A DNA stretch of 64,000 nucleotides, taken from Candidatus Onthovicinus excrementipullorum (GTDB lineage Bacteria > Bacillota > Clostridia > Oscillospirales > Acutalibacteraceae). The notes under the pieces are model-generated. The model had not been told where the DNA came from, made no database searches, and saw nothing but the letters and a program-made list of their open reading frames with translations. Positions 1 to 64,000 of this stretch are shown here, piece by piece (position 1 is the first letter of the stretch; every line of letters starts with the position of its first letter). The stretch is taken from positions 46,035-110,034 of the forward strand of contig DVHG01000003.1 in assembly GCA_018712345.1 (NCBI GenBank). Direction: 5' to 3'. The translations under genes and the position numbers were made by a program.

Positions 1-777
1 ACGGATGTTCATCAGGAGCAGAGCGCTTCACTGCGGGATACATGGATTTATCTCAAGGGCAATAAGTATCTGCTGTATTTTTACGCCTACCGCATTATCT
101 CCGGTTCCATTGCGGTCTCCATGCTCTCCTACATGTCGATCTACTGTCTGGGCGGCGTGGAATATACGTCCAAGATCACTTTGATTTCCATTCCGCTGAT
201 CGGCGCTCTGTACCTGCTCTCTCCGTTCATTTTGAAAAAGTTTAACAAGATCTATATCTATCGGTTCTGCGTGATCGGGGAAATGGTGATGAATGTTGTC
301 ACCTGGCTGCTTGGATACGAGAATAAGATGCTCACCATGATTATGTGCGCCCTGATCCTCGCATTTGCCATCCTTCCACTGATGCTCAACGGCGTTATGC
401 CGGCGGATGGTATTGAGTATGGCACCTACAAAACCGGCAAGCGTAAAGAGGGAATCACGTTTGCCATCCAGACCTTTGCCAACAAGTTTACCGCCGCTAT
501 CGCAACCGGGCTCAGCGGGCTCGTGCTGACCTTTCTGAATTTCGAGGCCGAATCCTATCAGGTGAATGGTGAAGTAGTGCTGAGCCTGGTGCCGCAGTCC
601 GTGATCGATGGGATCTGGAATGCGAATTTCCTGATCCCGATGATTGGTAAGCTGATTGCAATCGGATTCCTGTTTGCTTACAATTTGAAGGATAAGGACG
701 TCCAGATCATGTCCGATGTCAACGCTGGCAAGCTCACCCGTGAAGAGGCGGAGACAATGCTCTCCCGTAAGTATTAA
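1..777 (+). CDS. GPH-family sugar:cation symporter, 3' part
   Basis: The reading frame is open from base 1, so the gene begins outside the window; only the C-terminal ~258 residues are seen. Several hydrophobic membrane spans alternate with short loops. The loop reading DGIEYGTYKTGKRKEGITFA matches the conserved region of glycoside-pentoside-hexuronide symporters (MelB/XylP type), which import sugars with H+ or Na+. A cytoplasmic tail follows the last span. The gene ends 17 bases before a GH3 glycosidase without signal peptide, so the pair probably imports and then hydrolyses a beta-glucoside. The substrate cannot be read from the sequence. Confidence 0.85.
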   Translation, partial: TDVHQEQSASLRDTWIYLKGNKYLLYFYAYRIISGSIAVSMLSYMSIYCLGGVEYTSKITLISIPLIGALYLLSPFILKKFNKIYIYRFCVIGEMVMNVVTWLLGYENKMLTMIMCALILAFAILPLMLNGVMPADGIEYGTYKTGKRKEGITFAIQTFANKFTAAIATGLSGLVLTFLNFEAESYQVNGEVVLSLVPQSVIDGIWNANFLIPMIGKLIAIGFLFAYNLKDKDVQIMSDVNAGKLTREEAETMLSRKY

Positions 778-794
778 TCAAAGGCAGTGGTAAA

Positions 795-3194
795 ATGAAT
801 ATCAGAGAAATTGTAAAGCAGATGACACTGCAGGAAAAGGCAGATATGCTCACCGGTGAGGGGACCTGGTACGTCAAGAATGCGCCGCGCCTTGGGATTG
901 AACCGATGATGATGAGTGACGGCCCGCACGGCCTGCGCAAACAGGAGGCGAAGGGGGATAACCTGGGGATCTACGACAGTATTGTATCCGTTTGCTTCCC
1001 CAGCGCTTCCGCCATGGCCTGCTCCTTTGACCGGAAAGCGTTTGCAAAACTGGGCGAGACTCTCGGCAATGAGTGTGCGGCGGAACATGTGGCCGTCCTG
1101 CTCGGCCCCGGGATCAATATGAAACGCTCGCCGCTATGCGGCCGGAACTTTGAATACCTTTCTGAGGACCCGTTCCTCGCTGGGGAATTGGCCGCCGAAT
1201 ACGTCGCCGGCGTTCAGAGCAAGGGCGTTGGGACCAGCGTCAAGCACTTTGCGGCCAACAATCAGGAGTATAAGCGGATGCTGATTTCCTCCGTTGTGGA
1301 TGAGCGCACGCTGCATGAGATCTATCTGGCCGCCTTTGAGATCGTGGTCAAAAAGGCCAGACCCTGGACGGTTATGGCCTCCTACAATAAGATCAATGGC
1401 ACTTACGCCACGGAGAACGGATGGCTGCTGAACCACGTCCTGCGGGAGGAGTGGGGGTATGACGGCTTCGTTGTGACGGACTGGGGGGCCAGCAACGACC
1501 GCATTGAGGGACTCAAGGCCGGCAACGACCTTGAGATGCCCACGAGTCTGGACTATAACACGGTCAAAATTGTTGCGGCTGTGGAGAACGGGACGCTTGA
1601 TGAAGCGGTGGTGGATCAGGCCGTGGAGCGCATTCTGAATATTGCCGTCCGCCACCAGGAGCAGGTGGTCAAAGATGCCGTATATGACCGTGCGGCGGAT
1701 CATGCCGTGGCCAGGGAACTGGCCGAAAACTGCATGGTCCTCCTAAAAAATGACGCAGATATTCTCCCGCTGAAAAAGTCTGCTAAGATTGCTTTTATCG
1801 GTGAGTTTGCCGCCAAGCCCCGGTATCAGGGCGGGGGTAGCTCCCATATCAACGCCTATCAGGTCGTCAGCGCTGTGGATGCCGCCAAGGGTGCCGGAAT
1901 CGACGTCACCTATGCACAGGGATACAGGATCGGGGATCAATTCCCGGATCGCGAACTGACGGCGCAGGCCGTACAGGCGGCCAAAGAGGCGGAAGCGGCC
2001 ATCGTATTTATCGGCCTGACAGACCTTGAGGAATCTGAGGGATATGATCGGAAATCCCTCGACCTGCCGTCCGTTCACAATGCCATTGTCACAGCAGTGT
2101 CAGCCGTGCAGCCCAATACAGTTGTCGTCCTGCACGCCGGGGCGCCGGTCGTGATGCCATGGCTGAAAAATGTTTCAGGCGTTTTATGCGCTTATCTGGG
2201 CGGTGAGGCGTGCGGCGAGGCCGTTGTCGATCTTCTCTTTGGCGACTGTACCCCCAGCGGAAAGCTGGCCGAGACCTATCCGCTTTCCCTCGAGGATACG
2301 CCCACGGCCAATTATTTCCCGGGCAACACAAGGACGGTCGAGTATCGCGAAGGGCCGTTCATTGGCTACCGGTATTACGATACCGCGCAGAAGGATGTTC
2401 TGTTTGAATTTGGATACGGGCTTTCCTATACAACTTTTGAATACGCCAATCTCACCGTTGATAAAAAAGAAATAACTGCCGGGCAGCCGCTGACTGTCAG
2501 CCTTGACGTGACCAATACCGGAAAGCGAGACGGCGCCGAGATCGTACAGATCTATGTCCAGCCGCCGCAGGGGAAGGTTTTCCACCCAGTCAGGGTGCTG
2601 CGGGGGTTTGAAAAAGTATTTCTCCGTGCGGGGGAAACGGTTCATGTTTCGATTGAGCTGTCTCCACGTTCCTTTGAATATTACCATGTAGGGAAGCATT
2701 GCTGGTGTGCGGAACCGGGCATCTATCAGATCCATGCGGCTGCCTCCAGCCGGGATATCCGCCTGAGCACAGAAATTTCTCTTACAGGGGAGGGGGAGCA
2801 GTCCCCCTATGAGGCCGCACAGATGCCCTCCTATTTCAGTGGGAAGATCACGGCAGTACCGGACGGCGAATTTAAAGCGCTGCTGGGCCATGAAATCCCG
2901 TCAGGTGAGCTGCCGGATAATTACCGGTTCACGGTAAACGACTGCCTCTACGACGCACGGCACACCAAATGGGGCAGGCGTCTGATGAAGGTTGCGGAAA
3001 AAATCTGCGGTGAGAAGTACGCCGTCCTGCTGGAGGCGGTTATCACCGCGCCGATCCGCGGGATTATATCCATAGCACCGGGAAAAATCGGGCCAGAGGA
3101 TGCACAGGCGATCGTGGACCTGATGAATAGTGATCACCAAATGCGCGCCCTTGGCCGCCTGCTCCGAACGTTCAAGGGGATCAAATCAAAATAA
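795..3194 (+). CDS. Beta-glucosidase, glycoside hydrolase family 3
   Basis: The 799-residue protein hydrolyses terminal beta-linked sugars. The GH3 N-terminal domain contains SDGPHGLR at 41-48, KHFAANNQE at 150-158, and the nucleophile motif GFVVTDWGA with Asp229. The second alpha/beta domain follows, then a fibronectin-III-like domain at about 555-625 introduced by FGYGLSYTTFEY. About 130 extra C-terminal residues, of no domain I recognise, follow. No signal peptide is present, so it acts in the cytoplasm on imported oligosaccharide. The start has a modest ribosome site (AAAGG, about 10 bases upstream). It lies 17 bases after the symporter gene, presumably in one operon. Exact specificity (glucoside or xyloside) is open. 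Confidence 0.93.
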   Translation: MNIREIVKQMTLQEKADMLTGEGTWYVKNAPRLGIEPMMMSDGPHGLRKQEAKGDNLGIYDSIVSVCFPSASAMACSFDRKAFAKLGETLGNECAAEHVAVLLGPGINMKRSPLCGRNFEYLSEDPFLAGELAAEYVAGVQSKGVGTSVKHFAANNQEYKRMLISSVVDERTLHEIYLAAFEIVVKKARPWTVMASYNKINGTYATENGWLLNHVLREEWGYDGFVVTDWGASNDRIEGLKAGNDLEMPTSLDYNTVKIVAAVENGTLDEAVVDQAVERILNIAVRHQEQVVKDAVYDRAADHAVARELAENCMVLLKNDADILPLKKSAKIAFIGEFAAKPRYQGGGSSHINAYQVVSAVDAAKGAGIDVTYAQGYRIGDQFPDRELTAQAVQAAKEAEAAIVFIGLTDLEESEGYDRKSLDLPSVHNAIVTAVSAVQPNTVVVLHAGAPVVMPWLKNVSGVLCAYLGGEACGEAVVDLLFGDCTPSGKLAETYPLSLEDTPTANYFPGNTRTVEYREGPFIGYRYYDTAQKDVLFEFGYGLSYTTFEYANLTVDKKEITAGQPLTVSLDVTNTGKRDGAEIVQIYVQPPQGKVFHPVRVLRGFEKVFLRAGETVHVSIELSPRSFEYYHVGKHCWCAEPGIYQIHAAASSRDIRLSTEISLTGEGEQSPYEAAQMPSYFSGKITAVPDGEFKALLGHEIPSGELPDNYRFTVNDCLYDARHTKWGRRLMKVAEKICGEKYAVLLEAVITAPIRGIISIAPGKIGPEDAQAIVDLMNSDHQMRALGRLLRTFKGIKSK

Positions 3195-3207
3195 AGAGAT
3201 ACACTGA

Positions 3208-3245
3208 AACAGCCCCTTCCCATATATGCTTGGGATGGGGCTGTT
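3208..3245 (+). terminator. Hairpin after the GH3 gene
   Basis: Fifteen-base arms (3208-3222 and 3231-3245) pair with one mismatch around an 8-base loop, 13 bases after the GH3 stop. No U-tract follows, so termination would be weak or factor-assisted; it may also protect the mRNA 3' end. Confidence 0.55.
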
Positions 3246-3266
3246 AACTGCTGATCCGTGCTTCTA

Positions 3267-3295
3267 TTGCCATTCCGGTTTGGTTGAGCTATAAT
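3267..3295 (+). promoter_or_regulatory. Sigma-A promoter for the YbaK-family gene
   Basis: TTGCCA at 3267-3272 and a perfect TATAAT at 3290-3295 are separated by 17 bases, 36 bases upstream of the chosen ATG. Confidence 0.8.
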
Positions 3296-3331
3296 AAATC
3301 CATTAAAGATGGAACAGCCGGAGGGAAAAAC

Positions 3332-3874
3332 ATGTACATAGATACCCAGCTTTATACACACGCGCCCGCGCCGGAGGGGCGGGAGGAACGGGAAATGCGT
3401 GTCTATCAGTTTTTAGACGCACGCTCCATCCCGTACCGCCGCCTGGACCATGAGACGGCCGATACAATGGAAAAGTGTGCGGAGATTGAAAAGGTGCTCG
3501 GCGCGCCGATCTGCAAAAATCTCTTTCTCTGCAACCGGCAGCAGACGAAGTTCTATCTGCTGTGCATGCCCGGGGACAAGCCCTTTAAGACGAAAGATCT
3601 CTCCGCGCAGATCGGGAGCGCACGTCTGTCCTTTGCCGGGGCGGAGCACATGCTGAAATATCTGGATATCAAGCCCGGCGCGGTCAGTGTACTGGGGTTG
3701 ATGAACGATACAGATCATCAGGTAAAGCTGCTGATTGATGAAGATTTAAAGGGTGAGGTGGACTTTGCCTGCCATCCGTGCGTTTGCACGTCTACACTGC
3801 TGATTCGGACAGAGGATTTGCTGCATCGTTTTTTGCCGGCGACAGGCCATGAGCCGCAGTACGTGAAGCTGTAA
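3332..3874 (+). CDS. YbaK/ProX-type prolyl-tRNA deacylase
   Basis: The 180-residue protein belongs to the freestanding aminoacyl-tRNA editing domain family (YbaK/ProX/PrdX), which hydrolyses mischarged tRNAPro. Visible family marks are the invariant lysine in CKNLFL, the PGDKPFKTKDLS segment, and the C-terminal HPCVCTSTLLI loop that lines the editing pocket. The ATG at 3332 is chosen over an in-frame upstream start because GGAGGG lies 6 bases before it and the -10 box overlaps the longer version. It stands as a single gene between its own promoter and a bidirectional terminator. Which aminoacyl group is removed (Ala or Cys) is not decided by sequence alone. Confidence 0.85.
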   Translation: MYIDTQLYTHAPAPEGREEREMRVYQFLDARSIPYRRLDHETADTMEKCAEIEKVLGAPICKNLFLCNRQQTKFYLLCMPGDKPFKTKDLSAQIGSARLSFAGAEHMLKYLDIKPGAVSVLGLMNDTDHQVKLLIDEDLKGEVDFACHPCVCTSTLLIRTEDLLHRFLPATGHEPQYVKL

Positions 3875-3888
3875 TGGGTGAAAAAATG

Positions 3889-3920
3889 AGCGGGGTGCGA
3901 TCATTCGGTTGCACCCCGCT
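3889..3920. terminator. Bidirectional intrinsic terminator
   Basis: A perfect 10-bp stem (3889-3898 with 3911-3920) lies between convergent genes. The minus-strand side is followed by a run of six T after two bases; the plus side by CTATTTTT. It serves both the YbaK-type gene and the ABC operon. Confidence 0.85.
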
Positions 3921-3930
3921 GTTGCTATTT

Positions 3931-5775
3931 TTATGAGAGCTCAAACATTCCCTGATAGAGCTGGTAATAAACGCCCTTTTGCCGAAGCAGATCGTCGTGG
4001 TCGCCGCGCTCAATGATTTTTCCGTGATCTAAAACCATAATGGCGTTGGCGTTGCGCACCGTGGAGAGCCGGTGGGCGATAACAAACACGGTGCGGCCCT
4101 CCATCAGCTGATCCATGCCTTTTTCAATGATGGCCTCCGTGCGGGTGTCGATGCTGGAGGTTGCCTCATCCAGAATCAGGACCGGGGGATCGGCGACCGC
4201 CGCGCGGGCGATGGCCAGCAGCTGACGCTGCCCCTGAGAAAGATTTGCACCGTCCGCGGTGATCATCGTCTGGTATCCCTTGGGCAGACGGCGGATGAAG
4301 GAGTCCGCATTGGCGACTCTGGCGGCGTGCTCAATCTCCTCCTGCGTGGCGTCCAGCTTGCCGAACCGAATATTGTCGGCGATTGTCCCGGTGAACAGGT
4401 GTGTGTCCTGCAGGACGATGCCCAGCGAGCGGCGCAGGTCGTCTTTTTTGATGTCCCGCACATCGATCCCGTCATAGATTACGCGGCCGCCCTGCACGTC
4501 ATAGAACCGGTTGATCAGATTGGTAATCGTCGTCTTCCCCGCGCCGGTGGAGCCGACAAAGGCGATCTTCTGCCCCGGCTTGGCGTAGAGGGAGACATCT
4601 TTTAAAATAGGATGACCGTCCTCATAGCCAAAATCGACCTGTTCAAACCGGACGTCACCGCGAAGGGGCGTTAAACTGCCAGATTTTTCATCCAGCCAGG
4701 CCCACTTTCCCGTCTTCTGCGTACAGGGAACCAAATTCCCATCCTTTTCGCGTACATTGACCAGCCGGATCGTTCCGTCGTCGGTCTCGGGCTGCTCCCG
4801 CATCGTCTCAAAGACGCGCTCCGCACCGGCAAGTGCGGCCAACAGAAAGTTGCTCTGCTGGGTAAACTGGTTAATCGGCATGGCCGCCTGACGGACAAAT
4901 ACCAGATAGCTGGCCAGACTTCCGACGTCTGTCGTACCGCCGATGGCCATCAGTCCGCCCAGGACCGCAACCACGGCGTAGTTGATGTAAGAGATGCTGA
5001 CAACGGCGGGGATCATGGTAGCGGCATAGCTCTGTGCACCGGTTCCGGCCCGCTGCAAGCGTGTGTTTTTTTCATGAAAGGCCTCTATATTTTCTGCCTC
5101 GTGGTTAAATACCTTGACCACCTTTTGACCGTTCACCATCTCCTCGATATAGCCGTCCAGCTCGCCCAGCGCCTTTTGCTGCTGGGAGAAATACATTTTG
5201 CTCCGCTTGCCACTGAAGCGGATATATAAAAACATCGCCAGATACCCCAGCACCACCAGGAGTGAGAGCCGCCAGTTAAGAACAAAGAGCAGGACCAGCG
5301 TCCCGACGATCTGGATAAAGCTCTGAATGATCATGGCAAAGCTGTTGTTGAGTGCGTCGGCAATGGTATCCACATCATTGGTGAAGAGGCTCATGATGTC
5401 CCCGTGCCGGTGCGAGTCGAAATAGTGTAGGGGCAGCTTTTGCAGGTGATTGAACAGGTCGCGCCGAATATCCAGCAGAACCTTTTGGGCGGCCTTGACC
5501 ATGACCTGTGTATAGCCGTATGCACACAGCGCCCCTGTCAGATAGATTGCTGCGGTGACGGCGACACCGAGAATCAGCACTTTGATATCCCCGGAGGCGA
5601 GATTGTTGACAACAGGGCGGATCATATATGTACCGAGCAGATTGCTGGCCGCGCTGATCGTGACCAGAACGGCAACGGCCAGCAGCAAAAATTTGTGCCG
5701 TCCCATGTACCGGAGGAGGGAGAGGACCGTGAATTTTAAATTTTTGGGGCGTTTACCGCTCATTGGACGTGCCAT
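3931..5775 (-). CDS. ABC exporter half-transporter, catalytic subunit
   Basis: This 614-residue protein fuses an exporter-type membrane domain (six spans, about 30-330) to a nucleotide-binding domain. The Walker A is GSTGAGKTT, the signature is NLSQGQRQL, Walker B is ILILDEATSSID with the catalytic glutamate, and the switch is IAHRLST. About 40 residues between the membrane and ATPase domains form a linker rich in charged residues. The ATG at 5775 follows AAAGGGGG, and the gene overlaps the upstream partner by 23 bases, indicating translational coupling. With that degenerate partner it should form a heterodimeric multidrug- or lipid-type exporter of the BmrCD/TM287-288 class. The MarR gene upstream suggests a drug or toxic-compound substrate. 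Confidence 0.92.
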   Translation of the reverse strand: MARPMSGKRPKNLKFTVLSLLRYMGRHKFLLLAVAVLVTISAASNLLGTYMIRPVVNNLASGDIKVLILGVAVTAAIYLTGALCAYGYTQVMVKAAQKVLLDIRRDLFNHLQKLPLHYFDSHRHGDIMSLFTNDVDTIADALNNSFAMIIQSFIQIVGTLVLLFVLNWRLSLLVVLGYLAMFLYIRFSGKRSKMYFSQQQKALGELDGYIEEMVNGQKVVKVFNHEAENIEAFHEKNTRLQRAGTGAQSYAATMIPAVVSISYINYAVVAVLGGLMAIGGTTDVGSLASYLVFVRQAAMPINQFTQQSNFLLAALAGAERVFETMREQPETDDGTIRLVNVREKDGNLVPCTQKTGKWAWLDEKSGSLTPLRGDVRFEQVDFGYEDGHPILKDVSLYAKPGQKIAFVGSTGAGKTTITNLINRFYDVQGGRVIYDGIDVRDIKKDDLRRSLGIVLQDTHLFTGTIADNIRFGKLDATQEEIEHAARVANADSFIRRLPKGYQTMITADGANLSQGQRQLLAIARAAVADPPVLILDEATSSIDTRTEAIIEKGMDQLMEGRTVFVIAHRLSTVRNANAIMVLDHGKIIERGDHDDLLRQKGVYYQLYQGMFELS

Positions 5776-7504
5776 TTGAATCGCCCCCTTTCACCTGTGA
5801 AGCATAGATTTCCTGGTAAATATGATTGTTCCGCAGCAATTCCTCATGCGTACCGACCGCGTTGATTTTTCCATCATCCAGAATGATGATCTGGTCCGTA
5901 TTCATCACAGAGGTGATGCGCTGGGCGATGATGATTTTTGTCATATCCGGTAATTCAGCCAGTGCTGTGCGGATCTTTGCCTCCGTGGCTGTATCCACGG
6001 CGCTGGTCGAATCGTCAAAGATCAGGATTTTCGGTTTTTTCAGCAGCGTCCGCGCAATGCAGAGCCGCTGCTTTTGCCCGCCGGAGACGTTGACACCGCC
6101 CTGTCCAAGGTCCGTATCAAGCCCTTTGGGCATCCGCTCGATAAACTCGTCCGCACAGGCGATCCGGCACGCGCGCCAAAGCTCCTTGTCATCCGCTTCC
6201 CGGTTCCCCCAGCGGAGATTGTCGCGGATCGTACCGGAGAAGAGAACATTTTTTTGCAGTACAATCCCGACTGCGTCGCGCAGGGCGGTCAGATCATAAT
6301 CCTTTACATTTTTTCCGCCCACGTCCACCTCGCCGGTCGTTGCGTCATACAGCCTTGGTATCAGCTGGACCAGCGTTGTCTTGGCGGATCCGGTTCCGCC
6401 CAGGATGCCGACTGTCTGCCCTGCCTGGATATGCAGACTCACGTTTGAGAGCGCATACTCCTCTGCGTCGCGGTGATATTTGAAGGAGACATTTTTAAAG
6501 TCAATGCTTCCGTCCGGTATTACCGTTTCCGCGGCGGCAGGGGAGGTGATCTCCGGCTTTTCATCGAGCACCTCACCGATCCGCTTGGCGCTTGCGAGTG
6601 AGCGCGTCAGCAGCAGGAATACATTGGAGATCATCATCAGGGAGTTCATCACCTGCAATACGTAGCTCAGAAATCCTGTCAGATCGCCCACCTGAAGCGT
6701 ACTGTTAATGATCATGTTCCCGCCGAACCACATAATCAGCACCACCGCCGTATACATTACAATTTGAAACGCGGGCAGATTGAGCACGGCGTAGTGGAAC
6801 GTCTTCTGGCTGGTCTGCATCAGATCTTCGTTGACGCTTTTAAACTTTTCCTCCTCATATTCGCCCCGGACGAAGGCTTTGACGGCACGGATTGCAGTCA
6901 GCCCCTCCTGGACCACACCATTGAGCCGATCGACGGCCCGCTGTAAGCGGGAGTACATCGGCGCAACCCTGTGCACAATAAATACGAGCGTCACGGCCAG
7001 GAGCGGCGCACTGACGAAAAACACAAGCGAGAGCTTAGCGTTCATCCAGATGGAGAGCGCGATCCCGAGGATCAGCATTGCCGGACCGCGCACCAGCGGC
7101 CGGATCCCGCCGTTGATGGCGTTTTGCACAACGGTGATATCGGTTGTCAAGCGTGTCACCAGTGATGAGGTATCAAATCGGTCCAGATTGGAAAAGGCGT
7201 AGGTCTGAATTTTTTCATATTCGGCCTCGCGGACACGCGCGCCAAATCCATACGATGCCCGCGCGGCAAAGCGCGCGTAGAGCAGTCCGGTAATCAGAGA
7301 CAAAACGGCGCAGATTCCCATTTCAATCCCCCGAATATAAATAATGCGGGTATCATGATTAACAACACCAATATCAATAATATCTGCCATCAAAAGGGGG
7401 ATAATCAGTTCAAAACAGGTTTCAAAGATTACAAGTATGGCTCCCAAGTAGAAATCCTTTTTGTAAGGCCCCACATAGCTGAATAGTTGCTTAAGCTCTT
7501 TCAC
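5753..7504 (-). CDS. ABC exporter half-transporter, degenerate-site subunit
   Basis: The 583-residue half-transporter has an N-terminal six-span domain and a C-terminal ATPase domain. Walker A is GGTGSAKTT and the signature is VSGGQKQR. Walker B reads ILIFDDSTSAVD, so the catalytic Glu is Asp, and the H-loop reads IAQRITS with Gln in place of His. These are the known marks of the non-catalytic site in heterodimeric exporters. GTG at 7504 is chosen because AAGGAGG lies 8 bases upstream; the longer TTG start lies inside the MarR gene. It follows the MarR stop by 4 bases and overlaps the next subunit, giving a marR-abc-abc operon. Confidence 0.92.
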   Translation of the reverse strand: MKELKQLFSYVGPYKKDFYLGAILVIFETCFELIIPLLMADIIDIGVVNHDTRIIYIRGIEMGICAVLSLITGLLYARFAARASYGFGARVREAEYEKIQTYAFSNLDRFDTSSLVTRLTTDITVVQNAINGGIRPLVRGPAMLILGIALSIWMNAKLSLVFFVSAPLLAVTLVFIVHRVAPMYSRLQRAVDRLNGVVQEGLTAIRAVKAFVRGEYEEEKFKSVNEDLMQTSQKTFHYAVLNLPAFQIVMYTAVVLIMWFGGNMIINSTLQVGDLTGFLSYVLQVMNSLMMISNVFLLLTRSLASAKRIGEVLDEKPEITSPAAAETVIPDGSIDFKNVSFKYHRDAEEYALSNVSLHIQAGQTVGILGGTGSAKTTLVQLIPRLYDATTGEVDVGGKNVKDYDLTALRDAVGIVLQKNVLFSGTIRDNLRWGNREADDKELWRACRIACADEFIERMPKGLDTDLGQGGVNVSGGQKQRLCIARTLLKKPKILIFDDSTSAVDTATEAKIRTALAELPDMTKIIIAQRITSVMNTDQIIILDDGKINAVGTHEELLRNNHIYQEIYASQVKGGDSNGTSNER

Positions 7505-7508
7505 AGTT

Positions 7509-7940
7509 TCACCCTCCTTTCTGAACAACTTTCAGATTTTGATACGCGCGGGACAGATAATCGGAAAACTGACGCTTTTCTTCCGCCGTGAACCCGCCCA
7601 GCATTTTTTCCTCCAGAGCTTGGCAGCTGATCTGCCACTCACGGTTGGCTGATGCGCCCTTCGGTGTAAGGCAGACAATGCCGCAGCGCCGGTTATTCTC
7701 CGACGGGGCGCGGGTGATAAAGCCGCCCTTGACCAGACTGTCGATCATGCGGGAGACGGCCGCCGGATCAATTTCAAAATAGTCGGCCAGTTCCCGCTGG
7801 CTGCACGGCCCGTGAGCAGCAAGATAGGCAAGCAGTTTTGGCTGCCCTGCCCCTAGGCCAATTTCATCCAGATGCGGCCGCAGACAGCTGCGCTGGGCGT
7901 GAAAGGCTCGGTAAATCATCATATGAAACATTCGCTCCAT
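7509..7940 (-). CDS. MarR-family transcriptional regulator
   Basis: The 143-residue protein has the MarR winged helix: PCSQRELADYFEIDPAAVSR is the helix-turn-helix region, followed by a wing with RAPSENNRRCG and a C-terminal dimerisation helix. MarR proteins generally repress drug-efflux operons and release DNA when a ligand binds. The ATG at 7940 is chosen for its AGAGGTGG ribosome site; longer versions run through the operator. Two near-identical palindromes lie just upstream, so it probably represses its own operon with the two exporter genes. Confidence 0.9.
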   Translation of the reverse strand: MERMFHMMIYRAFHAQRSCLRPHLDEIGLGAGQPKLLAYLAAHGPCSQRELADYFEIDPAAVSRMIDSLVKGGFITRAPSENNRRCGIVCLTPKGASANREWQISCQALEEKMLGGFTAEEKRQFSDYLSRAYQNLKVVQKGG

Positions 7941-7951
7941 CGAACCACCTC

Positions 7952-7978
7952 TTGATATATCAACTATTGACATATCAA
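7952..7978. promoter_or_regulatory. Tandem palindromic MarR operator
   Basis: TTGATATATCAA (7952-7963, perfect palindrome) and TTGACATATCAA (7967-7978) sit 15 bases centre to centre, on one face of the helix. They lie between a minus-strand -10-like TATAAA (about 7979-7984) and the MarR start. Confidence 0.75.
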
Positions 7979-8141
7979 TTTTATAGCGAAACCGAACGTG
8001 ATTCAAGCATTTCATGGCAGAAGAAACAGAGAAAATACATACCAACGATTGGGCATATTTGTATATCTTGATCGCCGGCCCCCGCTAACCATAACTATCC
8101 ACCGGAGAATGCAGTTATATTTAAATGAAGACACCATAAAG

Positions 8142-8174
8142 AACACGGCAGCGGATTTATTCCGCTGCCGTGTT
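8142..8174 (-). terminator. Hairpin after rex
   Basis: A perfect 14-bp stem (8142-8155 with 8161-8174) with a 5-base loop lies 31 bases beyond the rex stop. The minus-strand tail (CTTTATGG) is only weakly U-rich. Confidence 0.65.
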
Positions 8175-8205
8175 TCCATCTCTTGCCGCCAGCCGGCAAG
8201 CGTAT

Positions 8206-8853
8206 CTACCTGTCATTTTTCCCAAACCTGGAATTCATCTGATAACACAGCGTCATCAGGCTGTCGCTCAGATGGACGTTTTCAACGGCCAGATCGGGGT
8301 GACGGGCCGCGATGTCAGAGTGGCTGAAATTCCAGAAGCCCTTGATTCCGAGTTCCACAAGCTGATTTTCAATCGGCGTCCCATGCTCTCCGGGAATGCA
8401 GAGTACGGCCACAGAGGGGTGGTTTTCCCGGCAGAAATCATCCAGTCCGTCAATGTGGCGCACCGGAATCCCACGGACCATCTCACCGGCGAGTGCCTCA
8501 TTCTTATCAAAAATGCCGATCAGATTAAACCCCCGTTCCTCAAAGGACATATGTGTCGCAATCGCGCGCCCCAGATTCCCGGCGCCGATGATTATCGTGC
8601 CCAGATTGTTGGAGAGCCCCAGGATCTTGCTGATCTCATTGCGCAGTTGCTCCACGTTGTACCCGTAGCCCTGCTGCCCAAATCCGCCAAAGCAGTTAAA
8701 GTCCTGGCGGATCTGGGAGGCGGTCAGGCCCATTTTAGCCGATAGCTCCCGCGAAGAAATACGTGTGATTCCCTGATCCAGAAGCAGCCCCAAAAAGCGA
8801 TAATAGCGGGGCAGGCGCTTGATGACGGACATTGAAATGTTATATTTGGCCAT
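8206..8853 (-). CDS. rex: Redox-sensing transcriptional repressor Rex
   Basis: The 215-residue protein senses the NADH/NAD+ ratio. The N-terminal winged helix carries the family hallmark VIKRLPRYYRFL and SSRELSAKMGLTASQIRQD, followed by FGGFGQQGYGYNV. The Rossmann domain has the dinucleotide loop IIIGAGNLGRA at about 89-99 and the C-terminal helix SLMTLCYQMNSRF that swaps between subunits. ATG at 8853 is chosen because Rex proteins start just before this NISMSVI segment; TTG at 8871 is possible. It is the last gene of acn-icd-rex, whose promoter contains a Rex-like site, which implies feedback control of the oxidative citrate branch by redox state. Confidence 0.94.
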   Translation of the reverse strand: MAKYNISMSVIKRLPRYYRFLGLLLDQGITRISSRELSAKMGLTASQIRQDFNCFGGFGQQGYGYNVEQLRNEISKILGLSNNLGTIIIGAGNLGRAIATHMSFEERGFNLIGIFDKNEALAGEMVRGIPVRHIDGLDDFCRENHPSVAVLCIPGEHGTPIENQLVELGIKGFWNFSHSDIAARHPDLAVENVHLSDSLMTLCYQMNSRFGKNDR

Positions 8854-8889
8854 TGCTCTCACATCTTTCAAAAAGAGATGATTGTCATA

Positions 8890-10059
8890 TCACAGGCTGC
8901 GGACCGTATCCATGACGTAGTTGCCGAACTCCTCACAGGTCGCGCCGTCCTCCCGGCCGGTGATGACCAGCTTTTTCTCCTCCAGCATGCAGATATCGAG
9001 CGCGCGCTCCAGCTTGTCAGCCTGCTCCTGCTTGCCAATATGAGAGAGGAGCATCACCGTGGCGCGGAGCATGGAGCAGGGATCTGCATATTTTCCGCGG
9101 CCCTCTTTAATCATGCGGGGGGCAGAGCCATGAATCGCCTCAAACATCGCATAGTGTTTGCCGATGTTCGCGCTGCCGGCCGTACCGACACCGCCCTGGA
9201 ACTCTGCCGCCTCATCCGTGATAATATCGCCGTACAGGTTCGGGAGAATAAAGACCTTGAAGTCCCTGCGGCGTTTCTCATCGATCAGCTTGGCGGTGGT
9301 GATATCGATATACCACTCATCCGTGGTGATCTCCGGATAGTCCTTGCCAACCTCCTTGCAGAGGTTCAGAAACTTCCCATCCGTCGTCTTGATGACGTTG
9401 GCCTTTGTAATGATGGAGACACGCTCCTTATGATTGCGGCGCGCGTAGTCATAGGCCAGTTTGGCAATGCGCTGCGTGCCCTCCGTGGTGGTGACAACAA
9501 AGTCGACCGCCAGATCGTCACTGACATTTACGCCGCAGGATCCTACGGCATAAGCGCCCTCTGTGTTTTCACGAAAGAAAGTCCAGTCAATCCCTTTTTC
9601 CGGGACCTTTACGGGACGCATATTGCAGAACAGGTCGAGCGCCTTGCGCATGGCGACATTTGCGCTCTCAATGTTCGGCCACGGATCGCCTGCCTGCGGC
9701 GTAGTCGTCGGCCCCTTAAGGATGACGTCGCACTTTTTCAGCTCATCGAGGACGTCGTCCGGAATGGCCTTGTTAGCCGCCACGCGGTTCTCAATCGTGA
9801 GGCCGTCGATAAACTTGAAGACGACCTTTCCGCTGGCCACATCGTCCTTGAGCATGTACTCAAGCACGCGGGCGGACTCCTTACAGATGATCGGGCCAAT
9901 CCCGTCGCCGCCGCAGACACCAATTACAATCTGATCCTTTTTGGCAAAATCCGTAAACTCCGTATCCGCCTTGATGCGGTCGGAGCGCTCCAGCTGCGTC
10001 TGGAGCAGGGCAGCAAATTTTTCCGTTGCACGGTCAATGTATTCTTTGTAGTCCTGCAT
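8890..10059 (-). CDS. icd: Isocitrate/isopropylmalate-family dehydrogenase (isocitrate dehydrogenase)
   Basis: The 389-residue enzyme should oxidatively decarboxylate isocitrate to 2-oxoglutarate. It carries GGDGIGPIICK near residue 50, the substrate-binding run NIESANVAMRKALDLFCNMR, and the metal-binding segment LPNLYGDIITDEAAEFQGGVG. The cofactor loop reads HGSAPRMIKEGRGKYADP, which differs from the usual NAD (Asp-Ile) and NADP (Lys-Tyr) signatures and is about three residues longer, so cofactor use is uncertain. ATG is preceded by AAGGAG. It starts 14 bases after aconitase and precedes rex; pairing with aconitase favours isocitrate over isopropylmalate as substrate. Confidence 0.9.
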   Translation of the reverse strand: MQDYKEYIDRATEKFAALLQTQLERSDRIKADTEFTDFAKKDQIVIGVCGGDGIGPIICKESARVLEYMLKDDVASGKVVFKFIDGLTIENRVAANKAIPDDVLDELKKCDVILKGPTTTPQAGDPWPNIESANVAMRKALDLFCNMRPVKVPEKGIDWTFFRENTEGAYAVGSCGVNVSDDLAVDFVVTTTEGTQRIAKLAYDYARRNHKERVSIITKANVIKTTDGKFLNLCKEVGKDYPEITTDEWYIDITTAKLIDEKRRRDFKVFILPNLYGDIITDEAAEFQGGVGTAGSANIGKHYAMFEAIHGSAPRMIKEGRGKYADPCSMLRATVMLLSHIGKQEQADKLERALDICMLEEKKLVITGREDGATCEEFGNYVMDTVRSL

Positions 10060-10073
10060 GTTCTATTTTCTCC

Positions 10074-12008
10074 TTACTTTGAAGTTTCACGGGTGTAGTT
10101 GAGCAGACCACCTGCAAGCAGCATCTCACGCTGGCGGTCGGAGAGATCATACGCAAGGTCATATTCCTCATTCTTGCTGATGTTTGTCAGTCGGATGGAT
10201 CCGGCGCCGGCGATCGCCGCGCGGATTCCATTGAGCGCCAGCTCATCGCCCTGATCAATACGGTTGTAGTCCGCCTCATTGACAAAAGTAAGCGGAATGA
10301 TGCCGGCGTTGACAAGGTTTGCCTTATGGATACGGGCAAAGGACTTGGTAATGACCGCCTTGATCCCGAGATAGAGCGGAACGAGCGCAGCATGCTCACG
10401 GGAAGAGCCTTGGCCATAGTTCGCACCGCCTATGATAATGCCCTTTCCCTCCTTTTTGCAGTTCTCCGCAAAGTTCGGATCGCACTGACGGAAGCAGAAC
10501 TGGGAGAGGTAGGGGATATTGGAGCGGTAGGGGAGGATCTTGGCTCCAGCAGGCATGATGTGATCGGTTGTGATATTGTCGCCCACCTTCAGAATCGCCT
10601 TTGCTTCGATATTCTCCGTCATCGCCTCACTGACCGGGAACGGTTTAATATTCGGGCCGCGGAATACTTTGATCTCCTTCGCATTTTCGGGGGAGGCGGG
10701 GGGGATGACCATGGAATCGTTGATGATGAATCGGTCGGGCAGCGCAATTTCCGGCGCCTCGCCCAGCGTGCGCGGATCTGTCAGGACCCCGGTGAGTGCA
10801 GAAGCCGCGGCGACCTCCGGGCTGACCAGATAGATGCCGGCGTCCGCGGTGCCGGAGCGGCCCTCAAAGTTACGGTTGAATGTGCGCAGGGAAATCCCCT
10901 CCGAGCAGGGGGACTGCCCCATTCCGATGCAGGGACCGCACGCGGATTCCAGGATGCGCGCGCCAGCGCTGATCATATCGGAGAGGGCGCCGTTGCGCGC
11001 AATCATATTCAGCACCTGCATGGAGCCGGGGGCAATTGCCAGGCTGACATCCGGATGGACCGTTTTGCCTTTCAGAATCGCGGCGACCTTCATCATGTCG
11101 CTCAGGGAGGAATTGGTGCAGGAACCGATGCACACCTGGTTGATCTTGATCGGCCCGATCTCAGAGACCTTCTTGACGTTGTCCGGGCTGTGCGGCATGG
11201 CGGCCAGCGGCTCAAGGGTGTTCAGATTAATTTCAATAACCTCGTCATAATGGGCATCGTCATCGGCCTTCAGCTCTGCCCAGTCCTCTTCACGGCCCTG
11301 GGCCTTCAGGAACGCGCGCGTCACTTCATCGGACGGGAATACGGATGTGGTAGCTCCCAGCTCCGCGCCCATATTTGTGATCGTGGCGCGCTCCGGGACA
11401 GAGAGCGTCTTGACGCCCTCACCGCCGTATTCGATTATCTTGCCAACGCCGCCCTTGACGCTCATTACGCGCAGGACCTCCAGAATAATATCCTTAGCGG
11501 CTACCCACGGCTGAAGCTTACCCTTAAGGTTGATACGAACCATTTTGGGCATGGTGATGTAATAGGTGCCGCCGCCCATCGCCACGGCCACGTCCAGGCC
11601 ACCGGCGCCGATCGCCAGCATGCCGATCCCGCCGCCGGTGGGGGTGTGGCTGTCAGAGCCAATCAGCGTCTTGCCCGGCTTGCCGAAGCGTTCCAGATGA
11701 ACCTGGTGGCAGATTCCGTTGCCCGGGCGTGAAAAATAGATACCGTGCTTATTTGCCACGGACTGGATAAAGCGGTGATCGTCCGCATTTTCAAATCCGG
11801 TTTGCAGCGTATTATGATCAATGTACGCGACGGAGAGCTCCGTCTTCACGCGCTCAACGCCCATCGCCTCAAACTCCAGATAAGCCATCGTTCCGGTGGC
11901 ATCCTGCGTCAAAGTCTGGTCGATGCGGATCCCGATCTCCTGACCGGGGACCATTTCGCCGTCCACCAGATGGGCCTTAATTAATTTCTCGCCGATCGTG
12001 TAACCCAA
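10074..12008 (-). CDS. acn: Aconitate hydratase
   Basis: The 644-residue enzyme isomerises citrate to isocitrate using a [4Fe-4S] cluster. Cluster ligands lie in IGSCTNSS and CGPCIGMGQ; the C-terminal swivel domain has the motif GGANYGQGSSREHAA. The start is TTG at 12008: GGAGGT lies 7 bases upstream and the family N-terminus GYTIGEKLIKAHLVDGEMVPG begins there. A longer frame reaching 12395 would run through the promoter and the divergent ftsK start and is rejected. It heads acn-icd-rex and is driven by a strong promoter overlapped by a Rex-like operator. Confidence 0.95.
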   Translation of the reverse strand: MGYTIGEKLIKAHLVDGEMVPGQEIGIRIDQTLTQDATGTMAYLEFEAMGVERVKTELSVAYIDHNTLQTGFENADDHRFIQSVANKHGIYFSRPGNGICHQVHLERFGKPGKTLIGSDSHTPTGGGIGMLAIGAGGLDVAVAMGGGTYYITMPKMVRINLKGKLQPWVAAKDIILEVLRVMSVKGGVGKIIEYGGEGVKTLSVPERATITNMGAELGATTSVFPSDEVTRAFLKAQGREEDWAELKADDDAHYDEVIEINLNTLEPLAAMPHSPDNVKKVSEIGPIKINQVCIGSCTNSSLSDMMKVAAILKGKTVHPDVSLAIAPGSMQVLNMIARNGALSDMISAGARILESACGPCIGMGQSPCSEGISLRTFNRNFEGRSGTADAGIYLVSPEVAAASALTGVLTDPRTLGEAPEIALPDRFIINDSMVIPPASPENAKEIKVFRGPNIKPFPVSEAMTENIEAKAILKVGDNITTDHIMPAGAKILPYRSNIPYLSQFCFRQCDPNFAENCKKEGKGIIIGGANYGQGSSREHAALVPLYLGIKAVITKSFARIHKANLVNAGIIPLTFVNEADYNRIDQGDELALNGIRAAIAGAGSIRLTNISKNEEYDLAYDLSDRQREMLLAGGLLNYTRETSK

Positions 12009-12057
12009 TTGAATGACCTCCCAATACTTTTTTAGGTTTTTATCAATCTCCCTGTAT

Positions 12058-12086
12058 ATTTTATCTTTTTGAGTCGGGATTGTCAA
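12058..12086 (-). promoter_or_regulatory. Sigma-A promoter of acn-icd-rex
   Basis: On the minus strand TTGACA (12086-12081) and TAAAAT (12063-12058) are separated by 17 bases, about 50 bases before the TTG start of aconitase. Confidence 0.82.
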
Positions 12087-12097
12087 TAATTTCACAA
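12080..12097. promoter_or_regulatory. Rex-like operator
   Basis: On the minus strand the site reads TTGTGAAATTATTGACAA, matching the Rex pattern TTGTKAANNNNTTMACAA at all defined positions but one. It covers the -35 box of the acn promoter, where bound Rex would block RNA polymerase. Confidence 0.65.
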
Positions 12098-12129
12098 TTA
12101 CTTCACATAAAGAATTCTCCCCGTTGCGG

Positions 12130-12158
12130 TTGCTCTTTTGTTCGAATATTGATATAAT
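12130..12158 (+). promoter_or_regulatory. Sigma-A promoter of ftsK
   Basis: TTGCTC at 12130-12135, a 17-base spacer and TATAAT at 12153-12158, 40 bases before the ATG. It diverges from the acn promoter. Confidence 0.75.
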
Positions 12159-12198
12159 AGAGATATATGGAAATTGAGTATTACTTGGAGTGAGTGGG

Positions 12199-14679
12199 AT
12201 GGCGGCTAAAAAAGCGGCCCGCGCCGGTGCCGGCGGGAGACGTACGACCTCCGGTGGAAAAAAGCGAACCGCCGCAGGTGCCAATAAAAAAACAACCGGC
12301 AGAAGCACGGTTGAGGAAACGATGGTTGCACGCAAACAAGTCGGTGCGATCATCCTTTTTGCCGTATCAATCTTCCTGATCTGTCTGGCGTTCATCCCGG
12401 GCGCCAGCGTGTGGGAGGCCGTGCGCAGCTTCTATTTTGGGCTGTTTGGATTCTGCGCGTACATCTGGCCGTTTGTTCTGGCGTATGTGGCCGTCATGAC
12501 TTCCCTTGACCGGCCGACGGACAGGCTTGCCACCAAAGTGATTGAGGCGGCTGTGTTCATTATTCTGCTCAGCTCGGTGATCCATGTATTTACCGTGGAT
12601 GCAAGCGGCGGATATTTTGAGGATATCAAGAACGCCTATCTGGCCGGAATCGATCATGGCAACGGCGGATTTTTCGGCGCGCTGCTTGGCGGCGGGCTCT
12701 ATTATCTGTTTGGCAAGGCGGCCTCCGCAGCCACGATTTTTATCCTGATGTTTGTTGACCTGATGTTCATGACCGGGTTTACGTTGATCCGTCTCTTCCG
12801 CACCCTGTGGAAGCCTGTGCAGAAGATTGAGCGCTACTCGGAGGAACGGATTCAAAACCGTGAGCAAAGTCGAGCGGAGGAGCGGCCCACGCGGCGCAAG
12901 CTGTTTAATGTGGACGTGGATCTCGGACCGTCGGCCCCTGCCAAGGACGTCCTTGCCGCCGAGGATACAGCGCCACTCCCGGATATCAGCGATGTTGTAG
13001 CGGAAGTCTCGCCCCCCGAGGAGCCGATGAAGGACAGTTTTGCCAATGAAGATGGTCAGATGGAGCTCAAAGACATCATCAAGCGCGCGGGGGAGCCACG
13101 CCCCAAGCCTGTGCCTGAAGTCCCCCTGGCAGCTGTGCCGGCGATTAAAAAGCAGGCGGAGAACACTGAATCGGAGGGGTATGTTCTGCCGCCGATCGAT
13201 CTGCTCCATGCACCCGTACAGAGCGGACGCGAGGACCACTCTGCAGAGCTTAACGAAAACAGCCGCCGCCTGGTAGATACGCTCAAGAGCTTCGGGGTTG
13301 AGACGAAGATTGTTGATATCTCCCAGGGGCCGTCTGTTACACGGTATGAACTGCAGCCCGCCGTCGGCGTGAAGATCAGTAAGATCACCAATCTATCTGA
13401 CGACATCGCGCTCAATTTGGCTGCCTCTGGCGTGCGCATCGAGGCGCCGATTCCCAACAAGCGCGCCGTGGGTATTGAGGTGCCCAATAAAAAGCGCGCC
13501 ATGGTCACCGCGCGGGAAATCATTGATAATCCCGAGTTTTATAAGGCGAAGAGCAAGCTGACCGTCGCCCTGGGCAAGGATATTACCGGTCAGGCGGCCT
13601 ACGCGGATCTTGCGAAAATGCCGCATCTGCTGATCGCCGGAACCACGGGCTCTGGAAAATCCGTCTGCCTGAATTCCATGATCATCAGTATCCTCTATAA
13701 AGCAAAGCCGGACGAGGTCAAGTTTTTGATGATCGACCCTAAAAAGGTTGAGTTCAGCGTCTATAACGGCATTCCGCACCTACTTGTCCCGGTTGTGGGA
13801 GAGCCGCGCAATGCCGCAGGCGCCCTGAACTGGGCCGTGACAGAAATGTTGGAGCGGTATAAGATCTTTTCTGATAATAATGTGCGTGATATCAAGGGGT
13901 ATAACGCGCTGTGCGAGCACGACAAGGATAAAAAGCCTATGTACCAGATCGTCATCGTCATTGACGAGCTCTCTGATCTTATGATGGCGGCGCCGAACGA
14001 AGTGGAGGATTCCATCTGCCGTCTGGCACAGATGGCACGTGCCGCTGGCATGCATCTGCTGATCGCCACACAGCGACCGTCGGTGGATGTCATCACCGGA
14101 ATCATAAAGGCAAATATTCCCAGCCGTATTGCGCTGTCCGTCTCCTCGCAGATCGACTCACGCACTATTCTAGATATGGCTGGGGCGGAAAAGCTCCTGG
14201 GTAACGGTGACATGCTCTTCAGCCCCATCGGAAACTCCAAGCCGATCCGCGTGCAGGGGTGCTATCTAAGCGATCAAGAGGTCGAGCACGTTGTCGATTA
14301 TATCAAAAAGCAGGGCAGCTGTGAGTATGATGAGGACGTTATCAAGGATATTGAAAGTATGGCCGTCAAGGAAAAGAAAAAGGCCGGTATGGAGGATGAA
14401 GAATCCTTTGATAACCCGGACGGAGAGATGCTCACCCGCGCAATTGAGGTCGCAGTGGAGGCCCAGCAGGTGTCGGCAACCTTTCTGCAGCGCCGTCTGC
14501 GTGTCGGTTATGCCCGAGCGGCCAGACTGATTGACGAAATGCACCAGCGCGGGATTATCGGGCCCTCTGAGGGGAGTAAGCCACGCAAGGTCCTGCTGAC
14601 AAAGGAGGCGTGGCTGGAGATGTCCGCCCTCAGTGACGCGCCGCCCGATGGGAATCAGGAATCCGGAGAAGGGGAGTAA
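12199..14679 (+). CDS. ftsK: DNA translocase FtsK/SpoIIIE
   Basis: The 826-residue protein pumps chromosomal DNA through the division or sporulation septum. A basic N-terminus precedes a four-span membrane domain (about 40-190), then a variable acidic/proline linker (about 195-350), the alpha/beta motor domain and a C-terminal winged-helix gamma domain (about 740-810, [17 protein letters not shown]). Walker A GTTGSGKS is at 481-488; Walker B is in [16 protein letters not shown] at 12199 is chosen over an in-frame GTG three codons earlier because GGAG lies 8 bases upstream of it. The sequence does not separate FtsK from SpoIIIE; both functions may reside here. Confidence 0.95.
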
Positions 14680-14682
14680 CAC

Positions 14683-15651
14683 TTGAAGCGGAAACGACTC
14701 TCGGCCAAAAAGCGCCGTGCTATCCGCAGAGCGGTTGCCGGGCTGATCGCCGCCGCGGCGGTGGCGTTCTCAGGAATTATTACCTTTGGGGATGAGCTTG
14801 GTCTCAACACTCCAAACTGGGAACAGATCAAAGCCTCCGTCGGCGCGCAGGATCAGGCCAACCTTACCGCTCTGCCCGTGAATGTCTTTTATATTGATGT
14901 GGGGCAGGGGGATTGTGAGCTGATCCACACGCCATCCGGGAACATTCTGATTGATGCGGGGGAGAGCCTGCCCGAAAATGCGGCCAAGATCATTTCCTTT
15001 GCCAAGCAGCTTGAAATTGAAAAATTTGACTGTGTCATCGCCACCCATCCACACTCTGACCATATTGGCTCTATGGCAGATGTGCTGGAGAAGATCCCAG
15101 CTGATCAGATCATCATGCCGGAGCTCCCGGAGGAGGAGACACCTACCACCCGGGTGTACGAAAATCTTCTGGACACGATCACCCGGCTGGAGATCCCGGT
15201 CCTGTCTGCCGTGCCCGGAGAGCAGTATGAGATCGCAGGTGTCACACTGGAAATACTGGCTCCGCTGGAAGAGGACGAGAACCTCAATAATATGTCCGTC
15301 GTCGTAAAAATGCGCTATCAGGATGCTTCTTTCCTGTTTGACGGTGATGCCGAAAGCGGGGCAGAGCGTGCTATGCTTGCCAGTGGAGAAGATCTGCGGG
15401 CTGATATCCTCAAGGTGGGGCATCACGGCAGCCGTACCTCCAGCACCAAGGACTATCTGGAGGCCGTTCAGCCTGAAATTGCCGTCATCTCCTGCGGAGA
15501 GGGGAACTCCTATGGCCACCCGCATCAGCAGACGCTTGACAAGTTTAATGCCCTTGGAATCCGCAGCTTCCGCACGGATGTCAATGGAACCATCACGATC
15601 GGAACCGATGGGAATACATACGAGGTGATTACAGAGCATGGCAGTGAATGA
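14683..15651 (+). CDS. ComEC-like metallo-beta-lactamase-fold hydrolase, membrane-anchored
   Basis: The 322-residue protein starts with a basic stretch and one hydrophobic segment (about 14-34), suggesting a signal anchor. The remainder is a metallo-hydrolase of the ComEC/Rec2 C-terminal type: NVFYIDVGQGDCELIHT, IDAGE, the metal motif THPHSDHIG, and later KVGHHGSRTSS and SYGHPH. The TTG start follows GGGGAG by 6 bases and lies 3 bases after the ftsK stop. It overlaps the DUF3006 gene. Related domains cleave DNA or phosphodiesters, but no transmembrane channel domain is present, so a competence role is not shown. The substrate is unknown. Confidence 0.85.
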   Translation: MKRKRLSAKKRRAIRRAVAGLIAAAAVAFSGIITFGDELGLNTPNWEQIKASVGAQDQANLTALPVNVFYIDVGQGDCELIHTPSGNILIDAGESLPENAAKIISFAKQLEIEKFDCVIATHPHSDHIGSMADVLEKIPADQIIMPELPEEETPTTRVYENLLDTITRLEIPVLSAVPGEQYEIAGVTLEILAPLEEDENLNNMSVVVKMRYQDASFLFDGDAESGAERAMLASGEDLRADILKVGHHGSRTSSTKDYLEAVQPEIAVISCGEGNSYGHPHQQTLDKFNALGIRSFRTDVNGTITIGTDGNTYEVITEHGSE

Positions 15652-15895
15652 GTCAGCGCGTTCTGAGGTATTCTGGATTATCGACCGGATCGAGGGTACG
15701 GTTGCAGTCTGTGAGGACGAGAACCGTGACCATCTGGAGATCCCCCTCTCCTCCATCTCCGGTCCGGCGGAGGAGGGGAGCGTCCTTTTTCGGATGCCTG
15801 ATGGCGGCTATTATGCCGATCCCGCAGCAACCATTTCCCGCCGTAAGCGGATCTACGAAAAGCAGCGCGCTCTATTTAGGAAATCAAAAGAGTAA
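15638..15895 (+). CDS. DUF3006-family small protein
   Basis: This 85-residue protein matches the DUF3006 pattern: WIIDRIEGTVAVCEDENRDH, then a beta-rich middle (PLSSISGPAEEGSVLF) and a basic helical tail with RRKRIYEKQRALF. It overlaps the metallo-hydrolase gene by 14 bases, so translation is probably coupled. Pairing of DUF3006 with such hydrolases is common in Firmicutes. No catalytic residues are visible and the function is unknown; it might be a partner of the hydrolase. Confidence 0.8.
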   Translation: MAVNESARSEVFWIIDRIEGTVAVCEDENRDHLEIPLSSISGPAEEGSVLFRMPDGGYYADPAATISRRKRIYEKQRALFRKSKE

Positions 15896-15974
15896 TAAGT
15901 AGTGCCACACCTGGGATCTGCCTGTTTGCGCAGGCCCTGAATGATTACTCGGACTGCAAATTTCCAAAAACATC

Positions 15975-16003
15975 TTGCAAGAACGCTATGAAAATAGTAT
16001 AAT
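15975..16003 (+). promoter_or_regulatory. Sigma-A promoter of yajC
   Basis: TTGCAA at 15975-15980, 17-base spacer, TATAAT at 15998-16003, 37 bases before the yajC ATG. Confidence 0.8.
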
Positions 16004-16040
16004 TGTCTTATCTTTGAACGTATAAAACGGAGGTATACGA

Positions 16041-16562
16041 ATGAACGCACTTGCCATGGCACAGTTTCTCGAAGCGGCCGGTACGACCAGCAGCACCAGT
16101 CCCGTGTACATGATTCTGCTAATGGTCGCCTTGTTTGCGATTATGTATTTTGTCATGATCCGCCCGCAGAAGAAACAGCAGAAGAAGGATCAGGAAATGC
16201 GTAACGCCCTGCAGATCGGCGATGAAATCACAACGATCGGCGGTATTATGGGCCGTGTTGTCACCTTTAAAGAGGACAGCCTGATTATTGAGACCGGGGC
16301 GGACCGCAATAAGATGAAGATCACCCGCTGGGCCGTACAGACCAATAACACCGCCAATGAGCGCGCTCAGGCCGAGCGTGAAGCCGCCAAGGCACAGGCG
16401 GAAAAGGATCGCGCCGAGGGCAAGAAAAAGGGCTGGGGCCGCAAGAAGGATAAGGCCGAGATCAAGGATATCAGCGATGCCAAGGCTGCCAAAAAGGAAG
16501 CAGTTGATGAGACAAAGCCTGAGGTCGTCGATGAGACAAAGGAGAGCAAAAAAGAAGACTGA
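16041..16562 (+). CDS. yajC: Preprotein translocase subunit YajC
   Basis: The 173-residue protein is an accessory subunit of the Sec-SecDF-YajC complex. It has a single N-terminal membrane span (about 22-41) followed by the signature IRPQKKQQKKDQEMRNALQI and GDEITTIGGIMGRV. After the conserved domain comes an unusually long Ala/Lys/Glu-rich tail of about 70 residues, predicted to be helical and low-complexity. ATG follows GGAGG. A terminator closes the unit directly after the stop. Confidence 0.93.
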   Translation: MNALAMAQFLEAAGTTSSTSPVYMILLMVALFAIMYFVMIRPQKKQQKKDQEMRNALQIGDEITTIGGIMGRVVTFKEDSLIIETGADRNKMKITRWAVQTNNTANERAQAEREAAKAQAEKDRAEGKKKGWGRKKDKAEIKDISDAKAAKKEAVDETKPEVVDETKESKKED

Positions 16563-16581
16563 TTTGGAATATTTTTTCAGT

Positions 16582-16617
16582 CCCCCCCATATTCTGTATC
16601 AAACGGATATGGGGGGA
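16582..16617 (+). terminator. Intrinsic terminator after yajC that contains the next gene's ribosome site
   Basis: CCCCCCCATAT at 16582-16592 pairs with ATATGGGGGG at 16607-16616, followed by A and five T. The G-run of the 3' arm is also the only Shine-Dalgarno candidate for the ATG at 16623. Confidence 0.85.
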
Positions 16618-16622
16618 TTTTT

Positions 16623-17060
16623 ATGCATAAAAAAAGAAAAAGGACGCAGCAGCAGTCATCCCCATCCCAGGGCCGCCGGCCGGAGCGGAAAGAAATCTTT
16701 GGTGATATTCTCCGCGGCCTGCTGATCGGTATGGCTGTCTTTGCTGTCCTTACTGTCATCTGCTCTGTCCTCCTCATGAAAATCAGCATGGGTGAGATTG
16801 AAACGGCCGTGCTCTTCCTGTTCTGCTGCTGTGTCTCTGCCGCTGTGGGCGGATTTTTCTGTGCCAGACGCCCGAAAAAAAACGGGATCCTCCTTGGCCT
16901 TGCCGGATGTGCCCCACTGATGGTTATCGTTCTGCTCGCCGCACTGCTCATCAACGGAGGAAAAGCCGGCACCAACATCGCGATTATGGTCCCACTAATG
17001 GTTATTTTCGGTATTTGCGGCGGTGTACTGGCCGTAAATATGAAAAAAAGAGTGAAATAG
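16623..17060 (+). CDS. TIGR04086-family membrane protein
   Basis: The 145-residue protein has a basic N-terminus and four hydrophobic segments (about 32-54, 58-78, 86-106, 112-137), with GGFFCARRPKKNGILLGLAGC between spans two and three. This is the pattern of the TIGR04086 family, known from Clostridia and Bacillus and often found beside yajC. Function is unknown. The start is notable because its ribosome site lies in the yajC terminator stem, so expression may depend on readthrough and on opening that hairpin. Confidence 0.8.
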   Translation: MHKKRKRTQQQSSPSQGRRPERKEIFGDILRGLLIGMAVFAVLTVICSVLLMKISMGEIETAVLFLFCCCVSAAVGGFFCARRPKKNGILLGLAGCAPLMVIVLLAALLINGGKAGTNIAIMVPLMVIFGICGGVLAVNMKKRVK

Positions 17061-17070
17061 GTCAAAAAGA

Positions 17071-17099
17071 TTGAAAATCACCGGATAACATGGTATAAT
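17071..17099 (+). promoter_or_regulatory. Sigma-A promoter of scfA
   Basis: TTGAAA at 17071-17076, 17-base spacer, TATAAT at 17094-17099; leader about 50 bases. Confidence 0.82.
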
Positions 17100-17156
17100 A
17101 GCCTCACAGAACAAAACCAAATCAAATATTTGGATGATTTTCGGAGGTAAGAGAAT

Positions 17157-17294
17157 ATGAAACATATCAAAACACTTAACAAGGCCAGCCTGAAACAGTC
17201 TGCTGCCAAGGGCGGCTGCGGCGAGTGCCAGGCATCCTGCCAGTCCGCCTGCAAGACTTCCTGCACGGTTGCAAACCAGAAGTGCGAGAAATAA
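17157..17294 (+). CDS. scfA: SCIFF ranthipeptide precursor
   Basis: The gene encodes exactly 45 residues with six cysteines (21, 24, 28, 32, 36, 43), which is the definition of SCIFF (six cysteines in forty-five). The leader starts MKHIKTLNKASLKQSAAKGG and the core is GCGECQASCQSACKTSC followed by TVANQKCEK. In studied SCIFF peptides a radical SAM enzyme joins cysteine sulfur to a nearby residue (threonine in the characterised case), forming a thioether outside the alpha carbon (ranthipeptide); here Thr34 and Thr37 lie near the cysteines. GGAGG precedes the ATG by about 10 bases. Its own promoter lies upstream and the maturase gene downstream. Biological roles proposed elsewhere include quorum sensing. 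Confidence 0.96.
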   Translation: MKHIKTLNKASLKQSAAKGGCGECQASCQSACKTSCTVANQKCEK

Positions 17295-17317
17295 GTATTT
17301 CGGTTCGTCTGTTGATC

Positions 17318-17342
17318 AAGGGGCAGTTTCCGACTGTCCCTT
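17318..17342 (+). terminator. Hairpin between scfA and scfB (possible attenuator)
   Basis: Ten-base arms (17318-17327, 17333-17342) pair with one G-U pair around TTCCG. The following CTTTC is a poor U-tract, so readthrough is expected. This would give more precursor than maturase from one promoter. Confidence 0.6.
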
Positions 17343-17407
17343 CTTTCACGTCTTAAAGGAACCTCAATGCCTACGGGTATAAAACATCAGTAACGGCGGT
17401 TGAAATT

Positions 17408-18787
17408 ATGATTCATTTTTATCAATTAAATGGCTACAATATCGTTTTGGATGTCAACAGCGGTGCGGTCCATGTGTTGGACGACCTCTCCTATCAGCTT
17501 GTAAGTGCGCTGGGGGAGGGGCGTGATCAGCTTGCGGAAGAGTGCCCGCAGGAGCTTATAACCCGCTTTGGCCCCGCGTATGGCGCAGACAAGGTGACTG
17601 ATGCCTACCGTGAACTCTATGAGCTCTATCAGGCGGATTTGCTCTATTCTGCCGATGGATATGAAAAATTCGCCGGTATGATGACTTCCGCTCCCATCAA
17701 GGCGATGTGCCTGCACATCGCACACGACTGCAACCTGCGCTGCGGTTACTGCTTTGCTGCGCAGGGGGATTTTGGTCACGGGCGCAAGCTCATGCCGGTG
17801 GAGATTGGTAAAAAGGCGATCGACTTCCTGATTGAGCACTCCAAGGGCCGGCGCAATCTGGAGGTGGATTTCTTCGGCGGAGAACCGTTGATGAATTTCC
17901 AGGCCGTTAAAGAGGTCGTCCGCTATGCACGCTCACTGGAGCAGGAACATCATAAGAACTTCCGCTTCACTATCACAACAAACGGCCTTCTTCTGGATGA
18001 TGACAGCATTGACTTTATCAATCGTGAGATGCATAATGTCGTCCTCTCTATCGACGGCCGCCGCGAGGTTAACGATCGACTGCGCTATACCCCAAATGGG
18101 AAGGGCTCATATGATGTGATCGTGCCTAAGTTTAAAAAGCTCGTCGAGCAGCGCGGGGATAAGGAATACTATGTCCGCGGAACTTTCACCAAGTACAATC
18201 TGGACTTTTCAAACGACATAGAGCATCTGTATAACGAGGGGTTTGACCAGATCTCGGTGGAGCCAGTTATTGCCGACAGCAAGATTCCATATGCACTCAC
18301 ACCGGCAGATCTCCCACGGATCTACGACGAATACGATGCTCTTGCGCAGAAGATGATCCGGCGTAAAAAAGCGGGGAAATGCTATAATTTCTTCCACTTT
18401 ATGATCGACCTTGACCAGGGTCCCTGCGCGATCAAGCGGCTGCGCGGCTGCGGCTGCGGGAATGAATATGTTGCCGTAACACCAGAGGGCGATATTTATC
18501 CCTGCCATCAGTTTGTGGGCTTTGAAGACTGGAAAATGGGCAGTCTGATTGATGGTACATTCGACACCAAACGCAAGGAAATGTTTGCAAAGGCTAATGT
18601 CTATACAAAGAGTACATGTAAAACTTGCTGGGCCAAATTCTATTGCAGCGGCGGATGCAACGCCAATAATAATGAGTTTACCGGCGATATTCTAAAGCCC
18701 TATCAGCTCTCCTGCGACTTGGAAAAGAAGCGCCTGGAGTGTGCCATTATGATTAAGGCCGCAATGGCGGACAGCGAAACCGCGTAA
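17408..18787 (+). CDS. scfB: SCIFF radical SAM maturase
   Basis: The 459-residue enzyme modifies the SCIFF peptide. Residues 1-90 form a peptide-recognition (RRE-like) region, followed by the radical SAM core with cluster motif CNLRCGYC (Cys108, 112, 115) and FFGGEPLMNF. The C-terminal SPASM region carries further cluster cysteines in GPCAIKRLRGCGCGNE, DIYPCHQF, and CKTCWAKFYCSGGCNANN. It starts 113 bases after scfA with only a weak ribosome site (GGCGGT), consistent with lower expression than the peptide. Established work on this family shows thioether formation. A long terminator closes the unit. In many Clostridia secD/secF lie nearby; here spoIIM follows instead. Confidence 0.96.
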   Translation: MIHFYQLNGYNIVLDVNSGAVHVLDDLSYQLVSALGEGRDQLAEECPQELITRFGPAYGADKVTDAYRELYELYQADLLYSADGYEKFAGMMTSAPIKAMCLHIAHDCNLRCGYCFAAQGDFGHGRKLMPVEIGKKAIDFLIEHSKGRRNLEVDFFGGEPLMNFQAVKEVVRYARSLEQEHHKNFRFTITTNGLLLDDDSIDFINREMHNVVLSIDGRREVNDRLRYTPNGKGSYDVIVPKFKKLVEQRGDKEYYVRGTFTKYNLDFSNDIEHLYNEGFDQISVEPVIADSKIPYALTPADLPRIYDEYDALAQKMIRRKKAGKCYNFFHFMIDLDQGPCAIKRLRGCGCGNEYVAVTPEGDIYPCHQFVGFEDWKMGSLIDGTFDTKRKEMFAKANVYTKSTCKTCWAKFYCSGGCNANNNEFTGDILKPYQLSCDLEKKRLECAIMIKAAMADSETA

Positions 18788-18808
18788 ATGTAATACAGAC
18801 ATCAACAT

Positions 18809-18852
18809 ACAGCAAAACGGACGGCAAATACTTTTGCCGTCCGTTTTGCTGT
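18809..18852 (+). terminator. Terminator after scfB
   Basis: A perfect 20-bp stem (18809-18828 with 18833-18852) and 4-base loop lie 21 bases after the stop. No long U-run follows, but the stem itself contains T-rich stretches. Confidence 0.8.
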
Positions 18853-18925
18853 GAATCTATCGGGCGAGATATGAAAAAATATGCCGTTGGTTCTTGTATC
18901 CAGTGCGGCAGATATCAGCTTTCCG

Positions 18926-18954
18926 GCATGTTTGTCCCCTATGCGTCATATGAT
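18926..18954 (+). promoter_or_regulatory. Candidate sigma-E promoter of spoIIM
   Basis: GCATGTT (18926-18932) and CATATGAT (18947-18954) are 14 bases apart, resembling the Bacillus sigma-E pattern KMATATT-N14-CATACAAT (6/7 and 6/8 matches). SpoIIM is in the sigma-E regulon of B. subtilis. Confidence 0.5.
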
Positions 18955-18984
18955 TGAATGATGAATCACGGGGAGGAACTATAA

Positions 18985-19629
18985 ATGGAAAGGATCAAAA
19001 AAAGGATTCAATCACCCATAACCGACCGTCCGGGACCGGGCAGCGGCACAGGGCATCCCAATCTGCTGCTGACCGTGCTGACCACGCTCTTCATCACCGG
19101 GATTGTAATCGGCGCCATATGCGCCAGGAGCGCTGGAAACGATGTTATTGAAAAGCTGGTTCAGGTCATACGAAACTATATGGAAATCCGCTCTCAGCAG
19201 TCTATGGCGGTCAATTTTGGCAACTCCTTTGCAATGGGCATGCTCTGCCTGATCCTGCTGTATCTGGCCGGTGTGACGGCCTGGGGGGCTCCTGTGGCAC
19301 TCTTGATGCCCGTGTTTAAGGGAATGGGATATGGGATCGTATGTGGCACGCTGTACGCAGACTATGCAGCACGCGGATTTGGATATGCCGCTTTAGTAAT
19401 TTTGCCGGGCACGCTTATTTCCACGCTGGCCATTCTAATCGCCGCCAAGGAGTGCGCACGCTTTTCGTGCGGAATCTTTACGGAGATCTGCCTGTCCAGA
19501 TCCTCCCGGCGCGATTCTGTTAAAAATTATTCCATTCGCTTTCTGCTCCTTGTGCTGTTTATCCTTCTTTCCGCAGCTGCGGATATGATGGCAATCAGGC
19601 TGTTTTCCGGGGTATTCCTTACAAAATAG
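18985..19629 (+). CDS. spoIIM: Stage II sporulation protein M
   Basis: The 214-residue membrane protein matches SpoIIM, part of the SpoIIDMP complex that remodels septal peptidoglycan during engulfment. It has five hydrophobic spans (about 28-47, 74-96, 100-120, 126-150, 185-207). The conserved middle reads NFGNSFAMGMLCLILLYLAG and PVFKGMGYGIVCG. ATG follows GGGGAGG by about 9 bases. The gene converges with a Xer-type recombinase 11 bases away; in B. subtilis spoIIM and ripX (xerD) are also neighbours. Confidence 0.87.
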   Translation: MERIKKRIQSPITDRPGPGSGTGHPNLLLTVLTTLFITGIVIGAICARSAGNDVIEKLVQVIRNYMEIRSQQSMAVNFGNSFAMGMLCLILLYLAGVTAWGAPVALLMPVFKGMGYGIVCGTLYADYAARGFGYAALVILPGTLISTLAILIAAKECARFSCGIFTEICLSRSSRRDSVKNYSIRFLLLVLFILLSAAADMMAIRLFSGVFLTK

Positions 19630-19640
19630 AGAAAATCCTG

Positions 19641-20633
19641 CTACTTATCCTCAGTGGAGGACTTGGGCGCCCGGAGATCTGAGAGGGGATTGCTGTTCAC
19701 CGCATCGCGGAGCTGTTCGCGGTTGGTATGTGTATAGATCTGCGTCGTATTTAAATTTTCGTGCCCTAAGATCTCCTTGATCGTCAGGATATCCACCTGG
19801 CCCGTCTGATACATCAGCGTAGCGGCCGTATGGCGCAGCTTGTGCGTTGAGTACCCGGCGCCGCCCAATCCGGCTTTTTCTAAATCCGTCTTAATTATAT
19901 ACTGTACGGTCTTAGGACTGATCCTGCGCAGCCGAGCACTCAGGAACAGGGCATCCTTATCAATTACGCCATCATGCGGGCGGACGGCCAGATAGGCGTT
20001 TAACGCGCTGATGCATGCATCATTCAGGTAGACCGTACGTTCCTTATTACCCTTACCGGTGACTGTCATGCTATTATTAGACTTGATACTGCTCAAATTC
20101 AACCCCACCAGCTCGGAAAGACGCATCCCACAGTTGAGAAACAGCGTGATAATGCAGTAATCCCGCTCTTTATTTTTTCCGTCAGCAGAGGAGAGGAGAC
20201 GCTTGCTTTCCTCAACAGAAAGATATTTGGGCAGCGCCTTTTTTAGCTTTGGGGAGTCAAGATTGGCCATTGGGTCCGTCTCAAGCAGGCCCTTGTTATT
20301 CGTCAGGTACTGGAAAAACTGGCGGATGGCTGAAGTTTTACGCGCGCGCGACGCCGCGTCATTCGAACGTTCGTTCTTACAGTAGTAGAGGAATTCATAG
20401 GCATCATTTAATGTAACCGAACGCATGAAGGAATCATCCAGATCACTCACATCAATCCCGGATAGATCATCCGTCGGCAGTCTGAGGCGCAAAGCCTTTA
20501 AAAAGCGAAAAAAGGTCCGCAAATCCGAGGCATATTCGGACACGGTTGTATTTGACTTATTTTTGACCACCGAAATATACCGTAAATAATCCTGAACCAG
20601 GGCTGGCAGCTGTAAAATTTCATCCCTGCGCAT
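19641..20633 (-). CDS. Tyrosine recombinase, XerC/XerD type
   Basis: The 330-residue protein has a SAM-like core-binding domain (about 1-105) and a catalytic domain with all active residues visible: Arg in NCGMRLSELVGL, Lys in TGKGNKERTVYL, HKLRHTAATLMYQTG, and LGHENLNTTQIYTH with the nucleophilic Tyr. Length and layout fit XerC/XerD, which resolve chromosome dimers, rather than long phage integrases. The ATG at 20633 follows GGTGAT closely; GTG at 20642 and TTG at 20645 are alternatives. Association with SpoIIM favours the housekeeping enzyme, although the gene-poor stretch beyond its start leaves a mobile-element origin possible. Confidence 0.9.
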   Translation of the reverse strand: MRRDEILQLPALVQDYLRYISVVKNKSNTTVSEYASDLRTFFRFLKALRLRLPTDDLSGIDVSDLDDSFMRSVTLNDAYEFLYYCKNERSNDAASRARKTSAIRQFFQYLTNNKGLLETDPMANLDSPKLKKALPKYLSVEESKRLLSSADGKNKERDYCIITLFLNCGMRLSELVGLNLSSIKSNNSMTVTGKGNKERTVYLNDACISALNAYLAVRPHDGVIDKDALFLSARLRRISPKTVQYIIKTDLEKAGLGGAGYSTHKLRHTAATLMYQTGQVDILTIKEILGHENLNTTQIYTHTNREQLRDAVNSNPLSDLRAPKSSTEDK

Positions 20634-21072
20634 ATTGATCACCAATCCGTTATACTGTAAAGCTGAATTTTAATTCCAAGCGGATTCCGCCTTATATTAT
20701 AATAAGCCAGAATGGCAGAAAACACAAGAGCAAGTAAAAATGCAGACACAGGAAATTTTTCATACAAACCAATGGTCAACTCAAGAGCAGGGAAAGGCTG
20801 AGATTCCAAAATGAAAGTAAAAGACTCATCACAGAATGACTGAAAGAAATGTAAACTACTAAAAACGCCAATAATATATATGTGGTGGTGTGAATATAAA
20901 AAAAGAGATACACAGAGTTTTAAAATTCAATTGTGAGGCTGCAATGAAAAGCGAAAAATTGTATCTCAAAATTGATTGGTTTTCCGCATGTCACAAATGC
21001 AGAGTAGAGCTGTGTTTAAAAACGGATTTCACATAATTATTATTACGGAGGAATCCCAAGAAATCGAATTTA

Positions 21073-21106
21073 TTAATTATACAAAATTAATATTTTGTAT
21101 AATTAA
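21073..21106. repeat. Perfect 15-bp inverted repeat
   Basis: Arms 21073-21087 and 21092-21106 are perfect complements around a 4-base loop, entirely A/T except for one G-C pair. The right arm contains TATAAT (21098-21103) and is followed by AGGGGAG and ATG at 21118. It could be an operator over a promoter or a terminator-like stem. Confidence 0.7.
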
Positions 21107-21117
21107 GGGGAGAGAAA

Positions 21118-21405
21118 ATGAATAGAAAACCCTACATTAAAGAGAAAAACTCAAATCTCGGACATTCCAACAATAAATCATTACATATTTTTCATCATAC
21201 AACTACACAATCACAGATTTTTTGCAACAATACTCCCATGCTTAATTTCAGAATTGATTGCTTTTCTTTCCATTATGATTATAAAGTTTTAACTGCTGCC
21301 TCGCACAAAAAACGGAACGAGTTTCCATGTGCTATGATTTTGTTCCTTCCCCCAAACTTCCCCGATCTCTCGGAAACTGAGTTCCCCAAATACGCGCGGT
21401 GGTAA
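21118..21405 (+). CDS. Doubtful small ORF
   Basis: The frame encodes 95 residues starting MNRKPYIKEKNSNLGHSNNK, rich in Asn, His, Ser and Lys in its first half. I recognise no family. In its favour are a good ribosome site (AAGGGGAG) and the palindrome just upstream. Against it, the last third lies on the opposite strand of a recognisable sigma-factor relic, so this part of the sequence has another origin. It is listed so that it can be tested; it may be non-coding. Confidence 0.25.
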   Translation: MNRKPYIKEKNSNLGHSNNKSLHIFHHTTTQSQIFCNNTPMLNFRIDCFSFHYDYKVLTAASHKKRNEFPCAMILFLPPNFPDLSETEFPKYARW

Positions 21406-21408
21406 ATA
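21289..21408 (-). pseudogene. Sigma-70 (ECF-like) region 4 relic
   Basis: On the minus strand the frame reads LPPRVFGELSFREIGEVWGK, very close to region 4 of ECF sigma factors (typically LRVFGELSFREIGEIFGKSENWARVTF). After about 21345 the similarity moves to another frame as TRSVFCARQQLKL, comparable to the usual ARVTFFRARQQL. No region 2 is present upstream. A frameshifted C-terminal remnant is the best explanation. The helix-turn-helix core is intact but would not be made as part of a full factor. Confidence 0.65.
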
Positions 21409-21772
21409 TTCCCAATACGTTTTCACTGCGGGCCCGTCTGAGTTTTTGCAGTATTTTCCAGAATTTGCTTTTCCTGTGTATTTCTGATGAAGCAATAGAT
21501 TTCCAATGAATACGGCTGATAGCCCCGTTCCACAACCGTGCTGCCGAACACGTTACCACCCCAAACCGTTCGAATGGACAAGGTATACCCATTCAGGGTG
21601 AAAGTATCGGGAGCAGGCGTAAATCCAAGGATGCATTCGTGTTTTCCGGCGGCGTGCTTGGATGGACAATGATGAAAGCATCACCGCAATAATCCAAATT
21701 CAGGCTGTGCATTGCTCTGGGGAAGCAGATATTCAAGAACGTTTAAAAAATGATCTCGTGCAACACAACAAA

Positions 21773-21800
21773 CCCCGGAGTGAATTCAATCACTCCGGGG
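21773..21800 (-). terminator. Strong hairpin in the gene-poor region
   Basis: A perfect 11-bp GC-rich stem (21773-21783 with 21790-21800) with a 6-base loop. On the minus strand it is followed by TTTGTTGTGTTG, so it looks like the terminator of a minus-strand gene now decayed. Confidence 0.55.
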
Positions 21801-22408
21801 CATTAGTCTTTAATGAAATGACCTACACGTGAAACTCTTTACTTTCAATTGCTTGCAAGCAAAAGACTTTCCGCAGTTGTACGCTCCATACCAACTTCAT
21901 CCTGATACGGACCAACGTACCATTCCATTTATAGAAACAAACCAGCAGATATTTGTTTGAAATCCATATTAACTTTTCGCTTTTCTGACCGCGTATCGCA
22001 TCCAGTTAAACTCTGCTGCCGCACGATCATAAAAACCAATAGATTGCTTCGATCATCGGATTACCTGTTCTCTCGCGGAAGAATATTTTCCGCCTGACAT
22101 ATCCGCTCTAAATACTGTTGATCGTGCCCTATTTAACGGAATGCGCGGTTGCCAAACCCGGCTCTTCTGAGTACATTGGAACCGCCCTCCTTATTTTATT
22201 TTTGTCTCCCTGCGCCTCAGGCACCGGAAACAATGAATCCTTTTGCGGATCTTGAACCCGCGTCCGGATCTCTGTCAAAAAGACCTTTGGAGGAATCTCC
22301 TATCTCCTTTTTGCATCTTTATTATAGCCTTAATTATCGTGAATGTCAACATATTTTTTCAACAAATAATTAGTTTTATATTTGTATAAATCAGATAAAT
22401 AATTACAG

Positions 22409-22437
22409 TTGACTCAACGGCGTTTGGATTGTATTAT
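22409..22437 (+). promoter_or_regulatory. Sigma-A promoter of the DUF1292 gene
   Basis: TTGACT at 22409-22414, 17-base spacer, TATTAT at 22432-22437, 32 bases before the ATG. Confidence 0.75.
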
Positions 22438-22469
22438 ATATTTAAACGGAATGCAAGGAGCATCGTATC

Positions 22470-22775
22470 ATGGATAAGAATCAGGAATACAACCCGGATC
22501 TCGTCACCGTGATCGACGAGGAAGGCACTGAGCACACCTTTGAAGAGCTCGACCGGATTGAAACCGACGAGGGGCGCTTCATTGCGCTGATCCCCGCCTT
22601 TGACGACAGTGAAGAGATCATTGACAGCGACGGCGAACTCATTATTTTAGAGGTGAGCGAGGACGAAAACGGCGACAATATCCTCTCCCCGATTGAGGAC
22701 GACAATCTGTTCAATAAGATCGGAAAAATTTTTGAGGAACGTTTGAGTGATCTGTACGAGATTGAGGAAGAATAA
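22470..22775 (+). CDS. DUF1292-family acidic protein
   Basis: The 101-residue, highly acidic protein matches DUF1292 (YrzB-like): TVIDEEGTEHTFEELDRIE, then FIALIPAFDDSEE and a segment ending LEVSEDENGDNILSPIEDD. AAGGAG lies 10 bases before the ATG. DUF1292 proteins are widespread in Firmicutes, usually near alaS/yrrK genes in Bacillus; here it stands alone behind its own promoter at the edge of the gene-poor region. Function is unknown. Confidence 0.85.
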   Translation: MDKNQEYNPDLVTVIDEEGTEHTFEELDRIETDEGRFIALIPAFDDSEEIIDSDGELIILEVSEDENGDNILSPIEDDNLFNKIGKIFEERLSDLYEIEEE

Positions 22776-22970
22776 AAAGGCGCTTTTCCCTGCTAAGTGC
22801 GACCATTGCAGCTTTTATAACCCAACACACTTTAAATCGGAAGCTGATCTCCGTTTCTGGTCTGCAGACCTCCCGATCACAGATCGGACGAAGGGAGCGT
22901 AAAGGAAGCGGGAGGCATCCACCTGCTTTTACCTGCAGGTTATCATCAGCTGCAAACCGGCTCGGCGGGG

Positions 22971-24575
22971 TTATTGCGCGATATCGGCGGACTGTACCGG
23001 CATATCGGTGCGGCCTGCTTTTTTTCTGCCCGTAATCAGGCGCATTCCCCAGCGTAAATCGTCGGTAGTAACGCTGTGGGTCGCAATCAGCAGGAGCAGA
23101 TATGCCGCCAGAAACACAGCGCCCAGGACTACCGTCCATAGCCGGCCAGAGAGGACGGTAAGCTGCCTCAGACCGACGACGACCGCACCGGACAGCATCA
23201 CGGACAGCAGCGGGAACAGGACCCACCGGCGCAGCTCAAAGCGGAGTTTTACAACCTTAATCAGACGGTTCAGACTCATCGCGCCATTGAGGATCTCGCT
23301 GAGAAAGATCGTAGCAATATATCCCTTGAGTCCCGTGTGGGGAAGCACAAACCACACCATCATTACACTGACACAGGCATCTATGATATTATACTTCATG
23401 GAGCTCATTTGTTCATTAAGTCCCTTGAGCATGCTGTCAACAGCGGTGTCCACATACATGATCGGTATCAGCGGAGCAAACAGCCTCAGGTAAAATGGAA
23501 TGTTGGCATTATTGGAGACAAAGGCGGCGATTTCCTCGGAGAAAAAGAACATGGCCCCCGCCGCGCCGATCGAGAAGATGTAGGCAACCTGAAACATCCG
23601 ATTAACCATATAGTGGATGTGCCGGTCCTTCTCTACACTCCCCCCGCCGATTCTGGAGTGGCTCTCCGTAAGTTCCGGAATAATCAGACTGCAAAACGCG
23701 GAGAGGAACACACTCGGGAACAGAACGGCCGGCAGCACGACACCGTGCACGGTGCCGAATACGGCATGCGCATTTTCCTGTGTCATTCCGTTTTTTTTCA
23801 GCCGCCCCGGGACAAGCAGATTTTTCAGCGTCAGCAGGCCGGAACGCAGGTAGGAGCTCAGCGCAATTGGCAGCCCGATATAAAACATCCGCTTTGTCAG
23901 CGTGGGATCCTTTACCGTTGCGGTCGGTACAAGGCGTCGACGGTCCATCTGATAGAGCACATAAGATCCGATGCAGGCAAGAAACTCCGAAACAGCGGTG
24001 GCCCCGATCATGACCAGACACGTCCCCTCCAGATCATCCTGGGACACCAGCGCCGTCAGCCCCAGGACTGTCAGCACAATCTTGATCCCCTGATCAGATA
24101 TCTGCACAGCGGAATTTTTTGCGACACGCCGCACGGCCGTAAAATATCCGCCGAGCGCACAGGATACGGAAGTAAAGGGCAGGCTGAGCGCGGCCAGACG
24201 TAGCGGACGCACTGTGAGCGGCTCATTAATCCAATAAGTTCCGATTACGCCACCCAGCAGGAAGAGCGCAGCCGCAGCCGCCACACCGAAGCAGAGCCCG
24301 TAAAGTATGCACTTGTGCATGGCATCCGGTACACTGTCACGTTTATCCCCGCCGATCTCCTCTGCCACCAGCCGCGTGGCTGTCAGGTTGATCCCGGAAG
24401 TCGCCACCGTAACTGCCAGAGAATATACGGACAGAATGAGCTGAAAAACCCCCATCGCCGCCACGCCGATCCTGTTGGATATGAACAGATTGAACCAGAC
24501 GCCGACCGCACTGATGACAAGGGAGGTCGCTGTCATAATTACCGCATTCATCAGGAAACGTCCCGCGTTATTCAT
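22971..24575 (-). CDS. SpoVB-like polysaccharide flippase (MATE/MVF superfamily)
   Basis: The 534-residue protein has about 14 hydrophobic segments. It belongs to the oligosaccharide/lipid flippase superfamily that includes SpoVB and MurJ; the N-terminus FLMNAVIMTATSLVISAVGVWF and the motif GVFQLILSVYSLAVTVATSGI are typical of SpoVB relatives. Such proteins move lipid-linked precursors across the membrane; SpoVB is needed for the spore cortex. Multiple SpoVB paralogs are common in Clostridia, so the sporulation role is inferred. GGAAGG lies upstream of the ATG. It stands alone, divergent from the NagD-like gene. Confidence 0.85.
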   Translation of the reverse strand: MNNAGRFLMNAVIMTATSLVISAVGVWFNLFISNRIGVAAMGVFQLILSVYSLAVTVATSGINLTATRLVAEEIGGDKRDSVPDAMHKCILYGLCFGVAAAAALFLLGGVIGTYWINEPLTVRPLRLAALSLPFTSVSCALGGYFTAVRRVAKNSAVQISDQGIKIVLTVLGLTALVSQDDLEGTCLVMIGATAVSEFLACIGSYVLYQMDRRRLVPTATVKDPTLTKRMFYIGLPIALSSYLRSGLLTLKNLLVPGRLKKNGMTQENAHAVFGTVHGVVLPAVLFPSVFLSAFCSLIIPELTESHSRIGGGSVEKDRHIHYMVNRMFQVAYIFSIGAAGAMFFFSEEIAAFVSNNANIPFYLRLFAPLIPIMYVDTAVDSMLKGLNEQMSSMKYNIIDACVSVMMVWFVLPHTGLKGYIATIFLSEILNGAMSLNRLIKVVKLRFELRRWVLFPLLSVMLSGAVVVGLRQLTVLSGRLWTVVLGAVFLAAYLLLLIATHSVTTDDLRWGMRLITGRKKAGRTDMPVQSADIAQ

Positions 24576-24681
24576 CCGACCATCTTCCTTCCCGCAATTT
24601 TTCGTTCCTTAAAAACTAATATGAGAGCGGTAAGGAAATCATGATTGATGTTAAAAATCCCGTAAAAACGCATACAACACC

Positions 24682-24710
24682 TTGTCATGCGGCGCGGCAT
24701 GTTATATAAT
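24682..24710 (+). promoter_or_regulatory. Sigma-A promoter of the NagD-like gene
   Basis: TTGTCA at 24682-24687, 17-base spacer, TATAAT at 24705-24710, 50 bases before the ATG. Confidence 0.78.
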
Positions 24711-24760
24711 TTAATAAGAGCATTATGACTATTTTAATCCGCTTTGCGGGAGGTTAAATC

Positions 24761-25588
24761 ATGGTAGATCTTGAACAGGCTATTGAAAACATCCGTGCCA
24801 AGGACGGCTTTCTCTGTGACATGGACGGCGTCATCTATCACGGCAATCATCTGATCGACGGGGTCGCAGACTTCGTCAAATGGCTCTATGCGGAAAATAA
24901 ACGGTTTCTGTTTTTGACCAATTCGAGCGAGCGCTCGCCCGCCGAGCTCCGCCAAAAACTGCAGCGCATGGGTCTGGACATCGACGAAAGCCACTTTTAT
25001 ACAAGTGCGCTGGCCACGGCCAAATTCCTTAAGGATCAATCCCCCGGCTGCTCAGCCTATGTCATTGGGGAGCCCGGTCTGGTCAATGCCCTCTATGAGG
25101 TTGGCATCACCATGAACGACGTGAACCCCGATTATGTCGTTGTTGGTGAGACGCACAATTATAATTATGACTCCATTTTAAACGCGGTCAAGTTTGTCAA
25201 TAACGGGGCGAAGCTGATCGGCACCAACCCGGATATGACAGGCCCCTCCGATTACGGCATTATTCCGGCGTGCCGCGCTTTTATTGCCCCGATCGAGCTT
25301 GCGACGGGCAGCAAGGCCTATTTTGTCGGCAAGCCCAATCCGCTGATGATGCGTACCGGAATCAAAAAGCTTGGCGTGCACAGCGCCAATGCCGCGATGA
25401 TCGGCGACCGAATGGATACGGACATTGTCGCCGGGATGGAGACGGGCATGGACACAGTCCTTGTCCTCACAGGTGTTACAGATAAGCGTACGATCCTGAA
25501 CTTCCCCTACCGCCCAAAATATATTTTAGAGGGTGTGGGCTGCATTGCAAAGGGCGCAGATTTCCACTGTATGCCGCCTCAGCTGTGA
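24761..25588 (+). CDS. HAD-IIA (NagD/AraL-type) sugar phosphatase
   Basis: The 275-residue enzyme is a HAD hydrolase of class IIA. Motif I is CDMDGVIYHG (nucleophile Asp20, acid Asp22), motif II LFLTNSSERSP, and motifs III/IV include VGKPNPLMMR and MIGDRMDTDIVAGMETGMDT. The cap insert lies between motifs II and III. Family members dephosphorylate small sugar phosphates, nucleotides or glycolysis by-products such as 2-phosphoglycolate; the substrate is not known here. GGGAGG lies 7 bases before the ATG. It is a single-gene unit with its own promoter and terminator. Confidence 0.9.
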   Translation: MVDLEQAIENIRAKDGFLCDMDGVIYHGNHLIDGVADFVKWLYAENKRFLFLTNSSERSPAELRQKLQRMGLDIDESHFYTSALATAKFLKDQSPGCSAYVIGEPGLVNALYEVGITMNDVNPDYVVVGETHNYNYDSILNAVKFVNNGAKLIGTNPDMTGPSDYGIIPACRAFIAPIELATGSKAYFVGKPNPLMMRTGIKKLGVHSANAAMIGDRMDTDIVAGMETGMDTVLVLTGVTDKRTILNFPYRPKYILEGVGCIAKGADFHCMPPQL

Positions 25589-25608
25589 ACCCAAACGAAC
25601 AACTATGC

Positions 25609-25639
25609 AAAAAAGAGCTCTCCGGGAGGGCTCTTTTTT
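25609..25639 (+). terminator. Intrinsic terminator after the NagD-like gene
   Basis: AAAAAAGAGC (25609-25618) pairs with GCTCTTTTTT (25630-25639); the 3' arm supplies the U-tract. The A-run gives a matching U-tract on the other strand for the convergent fucosidase. Confidence 0.85.
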
Positions 25640-25678
25640 CCTGTATATATCCGTAATATATCCGGAATTTTTGATCTG

Positions 25679-26992
25679 TTATTGCCTATCAAAACGCATT
25701 TTGATCTTTTCATGCAGGGAAAAATCCTCGGCCCAAAAACAGGAGAATTCTGTGATTTCAGGAGTATCAGCGTACTCTTGGATGGTAAGGCGAAGTTCGT
25801 CGGCCTCCGTCGCCGGGAAGCGAAAAATCCGCTTGTTCCCAATCGCTTTGGCACGGAATGTTTTAACGGTCCTCCCGTTTTTCAGCAATTCCACAGAAAA
25901 GGCCCGCACCGCGTGCCCGTTTTTCAAGTTTTCCCGGAGTACGATGTGATCAATCCGGGTCCGAGGTTTTAGCGCAAGGGCGAAACTCGTTCCCTGCCCC
26001 GAAGTCTCAGCCACTTTGTTTGCGAAGCGCCGCTTCAGCATTGCCCCCAGGCGGCAAAGCTGAGCCGCATCTTTTTCCGGGACAAGGCCGCGGTCATCGA
26101 CCACGATCCCCAGCAGCAGATTGCAGTTGCGCCCGACGGACTTATAATAAAAATCCATCAGTTTTTCTGCCGGAAACACTTTGTGATCCTCGCCCTTTTT
26201 CCAGAACCACTCGTTTTTTCGGCTCGGGACATCGCATTCGGCCGGGCTCCACCGAGCGCCATCCGGTGCCCCCTCTCCAATGGAATCATCCTCCTGAGTT
26301 CCATCAAACTGGCTGTCCCCGTTTGTGGCCGACCAGCAGTCATATGGGGCCAATCCCCGCTCATTTCCGACCCAGCGCGTATTGTTCTCCGGCCCGATAA
26401 CAGACCCCTGAAAACGTATGACGTTCGGCTGATATTTTATGAGAATCGGGCGCAGATCTGGGCCTCCCTTATCCACAGGCAGAAGACCGCCGTCAAACCA
26501 GATTTCAAACAATTCCCCATATCGGCTCCACAGCTCTGTAAGCTGCCGTTCGACAAGCGCTACATAACGCTTTTGCGCCGCAGGATCCCCACTGATAACG
26601 TATCCAGGATTATCGACCTGCATATACCCATTGCACGTGCAGCTGTAATAGAAACCGGGTTTGATGCCATACTTCTTGCAGGATTTCACAAAGGAATCTA
26701 CAATATCGCCGTGATACGAGGACTGGGCGACACTATAGGGCTCCGTGGGCCATAGGCAGAATCCGCTGCAATGCTTGGCAACCAGAATCGCATAGGAGGC
26801 TCCCGCCTCTTTCGCTATACGGATCCACTGGTCAGTATCCAGCCTGGTGGGGTTAAATACCTTCGGATCAGGATGATAACCCCAGCGCTCCCTGAAGTGG
26901 TACTGGGGTTCAAAAACAGTAATATCATAGTGAATGATAACGCCAAATTCTTTTTCAGCCCATTCCAGCTGCTGCGGTGTCGGCCGTGCCAT
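25679..26992 (-). CDS. Alpha-L-fucosidase, GH29
   Basis: The 437-residue enzyme removes terminal alpha-L-fucose. It shows the GH29 barrel: FGVIIHYDITVFEPQYHF, the motif KHCSGFCLWPTE at 73-84 (compare KHHDGFALW), GIKPGFYYSCTCNGY, and the nucleophile in EIWFDGG (Asp167). After about residue 330 a beta-sandwich with RIDHIVLRENLKNGHAVR resembles the C-terminal domain of family members. No signal peptide is present, so the enzyme acts inside the cell on imported fucosides, for example from mucin. GGAGGG lies 7 bases before the ATG. Confidence 0.93.
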   Translation of the reverse strand: MARPTPQQLEWAEKEFGVIIHYDITVFEPQYHFRERWGYHPDPKVFNPTRLDTDQWIRIAKEAGASYAILVAKHCSGFCLWPTEPYSVAQSSYHGDIVDSFVKSCKKYGIKPGFYYSCTCNGYMQVDNPGYVISGDPAAQKRYVALVERQLTELWSRYGELFEIWFDGGLLPVDKGGPDLRPILIKYQPNVIRFQGSVIGPENNTRWVGNERGLAPYDCWSATNGDSQFDGTQEDDSIGEGAPDGARWSPAECDVPSRKNEWFWKKGEDHKVFPAEKLMDFYYKSVGRNCNLLLGIVVDDRGLVPEKDAAQLCRLGAMLKRRFANKVAETSGQGTSFALALKPRTRIDHIVLRENLKNGHAVRAFSVELLKNGRTVKTFRAKAIGNKRIFRFPATEADELRLTIQEYADTPEITEFSCFWAEDFSLHEKIKMRFDRQ

Positions 26993-27477
26993 AAGCCTTC
27001 CCTCCAGATTATATTTGCTTTTAGTCCATTATAGCACATGGAGGCAGGCGGGGCAACGCCGCATATAAAATCCGGTGCGTGCAAAAAACAGGGCGCTGGA
27101 GACAACTTCCACATTGATATGAGGTGGCTCAAAATGGCCATAGAAAAGGCGTAAGGCCCCCGATTACTCGGAAGCCTTACTAAAAGAGAGAGAAAAGAAA
27201 ATGAAAAAGATGTAAACCATTTAAGTTTACGCTATTATTATAAGCAGAAAGAATTAATCAATTCAGAATAAATTATAAACAAATTATAAACAATTCGATA
27301 TAAGTGTGTTAAATCGTACTTGTTGCACGATTTTTCTGCAAAAATTGAGCAAAAGAGCCAAATTTACAGTGCTTCTATTATTAAAATATTCATCCCGTAA
27401 AACGCCCCCAAATCTGGAGTGTACGGCCTGCACTCCGCCCTTCCGGATTGAGAGCTCACAGCTCGTCATTCTTGCCC
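26993..27477. other. Intergenic stretch with small hairpins
   Basis: This 485-base stretch holds the fucosidase promoter and, beyond it, only short stems: one at about 27152-27178 (GTAAGGC paired with GCCTTAC, with an inner CCGA/TCGG stem), and AAATCGT/ACGATTT at 27311-27333 followed by TT. 27180-27300 is AT-rich. No coding sequence is supported. Confidence 0.5.
27028..27056 (-). promoter_or_regulatory. Sigma-A promoter of the GH29 gene
   Basis: On the minus strand TTGCCC (27056-27051), 17-base spacer, TATAAT (27033-27028), 35 bases before the ATG. Confidence 0.75.
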
Positions 27478-28749
27478 CTATTTTTCCGAGACGACCGCAA
27501 GATAATTTTCTAGCTCCGCCTTAGCATTCTCGCTCCCAGGAGAGGAGACTGACGCGTAGGAAAACAGGGCGTATCCCCCATAGTGCGGCAGACTGCGTAT
27601 GGTGCGGATCTGGCGCGCGATGATATCTGAACTGCGCTGCCACTCATAGCGCGCGGAACCTGCCTCCTCGGAGGCGGAGGCATATGTGTCAACTTCCCCA
27701 CTCTTATAAAAAGCCAGACCAAAATACAGCTTCACCTTTCCGCTTTCACACAGCTTCTCCCACTGGACCACAGTGCGCTCAAATGGGAGGGTTTCATTGT
27801 CAAAGCCATAATAGACCTGCGGCATGATATAATCGCAGTATCCGCTGTTCCCGGCCCACAGAGCCGTATCCGCATACATTTTATTGTAGTTGTAATCCTG
27901 ATTTGCCGATGGGCTGATGCCCACCTGAACAGAGGGATCGCACGCCTTAACAGCGCTGTATACGCCGCTGACAAAATTGTTGACATTTTCTCTGCGCCAG
28001 TCCGCCAACTCATACTTTCCGCCCGTATCGCGATACTGCTGATAGCTTACCGCGTCGATTTCCGGCGCAGTGGCAGGATAGAAATAATCATCGTAGTGGA
28101 TTCCGTCTATCTCATAGTTCTCCACAATCTCACGAATTCCATCGATGATGAGCTTTTGCGCCTCGCTGTCGGCAGGATTATAATAGATTCCCGATTCACA
28201 CAAGATCAGGCGGGTATCCTTTTCCCGTTTTTCATTATGCCATTTTTTGGCTGGGTTCAAATCACTGAGCTTGGCAAAATCAGTATCATAAGAGACACGA
28301 TACGGATTGATCCAGGCGTGGATCTCCAGGGAACGGCTGTGGGCCTCCTCCACCATAATTTTAAGGGGATCATATCCGGGATCCTTCCCCTCCTCCCCCG
28401 TCAGGTACTTGCTGAACGGAAAGAGCTCTGATCGGTAAAAGGCGTCTGAAAATGCCCGAGCGTGGACGATGACCGTGTTTAGTCCGAGGGAAGACACTGT
28501 ATTCAGCATCCCGCACACTTTCTGGCGAAAGCTTTCCTCTGTCCCTCCGCCCTGTTCCGACATAGACAGCTCGTTATAGGAAATCCACACAGCACGCAGC
28601 TCCGTAGAAAGATCCACTGACACCTGTACACTAGTTGTCGCCTCCGACTCCGGTATACCAGTTGGTTCGGGGGCCGTCCCCGATGCGCAGGCTCCAAGAG
28701 CCAGCATCACTACCGGCAAAAGTGCTGCAATAAAATGTTTTTTAATCAT
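27478..28749 (-). CDS. Glycosidase-like lipoprotein (GHL10/DUF187 type)
   Basis: The 423-residue protein begins with a lipoprotein signal: MIKKH, a hydrophobic core and lipobox LGAC with Cys21, so it is anchored outside the membrane. The mature part matches the glycosyl-hydrolase-like 10 (DUF187) barrel: RAVWISYNELS, NTVIVHARAFSDAFY, GYDPLKIMVEEAHSRSLEIH, AWINPYR, YEIDGIHYDDYFYP and YCDYIMPQVYYGF. Family members act on glycans, some on peptidoglycan-type substrates. The acidic pair in HYDDYF is a likely active-site element. ATG at 28749 is chosen because AGGATGA lies 5 bases upstream and the signal begins there. It is the only clearly exported glycosidase-like protein in the window. Confidence 0.88.
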   Translation of the reverse strand: MIKKHFIAALLPVVMLALGACASGTAPEPTGIPESEATTSVQVSVDLSTELRAVWISYNELSMSEQGGGTEESFRQKVCGMLNTVSSLGLNTVIVHARAFSDAFYRSELFPFSKYLTGEEGKDPGYDPLKIMVEEAHSRSLEIHAWINPYRVSYDTDFAKLSDLNPAKKWHNEKREKDTRLILCESGIYYNPADSEAQKLIIDGIREIVENYEIDGIHYDDYFYPATAPEIDAVSYQQYRDTGGKYELADWRRENVNNFVSGVYSAVKACDPSVQVGISPSANQDYNYNKMYADTALWAGNSGYCDYIMPQVYYGFDNETLPFERTVVQWEKLCESGKVKLYFGLAFYKSGEVDTYASASEEAGSARYEWQRSSDIIARQIRTIRSLPHYGGYALFSYASVSSPGSENAKAELENYLAVVSEK

Positions 28750-28772
28750 GATCGTCATCCTATCCTGAAAGC

Positions 28773-28801
28773 TTGACATTCGCGCTATTTCCGAATAACA
28801 T
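28773..28801 (+). promoter_or_regulatory. Promoter of the small zinc protein gene
   Basis: A consensus TTGACA at 28773-28778, 17-base spacer, TAACAT at 28796-28801; leader about 25 bases. Confidence 0.65.
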
Positions 28802-28833
28802 AGTATTATATTTATAAAGGATGGGATTCATTT

Positions 28834-29136
28834 ATGTTTCATATGATTGATTCTCGCGCCAAAAAGGTTGGCGCTGCACAGGCCAAATGCCCGGCCTGCG
28901 GAAAAACAGCTCTCCTCCAGATGATGGAGGTTTTTGACAGCCTACACCTGGTCTGCGTGCCTGTAGGCTCCTTTTTAGAGGACTATTTTGCCGTGTGCCC
29001 AGAGTGCTCCAGTGTATTTGCGCTCGACAAAACCGCATATATCGCGCTTAAGGGAGGGAATGGCAGCTTTATTAACGAAGAGCACATGCACCTGCTTGTC
29101 GATGGGACAAAGCGCCGCCACGGCGCTGAAAAATAA
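28834..29136 (+). CDS. Small zinc-ribbon protein
   Basis: The 100-residue protein has two cysteine pairs, CPACG at 19-23 and CPEC at about 55-58, which should bind one zinc ion, with a hydrophobic stretch (LHLVCVPVGSFLEDYFAVC) between them. The arrangement resembles uncharacterised zinc-ribbon proteins of Firmicutes. No enzymatic motif is present. A ribosome site AAAGGATGGGA precedes the ATG. The DUF1294 gene follows after 16 bases, so the two are probably co-transcribed. Confidence 0.72.
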   Translation: MFHMIDSRAKKVGAAQAKCPACGKTALLQMMEVFDSLHLVCVPVGSFLEDYFAVCPECSSVFALDKTAYIALKGGNGSFINEEHMHLLVDGTKRRHGAEK

Positions 29137-29152
29137 TCCGGGAGGGAACACC

Positions 29153-29440
29153 ATGCCGACTGTTATCCGGCAGCTTCTCCTCTGTTGGCTGCTTATAAGC
29201 CTGATCGGAATCGTAATTACGATCTTTGACAAGCTCAGCGCCAAGCGCTCAGGGCAGCGAGTCCCGGAATTCACCCTGATGCTGGTAGCCGCCATAGGCG
29301 CAGCGCTGCCCATGTATCTCACCATGCGACTGATCCATCATAAGACGAGGCACAGAAAATTCATGATCGGTCTGCCGCTGATTTTTACACTGCATTTCCT
29401 CATAATTGCCGCCGTCTGCTGGTATTTTCTGGCGTTTTAG
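29153..29440 (+). CDS. DUF1294-family membrane protein
   Basis: The 95-residue protein has three hydrophobic segments and the DUF1294 marks FDKLSAKRSGQRVPEFTL and IHHKTRHRKFMIGLP (compare YDKxxAxxxxxRxPE and RHKTxxxxF). Family function is unknown. ATG at 29153 follows GGGAGGG and keeps the family N-terminus; a longer in-frame version would overlap the preceding gene. The perR promoter begins immediately after the stop. Confidence 0.85.
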   Translation: MPTVIRQLLLCWLLISLIGIVITIFDKLSAKRSGQRVPEFTLMLVAAIGAALPMYLTMRLIHHKTRHRKFMIGLPLIFTLHFLIIAAVCWYFLAF

Positions 29441-29450
29441 CAGATACATA

Positions 29451-29503
29451 TTGACAAAACATCAAGAATCTAATAGAATAATAATATTAGTAATTATTAT
29501 TCT
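29451..29503 (+). promoter_or_regulatory. perR promoter with inverted-repeat operator
   Basis: TTGACA (29451-29456), 17-base spacer, TAGAAT (29474-29479). An 11-bp perfect inverted repeat, AGAATAATAAT (29475-29485) and ATTATTATTCT (29493-29503), spans the -10 and start point. Its AT-rich dyad is of the Fur/PerR kind, suggesting autoregulation. Confidence 0.75.
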
Positions 29504-29525
29504 TATTATTTATAGGTGATTAGAT

Positions 29526-29909
29526 ATGTTGAAGCGCAGCAAGCAGCGTGAGGCCATTTTGAGGGAACTGTGCTCCCGGTGCGATCACCCCACGGCCGAT
29601 GAATTATATACGCAGCTCCGTAAAACAATGCCCTCTATCAGCCTGGGCACGGTATACCGCAATCTGGCCCTTCTGAGCAATGAGGGCATGATCCTGAAAA
29701 TTTCCTGTGGTGCTGCTGATCATTTTGACGGCAATCCCAAACCGCATTACCACTTCTCCTGCACCAACTGCGGCCGGGTCTACGATCTGGATATGCCGGT
29801 TCACTCCGAGCTGGAGGCAGAGGCTGCTGAACACACGGACTTCACTATCCAGACACATGCCCTGATTTTTTACGGAAAGTGCCGTAACTGCACCACAACA
29901 AAATCATAA
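29526..29909 (+). CDS. perR: Fur-family regulator, PerR type
   Basis: The 127-residue protein has the Fur winged helix (MLKRSKQREAILREL, HPTADELYTQLRKTMPSISL, GTVYRNLALL) and a dimerisation domain. Zinc-site cysteines are in SCTNCGRVYDL and KCRNC. The regulatory metal region reads DHFDGNPKPHYHF, with the HxH and Asp residues used by PerR; the Asp in YDLDMP takes the place where PerR has Asp104 and Fur has Glu. PerR represses peroxide-defence genes and is inactivated by metal-catalysed oxidation. ATG follows AGGTGA. The call of PerR over Fur or Zur rests on those residues and on the operator. Confidence 0.87.
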   Translation: MLKRSKQREAILRELCSRCDHPTADELYTQLRKTMPSISLGTVYRNLALLSNEGMILKISCGAADHFDGNPKPHYHFSCTNCGRVYDLDMPVHSELEAEAAEHTDFTIQTHALIFYGKCRNCTTTKS

Positions 29910-29913
29910 TGCC

Positions 29914-29934
29914 ATCCCCGCCGCTGGCGGGGAT
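29914..29934 (+). terminator. Intrinsic terminator after perR
   Basis: ATCCCCGCC (29914-29922) pairs with GGCGGGGAT (29926-29934), then ATTTTTATTTT, 5 bases after the stop. Confidence 0.92.
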
Positions 29935-29991
29935 ATTTTTATTTTCCCTGCTCTAAAAGATGGTTATTTTTATCAAGATTTTTGACACATG

Positions 29992-30855
29992 CTAATCAGT
30001 TGACTTAACTGAGGAATTTTGAGGTTTGCCATCCACTGTCCGTTCCCTGATTTCCACATAGTCATAATACTGCTTAAAACGGATGGAAAAATTCAACTTA
30101 CGATTGCAGGTGCGGCAGAAATAGGGCGCATGGAAAGCTCCGTTAAAGAACTTCCACGGGCCAACGCGCTGCGCTTTGCCGCCGCAACGGTCACAGGAAC
30201 AGGTCAACCTGCTCCTGTCTATGGCCGGACTGGAGAGATCATTGATGATGTAGGGCTTGAAAAGGAACCTATTGTAAAAAGTCTGGTCACATACCAGAGC
30301 CATGTGCTCCACCAGGTCCCGGTCAAAGATCACGCGGAAGCAGTCGGCGCTGAGCAGGCTGTCATCCAGCGCACGGTGCAACGCATATTTTTCCGGATCT
30401 ATTTTGAGAGATTCCGCCGCATGCGCAAGCGAGGCCTGTTGGCTCAGTGAACGATTTGTCACAGTATGATAATACTTTTGCAGGTCGAGATAATTTTTTA
30501 AAAACGGAATATTCTCGCTCCCCAAAAAACACTTTAAATTCTCAATCAGCACTCGTAAGTCCGTATCGCCCCAGGTGAGCGCTGTCGTCTCCTCAGTTCC
30601 GATAAAGCCCGACAGTTCTCTGATTGCCTGTGGAAAAGGGATACCGTTTTGAATATCCAGATTGGTAATATGAGTGAGATTTTTGGTGCGGGAATTCAAT
30701 TTGCGGGCAATTCGCGGACGTACAAAGGTCGAAAAGCGCCCGATTTCCTTCAGTTTATGATCGAGCAGAACCGCACCGATCTCAATAATCTCATTGATAT
30801 TGACCTCCCGACCGAACGTATTATTCCATTCCAGATCAAAAATCAGATAATTCAA
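29992..30855 (-). CDS. DEDDh 3'-5' exonuclease with zinc-finger tail
   Basis: The 287-residue protein has an exonuclease domain (about 1-185) of the DnaQ/RNase T type: IFDLEWN with Asp7 and Glu9, a middle Asp in TWGDTDLRVL, and HRALDDSLLSA with the catalytic His and Asp. The C-terminal 90 residues hold two CxxC pairs (CSCDRCGG and CRTCNRK) that probably bind zinc and nucleic acid. Start is TTG at 30855, with AAGGAG 9 bases upstream. Substrate (RNA or DNA) is unknown. It follows the transketolase genes on the same strand behind a hairpin. Confidence 0.85.
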   Translation of the reverse strand: MNYLIFDLEWNNTFGREVNINEIIEIGAVLLDHKLKEIGRFSTFVRPRIARKLNSRTKNLTHITNLDIQNGIPFPQAIRELSGFIGTEETTALTWGDTDLRVLIENLKCFLGSENIPFLKNYLDLQKYYHTVTNRSLSQQASLAHAAESLKIDPEKYALHRALDDSLLSADCFRVIFDRDLVEHMALVCDQTFYNRFLFKPYIINDLSSPAIDRSRLTCSCDRCGGKAQRVGPWKFFNGAFHAPYFCRTCNRKLNFSIRFKQYYDYVEIRERTVDGKPQNSSVKSTD

Positions 30856-30883
30856 AACTGAAAACTCCTTATTCCACAGATCA

Positions 30884-30910
30884 AGGGGGAACCGTTTTAC
30901 GGTTCCCCCT
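30884..30910 (-). terminator. Hairpin after the transketolase genes
   Basis: A perfect 11-bp stem (30884-30894 with 30900-30910) lies 15 bases after the stop. The minus-strand tail TTGATCTG is not U-rich, so partial readthrough into the exonuclease gene is possible. Confidence 0.65.
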
Positions 30911-30925
30911 CACTATTGGCAAACA

Positions 30926-31873
30926 TCACTTTTTCATTGAGACTGCACGTTTCGCCATATCGACAATATGTGCAGCATCCAAGCCAAAGAGATGCAGCAG
31001 TTCAACAGCGGGGCCGGAACGGCCGAATGTATCCTCCACACCGACGCGCAGCACGGGGACCGGATACGCCTCACAGATGACTTCTGTAACAGCCGCTCCC
31101 AAGCCACCGATCACATTATGTTCCTCGGCGGTAACAATGGCGCCTGTGGCTTTTGCACTCTCAATAATGAGATCGCGATCAATCGGCTTTATCGTGTGCA
31201 TGTTGATGACTCTTGCGGCGATCCCCTCGTTTTTGAGCTGTTCTGCCGCCATGAGTGCTTCGTTGACCATCAGACCTGTGGCCACGATCGCCACATCGTT
31301 CCCATCCGTCAGCTTAACGCCCTTGCCGATCTCAATATTATAATCGTCGTCAAATACTCTTGGAACAGCAAGGCGGCCAAAACGCAGATAGACCGGACCA
31401 TCCAGTTCAGCAGCCGCAAATACAGCCTTGTAGGCCTCTACATCGTCCGCCGGATTGATAATTGTCATTCCAGGGATGGTACGCATGAGCGCGATATCCT
31501 CACAGCACTGATGACTGGCGCCATCCTCTCCAACCGAGATGCCTGCATGTGTTGCACCAATTTTTACGTTCAGATGCGGATAGCCAATTGAATTGCGAAC
31601 CTGCTCAAAGGCACGTCCGGCCGCAAACATGGCAAAGCTGCTGGCAAAGACCGTATAGCCGCATGTTGCGAGACCGGCAGCCACACCCATCATATTCCCC
31701 TCTGCAATGCCACAGTCAAAAAAGCGGTCCGGGCAGGCCTTTTTAAAGACACCCGTCTTTGTAGCCGCCGCCAGGTCTGCGTCCAAAACAATCAGCCGGT
31801 CATTCTTGGCAGCCAGATCGACAAGCCCCTTTCCATAACCGTCACGCGTTGCCGCTTTTATGCACTCACTCAT
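30926..31873 (-). CDS. Transketolase, C-terminal subunit
   Basis: The 315-residue protein corresponds to the pyrimidine-binding and C-terminal domains of transketolase: LIVLDADLAAATKTGVFKKA, DCGIAEGNMMGVAAGLA, ASSFAMFAAGRAFEQVRNS, and GEDGASHQCCEDIALMR. With the N-terminal subunit it moves two-carbon units between sugar phosphates in the pentose phosphate pathway. The ATG at 31873 follows GGGAGG in the end of the preceding gene; one base separates that gene's stop from this start, so translation is coupled. A split transketolase of this kind is common in Clostridia. Confidence 0.92.
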   Translation of the reverse strand: MSECIKAATRDGYGKGLVDLAAKNDRLIVLDADLAAATKTGVFKKACPDRFFDCGIAEGNMMGVAAGLATCGYTVFASSFAMFAAGRAFEQVRNSIGYPHLNVKIGATHAGISVGEDGASHQCCEDIALMRTIPGMTIINPADDVEAYKAVFAAAELDGPVYLRFGRLAVPRVFDDDYNIEIGKGVKLTDGNDVAIVATGLMVNEALMAAEQLKNEGIAARVINMHTIKPIDRDLIIESAKATGAIVTAEEHNVIGGLGAAVTEVICEAYPVPVLRVGVEDTFGRSGPAVELLHLFGLDAAHIVDMAKRAVSMKK

Positions 31874-31874
31874 C

Positions 31875-32717
31875 TTATTTACCTCCCAGACGGCCAAGTT
31901 CATCATTTAATTCAGCCATTGCAATGTCATATTCCTCTTTGTTGGGGGCTTTTCCGTGCCAGCCACAGACATTTTCCATGTAGGAGACACCCTTCCCTTT
32001 TACCGTCTTGGCAATAATCGCTGTCGGTTTTCCGTTTGCCGTCACACGGTCAAGCGCCTCCAGAATCTCCGGGATGTTGTTGCCATCAATTTCCATGACA
32101 TCCCAGCCAAAGGCAGTGAATTTTTCCGGAAGCGGCGTCGGTGCATTGACCTCATCCAATGTACCATCGATCTGAAGGTTGTTAAAATCTACAAAAGCCA
32201 CTAAATTGTCCAGCTCTTTGTGGGCGGCAAACATGGCCGCCTCCCAAACCTGCCCCTCTTCACACTCGCCGTCACCAAGAATCGCATAGACCTTATAATC
32301 CTTGTGGTCCAGTTTTCCCGCAAGTGCCATACCAGCGGCGGCGGAAATTCCCTGCCCCAGAGAACCGGTGCTCATGTCCAGTCCCGGCAGCATACACATA
32401 CTCGGATGCCCCTGAAGGCGTGCATCACTCTTGCGCAGCGTCTTGAGTTCATCAAAGGGAAAATATCCCTTCAGGGCCAACACGGCGTAAAGAGCCGGTG
32501 CTGCGTGCCCTTTGGAGAGAACCAGCCGGTCACGGTTTGGATCCTTCGGGTTCTGAGGATCCACATTCATTTTGGAAAAATACAGGCAGGTTAAAATATC
32601 AACTGCCGACAGGGACCCTCCCGGATGGCCGGACTTGGCATTGAATGTCCCCTCAATAACGCCCATGCGAGCTTTGCAGGCCATTATTTCGAGCTGCCTG
32701 ACTTTTGCATCACTCAT
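31875..32717 (-). CDS. Transketolase, N-terminal subunit
   Basis: The 280-residue thiamine-diphosphate domain shows GHPGGSLSAVDILTCLYF, LVLSKGHAAPALYAVLALKG, and the cofactor motif GDGECEEGQVWEAA followed by VDFNNLQIDG. The C-terminal subunit is coupled directly downstream. Only the two together form an active enzyme. It starts 18 bases after the Cof-type HAD gene, at the end of the long miaB-to-transketolase run. Confidence 0.93.
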   Translation of the reverse strand: MSDAKVRQLEIMACKARMGVIEGTFNAKSGHPGGSLSAVDILTCLYFSKMNVDPQNPKDPNRDRLVLSKGHAAPALYAVLALKGYFPFDELKTLRKSDARLQGHPSMCMLPGLDMSTGSLGQGISAAAGMALAGKLDHKDYKVYAILGDGECEEGQVWEAAMFAAHKELDNLVAFVDFNNLQIDGTLDEVNAPTPLPEKFTAFGWDVMEIDGNNIPEILEALDRVTANGKPTAIIAKTVKGKGVSYMENVCGWHGKAPNKEEYDIAMAELNDELGRLGGK

Positions 32718-32735
32718 GTCAATTCTACCTTTCCT

Positions 32736-33545
32736 TTACTGAGATTTATTTTCAATATAATTAAGAAAATCGGCGACTGCCCCATGGTTGCAATGGCAGG
32801 CCTGATAATCCACAATAGCCTTAATATCCTTCGGTGCCTGACCACAGGCCGCAGATACACCGACAGCCTTGAGCATGTCAACATCGTTATAATAATCGCC
32901 GATGGCGGCGGTATGGTCAAATGCGATCCCCTTCATTTCCGCCAGCCGGAGGACCGCGGCTCCCTTATTGGCACTTCCGTTTACGATCTCAAACCCAATG
33001 ATGGAGGAATGGAATACTTTTACGATTCCCTCCCCATGCTGCTGCATGAAAGACATCACCTTTTTCAGATTCAGGGGCAATCCAAAAACAATCACCTTAC
33101 ACCAGTCCCCACTGGGAATCTCATCAAACGAGGCACAAAAGTGGTGATCCAGATGATCTGCCCCAACGAAAGTCCGGCAGCAGATCCCGGCATTCAGACA
33201 ATAAATATTATCTGAGGTAAAAATCGCCACCTCATTCGTCTGGAAACGGCGATGGGCCGCACGCACAAGTTCCATTCCATCCGGACAGATCGGATCTTTA
33301 TAGAGGAAATCTCCCGTTCCAAAATCATAGATTCCAGAACCGTTCATCACGATCGCCGGCATCCCCTCAAGGGGCAGTTTATCATAATGCTTTTTGATGG
33401 ACTGTACATTCCGTCCGGAAGCTAACGTAAAAATCCCGCCGCTGCGGACAAATCTGTCAATTGCCTCAATATTTTTCTTAGGGGTTTGGCGTATTTTATT
33501 ATTCAAAGTACCGTCCACATCTGATACAACAAGCCATCCATTCAT
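32736..33545 (-). CDS. Cof-type HAD phosphatase
   Basis: The 269-residue enzyme has HAD motifs VSDVDGTLNNK (nucleophile in DVDGT), LASGRN (motif II), and AAIGDYYNDVDMLKAVG (motif IV), with a type IIB cap between. Such enzymes dephosphorylate sugar phosphates or flavin/PLP-type cofactors; specificity is unknown. ATG at 33545 overlaps the rluD stop as ATGA and has GGAAGG upstream, so translation is coupled to rluD. Confidence 0.9.
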   Translation of the reverse strand: MNGWLVVSDVDGTLNNKIRQTPKKNIEAIDRFVRSGGIFTLASGRNVQSIKKHYDKLPLEGMPAIVMNGSGIYDFGTGDFLYKDPICPDGMELVRAAHRRFQTNEVAIFTSDNIYCLNAGICCRTFVGADHLDHHFCASFDEIPSGDWCKVIVFGLPLNLKKVMSFMQQHGEGIVKVFHSSIIGFEIVNGSANKGAAVLRLAEMKGIAFDHTAAIGDYYNDVDMLKAVGVSAACGQAPKDIKAIVDYQACHCNHGAVADFLNYIENKSQ

Positions 33546-34489
33546 GCTTTTTCCTTCCGCCATTCCTCTCCGGAACCCCCTAACTTCTTTAAAAAATCCA
33601 CAAAATAATCCGGAAGCTCACTCCGGATCTCCATATATGTACCCGTCACCGGATGGTCAAACCCAAGCAGACCCGCGTGGAGACACTGCCCGTGGAGACC
33701 CTTTACACCGTTGCGGGGGCCATACACCTCATCACCGGCCAACGGATGCCCCAGGTAGGCCATATGAACGCGGATCTGATGGGTACGGCCCGTCTCCAGC
33801 CGTAGGCGCAAAAAAGCAAAACGTTCAAACTGCTCCAAAACCGTAAAATGGGTCACAGCATGTTTGGAGTTCTGCGAGGTAACCGCCATCTTTTTACGCT
33901 GCTGCGGATGGCGCCCAATCGGTGCATCAACCGTACCCTCTGTCTCGCAAAAACGGCCGTGGGCAACAGCGAAATACTCCCGCTTAAAGGTGTGATCCTG
34001 AATCTGCTTTGCAAGCGAGAGATGGGCCAAATCATTTTTGGCAACCATCAGCAGGCCGCTCGTATCCTTATCGATACGGTGGACAATCCCCGGACGCATC
34101 ACCCCGTTAATCCCTGAGAGACTACTGCCGCAGTGGTACATGAGCGCATTGACAAGCGTCCCGCTGTAATGTCCGGGGGCCGGATGCACGACCATGCCGC
34201 GCGGCTTGTTGACCACCAGTAGGCATTCATCCTCATACCGGATATCGAGTGGAATATTTTCCGGTTCCAAATCAAGCGGTACTGGCTCCGGGAGCTCCAC
34301 TCGGATCACATCGCCCAAATCAACCCGATAACTTTTGGGAACAGGACATCCAGCAATCGTAACGCCCCCCTCGGCAATCAAACGCTGAACCGCACTGCGG
34401 GAAAGCTCCGAACAGGCCTTGGAGACTGCTTTATCAATCCGGTCACCAACCTGATCAGGAGGAACAGAAAACTCTATTTGCTCAGGCAT
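33542..34489 (-). CDS. rluD: RluA/RluD-family 23S rRNA pseudouridine synthase
   Basis: The 315-residue protein has an N-terminal S4 RNA-binding domain (DKAVSKACSELSRSAVQRLI) and a catalytic domain with the signature HRIDKDTSGLLMVAKND, in which Asp is the catalytic residue. Further family marks are VVHPAPGHYSGTLVNAL and RLETGRTHQIRVHMAYLGHP. It converts specific uridines of ribosomal RNA into pseudouridine; which sites is not readable. It overlaps lspA by 8 bases, as in many Firmicutes where lspA-rluD is conserved. Confidence 0.94.
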   Translation of the reverse strand: MPEQIEFSVPPDQVGDRIDKAVSKACSELSRSAVQRLIAEGGVTIAGCPVPKSYRVDLGDVIRVELPEPVPLDLEPENIPLDIRYEDECLLVVNKPRGMVVHPAPGHYSGTLVNALMYHCGSSLSGINGVMRPGIVHRIDKDTSGLLMVAKNDLAHLSLAKQIQDHTFKREYFAVAHGRFCETEGTVDAPIGRHPQQRKKMAVTSQNSKHAVTHFTVLEQFERFAFLRLRLETGRTHQIRVHMAYLGHPLAGDEVYGPRNGVKGLHGQCLHAGLLGFDHPVTGTYMEIRSELPDYFVDFLKKLGGSGEEWRKEKA

Positions 34490-35006
34490 GGCCGTCCCCC
34501 TGATCGCTGCTATGCTTATTCCGGCGCTCTCTTTTGGCCTCCATGATAATATCGTAAATTAGCCATCCTACCAAAAGAAACGCCCCAACCGTCACCAGGC
34601 AATCTGCAAAATTAAACACGGCAAATTTGACGAAAATGGGCTCAATATAATCGATCACATAGCCGCGTCCGATGCGGTCCACGAGATTGCCGATCCCCCC
34701 GGAGAGGAGAAAAACAAGACTGACATACAGGACACTCGGACGCACCCTTTTTGTAAAGATGCCAACGAAAAACAGTACGGTAATCACCACAATAACGGCC
34801 GTAGTCAGGATTGTAAGTATCCCCGTATGTTCGCTGAAAAATCCAAATGCAGCCCCCGTATTCTCCACATAGCGGAACTGCAAAAAACCCGAAATGATAG
34901 TGACAGGCTCTCCGGCAGACAGAAGAAAATACTGAGCGATCAGCTTAATCAACTGATCAATTACCACGAGAATGATGATCAGCAATGCGGTTATAACAGC
35001 AAGCAT
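34482..35006 (-). CDS. lspA: Lipoprotein signal peptidase
   Basis: The 174-residue protein has four membrane spans and the SPase II motifs: QFRYVENTGAAFGFF, GGIGNLVDRIGRGYVIDYIE and FNFADCLVTVG, which carry the two catalytic aspartates. It removes signal peptides from lipoproteins such as the GHL10-type protein in this window. A hydrophilic basic C-terminal tail of about 20 residues is longer than usual. It lies 40 bases after divIVA and overlaps rluD. Confidence 0.95.
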   Translation of the reverse strand: MLAVITALLIIILVVIDQLIKLIAQYFLLSAGEPVTIISGFLQFRYVENTGAAFGFFSEHTGILTILTTAVIVVITVLFFVGIFTKRVRPSVLYVSLVFLLSGGIGNLVDRIGRGYVIDYIEPIFVKFAVFNFADCLVTVGAFLLVGWLIYDIIMEAKRERRNKHSSDQGDGHA

Positions 35007-35046
35007 TGATTCACCCCAATTATTTAATAAAGACGCAAACGGGTAA

Positions 35047-36114
35047 TCACTTTTTGAAGAAATTCAGGAACGGTTTACTCGGCTGCTCTTCCTCATCCTC
35101 TTCGTCCTCATCTTCAAAAATATCATAATTGTCTCCAAATTTGAGCTGGCCATCATCGTGTGCCGGCGTCTTGGAGACCAGATCGCCGTAATCGGCCGTC
35201 CGGTCAAGATCATCCAGATTTAGTTTAAAGCCGCCCGGCTTTGTCTCGGAAGCTTTTTGTTCAGTTTCCGGCGGAGGATTCACGGTGAATGAATCCATCA
35301 CTGTGGAGTCAATCTCCACCTGGACGCCGTCACTCTGCTGTATTGGAGAGGCATCCCCCGTCTTCGGCTGCTCCCGCACCTGCTCCTGAGCAAGCGGCAT
35401 CTCCGGCTTCTGAACGGCAACAGCCGGTTCAGGAGTAACCACAGCAGACGAGCCCTGTGTTTTAACGTAGTCCTCAATGCGGGCGTCAAGATCCTCCTGC
35501 ACATGCACGGAGAGCTTTTCCAGCAGTGCGGCAAAATTCCCACACACAGATGTGATTTCAGACTTGAAGGCCGAGACATTCTCGTTGAGCTGTTTCAGTT
35601 CGACAGAGCGCAGCGCCAACTCCCGGTTGAGCTCCTCCAAGCGCGTTTTGGCACTCCCGGTGATCTCCTCCGCCTGCTCCTGAGCTTTTCTTCGCGCGGC
35701 AGACAGAATCTCCTCCGCCTGACGATCAGCCTTCTCAGCATGCTCCTTAGCGGAGAATTTTGCCTCCTCCAGCATGGCATTTGCCTTTTCGCGTGCCTCA
35801 TCGACCAAGGTCTGAGCCGTCTGCTTTGCCTCAGTCACCTTTCCTTCAACGCTCTCCTTAGCTTCTTTGACGATCTTATCAGCCATACGCTGAGCCGTCA
35901 ACAGGGCGGCACGGATATTATCCTCATCCTTGCGGTATTCCTCTACCTTATCGGCGAGCAGACCGATCTTGCGCACCAGATCCCCATTTTCCTTGAACAT
36001 CTGGCTGTAAGAATCGTAGACCTCATCAAAAAATTCATCCACCTCGTCGGCTCTGTAGTGTCCTCTGCCGCTGAGTTCAAAACGATGGTTTTTAACCTGT
36101 GCGGGTGTCAACAT
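35047..36114 (-). CDS. divIVA: DivIVA-domain protein
   Basis: The 355-residue protein starts with the membrane-binding DivIVA domain (MLTPAQVKNHRFELSGRGHYRADEVDEFFD), followed by a long coiled coil rich in Ala, Lys and Glu (about 30-200), a proline/glutamine-rich variable part and a very acidic patch before SKPFLNFFKK. DivIVA marks curved membranes at poles and septa and recruits division or chromosome-anchoring factors. ATG at 36114 is chosen because GGAGG lies 9 bases upstream; an in-frame TTG three codons earlier is too close. It is much longer than Bacillus DivIVA (about 165 residues). Confidence 0.92.
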   Translation of the reverse strand: MLTPAQVKNHRFELSGRGHYRADEVDEFFDEVYDSYSQMFKENGDLVRKIGLLADKVEEYRKDEDNIRAALLTAQRMADKIVKEAKESVEGKVTEAKQTAQTLVDEAREKANAMLEEAKFSAKEHAEKADRQAEEILSAARRKAQEQAEEITGSAKTRLEELNRELALRSVELKQLNENVSAFKSEITSVCGNFAALLEKLSVHVQEDLDARIEDYVKTQGSSAVVTPEPAVAVQKPEMPLAQEQVREQPKTGDASPIQQSDGVQVEIDSTVMDSFTVNPPPETEQKASETKPGGFKLNLDDLDRTADYGDLVSKTPAHDDGQLKFGDNYDIFEDEDEEDEEEQPSKPFLNFFKK

Positions 36115-36164
36115 AAAGCCCAACCTCCATATCCCTATTTGTCAAACAGAAAACCTATCATCGA

Positions 36165-36626
36165 TTAGAAGAAAACGCCGTTATTTTCCAGATCATCAAT
36201 CAGCTCACCCATAACGTCCACATTATAAGGCGTGATGATAAACGTACTGTTTGCCACACGCTTGATCTGGCCTTTATTGGCATAGGCCACCCCGCTGATA
36301 AAATCTACCAGGCGGCGCGCTACATCTCGGTTAGCCGCCTCCAGATTGAGCACGACAGTTCTCTTTTCGTTCAGGTGATCCGCAATCGCGCTGGCATCCT
36401 CAAAGCGTTCCGGCTTGACGAGGACGACCTGCAGCTTTGCCGTGGTGTTGATATTGACGACATTGGAGGAAGAACCGCCGCTGCTTCTGGAGCGGAACAG
36501 GCGGGGCGCCTCTTCGGCGGGTTCATCCTCCTCATAGGGGACATCCGGATTCTCCTGCTCGTCCTCCGGATAATATTCGTCCTCTGGAACGTTAATCATC
36601 TTTTTGATGTTATCCATAAATCCCAT
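36165..36626 (-). CDS. sepF: Cell division protein SepF
   Basis: The 153-residue protein has the SepF layout: an N-terminal amphipathic helix (MGFMDNIKKMI), an acidic linker with YYPEDEQENP, and a C-terminal domain containing VVLVKPERFEDASAIADHL, KRTVVLNLE and VDFISGVAYA. SepF polymerises into rings that link FtsZ to the membrane. AAGGAG precedes the ATG. Order yggS-sepF-divIVA-lspA is typical of the Firmicutes division cluster. Confidence 0.95.
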   Translation of the reverse strand: MGFMDNIKKMINVPEDEYYPEDEQENPDVPYEEDEPAEEAPRLFRSRSSGGSSSNVVNINTTAKLQVVLVKPERFEDASAIADHLNEKRTVVLNLEAANRDVARRLVDFISGVAYANKGQIKRVANSTFIITPYNVDVMGELIDDLENNGVFF

Positions 36627-36640
36627 AGCTTAAAACTCCT

Positions 36641-37363
36641 TTAATATTTTCTTGCGCCGAACAGCGCGGAGCCAATCCGCACCAGATTGGCCCCCTCAAG
36701 GATCGCCGCGCGGTAATCGCCGGACATTCCCATCGAGAGAATATTCATATTGATATTATCTAATTTTTTTGCCAATATGTCAACAAACAGTTGGTGCATA
36801 TCCGAAAAAAATTTGCGGGCCTGCGTCTCGCTGTCGCAGATCGGCGGGATCGCCATGAGCCCCTGGACCTGAACGGCATTAAGGGAGGAAATTTCTGCCA
36901 GTGAATCCCCCAACTGCTCCGGTAGGAAGCCTGTCTTGCTCTCCTCGTGCCCGATATTGACCTCCAGCAGGATATCCGTCGTCACGGACCGTGCGGCGGA
37001 CTGTTTGGCAATTTCCCGAGCCAGATGGATGCTGTCAACAGACTGAATCATGGAGACCCGTCCCACAATCTTTTTGACCTTATTGGTCTGCAGATGACCG
37101 ATGAGATGGACGTCACAGTGCTCCAAATGCAGGTTCTCCCGCTTGCTCTCAAGCTCCTGAACCTTGTTTTCCCCGATCAGATCAATACCAAGTTCAATTG
37201 CATGATTGATAAAGATCGGCTCAACCGTCTTCGTTACAGCCATCAGATGTATGTCCGAGGCGGTGCGGCCGGAATCAAGCGCCGCCTGTGCGATATTCTC
37301 ACGAATGACCTTTAAATTTTCCTCAATATCCTCAAACCGGCGGTCAATCAATGATTTTTCCAT
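36641..37363 (-). CDS. yggS: YggS-family PLP homeostasis protein
   Basis: The 240-residue protein is a single-domain alanine-racemase-like barrel that binds pyridoxal phosphate. The cofactor lysine is in LMAVTKTVEP; other marks are GENKVQELESK, HLIGHLQTNKVKKIV, and LSMGMSGDYRAAILEGANLVRIGSALFG. It controls free PLP levels; no catalytic activity is established. ATG at 37363 follows AAGGGAAGG; the longer frame would extend into the preceding gene. The start overlaps the end of the HlyD-like gene by 20 bases. Confidence 0.93.
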   Translation of the reverse strand: MEKSLIDRRFEDIEENLKVIRENIAQAALDSGRTASDIHLMAVTKTVEPIFINHAIELGIDLIGENKVQELESKRENLHLEHCDVHLIGHLQTNKVKKIVGRVSMIQSVDSIHLAREIAKQSAARSVTTDILLEVNIGHEESKTGFLPEQLGDSLAEISSLNAVQVQGLMAIPPICDSETQARKFFSDMHQLFVDILAKKLDNINMNILSMGMSGDYRAAILEGANLVRIGSALFGARKY

Positions 37364-38594
37364 CGCTGATATCCTTCCCTTCTGTAACAACCTGATCGTA
37401 AATTTTGACTTCATTATTTTCTGAATTCGGATCGATAAGCACGTACTCCCCATCCGAATACAAAATCTCAATTTTTTTAAACAGGGCAATATTCCCTTTG
37501 ATGACATAGACGCCTTTTTCGTTTTCACTGTTAACGCGCACCGCGCCGGAGGGAATTTTCAGGCCATCATATTCTTCCAGAATGATCTGTGCCTCCTCCA
37601 AGCGCAGCGTGGCGAGCTGCTCATTCATGAGATTGCATTCCAAAATCAGCGCCGCCCGGCCGTCTGCACTGTTATTAACGGCTTTTACAGTCATTTCAAT
37701 ATGCTCTGCAACTGCATTCGGGAGTGCCACGGAGACACTATCCCCAACCTGGAGCTCCGCAATTTCTTCCGTCCGCACCACGCAGGCCAGATACCAGTCA
37801 AAATTCTGGATCAGCTTACCGAGCATGCCGTCACTCCCCTGTGAGGGTTGGTTCTGATCGCTGAGTAGATTATCCACCTGCTCCACTGTCAGGCTGGGTG
37901 CCGCGGCATAGTCCACAGAATGCTCGTACCCATCCGTACTGCCGACATAATACCCGGCCCCGGATGCCGTGATCGCAGAGTTTTGGCGGATACCGGCGTT
38001 CAGCGTATCCAGCTGCGCCTGAAGCTCCGCCTTTTTTTGCGTAAAATCAATCTGCTCACCGGTGGCGATCTTAAAACGTGTCAGTGTATCATTGAATTCC
38101 GTGGAATTTTCACCGGCGGCGCGGAAATCACCGATGTCCAGTGCCTTCAAAAAATCCAGAAAAGCCGTGTCAACATCATCATCCAGCCGCTCAACATCCG
38201 AAGGGGCAGCATTATTAGCCGCGAAACTGTCACAGCGGGCAATCTCCTCCTTCAGTGTGAGGGATTTTGCGTAATTCTCCGCGGAGGCCTGATCGGCAAA
38301 AACATAGGCGACCGTGTCTCCATTTGCCACACGCGATCCGTTTTCAACTGCCGGGACAACCACGCCGGAGGCGTTGCCGGAGATCTCGCTCTCCTGCCGG
38401 ATTACGTAGACCTTGGTGTCAACCGTCTTGTATTCGCTGACGGGGAAGGCCGTCTGTGTTTTCACCGATGGAATCGCGATCAAATAGATCTGATACCCGA
38501 CATAGGCAAGCACAAGCACGACGGCAACGGCAATCAGCAGCAGCCGAAGCGCTCTATTCTTTTTCTGTTTGGGTCTGGCCGCCAATGAAATCAC
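37344..38594 (-). CDS. HlyD-like membrane-anchored protein
   Basis: The 416-residue protein has one N-terminal span (about 17-40) and an extracellular part with a split biotinyl-lipoyl-like region (YVIRQESEISGNASGVVVPAVENGSRVANGDTVAYVF), a helical hairpin around 100-200, and a C-terminal beta region. This resembles HlyD-family adaptor proteins, and related proteins are found beside sepF/yggS in Clostridia. No export partner is adjacent, so a role in the cell envelope or division is more likely than toxin export. The start is GTG with an AGAGAAAAGA leader. It overlaps miaA by 41 bases. Confidence 0.75.
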   Translation of the reverse strand: MISLAARPKQKKNRALRLLLIAVAVVLVLAYVGYQIYLIAIPSVKTQTAFPVSEYKTVDTKVYVIRQESEISGNASGVVVPAVENGSRVANGDTVAYVFADQASAENYAKSLTLKEEIARCDSFAANNAAPSDVERLDDDVDTAFLDFLKALDIGDFRAAGENSTEFNDTLTRFKIATGEQIDFTQKKAELQAQLDTLNAGIRQNSAITASGAGYYVGSTDGYEHSVDYAAAPSLTVEQVDNLLSDQNQPSQGSDGMLGKLIQNFDWYLACVVRTEEIAELQVGDSVSVALPNAVAEHIEMTVKAVNNSADGRAALILECNLMNEQLATLRLEEAQIILEEYDGLKIPSGAVRVNSENEKGVYVIKGNIALFKKIEILYSDGEYVLIDPNSENNEVKIYDQVVTEGKDISDGKIID

Positions 38595-39531
38595 ATCTTT
38601 TCTCTATCATAGTACACACGGCGCTGCACAACGCGTCGAACGAGGCGTAATCATCCAGATAAAACCAGTGGATCTCAGGGTTCCGCCGAAACCACGAGAG
38701 CTGACGCTTGGCATACCGGCGCGTCTCGCGCTTGACATCCTCAACCGCCTCTTCCAGCGTCTTAAGTCCGGAAAAATAGGGAGCAAGCTCCTTGTAGCCG
38801 ATGGCCTGAACGGCCGTCACAGAGTTTTTCTGTTCCAAAAAATCCCGCGCCTCATTCAAAAGGCCCCGATCCATCATCCTGTCCACCCGGGCGTTGATCC
38901 TGTCATAGAGCAAAGCGCGGTCCCTCGTCTGAAGGCCGATGACGAAAGAGCGGTACGGGGATTCCTGAAGGCGGGAGCGTCTGTTATGCTCCGTAAGTGT
39001 CACACCACTTGCCAGGAAAACTTCCAGTGCGCGGATGATCCGTCTGCGGTCGTTGACATGCAGTCGCGCAGCCGTCTCAGGGTCGGCAGATGCGAGCTCT
39101 TCAAGCAGAGCGGGAACTCCCTCCTCCTGTGCGCGCCGCTCCAGTCCGGCACGGATGTCCGGATCGGACGGCAGTTGGGCATACTGGATATTGCGGATCA
39201 GGGAGTCAACATACAGCCCCGTCCCGCCCGCAATGATAGGCAGAATCCCTCTGCCAGCCATCTCCCGGATGCAGACCCGGGCGTCTCGCACATAATCCGC
39301 CACGCTGTACGCAGTGTCCGGCGGCAAAAAATCCATCATATGATGGCGGACGCCTTTCATTTCCAAACAGTCGGGTTTTGCTGTGGCAATCTGCATCCCC
39401 CGATAGATCTGCATGGAATCCGCAGACAGGACCTCCCCGTCATACTGGAGCGCGAGTTCCACGGCGAGTGCCGTCTTTCCGGAGGCGGTGGGGCCGACAA
39501 CAGCGAGTATCGGAATCTTTTTCTCCGCCAT
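38554..39531 (-). CDS. miaA: tRNA dimethylallyltransferase MiaA
   Basis: The 325-residue enzyme transfers a dimethylallyl group to A37 of tRNAs that read codons starting with U. Visible motifs are the P-loop VGPTASGKTALAVELA, DGEVLSADSMQIYRGM, RHHMMDFLPPDTAYSV, IIAGGTGLYVDSLI, and AIGYKEL. ATG at 39531 follows GGGAGAG; earlier in-frame codons lie in mutL. In this window MiaB, the next enzyme of the pathway, is encoded 5 kb upstream in the same gene run. Confidence 0.95.
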   Translation of the reverse strand: MAEKKIPILAVVGPTASGKTALAVELALQYDGEVLSADSMQIYRGMQIATAKPDCLEMKGVRHHMMDFLPPDTAYSVADYVRDARVCIREMAGRGILPIIAGGTGLYVDSLIRNIQYAQLPSDPDIRAGLERRAQEEGVPALLEELASADPETAARLHVNDRRRIIRALEVFLASGVTLTEHNRRSRLQESPYRSFVIGLQTRDRALLYDRINARVDRMMDRGLLNEARDFLEQKNSVTAVQAIGYKELAPYFSGLKTLEEAVEDVKRETRRYAKRQLSWFRRNPEIHWFYLDDYASFDALCSAVCTMIEKRCDFIGGQTQTEKE

Positions 39532-39535
39532 GGTG

Positions 39536-41464
39536 TCATTCTCTCCCAAACTGTTTTTCAAGCTCCCCACGGGTCAGGCGGATGAGCACCGGCCGGCCGT
39601 GTGGGCAGTACCGGATGGAATCATCGGAGAGCAGCCGCGCAACAAAACGATCCAGCTCATAACCGCTCGTATTGTCCCCCGCCTTGATTGCGCTGCGGCA
39701 GGCGACATTGTGATAGAGCCAGTCCAGTTTCGCAGGCTCCACCTCATGCCGGTGCTCCATGAGATATTGGGCCACCTCCGTGAAGAGGGGCTCAATATCT
39801 TCGCTGCTCAGGTCGAGCGGGCAGGAGCGTACGAGCACACTCCCCTGCCCGAAATCCTCCACATCAAACCCGGCACTGCGCAGAATCTCCTTCCCCTCCA
39901 GTACGGCGGAATACTCCTCCTTGCTCATCGTCACGGATACGGGTTTGAGTAAAAGCTGTGCATGGTCCGTGCTGTGTTCGGCCTTCAGTTTTTCATAAAG
40001 CATTCGCTCATGGGCGGCATGTTTATCAATAAAGTAGAGCTCTTTCCCACACTCGGCGATGATATAGGTCTTAAAGGCCTCCCCGATCAGTCGGTACTTC
40101 TGCGCCACCGGATTCCCGTTAACGGAGGGTTTGGGATCAGACAATTTTTCAGGCTGTGGTGCAGCTGCCGCCTCCAGATCTTCAGTATGGACGGGCGGAA
40201 TTCCCCGTGCAGCCACTGCGCCGCCGGATTCCCGGTGCGGGATCTCAGGGGTGATGACCCGAATTGAAAAGCCGGAATCGGGCGAAAAGCTCTCCTTTTT
40301 GGGCTGTGCCTGTTCCCTCCGAACGGGTTCTGATGGCTGCGGAGGACTACTAAGCTCCCTGTCCGGCGCACCAGTCGGCTGCGGCACATGCATTGAAATC
40401 TGCTCGGCTTTCGGGAGAACGGGGACAGCTGCCTGCGCAGAGCGGCGTGCACTCAAATCCATCTGGGGGCGCGTATCAAGCTTTTCAATCGCGCCGCGCA
40501 CGGCATAATAAACTGCGTCAAAAATCGCCTTTTCATTGGAAAAGCGCACTTCGATCTTGGCAGGATGGACGTTGATATCCACACTGTCGTGCGGGATTTC
40601 AAGATTGAGGACAAACGCCGGGAAGCGCCCCACCATGATGCTGCGCTTATAGGCCTCCTCCGCCGCAGCCGTGACGGTGGCGGAGCGGACATAGCGCCCA
40701 TTGAGAAAGACGTTCTGCATCGCGCGGTTTCCGCGGGAGTGGACCGGCTTGCTGATATAGCCCCAGACGCGGACATGATTGAGCGTATAGTCCACCGGAA
40801 TCATTCCGGAAGCAAATCCCTTTCCGTAGACGGCGCGAAGTGCATTGGCAAGCTTTCCGTCGCCGGGGGTCAGGAGCGTCTCTTTCCCCTCCCGGATAAA
40901 GCGGAAGCTGATCTCAGGATGAGAAAGGGCAATCCTGTCCATAACACCTGCCACGGAGTTTGCCTCCGAGACATCCTTTTTGAGGAACTTCATCCTGGCG
41001 GGGGTGTTATAGAAGAGATCCCGCACGACAATCGTGGTGCCAATCGGGCACCCGGCATCCGCGCTCTCCTTTTCTACCGACCCCTCGATGACATATCGGG
41101 TGCCAACCTCTTCACCGGAGACGCGCGTGAGCATCTCCGTACGCGAGACCGCCGCAATGGAGGCGAGCGCCTCTCCGCGGAAGCCAAGTGTAAAAATGGA
41201 GTTCAGATCCTGTGCGGTATGTACCTTTGAGGTCGCGTGGCTCAGGAAAGCCGCCGGGACATTCTTGCGGGAGATCCCGCAGCCGTTGTCCGTGATTCGG
41301 ATATAGGTGATCCCGCCGCGCCGGATCTCGAGGGTGACGGCCGTGGCGCCGGCGTCGATCGAATTTTCAAGCAATTCCTTGACAACGCTCGACGGGCGCT
41401 CCACCACCTCCCCGGCCGCAATCAGCTCGGAGACATTTTTTGGAAGCAATAAAATATCCGGCAT
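39536..41464 (-). CDS. mutL: DNA mismatch repair protein MutL
   Basis: The 642-residue protein has the GHKL ATPase domain (ELLENSIDAGAT, ITDNGCGISR, TLGFRGEALASIA, DLFYNTPARMKFLKK), a proline-rich linker (about 335-435) and a C-terminal endonuclease domain. The endonuclease motif reads DKHAAHERMLYE, with Lys where Gln is usual (DQHAxxExxxxE), and the zinc-site elements ACRSAIKAGD and CPHGRP are present, so nicking activity is expected. ATG at 41464 follows AGGTGA. It lies 39 bases after mutS. Confidence 0.96.
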   Translation of the reverse strand: MPDILLLPKNVSELIAAGEVVERPSSVVKELLENSIDAGATAVTLEIRRGGITYIRITDNGCGISRKNVPAAFLSHATSKVHTAQDLNSIFTLGFRGEALASIAAVSRTEMLTRVSGEEVGTRYVIEGSVEKESADAGCPIGTTIVVRDLFYNTPARMKFLKKDVSEANSVAGVMDRIALSHPEISFRFIREGKETLLTPGDGKLANALRAVYGKGFASGMIPVDYTLNHVRVWGYISKPVHSRGNRAMQNVFLNGRYVRSATVTAAAEEAYKRSIMVGRFPAFVLNLEIPHDSVDINVHPAKIEVRFSNEKAIFDAVYYAVRGAIEKLDTRPQMDLSARRSAQAAVPVLPKAEQISMHVPQPTGAPDRELSSPPQPSEPVRREQAQPKKESFSPDSGFSIRVITPEIPHRESGGAVAARGIPPVHTEDLEAAAAPQPEKLSDPKPSVNGNPVAQKYRLIGEAFKTYIIAECGKELYFIDKHAAHERMLYEKLKAEHSTDHAQLLLKPVSVTMSKEEYSAVLEGKEILRSAGFDVEDFGQGSVLVRSCPLDLSSEDIEPLFTEVAQYLMEHRHEVEPAKLDWLYHNVACRSAIKAGDNTSGYELDRFVARLLSDDSIRYCPHGRPVLIRLTRGELEKQFGRE

Positions 41465-41503
41465 CACGTTCACCTCTCACAGTCCGTATGGAGCATTGCT
41501 CCG

Positions 41504-44146
41504 TTATACGGTTTTTGCCCTCCGGGAGAGCTCATCCAGCAGTTCCAGCGCCCGAAGCGGCGTCAGATCGTTGATATTCAGTTCCCGCAGGTCCTCCAGA
41601 ATCTCCTTTTCGGCCAGCGAACCCATGGAAACCTGCTGGGTTTCCTCCTCCGGGAGCTCTTTCATTTCAATCTTGCCGAAGGAGATCTCCTGCTCCTCCA
41701 GCGATTTTAAAATTACGCGTGCACGCGCCACAACCCGGTCCGGGACGCCGGCCAGACGGGCGACATCAATGCCGTAGCTCCCATCTGCGCCGCCGCGTAC
41801 AATCCGCCGCAGGAAGGTGATATCGTGCCCGCGCTTTTTAACGGCAATATTATAATTTTTCACGCCGTCGACCTGCCCCTCAAGCTCGGTGAGCTCATGG
41901 TAGTGGGTAGCAAAAAGCGTCTTTGCACCGAGGGTGCGTTTGGAGGCGGTAAATTCCAAAACGGCGCGCGCAATGCTCATCCCATCAAAGGTCGAGGTTC
42001 CGCGCCCGATCTCATCAAAAATAATCAGGCTTTTATCCGTGGCATTTTTCAGAATTTCGGCGACCTCGTTCATCTCCACCATGAAAGTGGACTGCCCGGA
42101 CGCCAGATCGTCCGCCGCCCCAACACGGGTAAATACACTATCCACAAGGCCGATGTGGGCGCTGCGCGCCGGGACGAAGGATCCGATCTGCGCCATGATG
42201 ACGATCAGCGCAACCTGACGCATATAAGTGGATTTACCGGCCATATTCGGGCCGGTGATGATCGCACAGCGGTCCTCGCCGTTATTGAGCAGCGTGTCGT
42301 TCGGCACAAACGGGACATCGCGCAGCACCCGTTCCACGACGGGATGGCGCCCCTCCTCGATGGCAATGCAGTCCGAGGTATCCACCAGCGGGCAGGCGTA
42401 GTTGTTGGAATAGGCGACAAGTGCGAGCGAGCAGAGCACGTCCAGCACGGAAATCGCCTTGGCCGTGCGGTTAATGCGCAGGAACTGATCCGCCGCCTGT
42501 TGGCGTACTTGGGTAAAAAGATTGTACTCAAGCTGAATGCTGCGCTCCTGCGCGCCGAGCACTTTTGCCTCAAGCTCCTTGAGCTCCTGCGTGATATAGC
42601 GCTCACAGTTGGCAAGCGTCTGCTTGCGCACATAACTCTCCGGCACCATGTCTTTGGAACCGTTTGGAACTTCTATGTAATAACCAAAGACACGATTATA
42701 TCCGATTTTCAGCTTCTTGATCCCTGTCTTTTCGCGTTCGCTCTCCTCAACCTGGGCAATGACTTCTTTTCCGTTCCCGATCATGTAGCGCAGGGAGTCA
42801 AGCTCCTCATCAAAGCCGTCCCGGATCAAATTGCCCTCCCGGACAGAGAAGGGCGGATTTTCCGCAATGGCACGGTCGATCACGTCATACAGATCCGCCA
42901 TCGTGTCGACGGACTCCCACAGAACCTTGAGCATGGCGCAATCCGCCTGGGCGAGAAGCTCCTTGATCGGCGCGAGCTTTTTAAAGGTATCCGCCAGCGC
43001 GCGCAACTCCCGGGCATTGGCCGTCGCATAGACGACGCGTGCCATCAGGCGCTCCAGGTCATGGATTCCATCGAGCTGCTCAATCAGATCCTCCCGCAGG
43101 GCGACCCGGTCCACCAGCTCCGCCACAGCGTTCTGGCGGGAGAGGATCTTATTACAACTGAGCAGCGGTTGTTCGATCCAGGTACGCAGCAGGCGGCGCC
43201 CCATGGCCGTCTTTGTCCGGTCAAGCACCCAGAGCAGCGTACCCCGTTTTTCGCGGCTGCGCATCGTCTCCGTCAGCTCCAGATTACGCCGGGCGGCGGC
43301 ATCCAGGCGGATATATTGATTCTCCTTGTAAAAATCCACCTCCCGAATATTTTCCAGGGAGGTCATCTGTGTCTTTGTCAGGTAGGCAAAACAGATTCCA
43401 AGCGCGAAGATCATCGCCTCGTCCTCCGTCTGCTCCAAATGCGTGAGCGTCTCCTCTCCGACAACGGAACAGATTGTGCGCGCACAGGCCTCCCGGTTAG
43501 CTTCGGCCTCCTCCACGCACTCTATGGAGACATTTTCCAGCTTGTCCAGGTAGTTTTTTAAGGGCAAGAGCTCCCCTGCCGCCCGATTATACCGGATCTC
43601 ACTGGGTGAAAACTTGCCCAGCTCCCCGATCAAATCCGGCAGGAAGGAATCTCCCCGGAGCGTTGTGGCGTGGACCTCTCCGGTGGAGACGTCAGCAAAG
43701 CAAATGCTGGCCTGCCGCCCCATGACATATACGCAGGCCAGATAGTTGTTCTTCCCCTCGTCAAGCATGTTGGAATCAATCACCGTGCCAGGTGTGATGA
43801 TCCGCGTCAAATCCCGCCTTACAAGCCCCTTTGCCTTTTTGGGGTCCTCCGTCTGCTCGCAGATAGCCACCTTATACCCGCGCTCGACCAGCCGAGCAAT
43901 ATAGGAATCCGCGCTGTGGAACGGCACACCGCACATCGGAGCGCGCTCCTCAAGCCCACAGTCCCTGCCCGTCAGGACGAGGTCCAGTTCCGAGGAGACA
44001 AGGCGTGCGTCGTCAAAAAAAAGCTCGTAAAAATCACCAAGGCGGAAAAACAGGAGCACGTCCGGGTTGGAACGCTTGATCGTAAGATACTGCTGCATCA
44101 TCGGGGACAGCTTTTCCACATCGACATTGTCATACGTATACTCCAA
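41504..44146 (-). CDS. mutS: DNA mismatch repair protein MutS
   Basis: The 880-residue protein recognises mismatches. Domain I has FFRLGDFYELFFDDA, the Phe-x-Glu mismatch-binding motif being within GDFYELF. The ATPase domain has TGPNMAGKSTYMRQVALI (Walker A), FDEIGRGTSTFDG (Walker B), and ATHYHELTELE. The last 80 residues form the tail with helix LRELNINDLTPLRALELL. Start is TTG with AGGAGG 8 bases upstream. mutL follows after 39 bases. Confidence 0.97.
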   Translation of the reverse strand: MEYTYDNVDVEKLSPMMQQYLTIKRSNPDVLLFFRLGDFYELFFDDARLVSSELDLVLTGRDCGLEERAPMCGVPFHSADSYIARLVERGYKVAICEQTEDPKKAKGLVRRDLTRIITPGTVIDSNMLDEGKNNYLACVYVMGRQASICFADVSTGEVHATTLRGDSFLPDLIGELGKFSPSEIRYNRAAGELLPLKNYLDKLENVSIECVEEAEANREACARTICSVVGEETLTHLEQTEDEAMIFALGICFAYLTKTQMTSLENIREVDFYKENQYIRLDAAARRNLELTETMRSREKRGTLLWVLDRTKTAMGRRLLRTWIEQPLLSCNKILSRQNAVAELVDRVALREDLIEQLDGIHDLERLMARVVYATANARELRALADTFKKLAPIKELLAQADCAMLKVLWESVDTMADLYDVIDRAIAENPPFSVREGNLIRDGFDEELDSLRYMIGNGKEVIAQVEESEREKTGIKKLKIGYNRVFGYYIEVPNGSKDMVPESYVRKQTLANCERYITQELKELEAKVLGAQERSIQLEYNLFTQVRQQAADQFLRINRTAKAISVLDVLCSLALVAYSNNYACPLVDTSDCIAIEEGRHPVVERVLRDVPFVPNDTLLNNGEDRCAIITGPNMAGKSTYMRQVALIVIMAQIGSFVPARSAHIGLVDSVFTRVGAADDLASGQSTFMVEMNEVAEILKNATDKSLIIFDEIGRGTSTFDGMSIARAVLEFTASKRTLGAKTLFATHYHELTELEGQVDGVKNYNIAVKKRGHDITFLRRIVRGGADGSYGIDVARLAGVPDRVVARARVILKSLEEQEISFGKIEMKELPEEETQQVSMGSLAEKEILEDLRELNINDLTPLRALELLDELSRRAKTV

Positions 44147-44176
44147 TTTTTCCGCCTCCTTTCATCAATAGTCCGA

Positions 44177-44587
44177 TCAGCTGCATCCGCCGCAAGTAGA
44201 GCAAGAGCCGGTACAGTCTGACTGAACCTGCGGTTCACAGGTCTCCGGATCCGCGCCGTTGACACAGAGCGTCAGGATCTGCATACAGCGGTTCATCATA
44301 TCGTCAATTGCGCCGCGGGCCATCTCATAATTCTGCATGTGCGGGTTCTGCATCACCTGCGTATAGAGGTCGCGGAACTCCTTGTCATAGCCCTTCATTT
44401 TGGCGTCGTCCGGCGTCTCCTTCCCGGCCTCCTGCTGATAGTTCATCTGCACGAGGTTCAGCTTTCCGATCAGTTCGTTCAGGTCCTTGTCCTCATCGTT
44501 GGCCGCCTTTGCAGCCACATAGTCCTTATAGCGCTCATCCTGCTGGATGGCCTTGCCAAGTTCTCTCGTAAGCTCTTCTACATTCAT
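44177..44587 (-). CDS. YlbF/YmcA-family protein with cysteine-rich tail
   Basis: The 136-residue protein is helical and matches the YlbF/YmcA (Com_YlbF) family: LTRELGKAIQQDERYKDYVAA and GKLNLVQMNYQQEA. The C-terminal 40 residues contain seven cysteines, ending with DCTGSCSTCGGC. In Bacillus YlbF, YmcA and YaaT form a complex with Fe-S clusters that affects RNA processing and sporulation. The cysteine tail here suggests metal or cluster binding. ATG at 44587 follows AAGGAG. It sits between miaB, another Fe-S protein, and mutS. Confidence 0.82.
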   Translation of the reverse strand: MNVEELTRELGKAIQQDERYKDYVAAKAANDEDKDLNELIGKLNLVQMNYQQEAGKETPDDAKMKGYDKEFRDLYTQVMQNPHMQNYEMARGAIDDMMNRCMQILTLCVNGADPETCEPQVQSDCTGSCSTCGGCS

Positions 44588-44684
44588 TTTAAAATTCTCC
44601 TTTTTCGGCACAAACGGCCTGTTTTTATTTTTTCATTTTGCTCCCGGATCATACTCCAAAGTGCGTTCTTTCAGACAAAAAGCG

Positions 44685-46115
44685 TTAAACCTCCGCAAGC
44701 TCCCCGGCGAGGACCCAGGAGCGCGCCTGTGTCACCGTCACATGGGCAAAGGAGCCGATCATAGTCTCCGGTGCGGGGAACTCGATGATCGTGTTCCCGG
44801 ACGTGCGCCCGCAGACGATCCCCTCTTTGCCGCGCGCCGGATTCTCCACCAGAACGCGGTACGTCCTGCCGACCATGGCGGCCGTACGCTGTGCGGCGAT
44901 TTTTTCCTGAAGATCAGTCAATTCCTTAAACCAGACCGTCTTCTCCCGGTGGGAGACAGGGTCCTCCATCGCGGCGGCGGGAGTGCCGCGGCGCGGGGAA
45001 AAAATAAACGTAAACAGGGAGGTATACGCCACCTCTTCCACCAGTGAGAGGGTGTCCTGAAACTCCTCGTACGTCTCCCCCGGAAAACCGACAATCACAT
45101 CGCTTGTCAGGGAGAGATCAGGAATTTTCTCCTTGGCATAGCGCACGATGTCCAGATACTTTTCCCGCGTATAGTGGCGGTTCATCGCCTTGAGAACGCG
45201 GTCGTTCCCGGACTGGAACGGCAGATGCAGATGGCGCGCTACTTTTTCGCACGCCGCGATTGTATCAATCAATTCGCGGGAACAGTCACGTGGATGGGAG
45301 GTCATGAACCGGATTACAAAGTCCCCCTCAATCGCGTTGATCTCCCGGAGCAGCTGGGCAAACATCGGCTCCCCGGTCAAGTCCTTCCCATAGGAATTCA
45401 CATTCTGACCGAGCAGGGTAATCTCGCGGTATCCGCGGCCGATCAAATCGCGCGCCTCCGTGAGGATATCCGCCATCCTCCTGCTGCGCTCACGTCCGCG
45501 TACATGCGGCACGATGCAGTAGCTGCAAAAATTATTGCAGCCGTACATGATTGGAATAAATGCCTTAAAACTGCTGTCACGCACTGCGGGAATTCCCTCG
45601 GCAATGATGCCGGCGCCATCCGGAATGCGCAGGACACGCCTGCCCTGACTGAGGACGGTATAGAGCATCTCGGGCAGCTCGTGGACCGCATTGGTACCAA
45701 AAATCAAGTTGACGAACGGAAAGGTATTTTTGACCCGGAGAGCCATATGCTCCTGCTGCATCATACAGCCGCACACAGCGACAACGGCATCCGGACGGCG
45801 CGCCTTATACTGCTTGAGCGCGCCAATATTACCGATCACACGATCCTCCGCGTGCTCACGCACGGCGCAGGTGTTCAGCAGGATCAGGTCTGCCCCCTCC
45901 GCTTGTGTACAGAAGCCGTATCCCATCCCGGCGAGCATCCCCTTGATATGCTCGCTGTCGGACACGTTCCCCTGGCAGCCGTAGGTATGGACAAAGGCCA
46001 GCGGACGGCGGTCATATTTCAGAGAGAGCAATTCCCGCACTTTTTCGGAGTACTCCGCCTGCACGGTGAGCTCTGAAGGGCCGATCCGGGCGGAGAAACG
46101 AATATTCTCGGGCAA
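44685..46115 (-). CDS. miaB: tRNA methylthiotransferase MiaB
   Basis: The 476-residue radical SAM enzyme adds a methylthio group to i6A37 of tRNA. The N-terminal domain binds one cluster through cysteines in YGCQGN, LLNTCAVRE and VAVCGCMMQQ. The radical SAM motif is CNNFCSYCIVPHVRGRERSR; a TRAM domain (about 405-470) ends the protein. Start is TTG with GGAGG 7 bases upstream. It is first in a long minus-strand run that also encodes MiaA, which makes its substrate. Confidence 0.96.
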   Translation of the reverse strand: MPENIRFSARIGPSELTVQAEYSEKVRELLSLKYDRRPLAFVHTYGCQGNVSDSEHIKGMLAGMGYGFCTQAEGADLILLNTCAVREHAEDRVIGNIGALKQYKARRPDAVVAVCGCMMQQEHMALRVKNTFPFVNLIFGTNAVHELPEMLYTVLSQGRRVLRIPDGAGIIAEGIPAVRDSSFKAFIPIMYGCNNFCSYCIVPHVRGRERSRRMADILTEARDLIGRGYREITLLGQNVNSYGKDLTGEPMFAQLLREINAIEGDFVIRFMTSHPRDCSRELIDTIAACEKVARHLHLPFQSGNDRVLKAMNRHYTREKYLDIVRYAKEKIPDLSLTSDVIVGFPGETYEEFQDTLSLVEEVAYTSLFTFIFSPRRGTPAAAMEDPVSHREKTVWFKELTDLQEKIAAQRTAAMVGRTYRVLVENPARGKEGIVCGRTSGNTIIEFPAPETMIGSFAHVTVTQARSWVLAGELAEV

Positions 46116-46184
46116 TGGTAAACCTCCAAATGTAGTGTTTCAATGACAAAATCGCCCCAATGGGTACAAATTTATCATTTAAAT

Positions 46185-46213
46185 ATTATACTATGATCTC
46201 CCGGCCACTTCAA
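46185..46213 (-). promoter_or_regulatory. Sigma-A promoter of miaB
   Basis: On the minus strand TTGAAG (46213-46208), 17-base spacer, TATAAT (46190-46185); leader about 65 bases. It may drive the whole run down to the transketolase genes. Confidence 0.72.
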
Positions 46214-46231
46214 GAGCTTTCACAATAAAAA

Positions 46232-46260
46232 CAGGCGTGCGGATCCATTCCACACGCCTG
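46232..46260 (-). terminator. Terminator of the amidohydrolase gene
   Basis: CAGGCGTG (46232-46239) pairs with CACGCCTG (46253-46260); the minus strand continues with TTTTTATT. It lies 11 bases beyond the stop. Confidence 0.88.
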
Positions 46261-46270
46261 AATACCGGGC

Positions 46271-47869
46271 CTATTTTACCGGTAAAGCCCTGCCGGCCGT
46301 TTTGAGTGTCTGCCGATCTATTGCATCCCCGTCGAGCACCTTGCTGCCGTTGATGAATACCTTATCAATTCCAAAGGGCCGTGATTGATCCGGGATTGCG
46401 TTTCTGATTACGTTTTCATCAAAAACCGTTAAGTCCGCGTAGAACCCCTCTTTGACATATCCCCGTTTTTCAAGCATAAAACGATCGGCAATTGCCCCCG
46501 TCATCTTGCGAATGGTCTTGGGCATTGTATCGCCTGTACCGGTCAGGGAATCATGTAAAAATTTGGGGTAGCAGTCATAAATCGCGGGATTTTGAATGCC
46601 GTTTTCCTCCACCCAGGCATCTGTCATATAGGTGCAGTTATCATTGTGTGAAAACTCCGAAATAATCTGCGGCGTGGAATATGGCCCCATATTCACCCTG
46701 CCCTTAAAGTCGCTCAATTCACACAGCATCAAATAGGTATCAAGGTCGGATTTTCCCTCCTCCTGCGCGATTTGATGAACAGTCTTTCCCTCATACTTTT
46801 CGTACCCCTTGCCGATATAGGCAATCTGGATATCATCAAACCCAAAACCAAGCAGCAGGCTGGTGGCCTTAATGAGCAGGGAGAGCTTCAGCTTGTTCAA
46901 TGGCTTTTTTCGCTCCTCAATACGCATCCCCTGATACCACGTGGGCAAAACAACTGTGATCACAGAGACACCCAGACATTCATCGTAAATATCAAACCTC
47001 GCATCCACTCCGGACTCACGAAGCTGATCCATAATCCGAACAAACTCATCCTTATCTTTAAAAGAACGTTTCCCGACAAAAATCGCATGGGAATACTGAA
47101 GCTTGAGATTAGTTCCCTTTGAAATCTCAACCAACTCATCCACGGCCCGCAGCAGATGCGAGCGCCCTAAAAGCTGGTGATACGCCATTGAAACGGCCGA
47201 ACATGCCCGCGCGTGGACGGTGAGCGGCTTGTTGTACTTGACGCACAGGTTGACGATTTTTTTGAGTTCGTCTGTGTCCGCATACAATCCCGGCTCGTAC
47301 ATAAGGCCCAGGGAGACACCGGCCGCACCATGCTGCAGCGCCTTTTCAAGGATGGCGAGCATTTCGTTTTCTTCCTCCACGGTCAGCTTTCTGTTTTCAA
47401 ATCCGGTAATTGCCGCACGGGCCGAGCAGTGACCCACAAGCTCCGCAATATTTGCCGGGCAGTTGTGGTCAATTGCCGCAAAATAGTCACCCACTGTTCC
47501 GTATTCACCGGTAGTATCTTTAAAAAAGAACAGCCCCCCGCCCATTTTATCTATATATTTGCACTCATCCTCAAATCCAACGCTTGAGAGGCCGCAATTA
47601 CCACAGATAAAGGTGGTGATCCCCTGCCTGACAAATGGCTCAAAATATGGGACGGGATCGTTCTTTATGGCGAACCAGTCATTGTGGGAATGGCCGTCGA
47701 TAAAGCCGGAGGAAACCGACCTTCCGCCGACATCAAACACCTCGTCCGCATCGCCGCTGATCGACGGCGCCACCCGGACGATTTTATCACCATCCATCAA
47801 AATGTCACCGATAAAAGCATCTGCCCCTGTTCCGTCATAAATCTTTGCGTTTTTAACCAATTTAGTCAT
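46271..47869 (-). CDS. D-aminoacylase-like amidohydrolase
   Basis: The 532-residue enzyme belongs to the N-acyl-D-amino-acid deacylase branch of the amidohydrolase superfamily. It shows the metal motif IDGHSHND, TTFICGNCGLSSVGF, a middle His in VGHCSARAAITG, TVHARACSAVSMAYH, and the C-terminal beta domain GYVKEGFYADLTVFDENVI. Substrates may be N-acylated D-amino acids or related amides, for instance from peptidoglycan turnover. ATG at 47869 is chosen because AGGGGTGA lies upstream and the family N-terminus begins there. A TATAAT lies at 47918-47913 on the minus strand without a clear -35 box. Confidence 0.87.
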   Translation of the reverse strand: MTKLVKNAKIYDGTGADAFIGDILMDGDKIVRVAPSISGDADEVFDVGGRSVSSGFIDGHSHNDWFAIKNDPVPYFEPFVRQGITTFICGNCGLSSVGFEDECKYIDKMGGGLFFFKDTTGEYGTVGDYFAAIDHNCPANIAELVGHCSARAAITGFENRKLTVEEENEMLAILEKALQHGAAGVSLGLMYEPGLYADTDELKKIVNLCVKYNKPLTVHARACSAVSMAYHQLLGRSHLLRAVDELVEISKGTNLKLQYSHAIFVGKRSFKDKDEFVRIMDQLRESGVDARFDIYDECLGVSVITVVLPTWYQGMRIEERKKPLNKLKLSLLIKATSLLLGFGFDDIQIAYIGKGYEKYEGKTVHQIAQEEGKSDLDTYLMLCELSDFKGRVNMGPYSTPQIISEFSHNDNCTYMTDAWVEENGIQNPAIYDCYPKFLHDSLTGTGDTMPKTIRKMTGAIADRFMLEKRGYVKEGFYADLTVFDENVIRNAIPDQSRPFGIDKVFINGSKVLDGDAIDRQTLKTAGRALPVK

Positions 47870-47959
47870 ATGATCACCCCTAATCTTGAAATAATTTAGA
47901 TATTTTGTATTCATTATATTTACTTTAACACAATCTTTCTCAAATTTCAATAAAGAAAA

Positions 47960-47987
47960 ATTGCGGCCCGCAAAAGCAGACCGCAAT
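47960..47987 (-). terminator. Terminator of the GH36-GH2 unit
   Basis: On the minus strand ATTGCGGTCTGC pairs with GCGGGCCGCAAT (12 positions, some G-U) around TTTT, followed by TTTTCTTTATT, 8 bases after the GH2 stop. Confidence 0.85.
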
Positions 47988-47994
47988 CCGGTTT

Positions 47995-50352
47995 TTATTT
48001 TACGTTAAATATGACCTCATGGGTTCCATAATGGGCAGTGTGAATCACAACTTTTCCATTTCCCTTCTGCCCGTTAGTACGCACCCAGAAGGCAACATCT
48101 CCGCCGATCAGGGAGACTGCCCGTGGGCCGATCACATCGACTGCGCCGTCCGGCTCCAGAACTATGGCCTCCGAGCAATAGGGCAGCCGGTTTCCGTTCT
48201 GATCAACCGCTTTGACTACTACCCGGGAGACATCATAGGTATCCCCGATCACAAGTGCGGTGCTGTCCGCATGGACATCCAGTGTTACGGTATTGGAAGC
48301 GGTCTTGACGACTGTCTTGACAAGCTCGCCGTCCTTATACCCTTCAAACTTGAACTCGACCTGCTCATCACCCCAGTTGCCGACGTATTTTTCCACCAAT
48401 GAAACGATATTGCTGATCTTCAGCCTGCCGAGGACGATCCCTGCACCAGCCAGCGCAAAGTACTGCGGCGGGATCGAAAAGCCGGACTTGGCGGCGGCGA
48501 TTAAAACCGGCTTGAGCGCTTTGACCGCCTGATCGTTTAAGCCATCCTCCCGCTGGAGAGCGTCCCCGATGAAATCATCTGCGAAGATCGGCGGATGCGG
48601 CAGGTGCGGGAATTTTTTATAATTGGGATATGCCGTGCTCTTATAGACTCCGTTTTTATACAGCTTGACATAGTCACAGTTGGTAAACACGTATGTCTGT
48701 CCCCGACAGCTGCCCGGATGCTCGCCGATATCCATGGAGGAGGAAACCTCCATCACCGGCGTGCGATCCTGCTGGGAGGCATAGACGGCCGCCGCCAGCT
48801 TTGGAACGCGGAAGATGTCCGTCACGCCGTGATAGCAGATGCGGTCCCCGCTCCCAAAGTCCTTATGTGTATTGTAGTCCGCCATGCACCAGCCGATCGC
48901 GCCGCTGATGCGATTGTTCCCGTAGGCTGCGTTCAGGACACGCGCGTGGCGCAGCGCATGCTCCACCCGGTGCTCCTCACAGTCAAAGCTCTTCGTAGGA
49001 TACATATGGCCGTTATGCTCCGTGACCAGATAGGGCGCCTTGGGGCCGGCTACGATCAAGGGGCTGTTGAGCGCGATCTTTCCACCGGAGTGGATGAAGT
49101 CGTTATACGTGTACACATCCTCAAACAGATGGCTTTGCGGGAAGTTCCGCACCCCACCGGTGGGACGGGTATCGTCCAGGCTGTGTGCAACGGCGTTGGT
49201 TTTTACATAGAGCTCGTCGCAGTCTGGCCCCTCATTGACACGCACCCCCCACATGATGATGCTTGGGTGGTTTCTGTCATGCAGGACCATATCAGACACA
49301 TTGCGCACAAACAGATCGCGCCACTCGCCCTCATCACCGGTGTACTGCCAGCTCGGCACCTCTGTAAAGACGAGCAGACCGATCTCGTCACAACGGTCTA
49401 AAAAGTGTTTGGAATTCGGATAGTGTGAGGTACGCACCAGATTGCATCCGAGTTCATACTTCAGAATATCGGCATCCGAACGCTGAGCCGAAGCCGGCAT
49501 TGCATACCCCACATACGGATAGCTCTGATGACGGTTCAGACCGCGGATTTTGACCTTCTTACCATTGAGGTAAAAGCCGTCTGTTTTAAACTTTACCTCC
49601 CGTACCCCAAAGCGGATCTCACGCACATCTGCGCCATCGTTCAGACTCACGCGCAGAGTGTAAAGGTTCGGGCTATCGATATCCCACAGCTTTAATCCGG
49701 TGACCTTCCATTTCAGCTTCAGGACTTTCGCATCAAAGTCGCAGGATTGCTCCGCGATGATATTCTCCCCATCGAGCACGGCCAGCTCCAGCTTCCCGGA
49801 GAGCTTCTCGGAAAAAGTAACATCCACATCAAGCAGCTTTTTTTCCAGTGGGATATCCTTTGTGCGTACAAACACATCCTCAATGTACTGCTGGGCGACA
49901 TATTCCAGCCAGACCTCGCGATAAATACCGCCAAAGCAGAGATAATCCACCACATTGCCAAAGGGCGGGATTTCCTTACGTTCCGTGGAATCCACGCGGA
50001 CGACTAAAATATTCCCCCTGGCCTTCACCTGATCGGTGATGTCAAACTGGAAGGCCGTGTATCCGCCCTTATGCTCTCCGATACACGCGCCGTTGAGGTA
50101 GACTTTTGCATAGGATGAGACGCCCTCAAAGTGCAGGAGCACACGGCCGCCCTTTTTCTTTGTGCAGTCAAACGTTTTGCGATAGCAGCTGACAAACTGG
50201 TAGTCCCGCTCATCAAAGTAATTTACGGGCAGCTCCCGGTTGGCGTGCGGGATATCGACCGTCTCAAAACCTGAAGCGTCAAATTCCGGAGAAATGTATT
50301 CCTCCTGAAAATGGTCTGCGTACTGCCATCCAAAGTTAATCGGCTGAATCAT
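47995..50352 (-). CDS. GH2 beta-galactosidase/glucuronidase-type enzyme
   Basis: The 785-residue enzyme has a jelly-roll sugar-binding domain (1-165), an immunoglobulin-like domain (about 166-255), and a TIM barrel starting VKIRGLNRHQSYPYVGYAMP. The acid/base is Glu374 in WGVRVNEGPD and the nucleophile Glu445 in VTEHNGH. The last 200 residues form additional beta domains. No signal peptide is present. Beta-galactosidase is the likely activity, since the gene lies 11 bases after a GH36 alpha-galactosidase, but beta-glucuronidase or mannosidase cannot be excluded. The ribosome site is GGGGGAGA. Confidence 0.9.
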   Translation of the reverse strand: MIQPINFGWQYADHFQEEYISPEFDASGFETVDIPHANRELPVNYFDERDYQFVSCYRKTFDCTKKKGGRVLLHFEGVSSYAKVYLNGACIGEHKGGYTAFQFDITDQVKARGNILVVRVDSTERKEIPPFGNVVDYLCFGGIYREVWLEYVAQQYIEDVFVRTKDIPLEKKLLDVDVTFSEKLSGKLELAVLDGENIIAEQSCDFDAKVLKLKWKVTGLKLWDIDSPNLYTLRVSLNDGADVREIRFGVREVKFKTDGFYLNGKKVKIRGLNRHQSYPYVGYAMPASAQRSDADILKYELGCNLVRTSHYPNSKHFLDRCDEIGLLVFTEVPSWQYTGDEGEWRDLFVRNVSDMVLHDRNHPSIIMWGVRVNEGPDCDELYVKTNAVAHSLDDTRPTGGVRNFPQSHLFEDVYTYNDFIHSGGKIALNSPLIVAGPKAPYLVTEHNGHMYPTKSFDCEEHRVEHALRHARVLNAAYGNNRISGAIGWCMADYNTHKDFGSGDRICYHGVTDIFRVPKLAAAVYASQQDRTPVMEVSSSMDIGEHPGSCRGQTYVFTNCDYVKLYKNGVYKSTAYPNYKKFPHLPHPPIFADDFIGDALQREDGLNDQAVKALKPVLIAAAKSGFSIPPQYFALAGAGIVLGRLKISNIVSLVEKYVGNWGDEQVEFKFEGYKDGELVKTVVKTASNTVTLDVHADSTALVIGDTYDVSRVVVKAVDQNGNRLPYCSEAIVLEPDGAVDVIGPRAVSLIGGDVAFWVRTNGQKGNGKVVIHTAHYGTHEVIFNVK

Positions 50353-50363
50353 GATTCTCCCCC

Positions 50364-52700
50364 TTATTCTATTTCTTCTGCGTAATACACGCGTGAATCG
50401 TTATCGAGCAACAGCCGGCAATTGAGATTGAAGCCGTTTGAAGCATAGAGCTGCTTTGGCTTAAAGCCGGAATACATCAGTGAAGCGCCGGAGAGATCAT
50501 AGACATCCTTTTCCGTGTTAAAGCGGACAAATTTATCCATGACAAAGTCGTAGAGCTTACTCGTCTCCGTGTCCACGGGCAGGACCATACCGACAAGCGG
50601 ATCGAACTGGCGCAGGTTGAGGGACTGTGTGCGCTTCTCCATGTGATAGCGCTTTTCGGGAGCCAATCCAGTAAAACGAATATTATCGTACTTATAATTC
50701 GGCTTGATTCTATCCGTAAACATTCCGAGCATCGCCTGCTTCTGATCCGCCGACACCACAACCCAGTAGGAAAGATCATCTGTAAAGGCGTCACCGATGC
50801 GATAAAAATCACCGAACTGAAGCAGCCTGCGGTGCTTTTTGTAATACTCGATCTGCTTTTTGACTGCCGATTTTTCATAGGAACTGAGCTTGGTCACATC
50901 CAATTCGTAGCCGAGCAAGCCAAAGGAGGCCACATTGAACCGTTGCTCAATGGAGGATGGGCGCAGATCGGCAAAGCTTGGCGAATCGCTGACATGCATG
51001 CACATCACCGACTGCGGATAGCCATAGGATGTTCCGGTCTGGATGCGCAGACGATCGAGTGCGTCTGTGTTGTCGCTCGTCCAGCACTGCGGCATGTAGC
51101 AGAACATGCCCAGATCAAAGCGGTTGCCGCCGCTGGAGCAGGACTCAAACAGAATGGACGGGAACCGCGTGACAAGGGCATCCAGAATTTCGTAAAGCCC
51201 CAGCACATAGCGGTGGAAGAACTCCCCCTGGTGTGCGCCGGCAGCGTGAGAAAACACATCCGAGAACTGGCGGTTCATATCCCATTTTACGTACTCCACA
51301 TTGCCGCTCTTAAGCACGTCGGTCAGCGCATTGATCAGATAATTGCGCACATCCTCACGCGTGAGATCAATCACAAGCTGGTTGCGCCCCTGTGAGGGCG
51401 TATACCGGTCCACTGTAACGGCCCAGTCCGGATGTGCCCGATAGAGGTCGCTGTCAATGGAGATCATCTCCGGCTCAAACCACAGGCCGAATTTTAATCC
51501 CATATCATTAATCTTTTTGGCGATGCCGCCGATCCCGCTGGGCAGCTTTTTCTTGTTGACGTACCAATCGCCCAGGGAGGAACGGTCACTGTTCCGCTTA
51601 CCGAACCAGCCGTCGTCCAGAACAAACATCTCCGCTCCGAGCTCCTTGCCCGCCTTGGCGATGTTCAGGATCTTTTTCTCCGTAAAGTTGAAGAAGGTCG
51701 CCTCCCAGTTGTTTACGAGTACCGGACGCTCCTTATATTTCCACTCGCCGCGGACGATGTGCTCTTTAACAAAGCGGTGCATGTTCCGGCTCATGCCGTT
51801 GAGTCCCTGGTCACTGAACGTCATGACGGATTCCGGCGCGTCAAAGATATCGCCCTCCTGCATCGACCACTCAAATTCAAACGGGTTGATCCCGTTTTGG
51901 ATGCGGATCAGGTCATGCGTGCCGGTCTCCACCCGGGCAATATGATTGCCGGAGTAAATCAGATTGAATGCATAGCAGCTACCGGCCTCCTGGGTGCAGT
52001 CATCCCGCCGAACAATAAAAAACGGATTGTGTCGGTTGGAGCTTGCCCCGCCGATAGATCCCATAGAGATAACGCCCTGATTGATTTTTTTCTCATGCAG
52101 ATAGCGCTCGCGCATCCACGCGCCGTCAAACGTCATCATCGTATACTCGTCAAACGGCAGATCCAGCTGCATGCTCATCAGGGAGTGCATTTTGAACGGC
52201 GTCTCTCCACAGATCAGGCGGGCAGAGCGCGTGATAACATCGCACTCCTCAAAAACCGTATATATCAGATGGAGCTGTGCACCGATGGACGCATCCTCCA
52301 GCACCAGTGTCAGCGTCTGGGAGGGGCCGTAGCTGGACGGCAGTCCCCTGAGCTCCGGCTTTACATCGGTAATCCCATGGCTGGTATATTTAAAATCGGA
52401 TGTAAACACACCGTCCGGCGTGCTGATCTGTACGGCCGGGAGACGATAATCCCCCTTGCCATAGGAGGAGTAGTCCAGGCAGATATGATCCAGAGACAGC
52501 TTCGTATCCTCCTGGGAGTACGCAGTGGAGTTGCCGTAACCGAGATCGTGCTTGTCATACAGGAATTCGAAGCTCTCTTCTGCCGGGATTCGTGTCCCGT
52601 AGTAAAGATTTTCGATATACCCGTTCTCCAGAACACGAATAATATAGGACGTGTTCTGCGTGGCCAGATAGAACTCTTTCTTTTCCGTTGATTGAATCAT
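50364..52700 (-). CDS. Alpha-galactosidase, GH36
   Basis: The 778-residue cytoplasmic enzyme hydrolyses alpha-galactosides such as melibiose or raffinose. It shows the large N-terminal beta domain, the barrel with FVLDDGWFGKRN and LKFGLWFEPEMIS, the nucleophile Asp474 in YVKWDMNR, CSSGGNRFDLGMF, and the acid/base Asp543 in CWTSDNTDA. ATG at 52700 has only GGGGGT upstream; the longer frame would run through a structured leader and is rejected. A sigma-A promoter about 220 bases upstream drives it through this leader, with GH2 as the second gene. Confidence 0.94.
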   Translation of the reverse strand: MIQSTEKKEFYLATQNTSYIIRVLENGYIENLYYGTRIPAEESFEFLYDKHDLGYGNSTAYSQEDTKLSLDHICLDYSSYGKGDYRLPAVQISTPDGVFTSDFKYTSHGITDVKPELRGLPSSYGPSQTLTLVLEDASIGAQLHLIYTVFEECDVITRSARLICGETPFKMHSLMSMQLDLPFDEYTMMTFDGAWMRERYLHEKKINQGVISMGSIGGASSNRHNPFFIVRRDDCTQEAGSCYAFNLIYSGNHIARVETGTHDLIRIQNGINPFEFEWSMQEGDIFDAPESVMTFSDQGLNGMSRNMHRFVKEHIVRGEWKYKERPVLVNNWEATFFNFTEKKILNIAKAGKELGAEMFVLDDGWFGKRNSDRSSLGDWYVNKKKLPSGIGGIAKKINDMGLKFGLWFEPEMISIDSDLYRAHPDWAVTVDRYTPSQGRNQLVIDLTREDVRNYLINALTDVLKSGNVEYVKWDMNRQFSDVFSHAAGAHQGEFFHRYVLGLYEILDALVTRFPSILFESCSSGGNRFDLGMFCYMPQCWTSDNTDALDRLRIQTGTSYGYPQSVMCMHVSDSPSFADLRPSSIEQRFNVASFGLLGYELDVTKLSSYEKSAVKKQIEYYKKHRRLLQFGDFYRIGDAFTDDLSYWVVVSADQKQAMLGMFTDRIKPNYKYDNIRFTGLAPEKRYHMEKRTQSLNLRQFDPLVGMVLPVDTETSKLYDFVMDKFVRFNTEKDVYDLSGASLMYSGFKPKQLYASNGFNLNCRLLLDNDSRVYYAEEIE

Positions 52701-52743
52701 TGCAGTACCCCCGCTGAAAAAATAGAAGTGGTTTTGCGCCGTG

Positions 52744-52798
52744 TCCTCCGGAAGATTCCAAATCTCTGATTTGGTTCTGTTCCGTGAGGTTATTATAC
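52744..52798. repeat. Leader repeat B (55 nt)
   Basis: This copy matches repeat A at 52874-52929 over 55-56 bases, with the last 20 (GTTCCGTGAGGTTATTATAC) identical. On the minus strand it has TATAAT followed by a hairpin CCAAATC-AGA-GATTTGG. No -35 box precedes the TATAAT here, so it is a non-functional promoter copy. Confidence 0.85.
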
Positions 52799-52801
52799 TG
52801 C

Positions 52802-52861
52802 GGATCAGGCGCTTCCAGCGCCCCGCCGAGAGGCGGGAGAGGGCGCAAGCCCTGCTGATCC
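52802..52861. ncRNA. Four-way-junction structured element in the GH36 leader
   Basis: A closing stem (52802-52808 with 52855-52861) encloses three perfect hairpins: 52809-52813/52817-52821 (loop TCC), 52822-52827/52832-52837 (loop GAGA) and 52840-52844/52849-52853 (loop GCAA). Only three bases of the junction are unpaired. The two GNRA tetraloops occur on the plus strand, while the GH36 message is minus. It is not a tRNA. A regulatory RNA or a mobile repeat element are both possible. Confidence 0.6.
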
Positions 52862-52873
52862 TGCAATACAATG

Positions 52874-52929
52874 TTCTCCGGAACACCCAAAATCTTCGAT
52901 TTTGTTGGTGTTCCGTGAGGTTATTATAC
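52874..52929. repeat. Leader repeat A (56 nt), contains the promoter -10 box
   Basis: On the minus strand it reads TATAATAACCTCACGGAAC, then a stem of about 15 bp (GGAACACC and CAAAATC pairing with GATTTTG and GGTGTTCC) closed by GAA. It would form the 5' end of the GH36 mRNA. Compare repeat B at 52744-52798. Confidence 0.85.
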
Positions 52930-52951
52930 CATTTAGCCAAAGTTGGGTCAA
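52923..52951 (-). promoter_or_regulatory. Sigma-A promoter of GH36-GH2
   Basis: On the minus strand TTGACC (52951-52946), 17-base spacer, TATAAT (52928-52923). The predicted leader is about 216 bases. Confidence 0.8.
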
Positions 52952-53087
52952 TTTCCTGTTTTCTCCACAGCGAATTTTTCCCGCCAAATATGGTCCAAAA
53001 TTTTTATATTTCTTGAACAGTTTTCCCATTGCAGCTGAATTGGTTTCTTCACTTTCATAAATCGGCCGCAAAAAAATAAAAAAGTAC

Positions 53088-53115
53088 TTGATTTTTTCCC
53101 TGAAAGTGATATAAT
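53088..53115 (+). promoter_or_regulatory. Promoter of the initiator tRNA
   Basis: TTGATT at 53088-53093, 16-base spacer, TATAAT at 53110-53115, 24 bases before the tRNA. Confidence 0.75.
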
Positions 53116-53139
53116 AGTTAAGCACTCAAAATGATATAT

Positions 53140-53216
<77 letters not shown>

Positions 53217-53221
53217 TAAAG

Positions 53222-53248
53222 AGTCCAGACGCAATTCGCGTTTGGACT
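53222..53248 (+). terminator. Terminator of the tRNA gene
   Basis: AGTCCAGACGC (53222-53232) pairs with GCGTTTGGACT (53238-53248, one G-U), followed by TTTTCTTTT. Confidence 0.92.
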
Positions 53249-53319
53249 TTTTCTTTTAAAAATCAAAATGTTTGTCTGCATTTATCTGCATCTTTCAAAT
53301 ATACAAACGAGGTTTCATC

Positions 53320-54444
53320 ATGTCCAACAAGACCGTTCAAAAGTGCTTCTCCTTTTTTAAAAAGGAGATCGTCCTCTGTATTGCAATTCTTTTGGCGCTC
53401 CTCTCCTGCGCCTTTGTCCCGCCCAGCGCCGCCTACCTCACATACATAGACTGGGATACGCTCTTCCTTCTGTTCAGCCTGATGGCAGTCATGAAGGGAT
53501 TTCAGCAGGCCGGTGCATTCGTCTTTCTCGGGAATTCCCTGCTGAAGAGGACCGATACGACACGCAAGCTCCTGTTAGTTCTTGTATTCCTCCCCTTTTT
53601 ATGCAGTACAGTAGTCACGAACGACGTCTCTCTGATCACTTTTGTACCGTTCGGTCTGGCGGTATTGGAAATGGCCGGGCAGGAACGTCTCTCCGCGCCG
53701 ATGGTAGTGCTTCAGACGCTTGCGGCCAATCTGGGCAGCATGCTCACGCCGATGGGCAACCCCCAAAACCTGTACCTGTACGCCAGATCCGGCATGAGCT
53801 TCGGCGGCCTGTGCCTGCTGATGCTTCCCTATGTGGCCATCTCCGGAATTCTGCTGCTGGTCAGCACGGTTCTGCGGCGGTCACGCCCCATGGCACCGGC
53901 GTCCGTGCCTGCGCAGCTTAGCGGCAAAAAATCGCTTGTCTGCTGCGGGCTCGGGTTTGTTCTTTGCCTTTTGGGAATTTTTAAAGTAATTCCGCCCGTG
54001 CTCATTGCAGGAGTCATTTTAATCTTTCTCCTGTTTGCGGACCGGGCCGTACTGCGTTCCGTCGACTATTCACTCCTTGGAACCTTTCTGGCTTTCTTTG
54101 TCTTTACGGGAAATTTGGGCAGCCTGTCAGGCTTCAGACAGATGATCTCTTCACTACTGGCCGGTCACGTGGAGTTGACCGCCATTGTGACAAGTCAGGT
54201 GATCAGCAATGTCCCGGCAGCGCTTCTACTATCCGGCTTCACGTCACAGTGGGAAAGCCTGATTGTCGGGTGCAACCTTGGCGGGCTTGGCACGCTGATT
54301 GCCTCCATGGCGAGCCTGATCTCCTATAAGTTTTTTGCGCAAAAATATCCCGGTCAGCGCAAACGATATTTGGGTATGTTCACCCTTTATAATCTGGCCT
54401 ATCTGGCACTGCTTTTCGCAATAAATCTCCTGATCCGGAGATGA
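53320..54444 (+). CDS. Ion transporter superfamily (ArsB/SLC13-type) membrane protein
   Basis: The 374-residue protein has 10-11 hydrophobic spans and the re-entrant motifs of the ion-transporter superfamily: STVVTNDVSLITFVPF and LGSMLTPMGNPQNLYLYA in the first half, TSQVISNVPAALLLSGF and GCNLGGLGTLIASMASLIS in the second. Such carriers export arsenite or move citrate, dicarboxylates, sulfate or Na+; the substrate is not readable. ATG at 53320 follows GAGGT; a longer frame would overlap the region next to the tRNA terminator. Confidence 0.88.
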   Translation: MSNKTVQKCFSFFKKEIVLCIAILLALLSCAFVPPSAAYLTYIDWDTLFLLFSLMAVMKGFQQAGAFVFLGNSLLKRTDTTRKLLLVLVFLPFLCSTVVTNDVSLITFVPFGLAVLEMAGQERLSAPMVVLQTLAANLGSMLTPMGNPQNLYLYARSGMSFGGLCLLMLPYVAISGILLLVSTVLRRSRPMAPASVPAQLSGKKSLVCCGLGFVLCLLGIFKVIPPVLIAGVILIFLLFADRAVLRSVDYSLLGTFLAFFVFTGNLGSLSGFRQMISSLLAGHVELTAIVTSQVISNVPAALLLSGFTSQWESLIVGCNLGGLGTLIASMASLISYKFFAQKYPGQRKRYLGMFTLYNLAYLALLFAINLLIRR

Positions 54445-54498
54445 AAGGCCCTGCCAAACCGGTTACATCCGTCAGCCCAAAGCCCCAAATGCAAGCGG

Positions 54499-54517
54499 CA
54501 CTTGACAGAATCAAGTG
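54499..54517. promoter_or_regulatory. Inverted repeat upstream of the XRE-type gene
   Basis: CACTTGA (54499-54505) and TCAAGTG (54511-54517) are perfect complements 5 bases apart. They lie upstream of an extended -10 (TG at 54541-54542, TATGAT at 54544-54549), a fitting place for an operator of the following regulator. Confidence 0.5.
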
Positions 54518-54578
54518 TTCTGTGCTTTTATTTTGATAACTGATATGATATTCTTAAATCATAAAGGGGGCGGGTTTG

Positions 54579-56009
54579 ATGACCATCGGAGATAGAATTC
54601 AATCCTATCGAAAGAAGCTTGGGCTGTCTCAGGAGGAACTTGCGCAAAAACTCCTTGTGAGCAGGCAGACAATCAGCCTGTGGGAAAAAGGACAGACTTC
54701 CCCTACTATTGATAACCTGATCCGCTTAAAAGAAATTTTAGGGGTCTCGGTCGATGAAATATTGGAGATTAAAAATGATATTCCGGCAGATCCAATATTA
54801 CCGGCAGAATTATATCAGTTCAACTACTCCATAGAGGAGCTTACAGAAATATATAAGTGTTTGAGAAATCGGCTGATCAAACGACCAATCCTGTTTTTCG
54901 TAACATATGCGGCTCTGCTGCTCTCCTGTTTGGGAACCTCCGTCCCGGATATTTTTACCGGGGTCGTCCTTGGTGTCTTTCTGGTTGGCATCGCTTCTCA
55001 TATCAGAGGCATCCGCGCTTTTAAAAAAAATTGGAGAAAAGGCAACGACAAGGTTGCCCAAAGCCGTTATGAATACAAGATTTATGATGATTATCTCACT
55101 ATTTCAATCCAAAGAAATGGCGAAACGGTCCGGACATCGAAAACCTATTTTCAGGACATTGAACAGATCCAGGATATCGGCGGGTATCTTCTCCTGATTA
55201 TTTCCGGACAGACCTTTATTCTGAGAAAAGGCGAATTGCCGGCCAATTCCGCAGTTTACACCTTGCTGAACCGCTATTTGGCAAAAGCTGTTCGCCAACC
55301 GCCTGCCGGTAAATGGAAAGTATGGTCTCTGATCTTATTTATCGGATCCCTGCTGTCCATATTTGGGGCAATATTTTTAGTGGGAACCGTATCGGAAGCA
55401 AATCATCATTTTAACGAAAACATGTGGCTATTCTTCTTGTTGACGCCGATCCCAATCGCATCTATTATTTTGGGATTCTGTCTCAGGAAAAGGGGCTACA
55501 AATACAAAAAGAACATCGTGGCTGGAATTATTATGACGGTTATTTTATGTATCTACGGCTCTTTTACCTTTATATTTGACGATACGTATCTTCACAGCGA
55601 TGTACCTGTTGCCAAACTGGAACAATATACGGCGATCGATATCCCTGACTACGAGCAGATCAATACACTGGATTGGACACAGGGAACGCAAGATCTATCA
55701 AGAGGATATATTTATTTGACAAGCGATGTATATTTTAACTTCCAAAATGCCGACCAACTTGAAAACCGGATCGTACGGGACGACAGATGGCTTTCATATC
55801 TGCCAAACGACCTGGTTGGCATCTCTTCGCCTGTAGACAGCATGTCAAATTACGACTATATCCTGATTTATAACACAGATGAGAATTCTTATAACGCATT
55901 GCCGTCAAAAGATGGGACTTATCACTTTATGAGCGCTCTGTACCGGGCGGAAGATCATCGGATGAACATCGTGGAATATGATATTCGTTTTATCACGAAT
56001 TCTCTCTGA
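54579..56009 (+). CDS. XRE-type HTH regulator with membrane and extracytoplasmic domains
   Basis: The 476-residue protein begins with an HTH_3 domain (IQSYRKKLGLSQEELAQKL, then VSRQTISLWEKGQTSPTIDN). Two membrane spans follow (about 100-145), then a soluble domain of YcxB-like appearance (about 150-240: YKIYDDYLTISIQRNGETV), a second group of spans (about 250-325) and a C-terminal part of about 150 residues probably outside the membrane. It may sense an external or membrane signal and regulate transcription directly. ATG at 54579 follows AAAGGGGGCGGG. No target gene is evident; the transporter before it or GH16 after it (30 bases) are candidates. Confidence 0.8.
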   Translation: MTIGDRIQSYRKKLGLSQEELAQKLLVSRQTISLWEKGQTSPTIDNLIRLKEILGVSVDEILEIKNDIPADPILPAELYQFNYSIEELTEIYKCLRNRLIKRPILFFVTYAALLLSCLGTSVPDIFTGVVLGVFLVGIASHIRGIRAFKKNWRKGNDKVAQSRYEYKIYDDYLTISIQRNGETVRTSKTYFQDIEQIQDIGGYLLLIISGQTFILRKGELPANSAVYTLLNRYLAKAVRQPPAGKWKVWSLILFIGSLLSIFGAIFLVGTVSEANHHFNENMWLFFLLTPIPIASIILGFCLRKRGYKYKKNIVAGIIMTVILCIYGSFTFIFDDTYLHSDVPVAKLEQYTAIDIPDYEQINTLDWTQGTQDLSRGYIYLTSDVYFNFQNADQLENRIVRDDRWLSYLPNDLVGISSPVDSMSNYDYILIYNTDENSYNALPSKDGTYHFMSALYRAEDHRMNIVEYDIRFITNSL

Positions 56010-56039
56010 AAATATTATCATCTTGGAGGATAAACACCT

Positions 56040-56957
56040 ATGCTTAAACGAATTCCGGATACGGCGCCCTTTACCCCCACATCGGAAGAGTGGGAGCTCA
56101 CCTTTGAAGACAATTTTGACACACTGGACCTGAGCAAGTGGAAAATCAACACGGCCCGCGACACCATCCAACCGCAGAACAGCGGCATCCGCCGTGCCGC
56201 GTACTGCGTAGATGACACGGATGTAATTTTCGTCCGGCACGGAAAATTGTATATCCGAACCCTTTGGAAGAACGGGAAGTACGGCGAAGGCTGGTATACG
56301 GGATTTCTGGAGACCAGTCAGGCAGTCAATCCCGAATATGCAGGCCCCGCGTACAATGGATTTTCACAGGCGGGTGGATATTTTGAAGTGCGGTGCAAGG
56401 TCGCCCGGGCGGTGGGAATCTGGTCGGCCTTTTGGCTGATGCCGGATAACGAAATCGCCTTTTCCGACAGGGACCGTCAATGGAGCGGCGAGGATGGCGT
56501 TGAAATTGACGTGATGGAGTCCCCGCACGCCTTTCACTTTTTGGAGAAAGACAAAAATCAAAACATCCATGTCATCCACGCAGACGGATACGACGAGCGG
56601 TTAAAATCCCTCTCCTCCCCCGCCTTTTATGTCCCTGGCATGTATGAGCAATTTCATACCTATTCCCTGCTCTGGGAGGCGGACAAGTACCTTTTCTTCA
56701 TCGACGGGCACAAGACCTGGGAGACCCGTCACATCTATCAAGGACACGGTATGGGGATCTGCAAGGTACCGGAATATCTCCTGCTCACCACAGAGGTCGC
56801 CGGCTGTATAGAAAACGGTGTGATCTATGAGGGACGCACGCGCGATACAAAGACGGGAAAGCTTGAAAAGTTCTGGTGCGGCAGCCCGGCCCAAAATGAT
56901 AAAACCAAGGCATACGACTTTATTGTAGATTATGTGCGCTGTTATAAGAGAAAATAG
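56040..56957 (+). CDS. GH16 beta-glucanase-type glycosidase
   Basis: The 305-residue enzyme has the GH16 fold with the catalytic motif EIDVME (nucleophile Glu155, Asp157, acid/base Glu160), preceded by [24 protein letters not shown] and followed by [21 protein letters not shown]16 enzymes cleave beta-1,3/1,4-glucans, galactans or similar polymers. It has no signal peptide, unusual for a polymer-degrading family, so the substrate is probably an imported oligosaccharide or reaches the cytoplasm otherwise. GGAGG lies 10 bases before the ATG. Confidence 0.92.
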
Positions 56958-57019
56958 ATAAATCCACACAGGGGCGCCATACTATAAGCAATCACTCCAA
57001 TTTGAAGAGGGGAATTGCA

Positions 57020-57310
57020 ATGGACGACATATTTGAGTTTCATGCGGTAATACAAAAAATGCCCGATATGGATGCGGCATATATTGAGATCCCCTTTGAC
57101 GTGAAAAAGGTGTTTGGGAAGGGTCGCGTCCCGGTCCACGCCACTTTTGACGGGGAACCCTATGACGGCCAGATTGTAAAGATGGGAACACCCTGTCACA
57201 TCATCGGAATTCGCAAGGACATCCGCAGTAAGATCGGCAAACAGGCCGGCGATTCAGTCCGTGTCACCTTGCAGGAACGCACAAGCGAAAAAACACAGCC
57301 GCTTCCGTAG
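57020..57310 (+). CDS. DUF1905-family small protein
   Basis: The 96-residue protein matches DUF1905: [41 protein letters not shown], and [22 protein letters not shown]. It forms a beta-barrel; the function is unknown. In other bacteria the domain occurs alone or fused to a YdeI/OmpD-associated domain. ATG at 57020 follows AGGGG. Confidence 0.88.
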
Positions 57311-57433
57311 AAAACTAATATCCCACACTTGCCTGAAGCGTTTATTGGGCGCTCAATACACCTTCTATTATCCTGGCTCTGTGTGTTTTCCGGCCCCGAA
57401 TAACAGAATTGGCCCGTTAAGGCCTCTGAGTAT

Positions 57434-57463
57434 AGAACTCCGGCGTAAAAATGCCGGAGTTCT
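57434..57463. terminator. Terminator between DUF1905 and enolase
   Basis: A perfect 11-bp stem (57434-57444 with 57453-57463) lies between convergent genes. The plus side continues TTT; the minus side is less T-rich. Confidence 0.8.
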
Positions 57464-57481
57464 TTTGGCTGTTATCCCTTA

Positions 57482-58768
<1,287 letters not shown>

Positions 58769-58800
58769 TTATTAGTTAGCTCATGCTAACTTACCTTTTT

Positions 58801-58829
58801 ATCATATACTATTATTGTGGATCAGTCAA
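58801..58829 (-). promoter_or_regulatory. Sigma-A promoter of eno
   Basis: On the minus strand TTGACT (58829-58824), 17-base spacer, TATGAT (58806-58801). The leader contains the hairpin GTTAGC-TCAT-GCTAAC at 58775-58790. Confidence 0.82.
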
Positions 58830-58845
58830 GACCAGCCTATACAAA

Positions 58846-58871
58846 AAGCCTGTGCATTTCTGCACAGGCTT
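58846..58871 (-). terminator. Terminator of the YeiH-family gene
   Basis: A perfect 11-bp stem (58846-58856 with 58861-58871), loop of 4, minus-strand tail TTTGTA, 10 bases after the stop. It separates this gene from the eno promoter. Confidence 0.82.
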
Positions 58872-58881
58872 AAAATTTTTG

Positions 58882-59904
58882 TTACCAGATGCCGAGGACA
58901 TGCTGCATCAGCAAGCTCACCCCGGTAATGCCGGCCCAGCAGCACAACCCGAGGAAAATCGGCTTTCCGCCGGACTTGACGAGTTTGACAATGTTAGTAT
59001 TCAGCCCAATAGCGGCCATGGCCATGACTATGAAAAATTTGCTCGCCTCCTTGAGCGGATCGGTCACTGAGGCCGGGAGTTTAAAGACGGTTGTCACAAC
59101 GGATGCCAGGATAAAGAACAGAATAAACAGCGGGAAGATCTTTCTAAAGTCGATTTTCTTCCCCTCCACCTTGTTCTTTCTCTCCCGGCGAATCCGCATG
59201 AGCGCCAAAACAAGCGTGATTGGGATAATGGCCAGGGTCCGTGTCAGTTTGACGACGGTGGCGGTATCAAGCGTGTTGCTCCCGTGGATTCCGTCCCAGG
59301 CGACAGCGGCCGCCGTCACAGATGAGGTGTCATTGATCGCCGTACCTGCAAACAGGCCAAATCCCTCGTTGGACAGCCCAATCGCCCCGCCAAGGGTCGG
59401 GAATATCAGGGCGGCGATTACATTGAACAGGAAGATTACGGAAATGGACTGTGCAATCTCCTCGTCGTCGGCATCAATCACCGGCGCTGTGGCGGCAATG
59501 GCCGATCCGCCGCAGATTGAGGAACCGACACCGACAAGCGTCGCGCTCTTGACCGGGATTTTCATTACCTTGCACAGGACAAAGGCGATAATCAGCGAGG
59601 TGGAAATGGTGGCCAGAATAATCGGCAGCGATTGCTTCCCCGTTGAGACGATGACAGACAGGTTCATGCCGAAGCCGAGCAGGACTACGGCAAACTGTAA
59701 AATCTTTTTAGAGGTAAAATTGATGCCGGGAGCAGTCCAATCTTTTGCTTTCCCTTTGAGAAACAGCGCAATAATCATCCCGATCAAAATGGCAAAGACA
59801 GGCCCGCCGATGATATCAAAGGCCTTGCCGAGAAACCATGCGGGCACCGCGATTGCAAGGCAAATCAACAACCCCGCCCAGTTGTTTTTAATAAATTTCA
59901 ACAC
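58882..59904 (-). CDS. YeiH/UPF0324-family membrane protein
   Basis: The 340-residue protein has about 10 hydrophobic spans and the family's marks: [55 protein letters not shown], and [20 protein letters not shown]. Members are putative sulfate or sulfonate-related exporters; the function is not settled. The start is GTG at 59904 (or TTG one codon later) with GGGGGAG directly upstream. An extended -10 element, TGATATAAT on the minus strand (59940-59932), lies about 30 bases upstream. Confidence 0.88.
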
Positions 59905-60022
59905 AACTCCCCCTCAAACAGTGACAGAAAAATTATATCATACTTCTGCCGCCGGGCAGTGCCAAAGTTTCAGTGGTTAAGAGTGTGAAAAGGGGCACAA
60001 ATTGCCAAAAAACCTCAAAAAA

Positions 60023-60058
60023 GCGGGCAGAGAACAGTTTTGAAGATCCCCTGCCCGC
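60023..60058 (-). terminator. Terminator of the second ABC operon
   Basis: GCGGGCAG (60023-60030) pairs with CTGCCCGC (60051-60058); the minus strand continues TTTTTTGAGG. It lies 42 bases after the stop. Confidence 0.8.
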
Positions 60059-60100
60059 GAAATGTGGGGTATAATATCCTGATAAACAGGCTATTATCGT

Positions 60101-61966
60101 TTATTCCGCATAGTACTGGGACTGCGCGTGCCAGAGCTGATAGTATTTGCCCTCCTCATCATTGAGCAGGGACTCGTGGGAGCCGGCCTGTACGATTTGT
60201 CCCAAATCAAATACAATGATATTGGCACAGAATCGGCAGGACGAGAGACGATGTGAAATGTAGATCGCCGTCTTATCCCCGACAAAGCCGTTGAACCGGG
60301 TGTACATATCATATTCCGCAATCGGGTCCAGCGCTGCGGCCGGTTCATCGAGAATGATGATCGGCGAATTCTTATAGAGCGCGCGGGCCAGCGTGAGCTT
60401 TTGCTGCTCTCCGCCGGAAAAGTCGACACCATTCTCGGCAAGATCACGTGTAACATAGGTATCCGCCTGATCCGGCAGGTACTCAATCCGCTCCTTCAGA
60501 CCGGCGCTCTCCAGGCACGACCACAGACGTTCGGCATCATATGTCTCCGCCACGGCGGTATCCTGCCCCACAGTGAAGGAAAACACATCAAAATCCTGAA
60601 ACACGACGGAGAACAGCTTGCGATATGCGGCGATATCATACTCACGGATGTCCACGCCGTTGATGAGGATCGCCCCCTCCTCTACGTCATAGAACCGACA
60701 GATCAGCTTGATAAAGGTCGTCTTTCCCGATCCGTTCTTCCCCACAACCGCATAGCGCTGACCGGGCTCAAGCGCGATGGAGACATTCTCCAGCGCGTAA
60801 TTTTCCGCGCCGGGATATTTAAAACTGACGTCTCTGAACTCAATCCGCGCCGTATCGGGATCGAAGTCAATCGGGCGGCTTCCGCTCCTTTGTACAGATT
60901 GGATATCCATAACGTCGTAGTAATATTTCAGGCTCTCCCGCATGACTTTAAGCTGACCGAAACAGGTGGCAAGATTGATTACCCCCTGAACAATCTGTAA
61001 AAACGCACCGGAGAAGCGAACGACGGAACCGACGCCAAACACGCCCAGCAGACCTTTGGTGCCAATGAGGATATATACACCGCATGCGAGCACGGCGCTG
61101 ATGATCGCCATGATCGAGCCGGAAAACCCGGTATTCATGGACATCTTTTTCAGCAGGGTGACCCCCTTGGTCATCATGCGGTCACAGGCGTGCCGCCTGA
61201 TGAGTTCCTGCTCGTGATAGGTGCGGATTTCCTGGCCGTTCCGGTAATTGGCAATCATGTCAGAATAAAAGTTGAATTCCTTGTCAATTTTTAAAAAGGC
61301 GTCATTGTACTGAAAGTACTTTTTGGTGCTGATTGAATTCAGTACCGCGACGATTCCGGCGCCGGCGGCGATGACCACCAGCACACAGATGGCAAGCCAC
61401 GGCGTCTCAATAAAGGAATCGCCTGTTTTTTTAAAGATAGCGCCAAAAAATTCCCACAGCATCATGATGGCTATCAGCAGGGTGATCGTCCCCATGATCA
61501 GGGATTGGAGGGAATATTGGAGCCGCCAGGAGGAGATGCCGTGCTGTTTCCGATCGTCGTCGTACCGCCGTATCTTTGCATAGATCTCCGGGCTTTCAAG
61601 CAGCGCATAATTCATGGTAAAAACCTTCTCATTAATGCGCGCCATCTCTCCACGGCTGAGCGTGTAGCGCCGAATTTGATACTGATAGCCCACAGCATTC
61701 CGCACAAAATACAGCAGGCAGTTGAGCAGAAGCGCCGCTATCACCAGCGGAGCCGTCTGTGCGGCGCCGCCGCCGTTTGCAAGCACGTCGATAATTGCCG
61801 CCGTGAAATAGACATTGACAAACGGGGAAACCGAGGAAGTGATTGCATGGATGGTCATAAAAGTAAAGATGTGTGGGGAGATGCGCCGGGCATCGCGTAT
61901 TGAGCGCATAACAAGCGAAGGCGCACGCCCTTTCCGGCATTTTTCGCTTTTCACTGTCTCAGGCAT
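60101..61966 (-). CDS. ABC exporter-type half-transporter (second pair, downstream gene)
   Basis: The 621-residue protein has a membrane domain of five to six spans (about 30-330) and an ATPase domain with Walker A VGKNGSGKTT, signature DFSGGEQQKLTLARAL, Walker B IIILDEPAAALDP, and IYISHRLSS. Both the catalytic Glu and the switch His are present. It overlaps the upstream subunit gene by 8 bases, so the two should form a heterodimer. The signature SGGEQ, not SGGQ, is shared by both members. The substrate is unknown; exported peptides or lipids are typical for this type. Confidence 0.9.
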   Translation of the reverse strand: MPETVKSEKCRKGRAPSLVMRSIRDARRISPHIFTFMTIHAITSSVSPFVNVYFTAAIIDVLANGGGAAQTAPLVIAALLLNCLLYFVRNAVGYQYQIRRYTLSRGEMARINEKVFTMNYALLESPEIYAKIRRYDDDRKQHGISSWRLQYSLQSLIMGTITLLIAIMMLWEFFGAIFKKTGDSFIETPWLAICVLVVIAAGAGIVAVLNSISTKKYFQYNDAFLKIDKEFNFYSDMIANYRNGQEIRTYHEQELIRRHACDRMMTKGVTLLKKMSMNTGFSGSIMAIISAVLACGVYILIGTKGLLGVFGVGSVVRFSGAFLQIVQGVINLATCFGQLKVMRESLKYYYDVMDIQSVQRSGSRPIDFDPDTARIEFRDVSFKYPGAENYALENVSIALEPGQRYAVVGKNGSGKTTFIKLICRFYDVEEGAILINGVDIREYDIAAYRKLFSVVFQDFDVFSFTVGQDTAVAETYDAERLWSCLESAGLKERIEYLPDQADTYVTRDLAENGVDFSGGEQQKLTLARALYKNSPIIILDEPAAALDPIAEYDMYTRFNGFVGDKTAIYISHRLSSCRFCANIIVFDLGQIVQAGSHESLLNDEEGKYYQLWHAQSQYYAE

Positions 61967-63803
61967 TTGTGTTCACCCCCAGTCTGTAGTAATAGCTCTG
62001 AATGTCGAACATGTGGCGGTATTTTCCGTTTTTCTCCATCAGCTCCCTGTGCGTACCCTCCTCAGCAATTTTACCATCTGCAATAAGCAGAATCCGATCG
62101 CAGAAGCGCGTGGAGGAAAGCCGGTGGGAGATGAAAAACGATGTTTTCTCCTGTGAGAGTTCATGATATTTCAGGTACATCTCGTTCTCCGCAATGGGGT
62201 CGAGCGCCGCTGTCGGCTCATCGAGGATCAAAATAGGGGCATCCTTATACATTGCCCGGGCCAGCAGCAGCTTTTGCTGCTCACCGCCGGAAAAATCTAC
62301 CGCATCGTCATTGAGCTGCTTGTTCATCAGGGTATCCGTTCCCTTTGGCAGCCGCATAATGCGGTCATAAACTCCGGCGATTCGGAGCGCGTGCTCCACC
62401 TTCTGGGGATCTGCCTTCTCCTTCGGGCAGACGGCAATATTTTCCGTGATGCTCAGCGGTAAAAAGTTGTAGTCCTGAAATACCGCGGAAAACAGGTCAA
62501 AATAACGATCAGGATCAAATTCAGCCGTATTGATTCCATTAATTAAAATCTGCCCGGATGTCGGCCGGTAGAAGCCGCACAGCAGTTTAATGACCGTTGT
62601 CTTCCCTGCGCCGTTCTCGCCGACAATTGCGATCTTCTCCCCTTTTCCCACGTAGAAGCTCATATCCTTGATGGTGGGCACCTGTGCGCCGTGGTACTGG
62701 AATGTCACATGGCGGAATTCAACCTCACACGGGAATGCGTTCGCTGTCGGAATCGGCACCGAATTCTGCTGTATCCCCCTGCGTTCCGGGATCTCAATAA
62801 ATTCACGGAACCGATCACACTCAACGCAAATGCGGCGCAGATCGTTGACCGTATAGGAGACGTTCAGCACCCAGCTCGAAAACCCGTTGATAATGCCAAA
62901 ATAGAAGATGAAGTCTGAAACCGAAATAGCCCCATTGAGCACACAGTAAATCAGATAGACATAGGCGACCAGATCCCGGGCCAGGGACATCAGGGCCCGA
63001 CCTGCCGATACATAAATCGCCGTATGTCCCACCTTCCCGAGCAGCCTGACATAGGCCGCCAGACACTCGGCCATGGACCGGATGAACCAGTCCCCGGCGC
63101 CATAGATGCGCACATCTTTTCCGGCAGGGATATTGTTGGCCAGCCGGTAAAAATAGTTCAGGCGTTGATAAAACGGCGCCAGCTTATCAGTGGCGGCGTA
63201 GTCCTCCTGTGTTAATTTCAGACTCAAAAGATAGTCAAAGATGCAGGTGGCAAGGATGATGACCAATGTCCACATTTTCAGTGCGGAGAGGAGCCCCAGA
63301 AAGGAACAGATCCCCACAATCCCCGTTAACAGCTGTGTAATACAGAAAAAGAAATACGTACATGGTCCGTTGTTCGCTCCGGCAAATACGAAGTCTTTAC
63401 CGCGTTCAAATTTCAGGCGGTTCTCCTCATTTTCGATATTTCCGTAGTCCGTATACAGGAGCTTATCAAAAACAAGCATGCGATAGCGCATCTTGATCTC
63501 CATGGTGTCCGCCTCAATCAGATTGCTCAGGAACGGGCTGATCCAGGTGAGCAGAGCAACCAGAAACGAGACCAGACAGACCATCAGGATCATCTCTGAA
63601 ACAGGTGCGTGCTCCGTGATATAGTCGATCAGCAATTTGGGGACCAGAGCAGTAATCGCCGGCAGCGCGACCGATGCGGGAATGGTGAGCAAAACCCAGA
63701 TCATGCTCCTCTTATTCCACTTCCACCAGTGTTCAATCATGTATCTGAAGTTATCCCAAAGACTGTGAACAGTCTTTTTCTGAAGTTCTTTTTCCTTTTT
63801 CAC
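61959..63803 (-). CDS. ABC exporter-type half-transporter (second pair, upstream gene)
   Basis: The 614-residue half-transporter has hydrophobic spans between about 30 and 330 and an ATPase domain with Walker A VGENGAGKTT, signature DFSGGEQQKLLLARAM, Walker B ILILDEPTAALDP and FISHRLSS. It is related to the next gene across its whole length, so the pair probably arose by duplication. The start is GTG with AGAGAG about 10 bases upstream. The operon promoter carries a cre-like palindrome, so expression may follow carbon supply. Confidence 0.9.
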   Translation of the reverse strand: MKKEKELQKKTVHSLWDNFRYMIEHWWKWNKRSMIWVLLTIPASVALPAITALVPKLLIDYITEHAPVSEMILMVCLVSFLVALLTWISPFLSNLIEADTMEIKMRYRMLVFDKLLYTDYGNIENEENRLKFERGKDFVFAGANNGPCTYFFFCITQLLTGIVGICSFLGLLSALKMWTLVIILATCIFDYLLSLKLTQEDYAATDKLAPFYQRLNYFYRLANNIPAGKDVRIYGAGDWFIRSMAECLAAYVRLLGKVGHTAIYVSAGRALMSLARDLVAYVYLIYCVLNGAISVSDFIFYFGIINGFSSWVLNVSYTVNDLRRICVECDRFREFIEIPERRGIQQNSVPIPTANAFPCEVEFRHVTFQYHGAQVPTIKDMSFYVGKGEKIAIVGENGAGKTTVIKLLCGFYRPTSGQILINGINTAEFDPDRYFDLFSAVFQDYNFLPLSITENIAVCPKEKADPQKVEHALRIAGVYDRIMRLPKGTDTLMNKQLNDDAVDFSGGEQQKLLLARAMYKDAPILILDEPTAALDPIAENEMYLKYHELSQEKTSFFISHRLSSTRFCDRILLIADGKIAEEGTHRELMEKNGKYRHMFDIQSYYYRLGVNTNA

Positions 63804-63934
63804 GCACTATCATCTCTCTTTTGCGGTTTCTACAGATAAAGACGGCTTTTTTTCCGCTTTGTCTGCAAATTAAAAATTTTTTTGGTGTTAAAATTTGCGG
63901 CTATATTTTAGTCACACATTGTCAGAAATATCAC

Positions 63935-63948
63935 AGAAAACGTTTTCA
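63935..63948. promoter_or_regulatory. cre-like operator
   Basis: On the minus strand the site reads TGAAAACGTTTTCT, containing the palindrome GAAAACGTTTTC and fitting the CcpA/LacI-family pattern TGWAARCGYTWNCW. It lies immediately downstream of the -10 box, over the expected start point, where binding would repress. Confidence 0.65.
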
Positions 63949-63976
63949 GTATAACACGCGCTGTCAAATATTGCAA
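63948..63976 (-). promoter_or_regulatory. Promoter of the second ABC operon
   Basis: On the minus strand TTGCAA (63976-63971), 17-base spacer, TATACT (63953-63948); leader about 138 bases. Confidence 0.7.
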
Positions 63977-64000
63977 TAAAATCATCAAAAAAAAAAAAAA

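Follow-up and report, generated by a model that had tools for sequence, protein, structure and literature searches.

A hairpin-rich, probably mobile repeat family that lies directly behind promoter -10 boxes in Candidatus Onthovicinus and its relatives

Why should a gene for an alpha-galactosidase be preceded by two copies of one hairpin with a four-way junction between them? The question is raised by the DNA upstream of a GH36 gene in Candidatus Onthovicinus excrementipullorum, within a stretch of 64,000 nucleotides of contig DVHG01000003.1 that was analyzed as a whole (the window). A preliminary description, made from the letters alone, had proposed either a new leader regulator or a structured mobile repeat that brought a promoter with it. 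Its account of the architecture was borne out. The array has the same sense as the GH36 gene, so that on the minus strand the order is promoter, A1, B, A2 and GH36 (Table 1), with 38 nt between A2 and the start codon at 52700. The element proper comprises positions 52739-52922, and positions 52923-52951 are the promoter ahead of it. The two A copies are direct repeats 130-131 nt apart, 90% identical over 29 nt and 77% over the 35 nt of the other half; their exact common block ends with GTTCCGTGAGGTTATTATAC on the plus strand, and each holds a TATAAT (minus strand) and a hairpin. The sequence between the copies forms, on either strand, a stem that closes around three hairpins and leaves hardly any junction bases free. 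The fold of the array is strong when compared with shuffled sequence (z = -8.4 for the plus and -10.0 for the minus strand), and none of 200 shuffles was equally stable.

Other details of the first account stand in part. The promoter assigned to the right copy is plausible (TTGACC-17-TGGTATAAT), but it lies outside the element proper; the TATAAT of the left copy lacks both a TG and, as judged by eye, a suitably spaced -35. The two loops described as GNRA (GAGA and GCAA) do exist on the plus strand, but this strand runs opposite to the promoter and the GH36 gene, and the loop sequences differ among 16 aligned B modules, so that GNRA is not a conserved feature. In agreement with the statement that no riboswitch was recognized, no Rfam family matched above its gathering score, the best in the region being lactis-plasmid RNA with 22.4 bits against a threshold of 70 (E 0.2). 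Nearby, an Rfam S774 match at 53075-53159 (+) overlaps a tRNA at 53140-53213 and is probably due to that tRNA.

Table 1. Positions of the array ahead of the GH36 gene and of other features in the window (G001 is the sister species).
Feature	Position	Strand	Remarks
-35 box TTGACC of the putatively resident promoter (target)	52946..52951	-	same TTGACC and 17-nt spacer in the empty G001 site
Extended -10 TGGTATAAT of the putatively resident promoter; the element joins it at the 3' end (left junction)	52923..52931	-	ATGGTATAAT is the same in the G001 site that lacks the array
A1, first repeat unit, AACCTCAC-hairpin-GGAGAACATTG	52869..52922	-	7 of 18 pairs doubly changed in the alignment of A
B spacer, a four-way junction of three hairpins and a closing stem to which the ATTG end of A1 contributes	52792..52868	-	
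Second TATAAT, closes spacer B	52792-52797	-	
A2, second repeat unit	52739..52791	-	3' end diverged (GGAGGACACGG for GGAGAACATTG); no terminal TATAAT after it
GH36 alpha-galactosidase-like gene, 778 aa, downstream of the array	50364..52700	-	PF02065, PF16875, PF16874
Solo degenerate A unit in the SCIFF leader, behind TTGAAA-17-TGGTATAAT	17090..17147 (region 17071-17294)	+	
SCIFF ranthipeptide gene	17157-17294	+	TIGR03973, 84.5 bits
6S RNA	22784-22975	+	RF00013, 62.1 bits

The search of the genome and its relatives that the preliminary description had proposed shows a dispersed family. BLAST with the array gave 15 matches at 11 places of the 2.45-Mb genome; one of them, of 26 nt, is probably a chance match, which leaves 10 sites. 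A pattern for the start of A occurs at 20 places when up to 2 mismatches are allowed, and at 26 with up to 3, compared to 1 for the reversed pattern. The genes behind the arrays are unrelated. GH36 and SCIFF were identified by profiles, and from our reading of the sequence we take others to be NAPRTase-like, DnaD-like and formate-THF-ligase-like genes and a response regulator gene. In its strict form, the A-start pattern has no match upstream of GH36 in the best 80 of 596 relatives, some of these loci having little upstream DNA; the closest relatives among these 80 are 64-67% identical and come from Oscillospiraceae/Ruminococcaceae bins.

The arrays are modular and consist of short structured units, with A alternating with spacers that recur between or after the A units: B (about 74 nt), C (about 72 nt) and D (about 41 nt), as well as a 32-nt type in G009 and E in G004. 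The A units within one array have a single common orientation. A CRISPR array is ruled out, since the spacers fall into a few recurring structured classes and are not unique. At one genomic site, L018 in the own genome (G000:C21) and L167 in the sister species (G001:C27) differ in module order while being 80% identical over 3.9 kb, and modules have apparently been exchanged or duplicated in place. Some arrays are adjoined by a second repeat of the CCCTTGAGGGGAA .. GATGAGGTGG type (right flank of L023, L019 and L166; positions 2613-2681 of the flank query), which has many matches in G038, G039 and G043, genomes of the same order but of different families.

A covariance model of A, built from 31 sequences of G000, G001, G004, G009 and G021, matches 45 of the 300 family genomes searched, counting the own genome, and these belong to 30 of 135 genera. 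Ten or more matches were found in 14 of the 45, where copy numbers from draft genomes are lower bounds and up to 18 matches per genome were scored; four G001 arrays, for instance, reach contig ends (L163, L164, L165 and L168). In an even sample of the phylum, 3 of 398 genomes matched, namely the own genome, one of the same family and, weakly, one distant genome. There was no match to the A family in 50,697 phage and 72,556 plasmid records.

The covariation test that had been suggested came out positive, with compensatory changes in A, B and C. For A, we aligned 31 hand-chosen sequences (30 of the 47 distinct units and one from G021; 17 units, some of them degenerate, were left out) and found 91.4% of the cells paired and 36 double-change cells, compared to 12.3 in shuffles. 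Truncated modules were left out for the two spacers. In B (16 modules from two species), 96.5% of the cells are paired, with 18 double-change cells compared to 5.6 in shuffles, and 6 of 32 pairs are doubly changed, a number equaled by 29 of 500 shuffles. In C (nine modules from four species in three genera), the values are 93.6% and 9 of 30 pairs changed on both sides, compared to 4.6. Further pair types did not exceed the shuffles for B or C, and pairing drops to 26-49% in slid controls. As the shuffles ignore relatedness, we treat these numbers as supporting evidence.

By eye, B, C and E have no similarity, yet they share a common shape, a stem closed around three hairpins, which is the minimum-energy fold for B, for E and for three of four C modules folded singly. 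The closing stem of B and C is formed by ATTG and the following bases, which pair with the next TATAAT with one G.U pair (16 of 16 and 9 of 9 modules); in E the outer part of this stem is open. G.U cells outnumber A.C cells (15:7, 25:13 and 15:10), and this excess would slightly favor the sense strand as the folding strand.

Comparison of occupied with empty sites places the arrays relative to promoters. We set 23 array sites against a related genome, and 14 of them could be read as occupied/empty pairs. In 13 of these 14, from three genera, the junction lies directly 3' of a -10 hexamer that is common to both genomes. The hexamer of the empty site is TATAAT in 12 cases and TATGAT in one, and 11 of the 13 have TG one base before it.

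The own genome and the sister species contribute 11 sites, from the flanks of 7 G000 and 4 G001 arrays (L164 and L165 being two ends of one). Eight are clean pairs, in both directions: the window site, L016, L017 and L023 are occupied in G000, and L164/L165, L166, L169 and L170 in G001. In all eight the flanks align through TGNTATAAT, and the array opens with AACCTC or GACCTC. For the site in the window, the sequence of the sister species runs TTGACC-17-ATGGTATAATACCCTCG and continues with a leader of its own, and the empty counterpart of L016 reads TTGTCC-17-TGATATAAT. We set aside L020 (a similar promoter, TGCTATAAT/TGTTACAAT, with weak alignment of the left flank), L022 (region missing in G001) and L024, which is the SCIFF site (no G001 match). 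Three more arrays are occupied in both species (L018/L167, L019/L163+L168 and L021/L171). For two other genera, 16 flanks were searched, of which 4 (L278, L285, L313 and L322) had no sister match and 12 were compared. The hexamer marks the junction in the empty pairs L309/G306 (GCGGTATAAT), L308/G241 (CTGTTATAAT), L321/G192 (TGGTATGAT), L320/G192 (GCAGTATAAT, with TTTACT 17 nt ahead of the hexamer in both genomes) and L314/G074 (ATGCTATAAT). L305, L273, L312, L306 and L316 are occupied in both genomes, as is L309 when compared with G150, and L323 was not informative. The contrary site is L277 of G074: the G192 flank aligns to within 6 nt of the junction without a -10 hexamer there, and three other relatives, compared likewise, have none either.

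At the other end the picture is more varied. At the right junction of L164/L165 the flank resumes with AATTTTTGC straight after the hexamer position, and L016 and L020 are similar. By manual count, 8 of the 23 array ends that can be read finish with TGNTATAAT, and the other 15 lack a clear one. Because the N of TGN differs between the left and the right end in L020 and L182, the right hexamer looks element-borne. An A unit and its target form an imperfect palindrome, and some arrays end in direct copies of TATAAT, which would fit a target-site duplication as well as an element-borne hexamer.

Since the -35 and the extended -10 already stand in the empty site of the sister species, the promoter at the compared sites appears to be a resident target and not cargo, and the repeat would have come to the promoter. 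The suggestion that the repeat had brought a promoter with it is thereby reversed, while its description as a structured mobile repeat is supported by the dispersed copies before unrelated genes. We infer that the direction was insertion and not precise loss, from comparisons that cover few genomes per genus and no outgroup and leave room for precise loss back to TATAAT.

Counts across carriers point the same way. In G000, G001, G009 and G004, 23 of 27 first A units stand directly behind TGNTATAAT; the exceptions are L165 and L168 (cut by contig ends), L177 (first unit truncated) and L022 (which reads GGGTATAAT), and L165, L168 and L177 were left out of later counts. A further 67 distinct first A units come from 26 carriers outside the model. 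With the loose class TA[TC][AT]A[TC] for -10-like hexamers, 47 of them follow TGN and such a hexamer, 7 follow TATAAT without TG, and 13, among them the subfamily that starts with AATAAGAACC, lack any -10-like start. For the -35 box we used 73 first A units from 22 genomes that had TATAAT or TACAAT and 60 nt upstream. TGN is present in 65 of them and a -35 (at least 4 of 6 matches, 16-18 nt) in 42, whereas 500 shuffles averaged 9.8 and never exceeded 22. Among 1075 background TATAAT sites in the loci examined, 156 have TGN and 203 have a -35. Restricted to TGNTATAAT sites, the comparison is 37 of 64 insertion sites with a -35 versus 56 of 162 in the background (p = 0.0017), a surplus that survival of harmless insertions could have caused.

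How might the hexamer be recognized? Unit A ends with ATTG, a sequence complementary to the final four bases of the left target hexamer. In 92 first A units, positions 1-4 of this candidate guide pair with the target in 91, 90, 88 and 86 cases, and pairing fails beyond them, with 38 of 92 units paired at position 5. The pair at position 1 is T-A in 82, G-C in 5, C-G in 2 and T-G in 2 units, position 3 is A-T in 83 and T-A in 4, and position 4 is T-G in 86; the first guide positions lie inside the search model, which itself favors those letters. Guide and target co-vary by subfamily (AATAAG with CTTG, ATAAC with GTTT, TATTAT with ATAG), and because the changes track subfamilies, independent guide changes are few. 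We regard target choice through ATTG pairing as a lead, not as proof. A precedent is IS608, which is described as picking a tetranucleotide target via base pairing that can be re-programmed (PMC5934647).

We found neither a transposase nor an autonomous copy of the repeat. Of 21 carriers examined, 13 had Y1 transposase matches, some of them weak, as had 11 of 30 other genomes. No Y1 match was found in the remaining 8 of 21 carriers (G004, G009, G074, G131, G150, G164, G241 and G286), and Y1 as a required mover was rejected on this ground; G241, an assembly of 10 contigs with 99% completeness, has 16 A matches. Paired A units in G121 and G184, read with Pfam, contained no gene clearly belonging to the repeat. 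In L334 (G121:C2:701800-708300), two inward-facing A units stand 4 kb apart around amidase genes, with further Pfam matches to a PrsW protease and, at 6060-6416, a phage-integrase fragment. L335 (G184:C80) has A units at 853-909 and 1648-1704 and Pfam matches AAA_25 and Mob_Pre. It belongs to the subfamily that starts with AATAAGAACC and has the guide CTTG (also L271, L272 and L275), and one copy of this subfamily appears to interrupt the AAA_25 gene next to the Mob_Pre gene, and not to stand behind a promoter.

Positions 52739-52922 are an array of a hairpin-rich repeat family, directly behind a resident -10 box. We are fairly confident that this family is mobile but non-autonomous, with -10 boxes as its insertion targets, and that the RNA of the target would start with the first hairpin. 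Dispersal, the modular arrays (A with one of the spacers B to E), presence in one sister species and absence from the other with the hexamer as the junction, the compensatory changes and the upstream enrichment of -35 boxes are established. In the mechanism that we propose, an enzyme supplied in trans would insert the unit 3' of TATAAT, and pairing between the ATTG that closes A and the last bases of TATAAT would assist target choice. After insertion, the -35 and -10 of the resident promoter would be left intact. By the usual spacing, the predicted transcription start lies at the foot of hairpin A, some 7 nt behind TATAAT, and the element would become the 5' end of the target's mRNA and provide it with a structured 5' UTR. 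For GH36 the leader would be about 215 nt long, and the early prediction that this mRNA begins with the structure is still sound. Where an array finishes with TGNTATAAT, this far copy may preserve or create a start site near the gene, or it may serve as the next target, which would explain tandem arrays.

The SCIFF locus of the window holds a solo A unit whose GGAGG occupies the position of the ribosome-binding site. By eye, the SCIFF leaders of 7 other genomes have no A unit. Here the repeat may have turned into a native leader.

Other explanations deserve consideration. A gene-specific regulator in the leader of the galactosidase gene, be it a riboswitch or a protein-binding leader, would suit the strong conserved fold, the position and the promoter upstream, and it was the first of the two options in the preliminary description. 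However, the units precede many unrelated genes of the genome, the strict pattern was missing upstream of the best 80 of 596 GH36 relatives, the sister species has gene and promoter without the array, and Rfam gave no match above threshold; we give this explanation next to no credence. It is also quite improbable that nothing moves, in which case the arrays would have spread and shrunk through recombination of TATAAT-rich repeats alone, with precise deletions as the origin of the empty sites. Direct TATAAT copies at some ends would permit deletion to one hexamer, and array composition does change at shared sites, but copies sit at many unrelated loci in 45 of 300 genomes, and 13 losses, each clean to the hexamer and in both directions between species, would be a less simple account than insertions.

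Two further explanations accept mobility. The arrays may have arrived as mobile elements and then been kept as domesticated leaders, on the assumption that a 5' hairpin A alters the stability or translation of the target mRNA. This is a possibility that we take seriously, while thinking it the less probable outcome. It is consistent with the predicted start at the foot of hairpin A, the compensatory changes that maintain the A fold, the sites occupied in both genomes (3 in the sister species, 5 in two other genera) and the GGAGG in front of SCIFF. Gain or loss between sister species is frequent, however, module make-up changes at shared sites, and a fold needed for mobility would give compensatory changes too. 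Rather unlikely, in our estimate, is a single-strand route like that of IS200/IS605 elements, with a Y1 enzyme that cuts 3' of a TATAAT chosen via the ATTG guide between the hairpins. Insertion 3' of a fixed short target, hairpins close to both ends, guide-target complementarity that co-varies between subfamilies, the IS608 precedent for pairing-based target choice (PMC5934647) and the somewhat higher frequency of Y1 in carriers (13/21 versus 11/30) would fit this route. The 8 carriers without a Y1 match, G241 included, speak against it. So does the use of a single guide for both ends, which differs from the IS608 layout.

The insertion reading has a bolder form, which we consider doubtful, if somewhat less so than the IS200/IS605-like route. 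A class of guide-bearing elements would enter promoters at the melted -10 box, the ATTG pairing with the exposed TATAAT strand in the open complex. The element would land a few bases upstream of the start, the host promoter would transcribe from the first hairpin, and some forms would leave a fresh -10 box at their far end. If this were true, the guide-bearing element would be the promoter counterpart of terminator-homing elements.

Elements aimed at transcription signals exist elsewhere. Class C group II introns settle behind terminators, and yeast Ty3 goes to the start sites of Pol III; the present repeat resembles them in being aimed at such a signal, but its target is the bacterial -10 box, whereas they encode proteins and use reverse transcription. 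No other bacterial repeat family is known to have the -10 box as its target, and the Correia elements of Neisseria insert at TA. Among the titles and abstract openings listed by searches of open PubMed Central papers, none describes a repeat family at -10 boxes. Correia elements are small repeats with promoter-like sequences that affect nearby genes (PMC10969869); they have 26-bp inverted repeats and generate promoters (PMC3049150). One copy is described as sitting directly downstream of the mtrCDE promoter and is the nearest precedent found (PMC10969869). In contrast to Correia elements, the promoter of the present repeat pre-exists at the compared sites, 13 of the 14 readable empty counterparts having the hexamer, and an element-borne second hexamer occurs at some far ends.

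The BOX elements of Streptococcus, which are grouped with RUP and SPRITE, are described as short modular repeats (boxA-boxB-boxC) with structured transcripts and are regarded as mobile and non-autonomous; terminal inverted repeats and target-site duplications are features of both BOX and RUP, and BOX is overrepresented between convergent genes (PMC3049150). The present repeat is likewise small, modular and structured, a likeness by description in a different host family, and unlike BOX it has the -10 box as its target. REP/BIME sequences, too, are palindromic, composite and dispersed, and they may be moved by a Y1 enzyme, RAYT (PMC8266576, PMC2817692). BIME units are listed in the literature as alternating in orientation, whereas the present A units share one, and unlike REP/RAYT and IS200/IS605 the present family needs no Y1 gene in the genome, judging by the 8 of 21 carriers. 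With IS608 it has in common a short fixed target and complementary element DNA (PMC5934647); in contrast to IS608, the element carries no transposase, and the complementarity spans four bases and lies between two hairpin sets.

Small structured repeats are common in bacteria, but their landing sites, and the reasons for them, have rarely been worked out. In this family, comparison of occupied with empty sites fixes the junction to the base, and the place is the core promoter. The pairs are natural experiments, in which one promoter and gene occur with and without a structured leader. If insertion is confirmed, the family would supply many genes of gut Oscillospiraceae-like bacteria with ready-made structured 5' UTRs, leaders would change between sister species, and the repeat would be a natural example of an element that recognizes a transcription signal, perhaps via base pairing.
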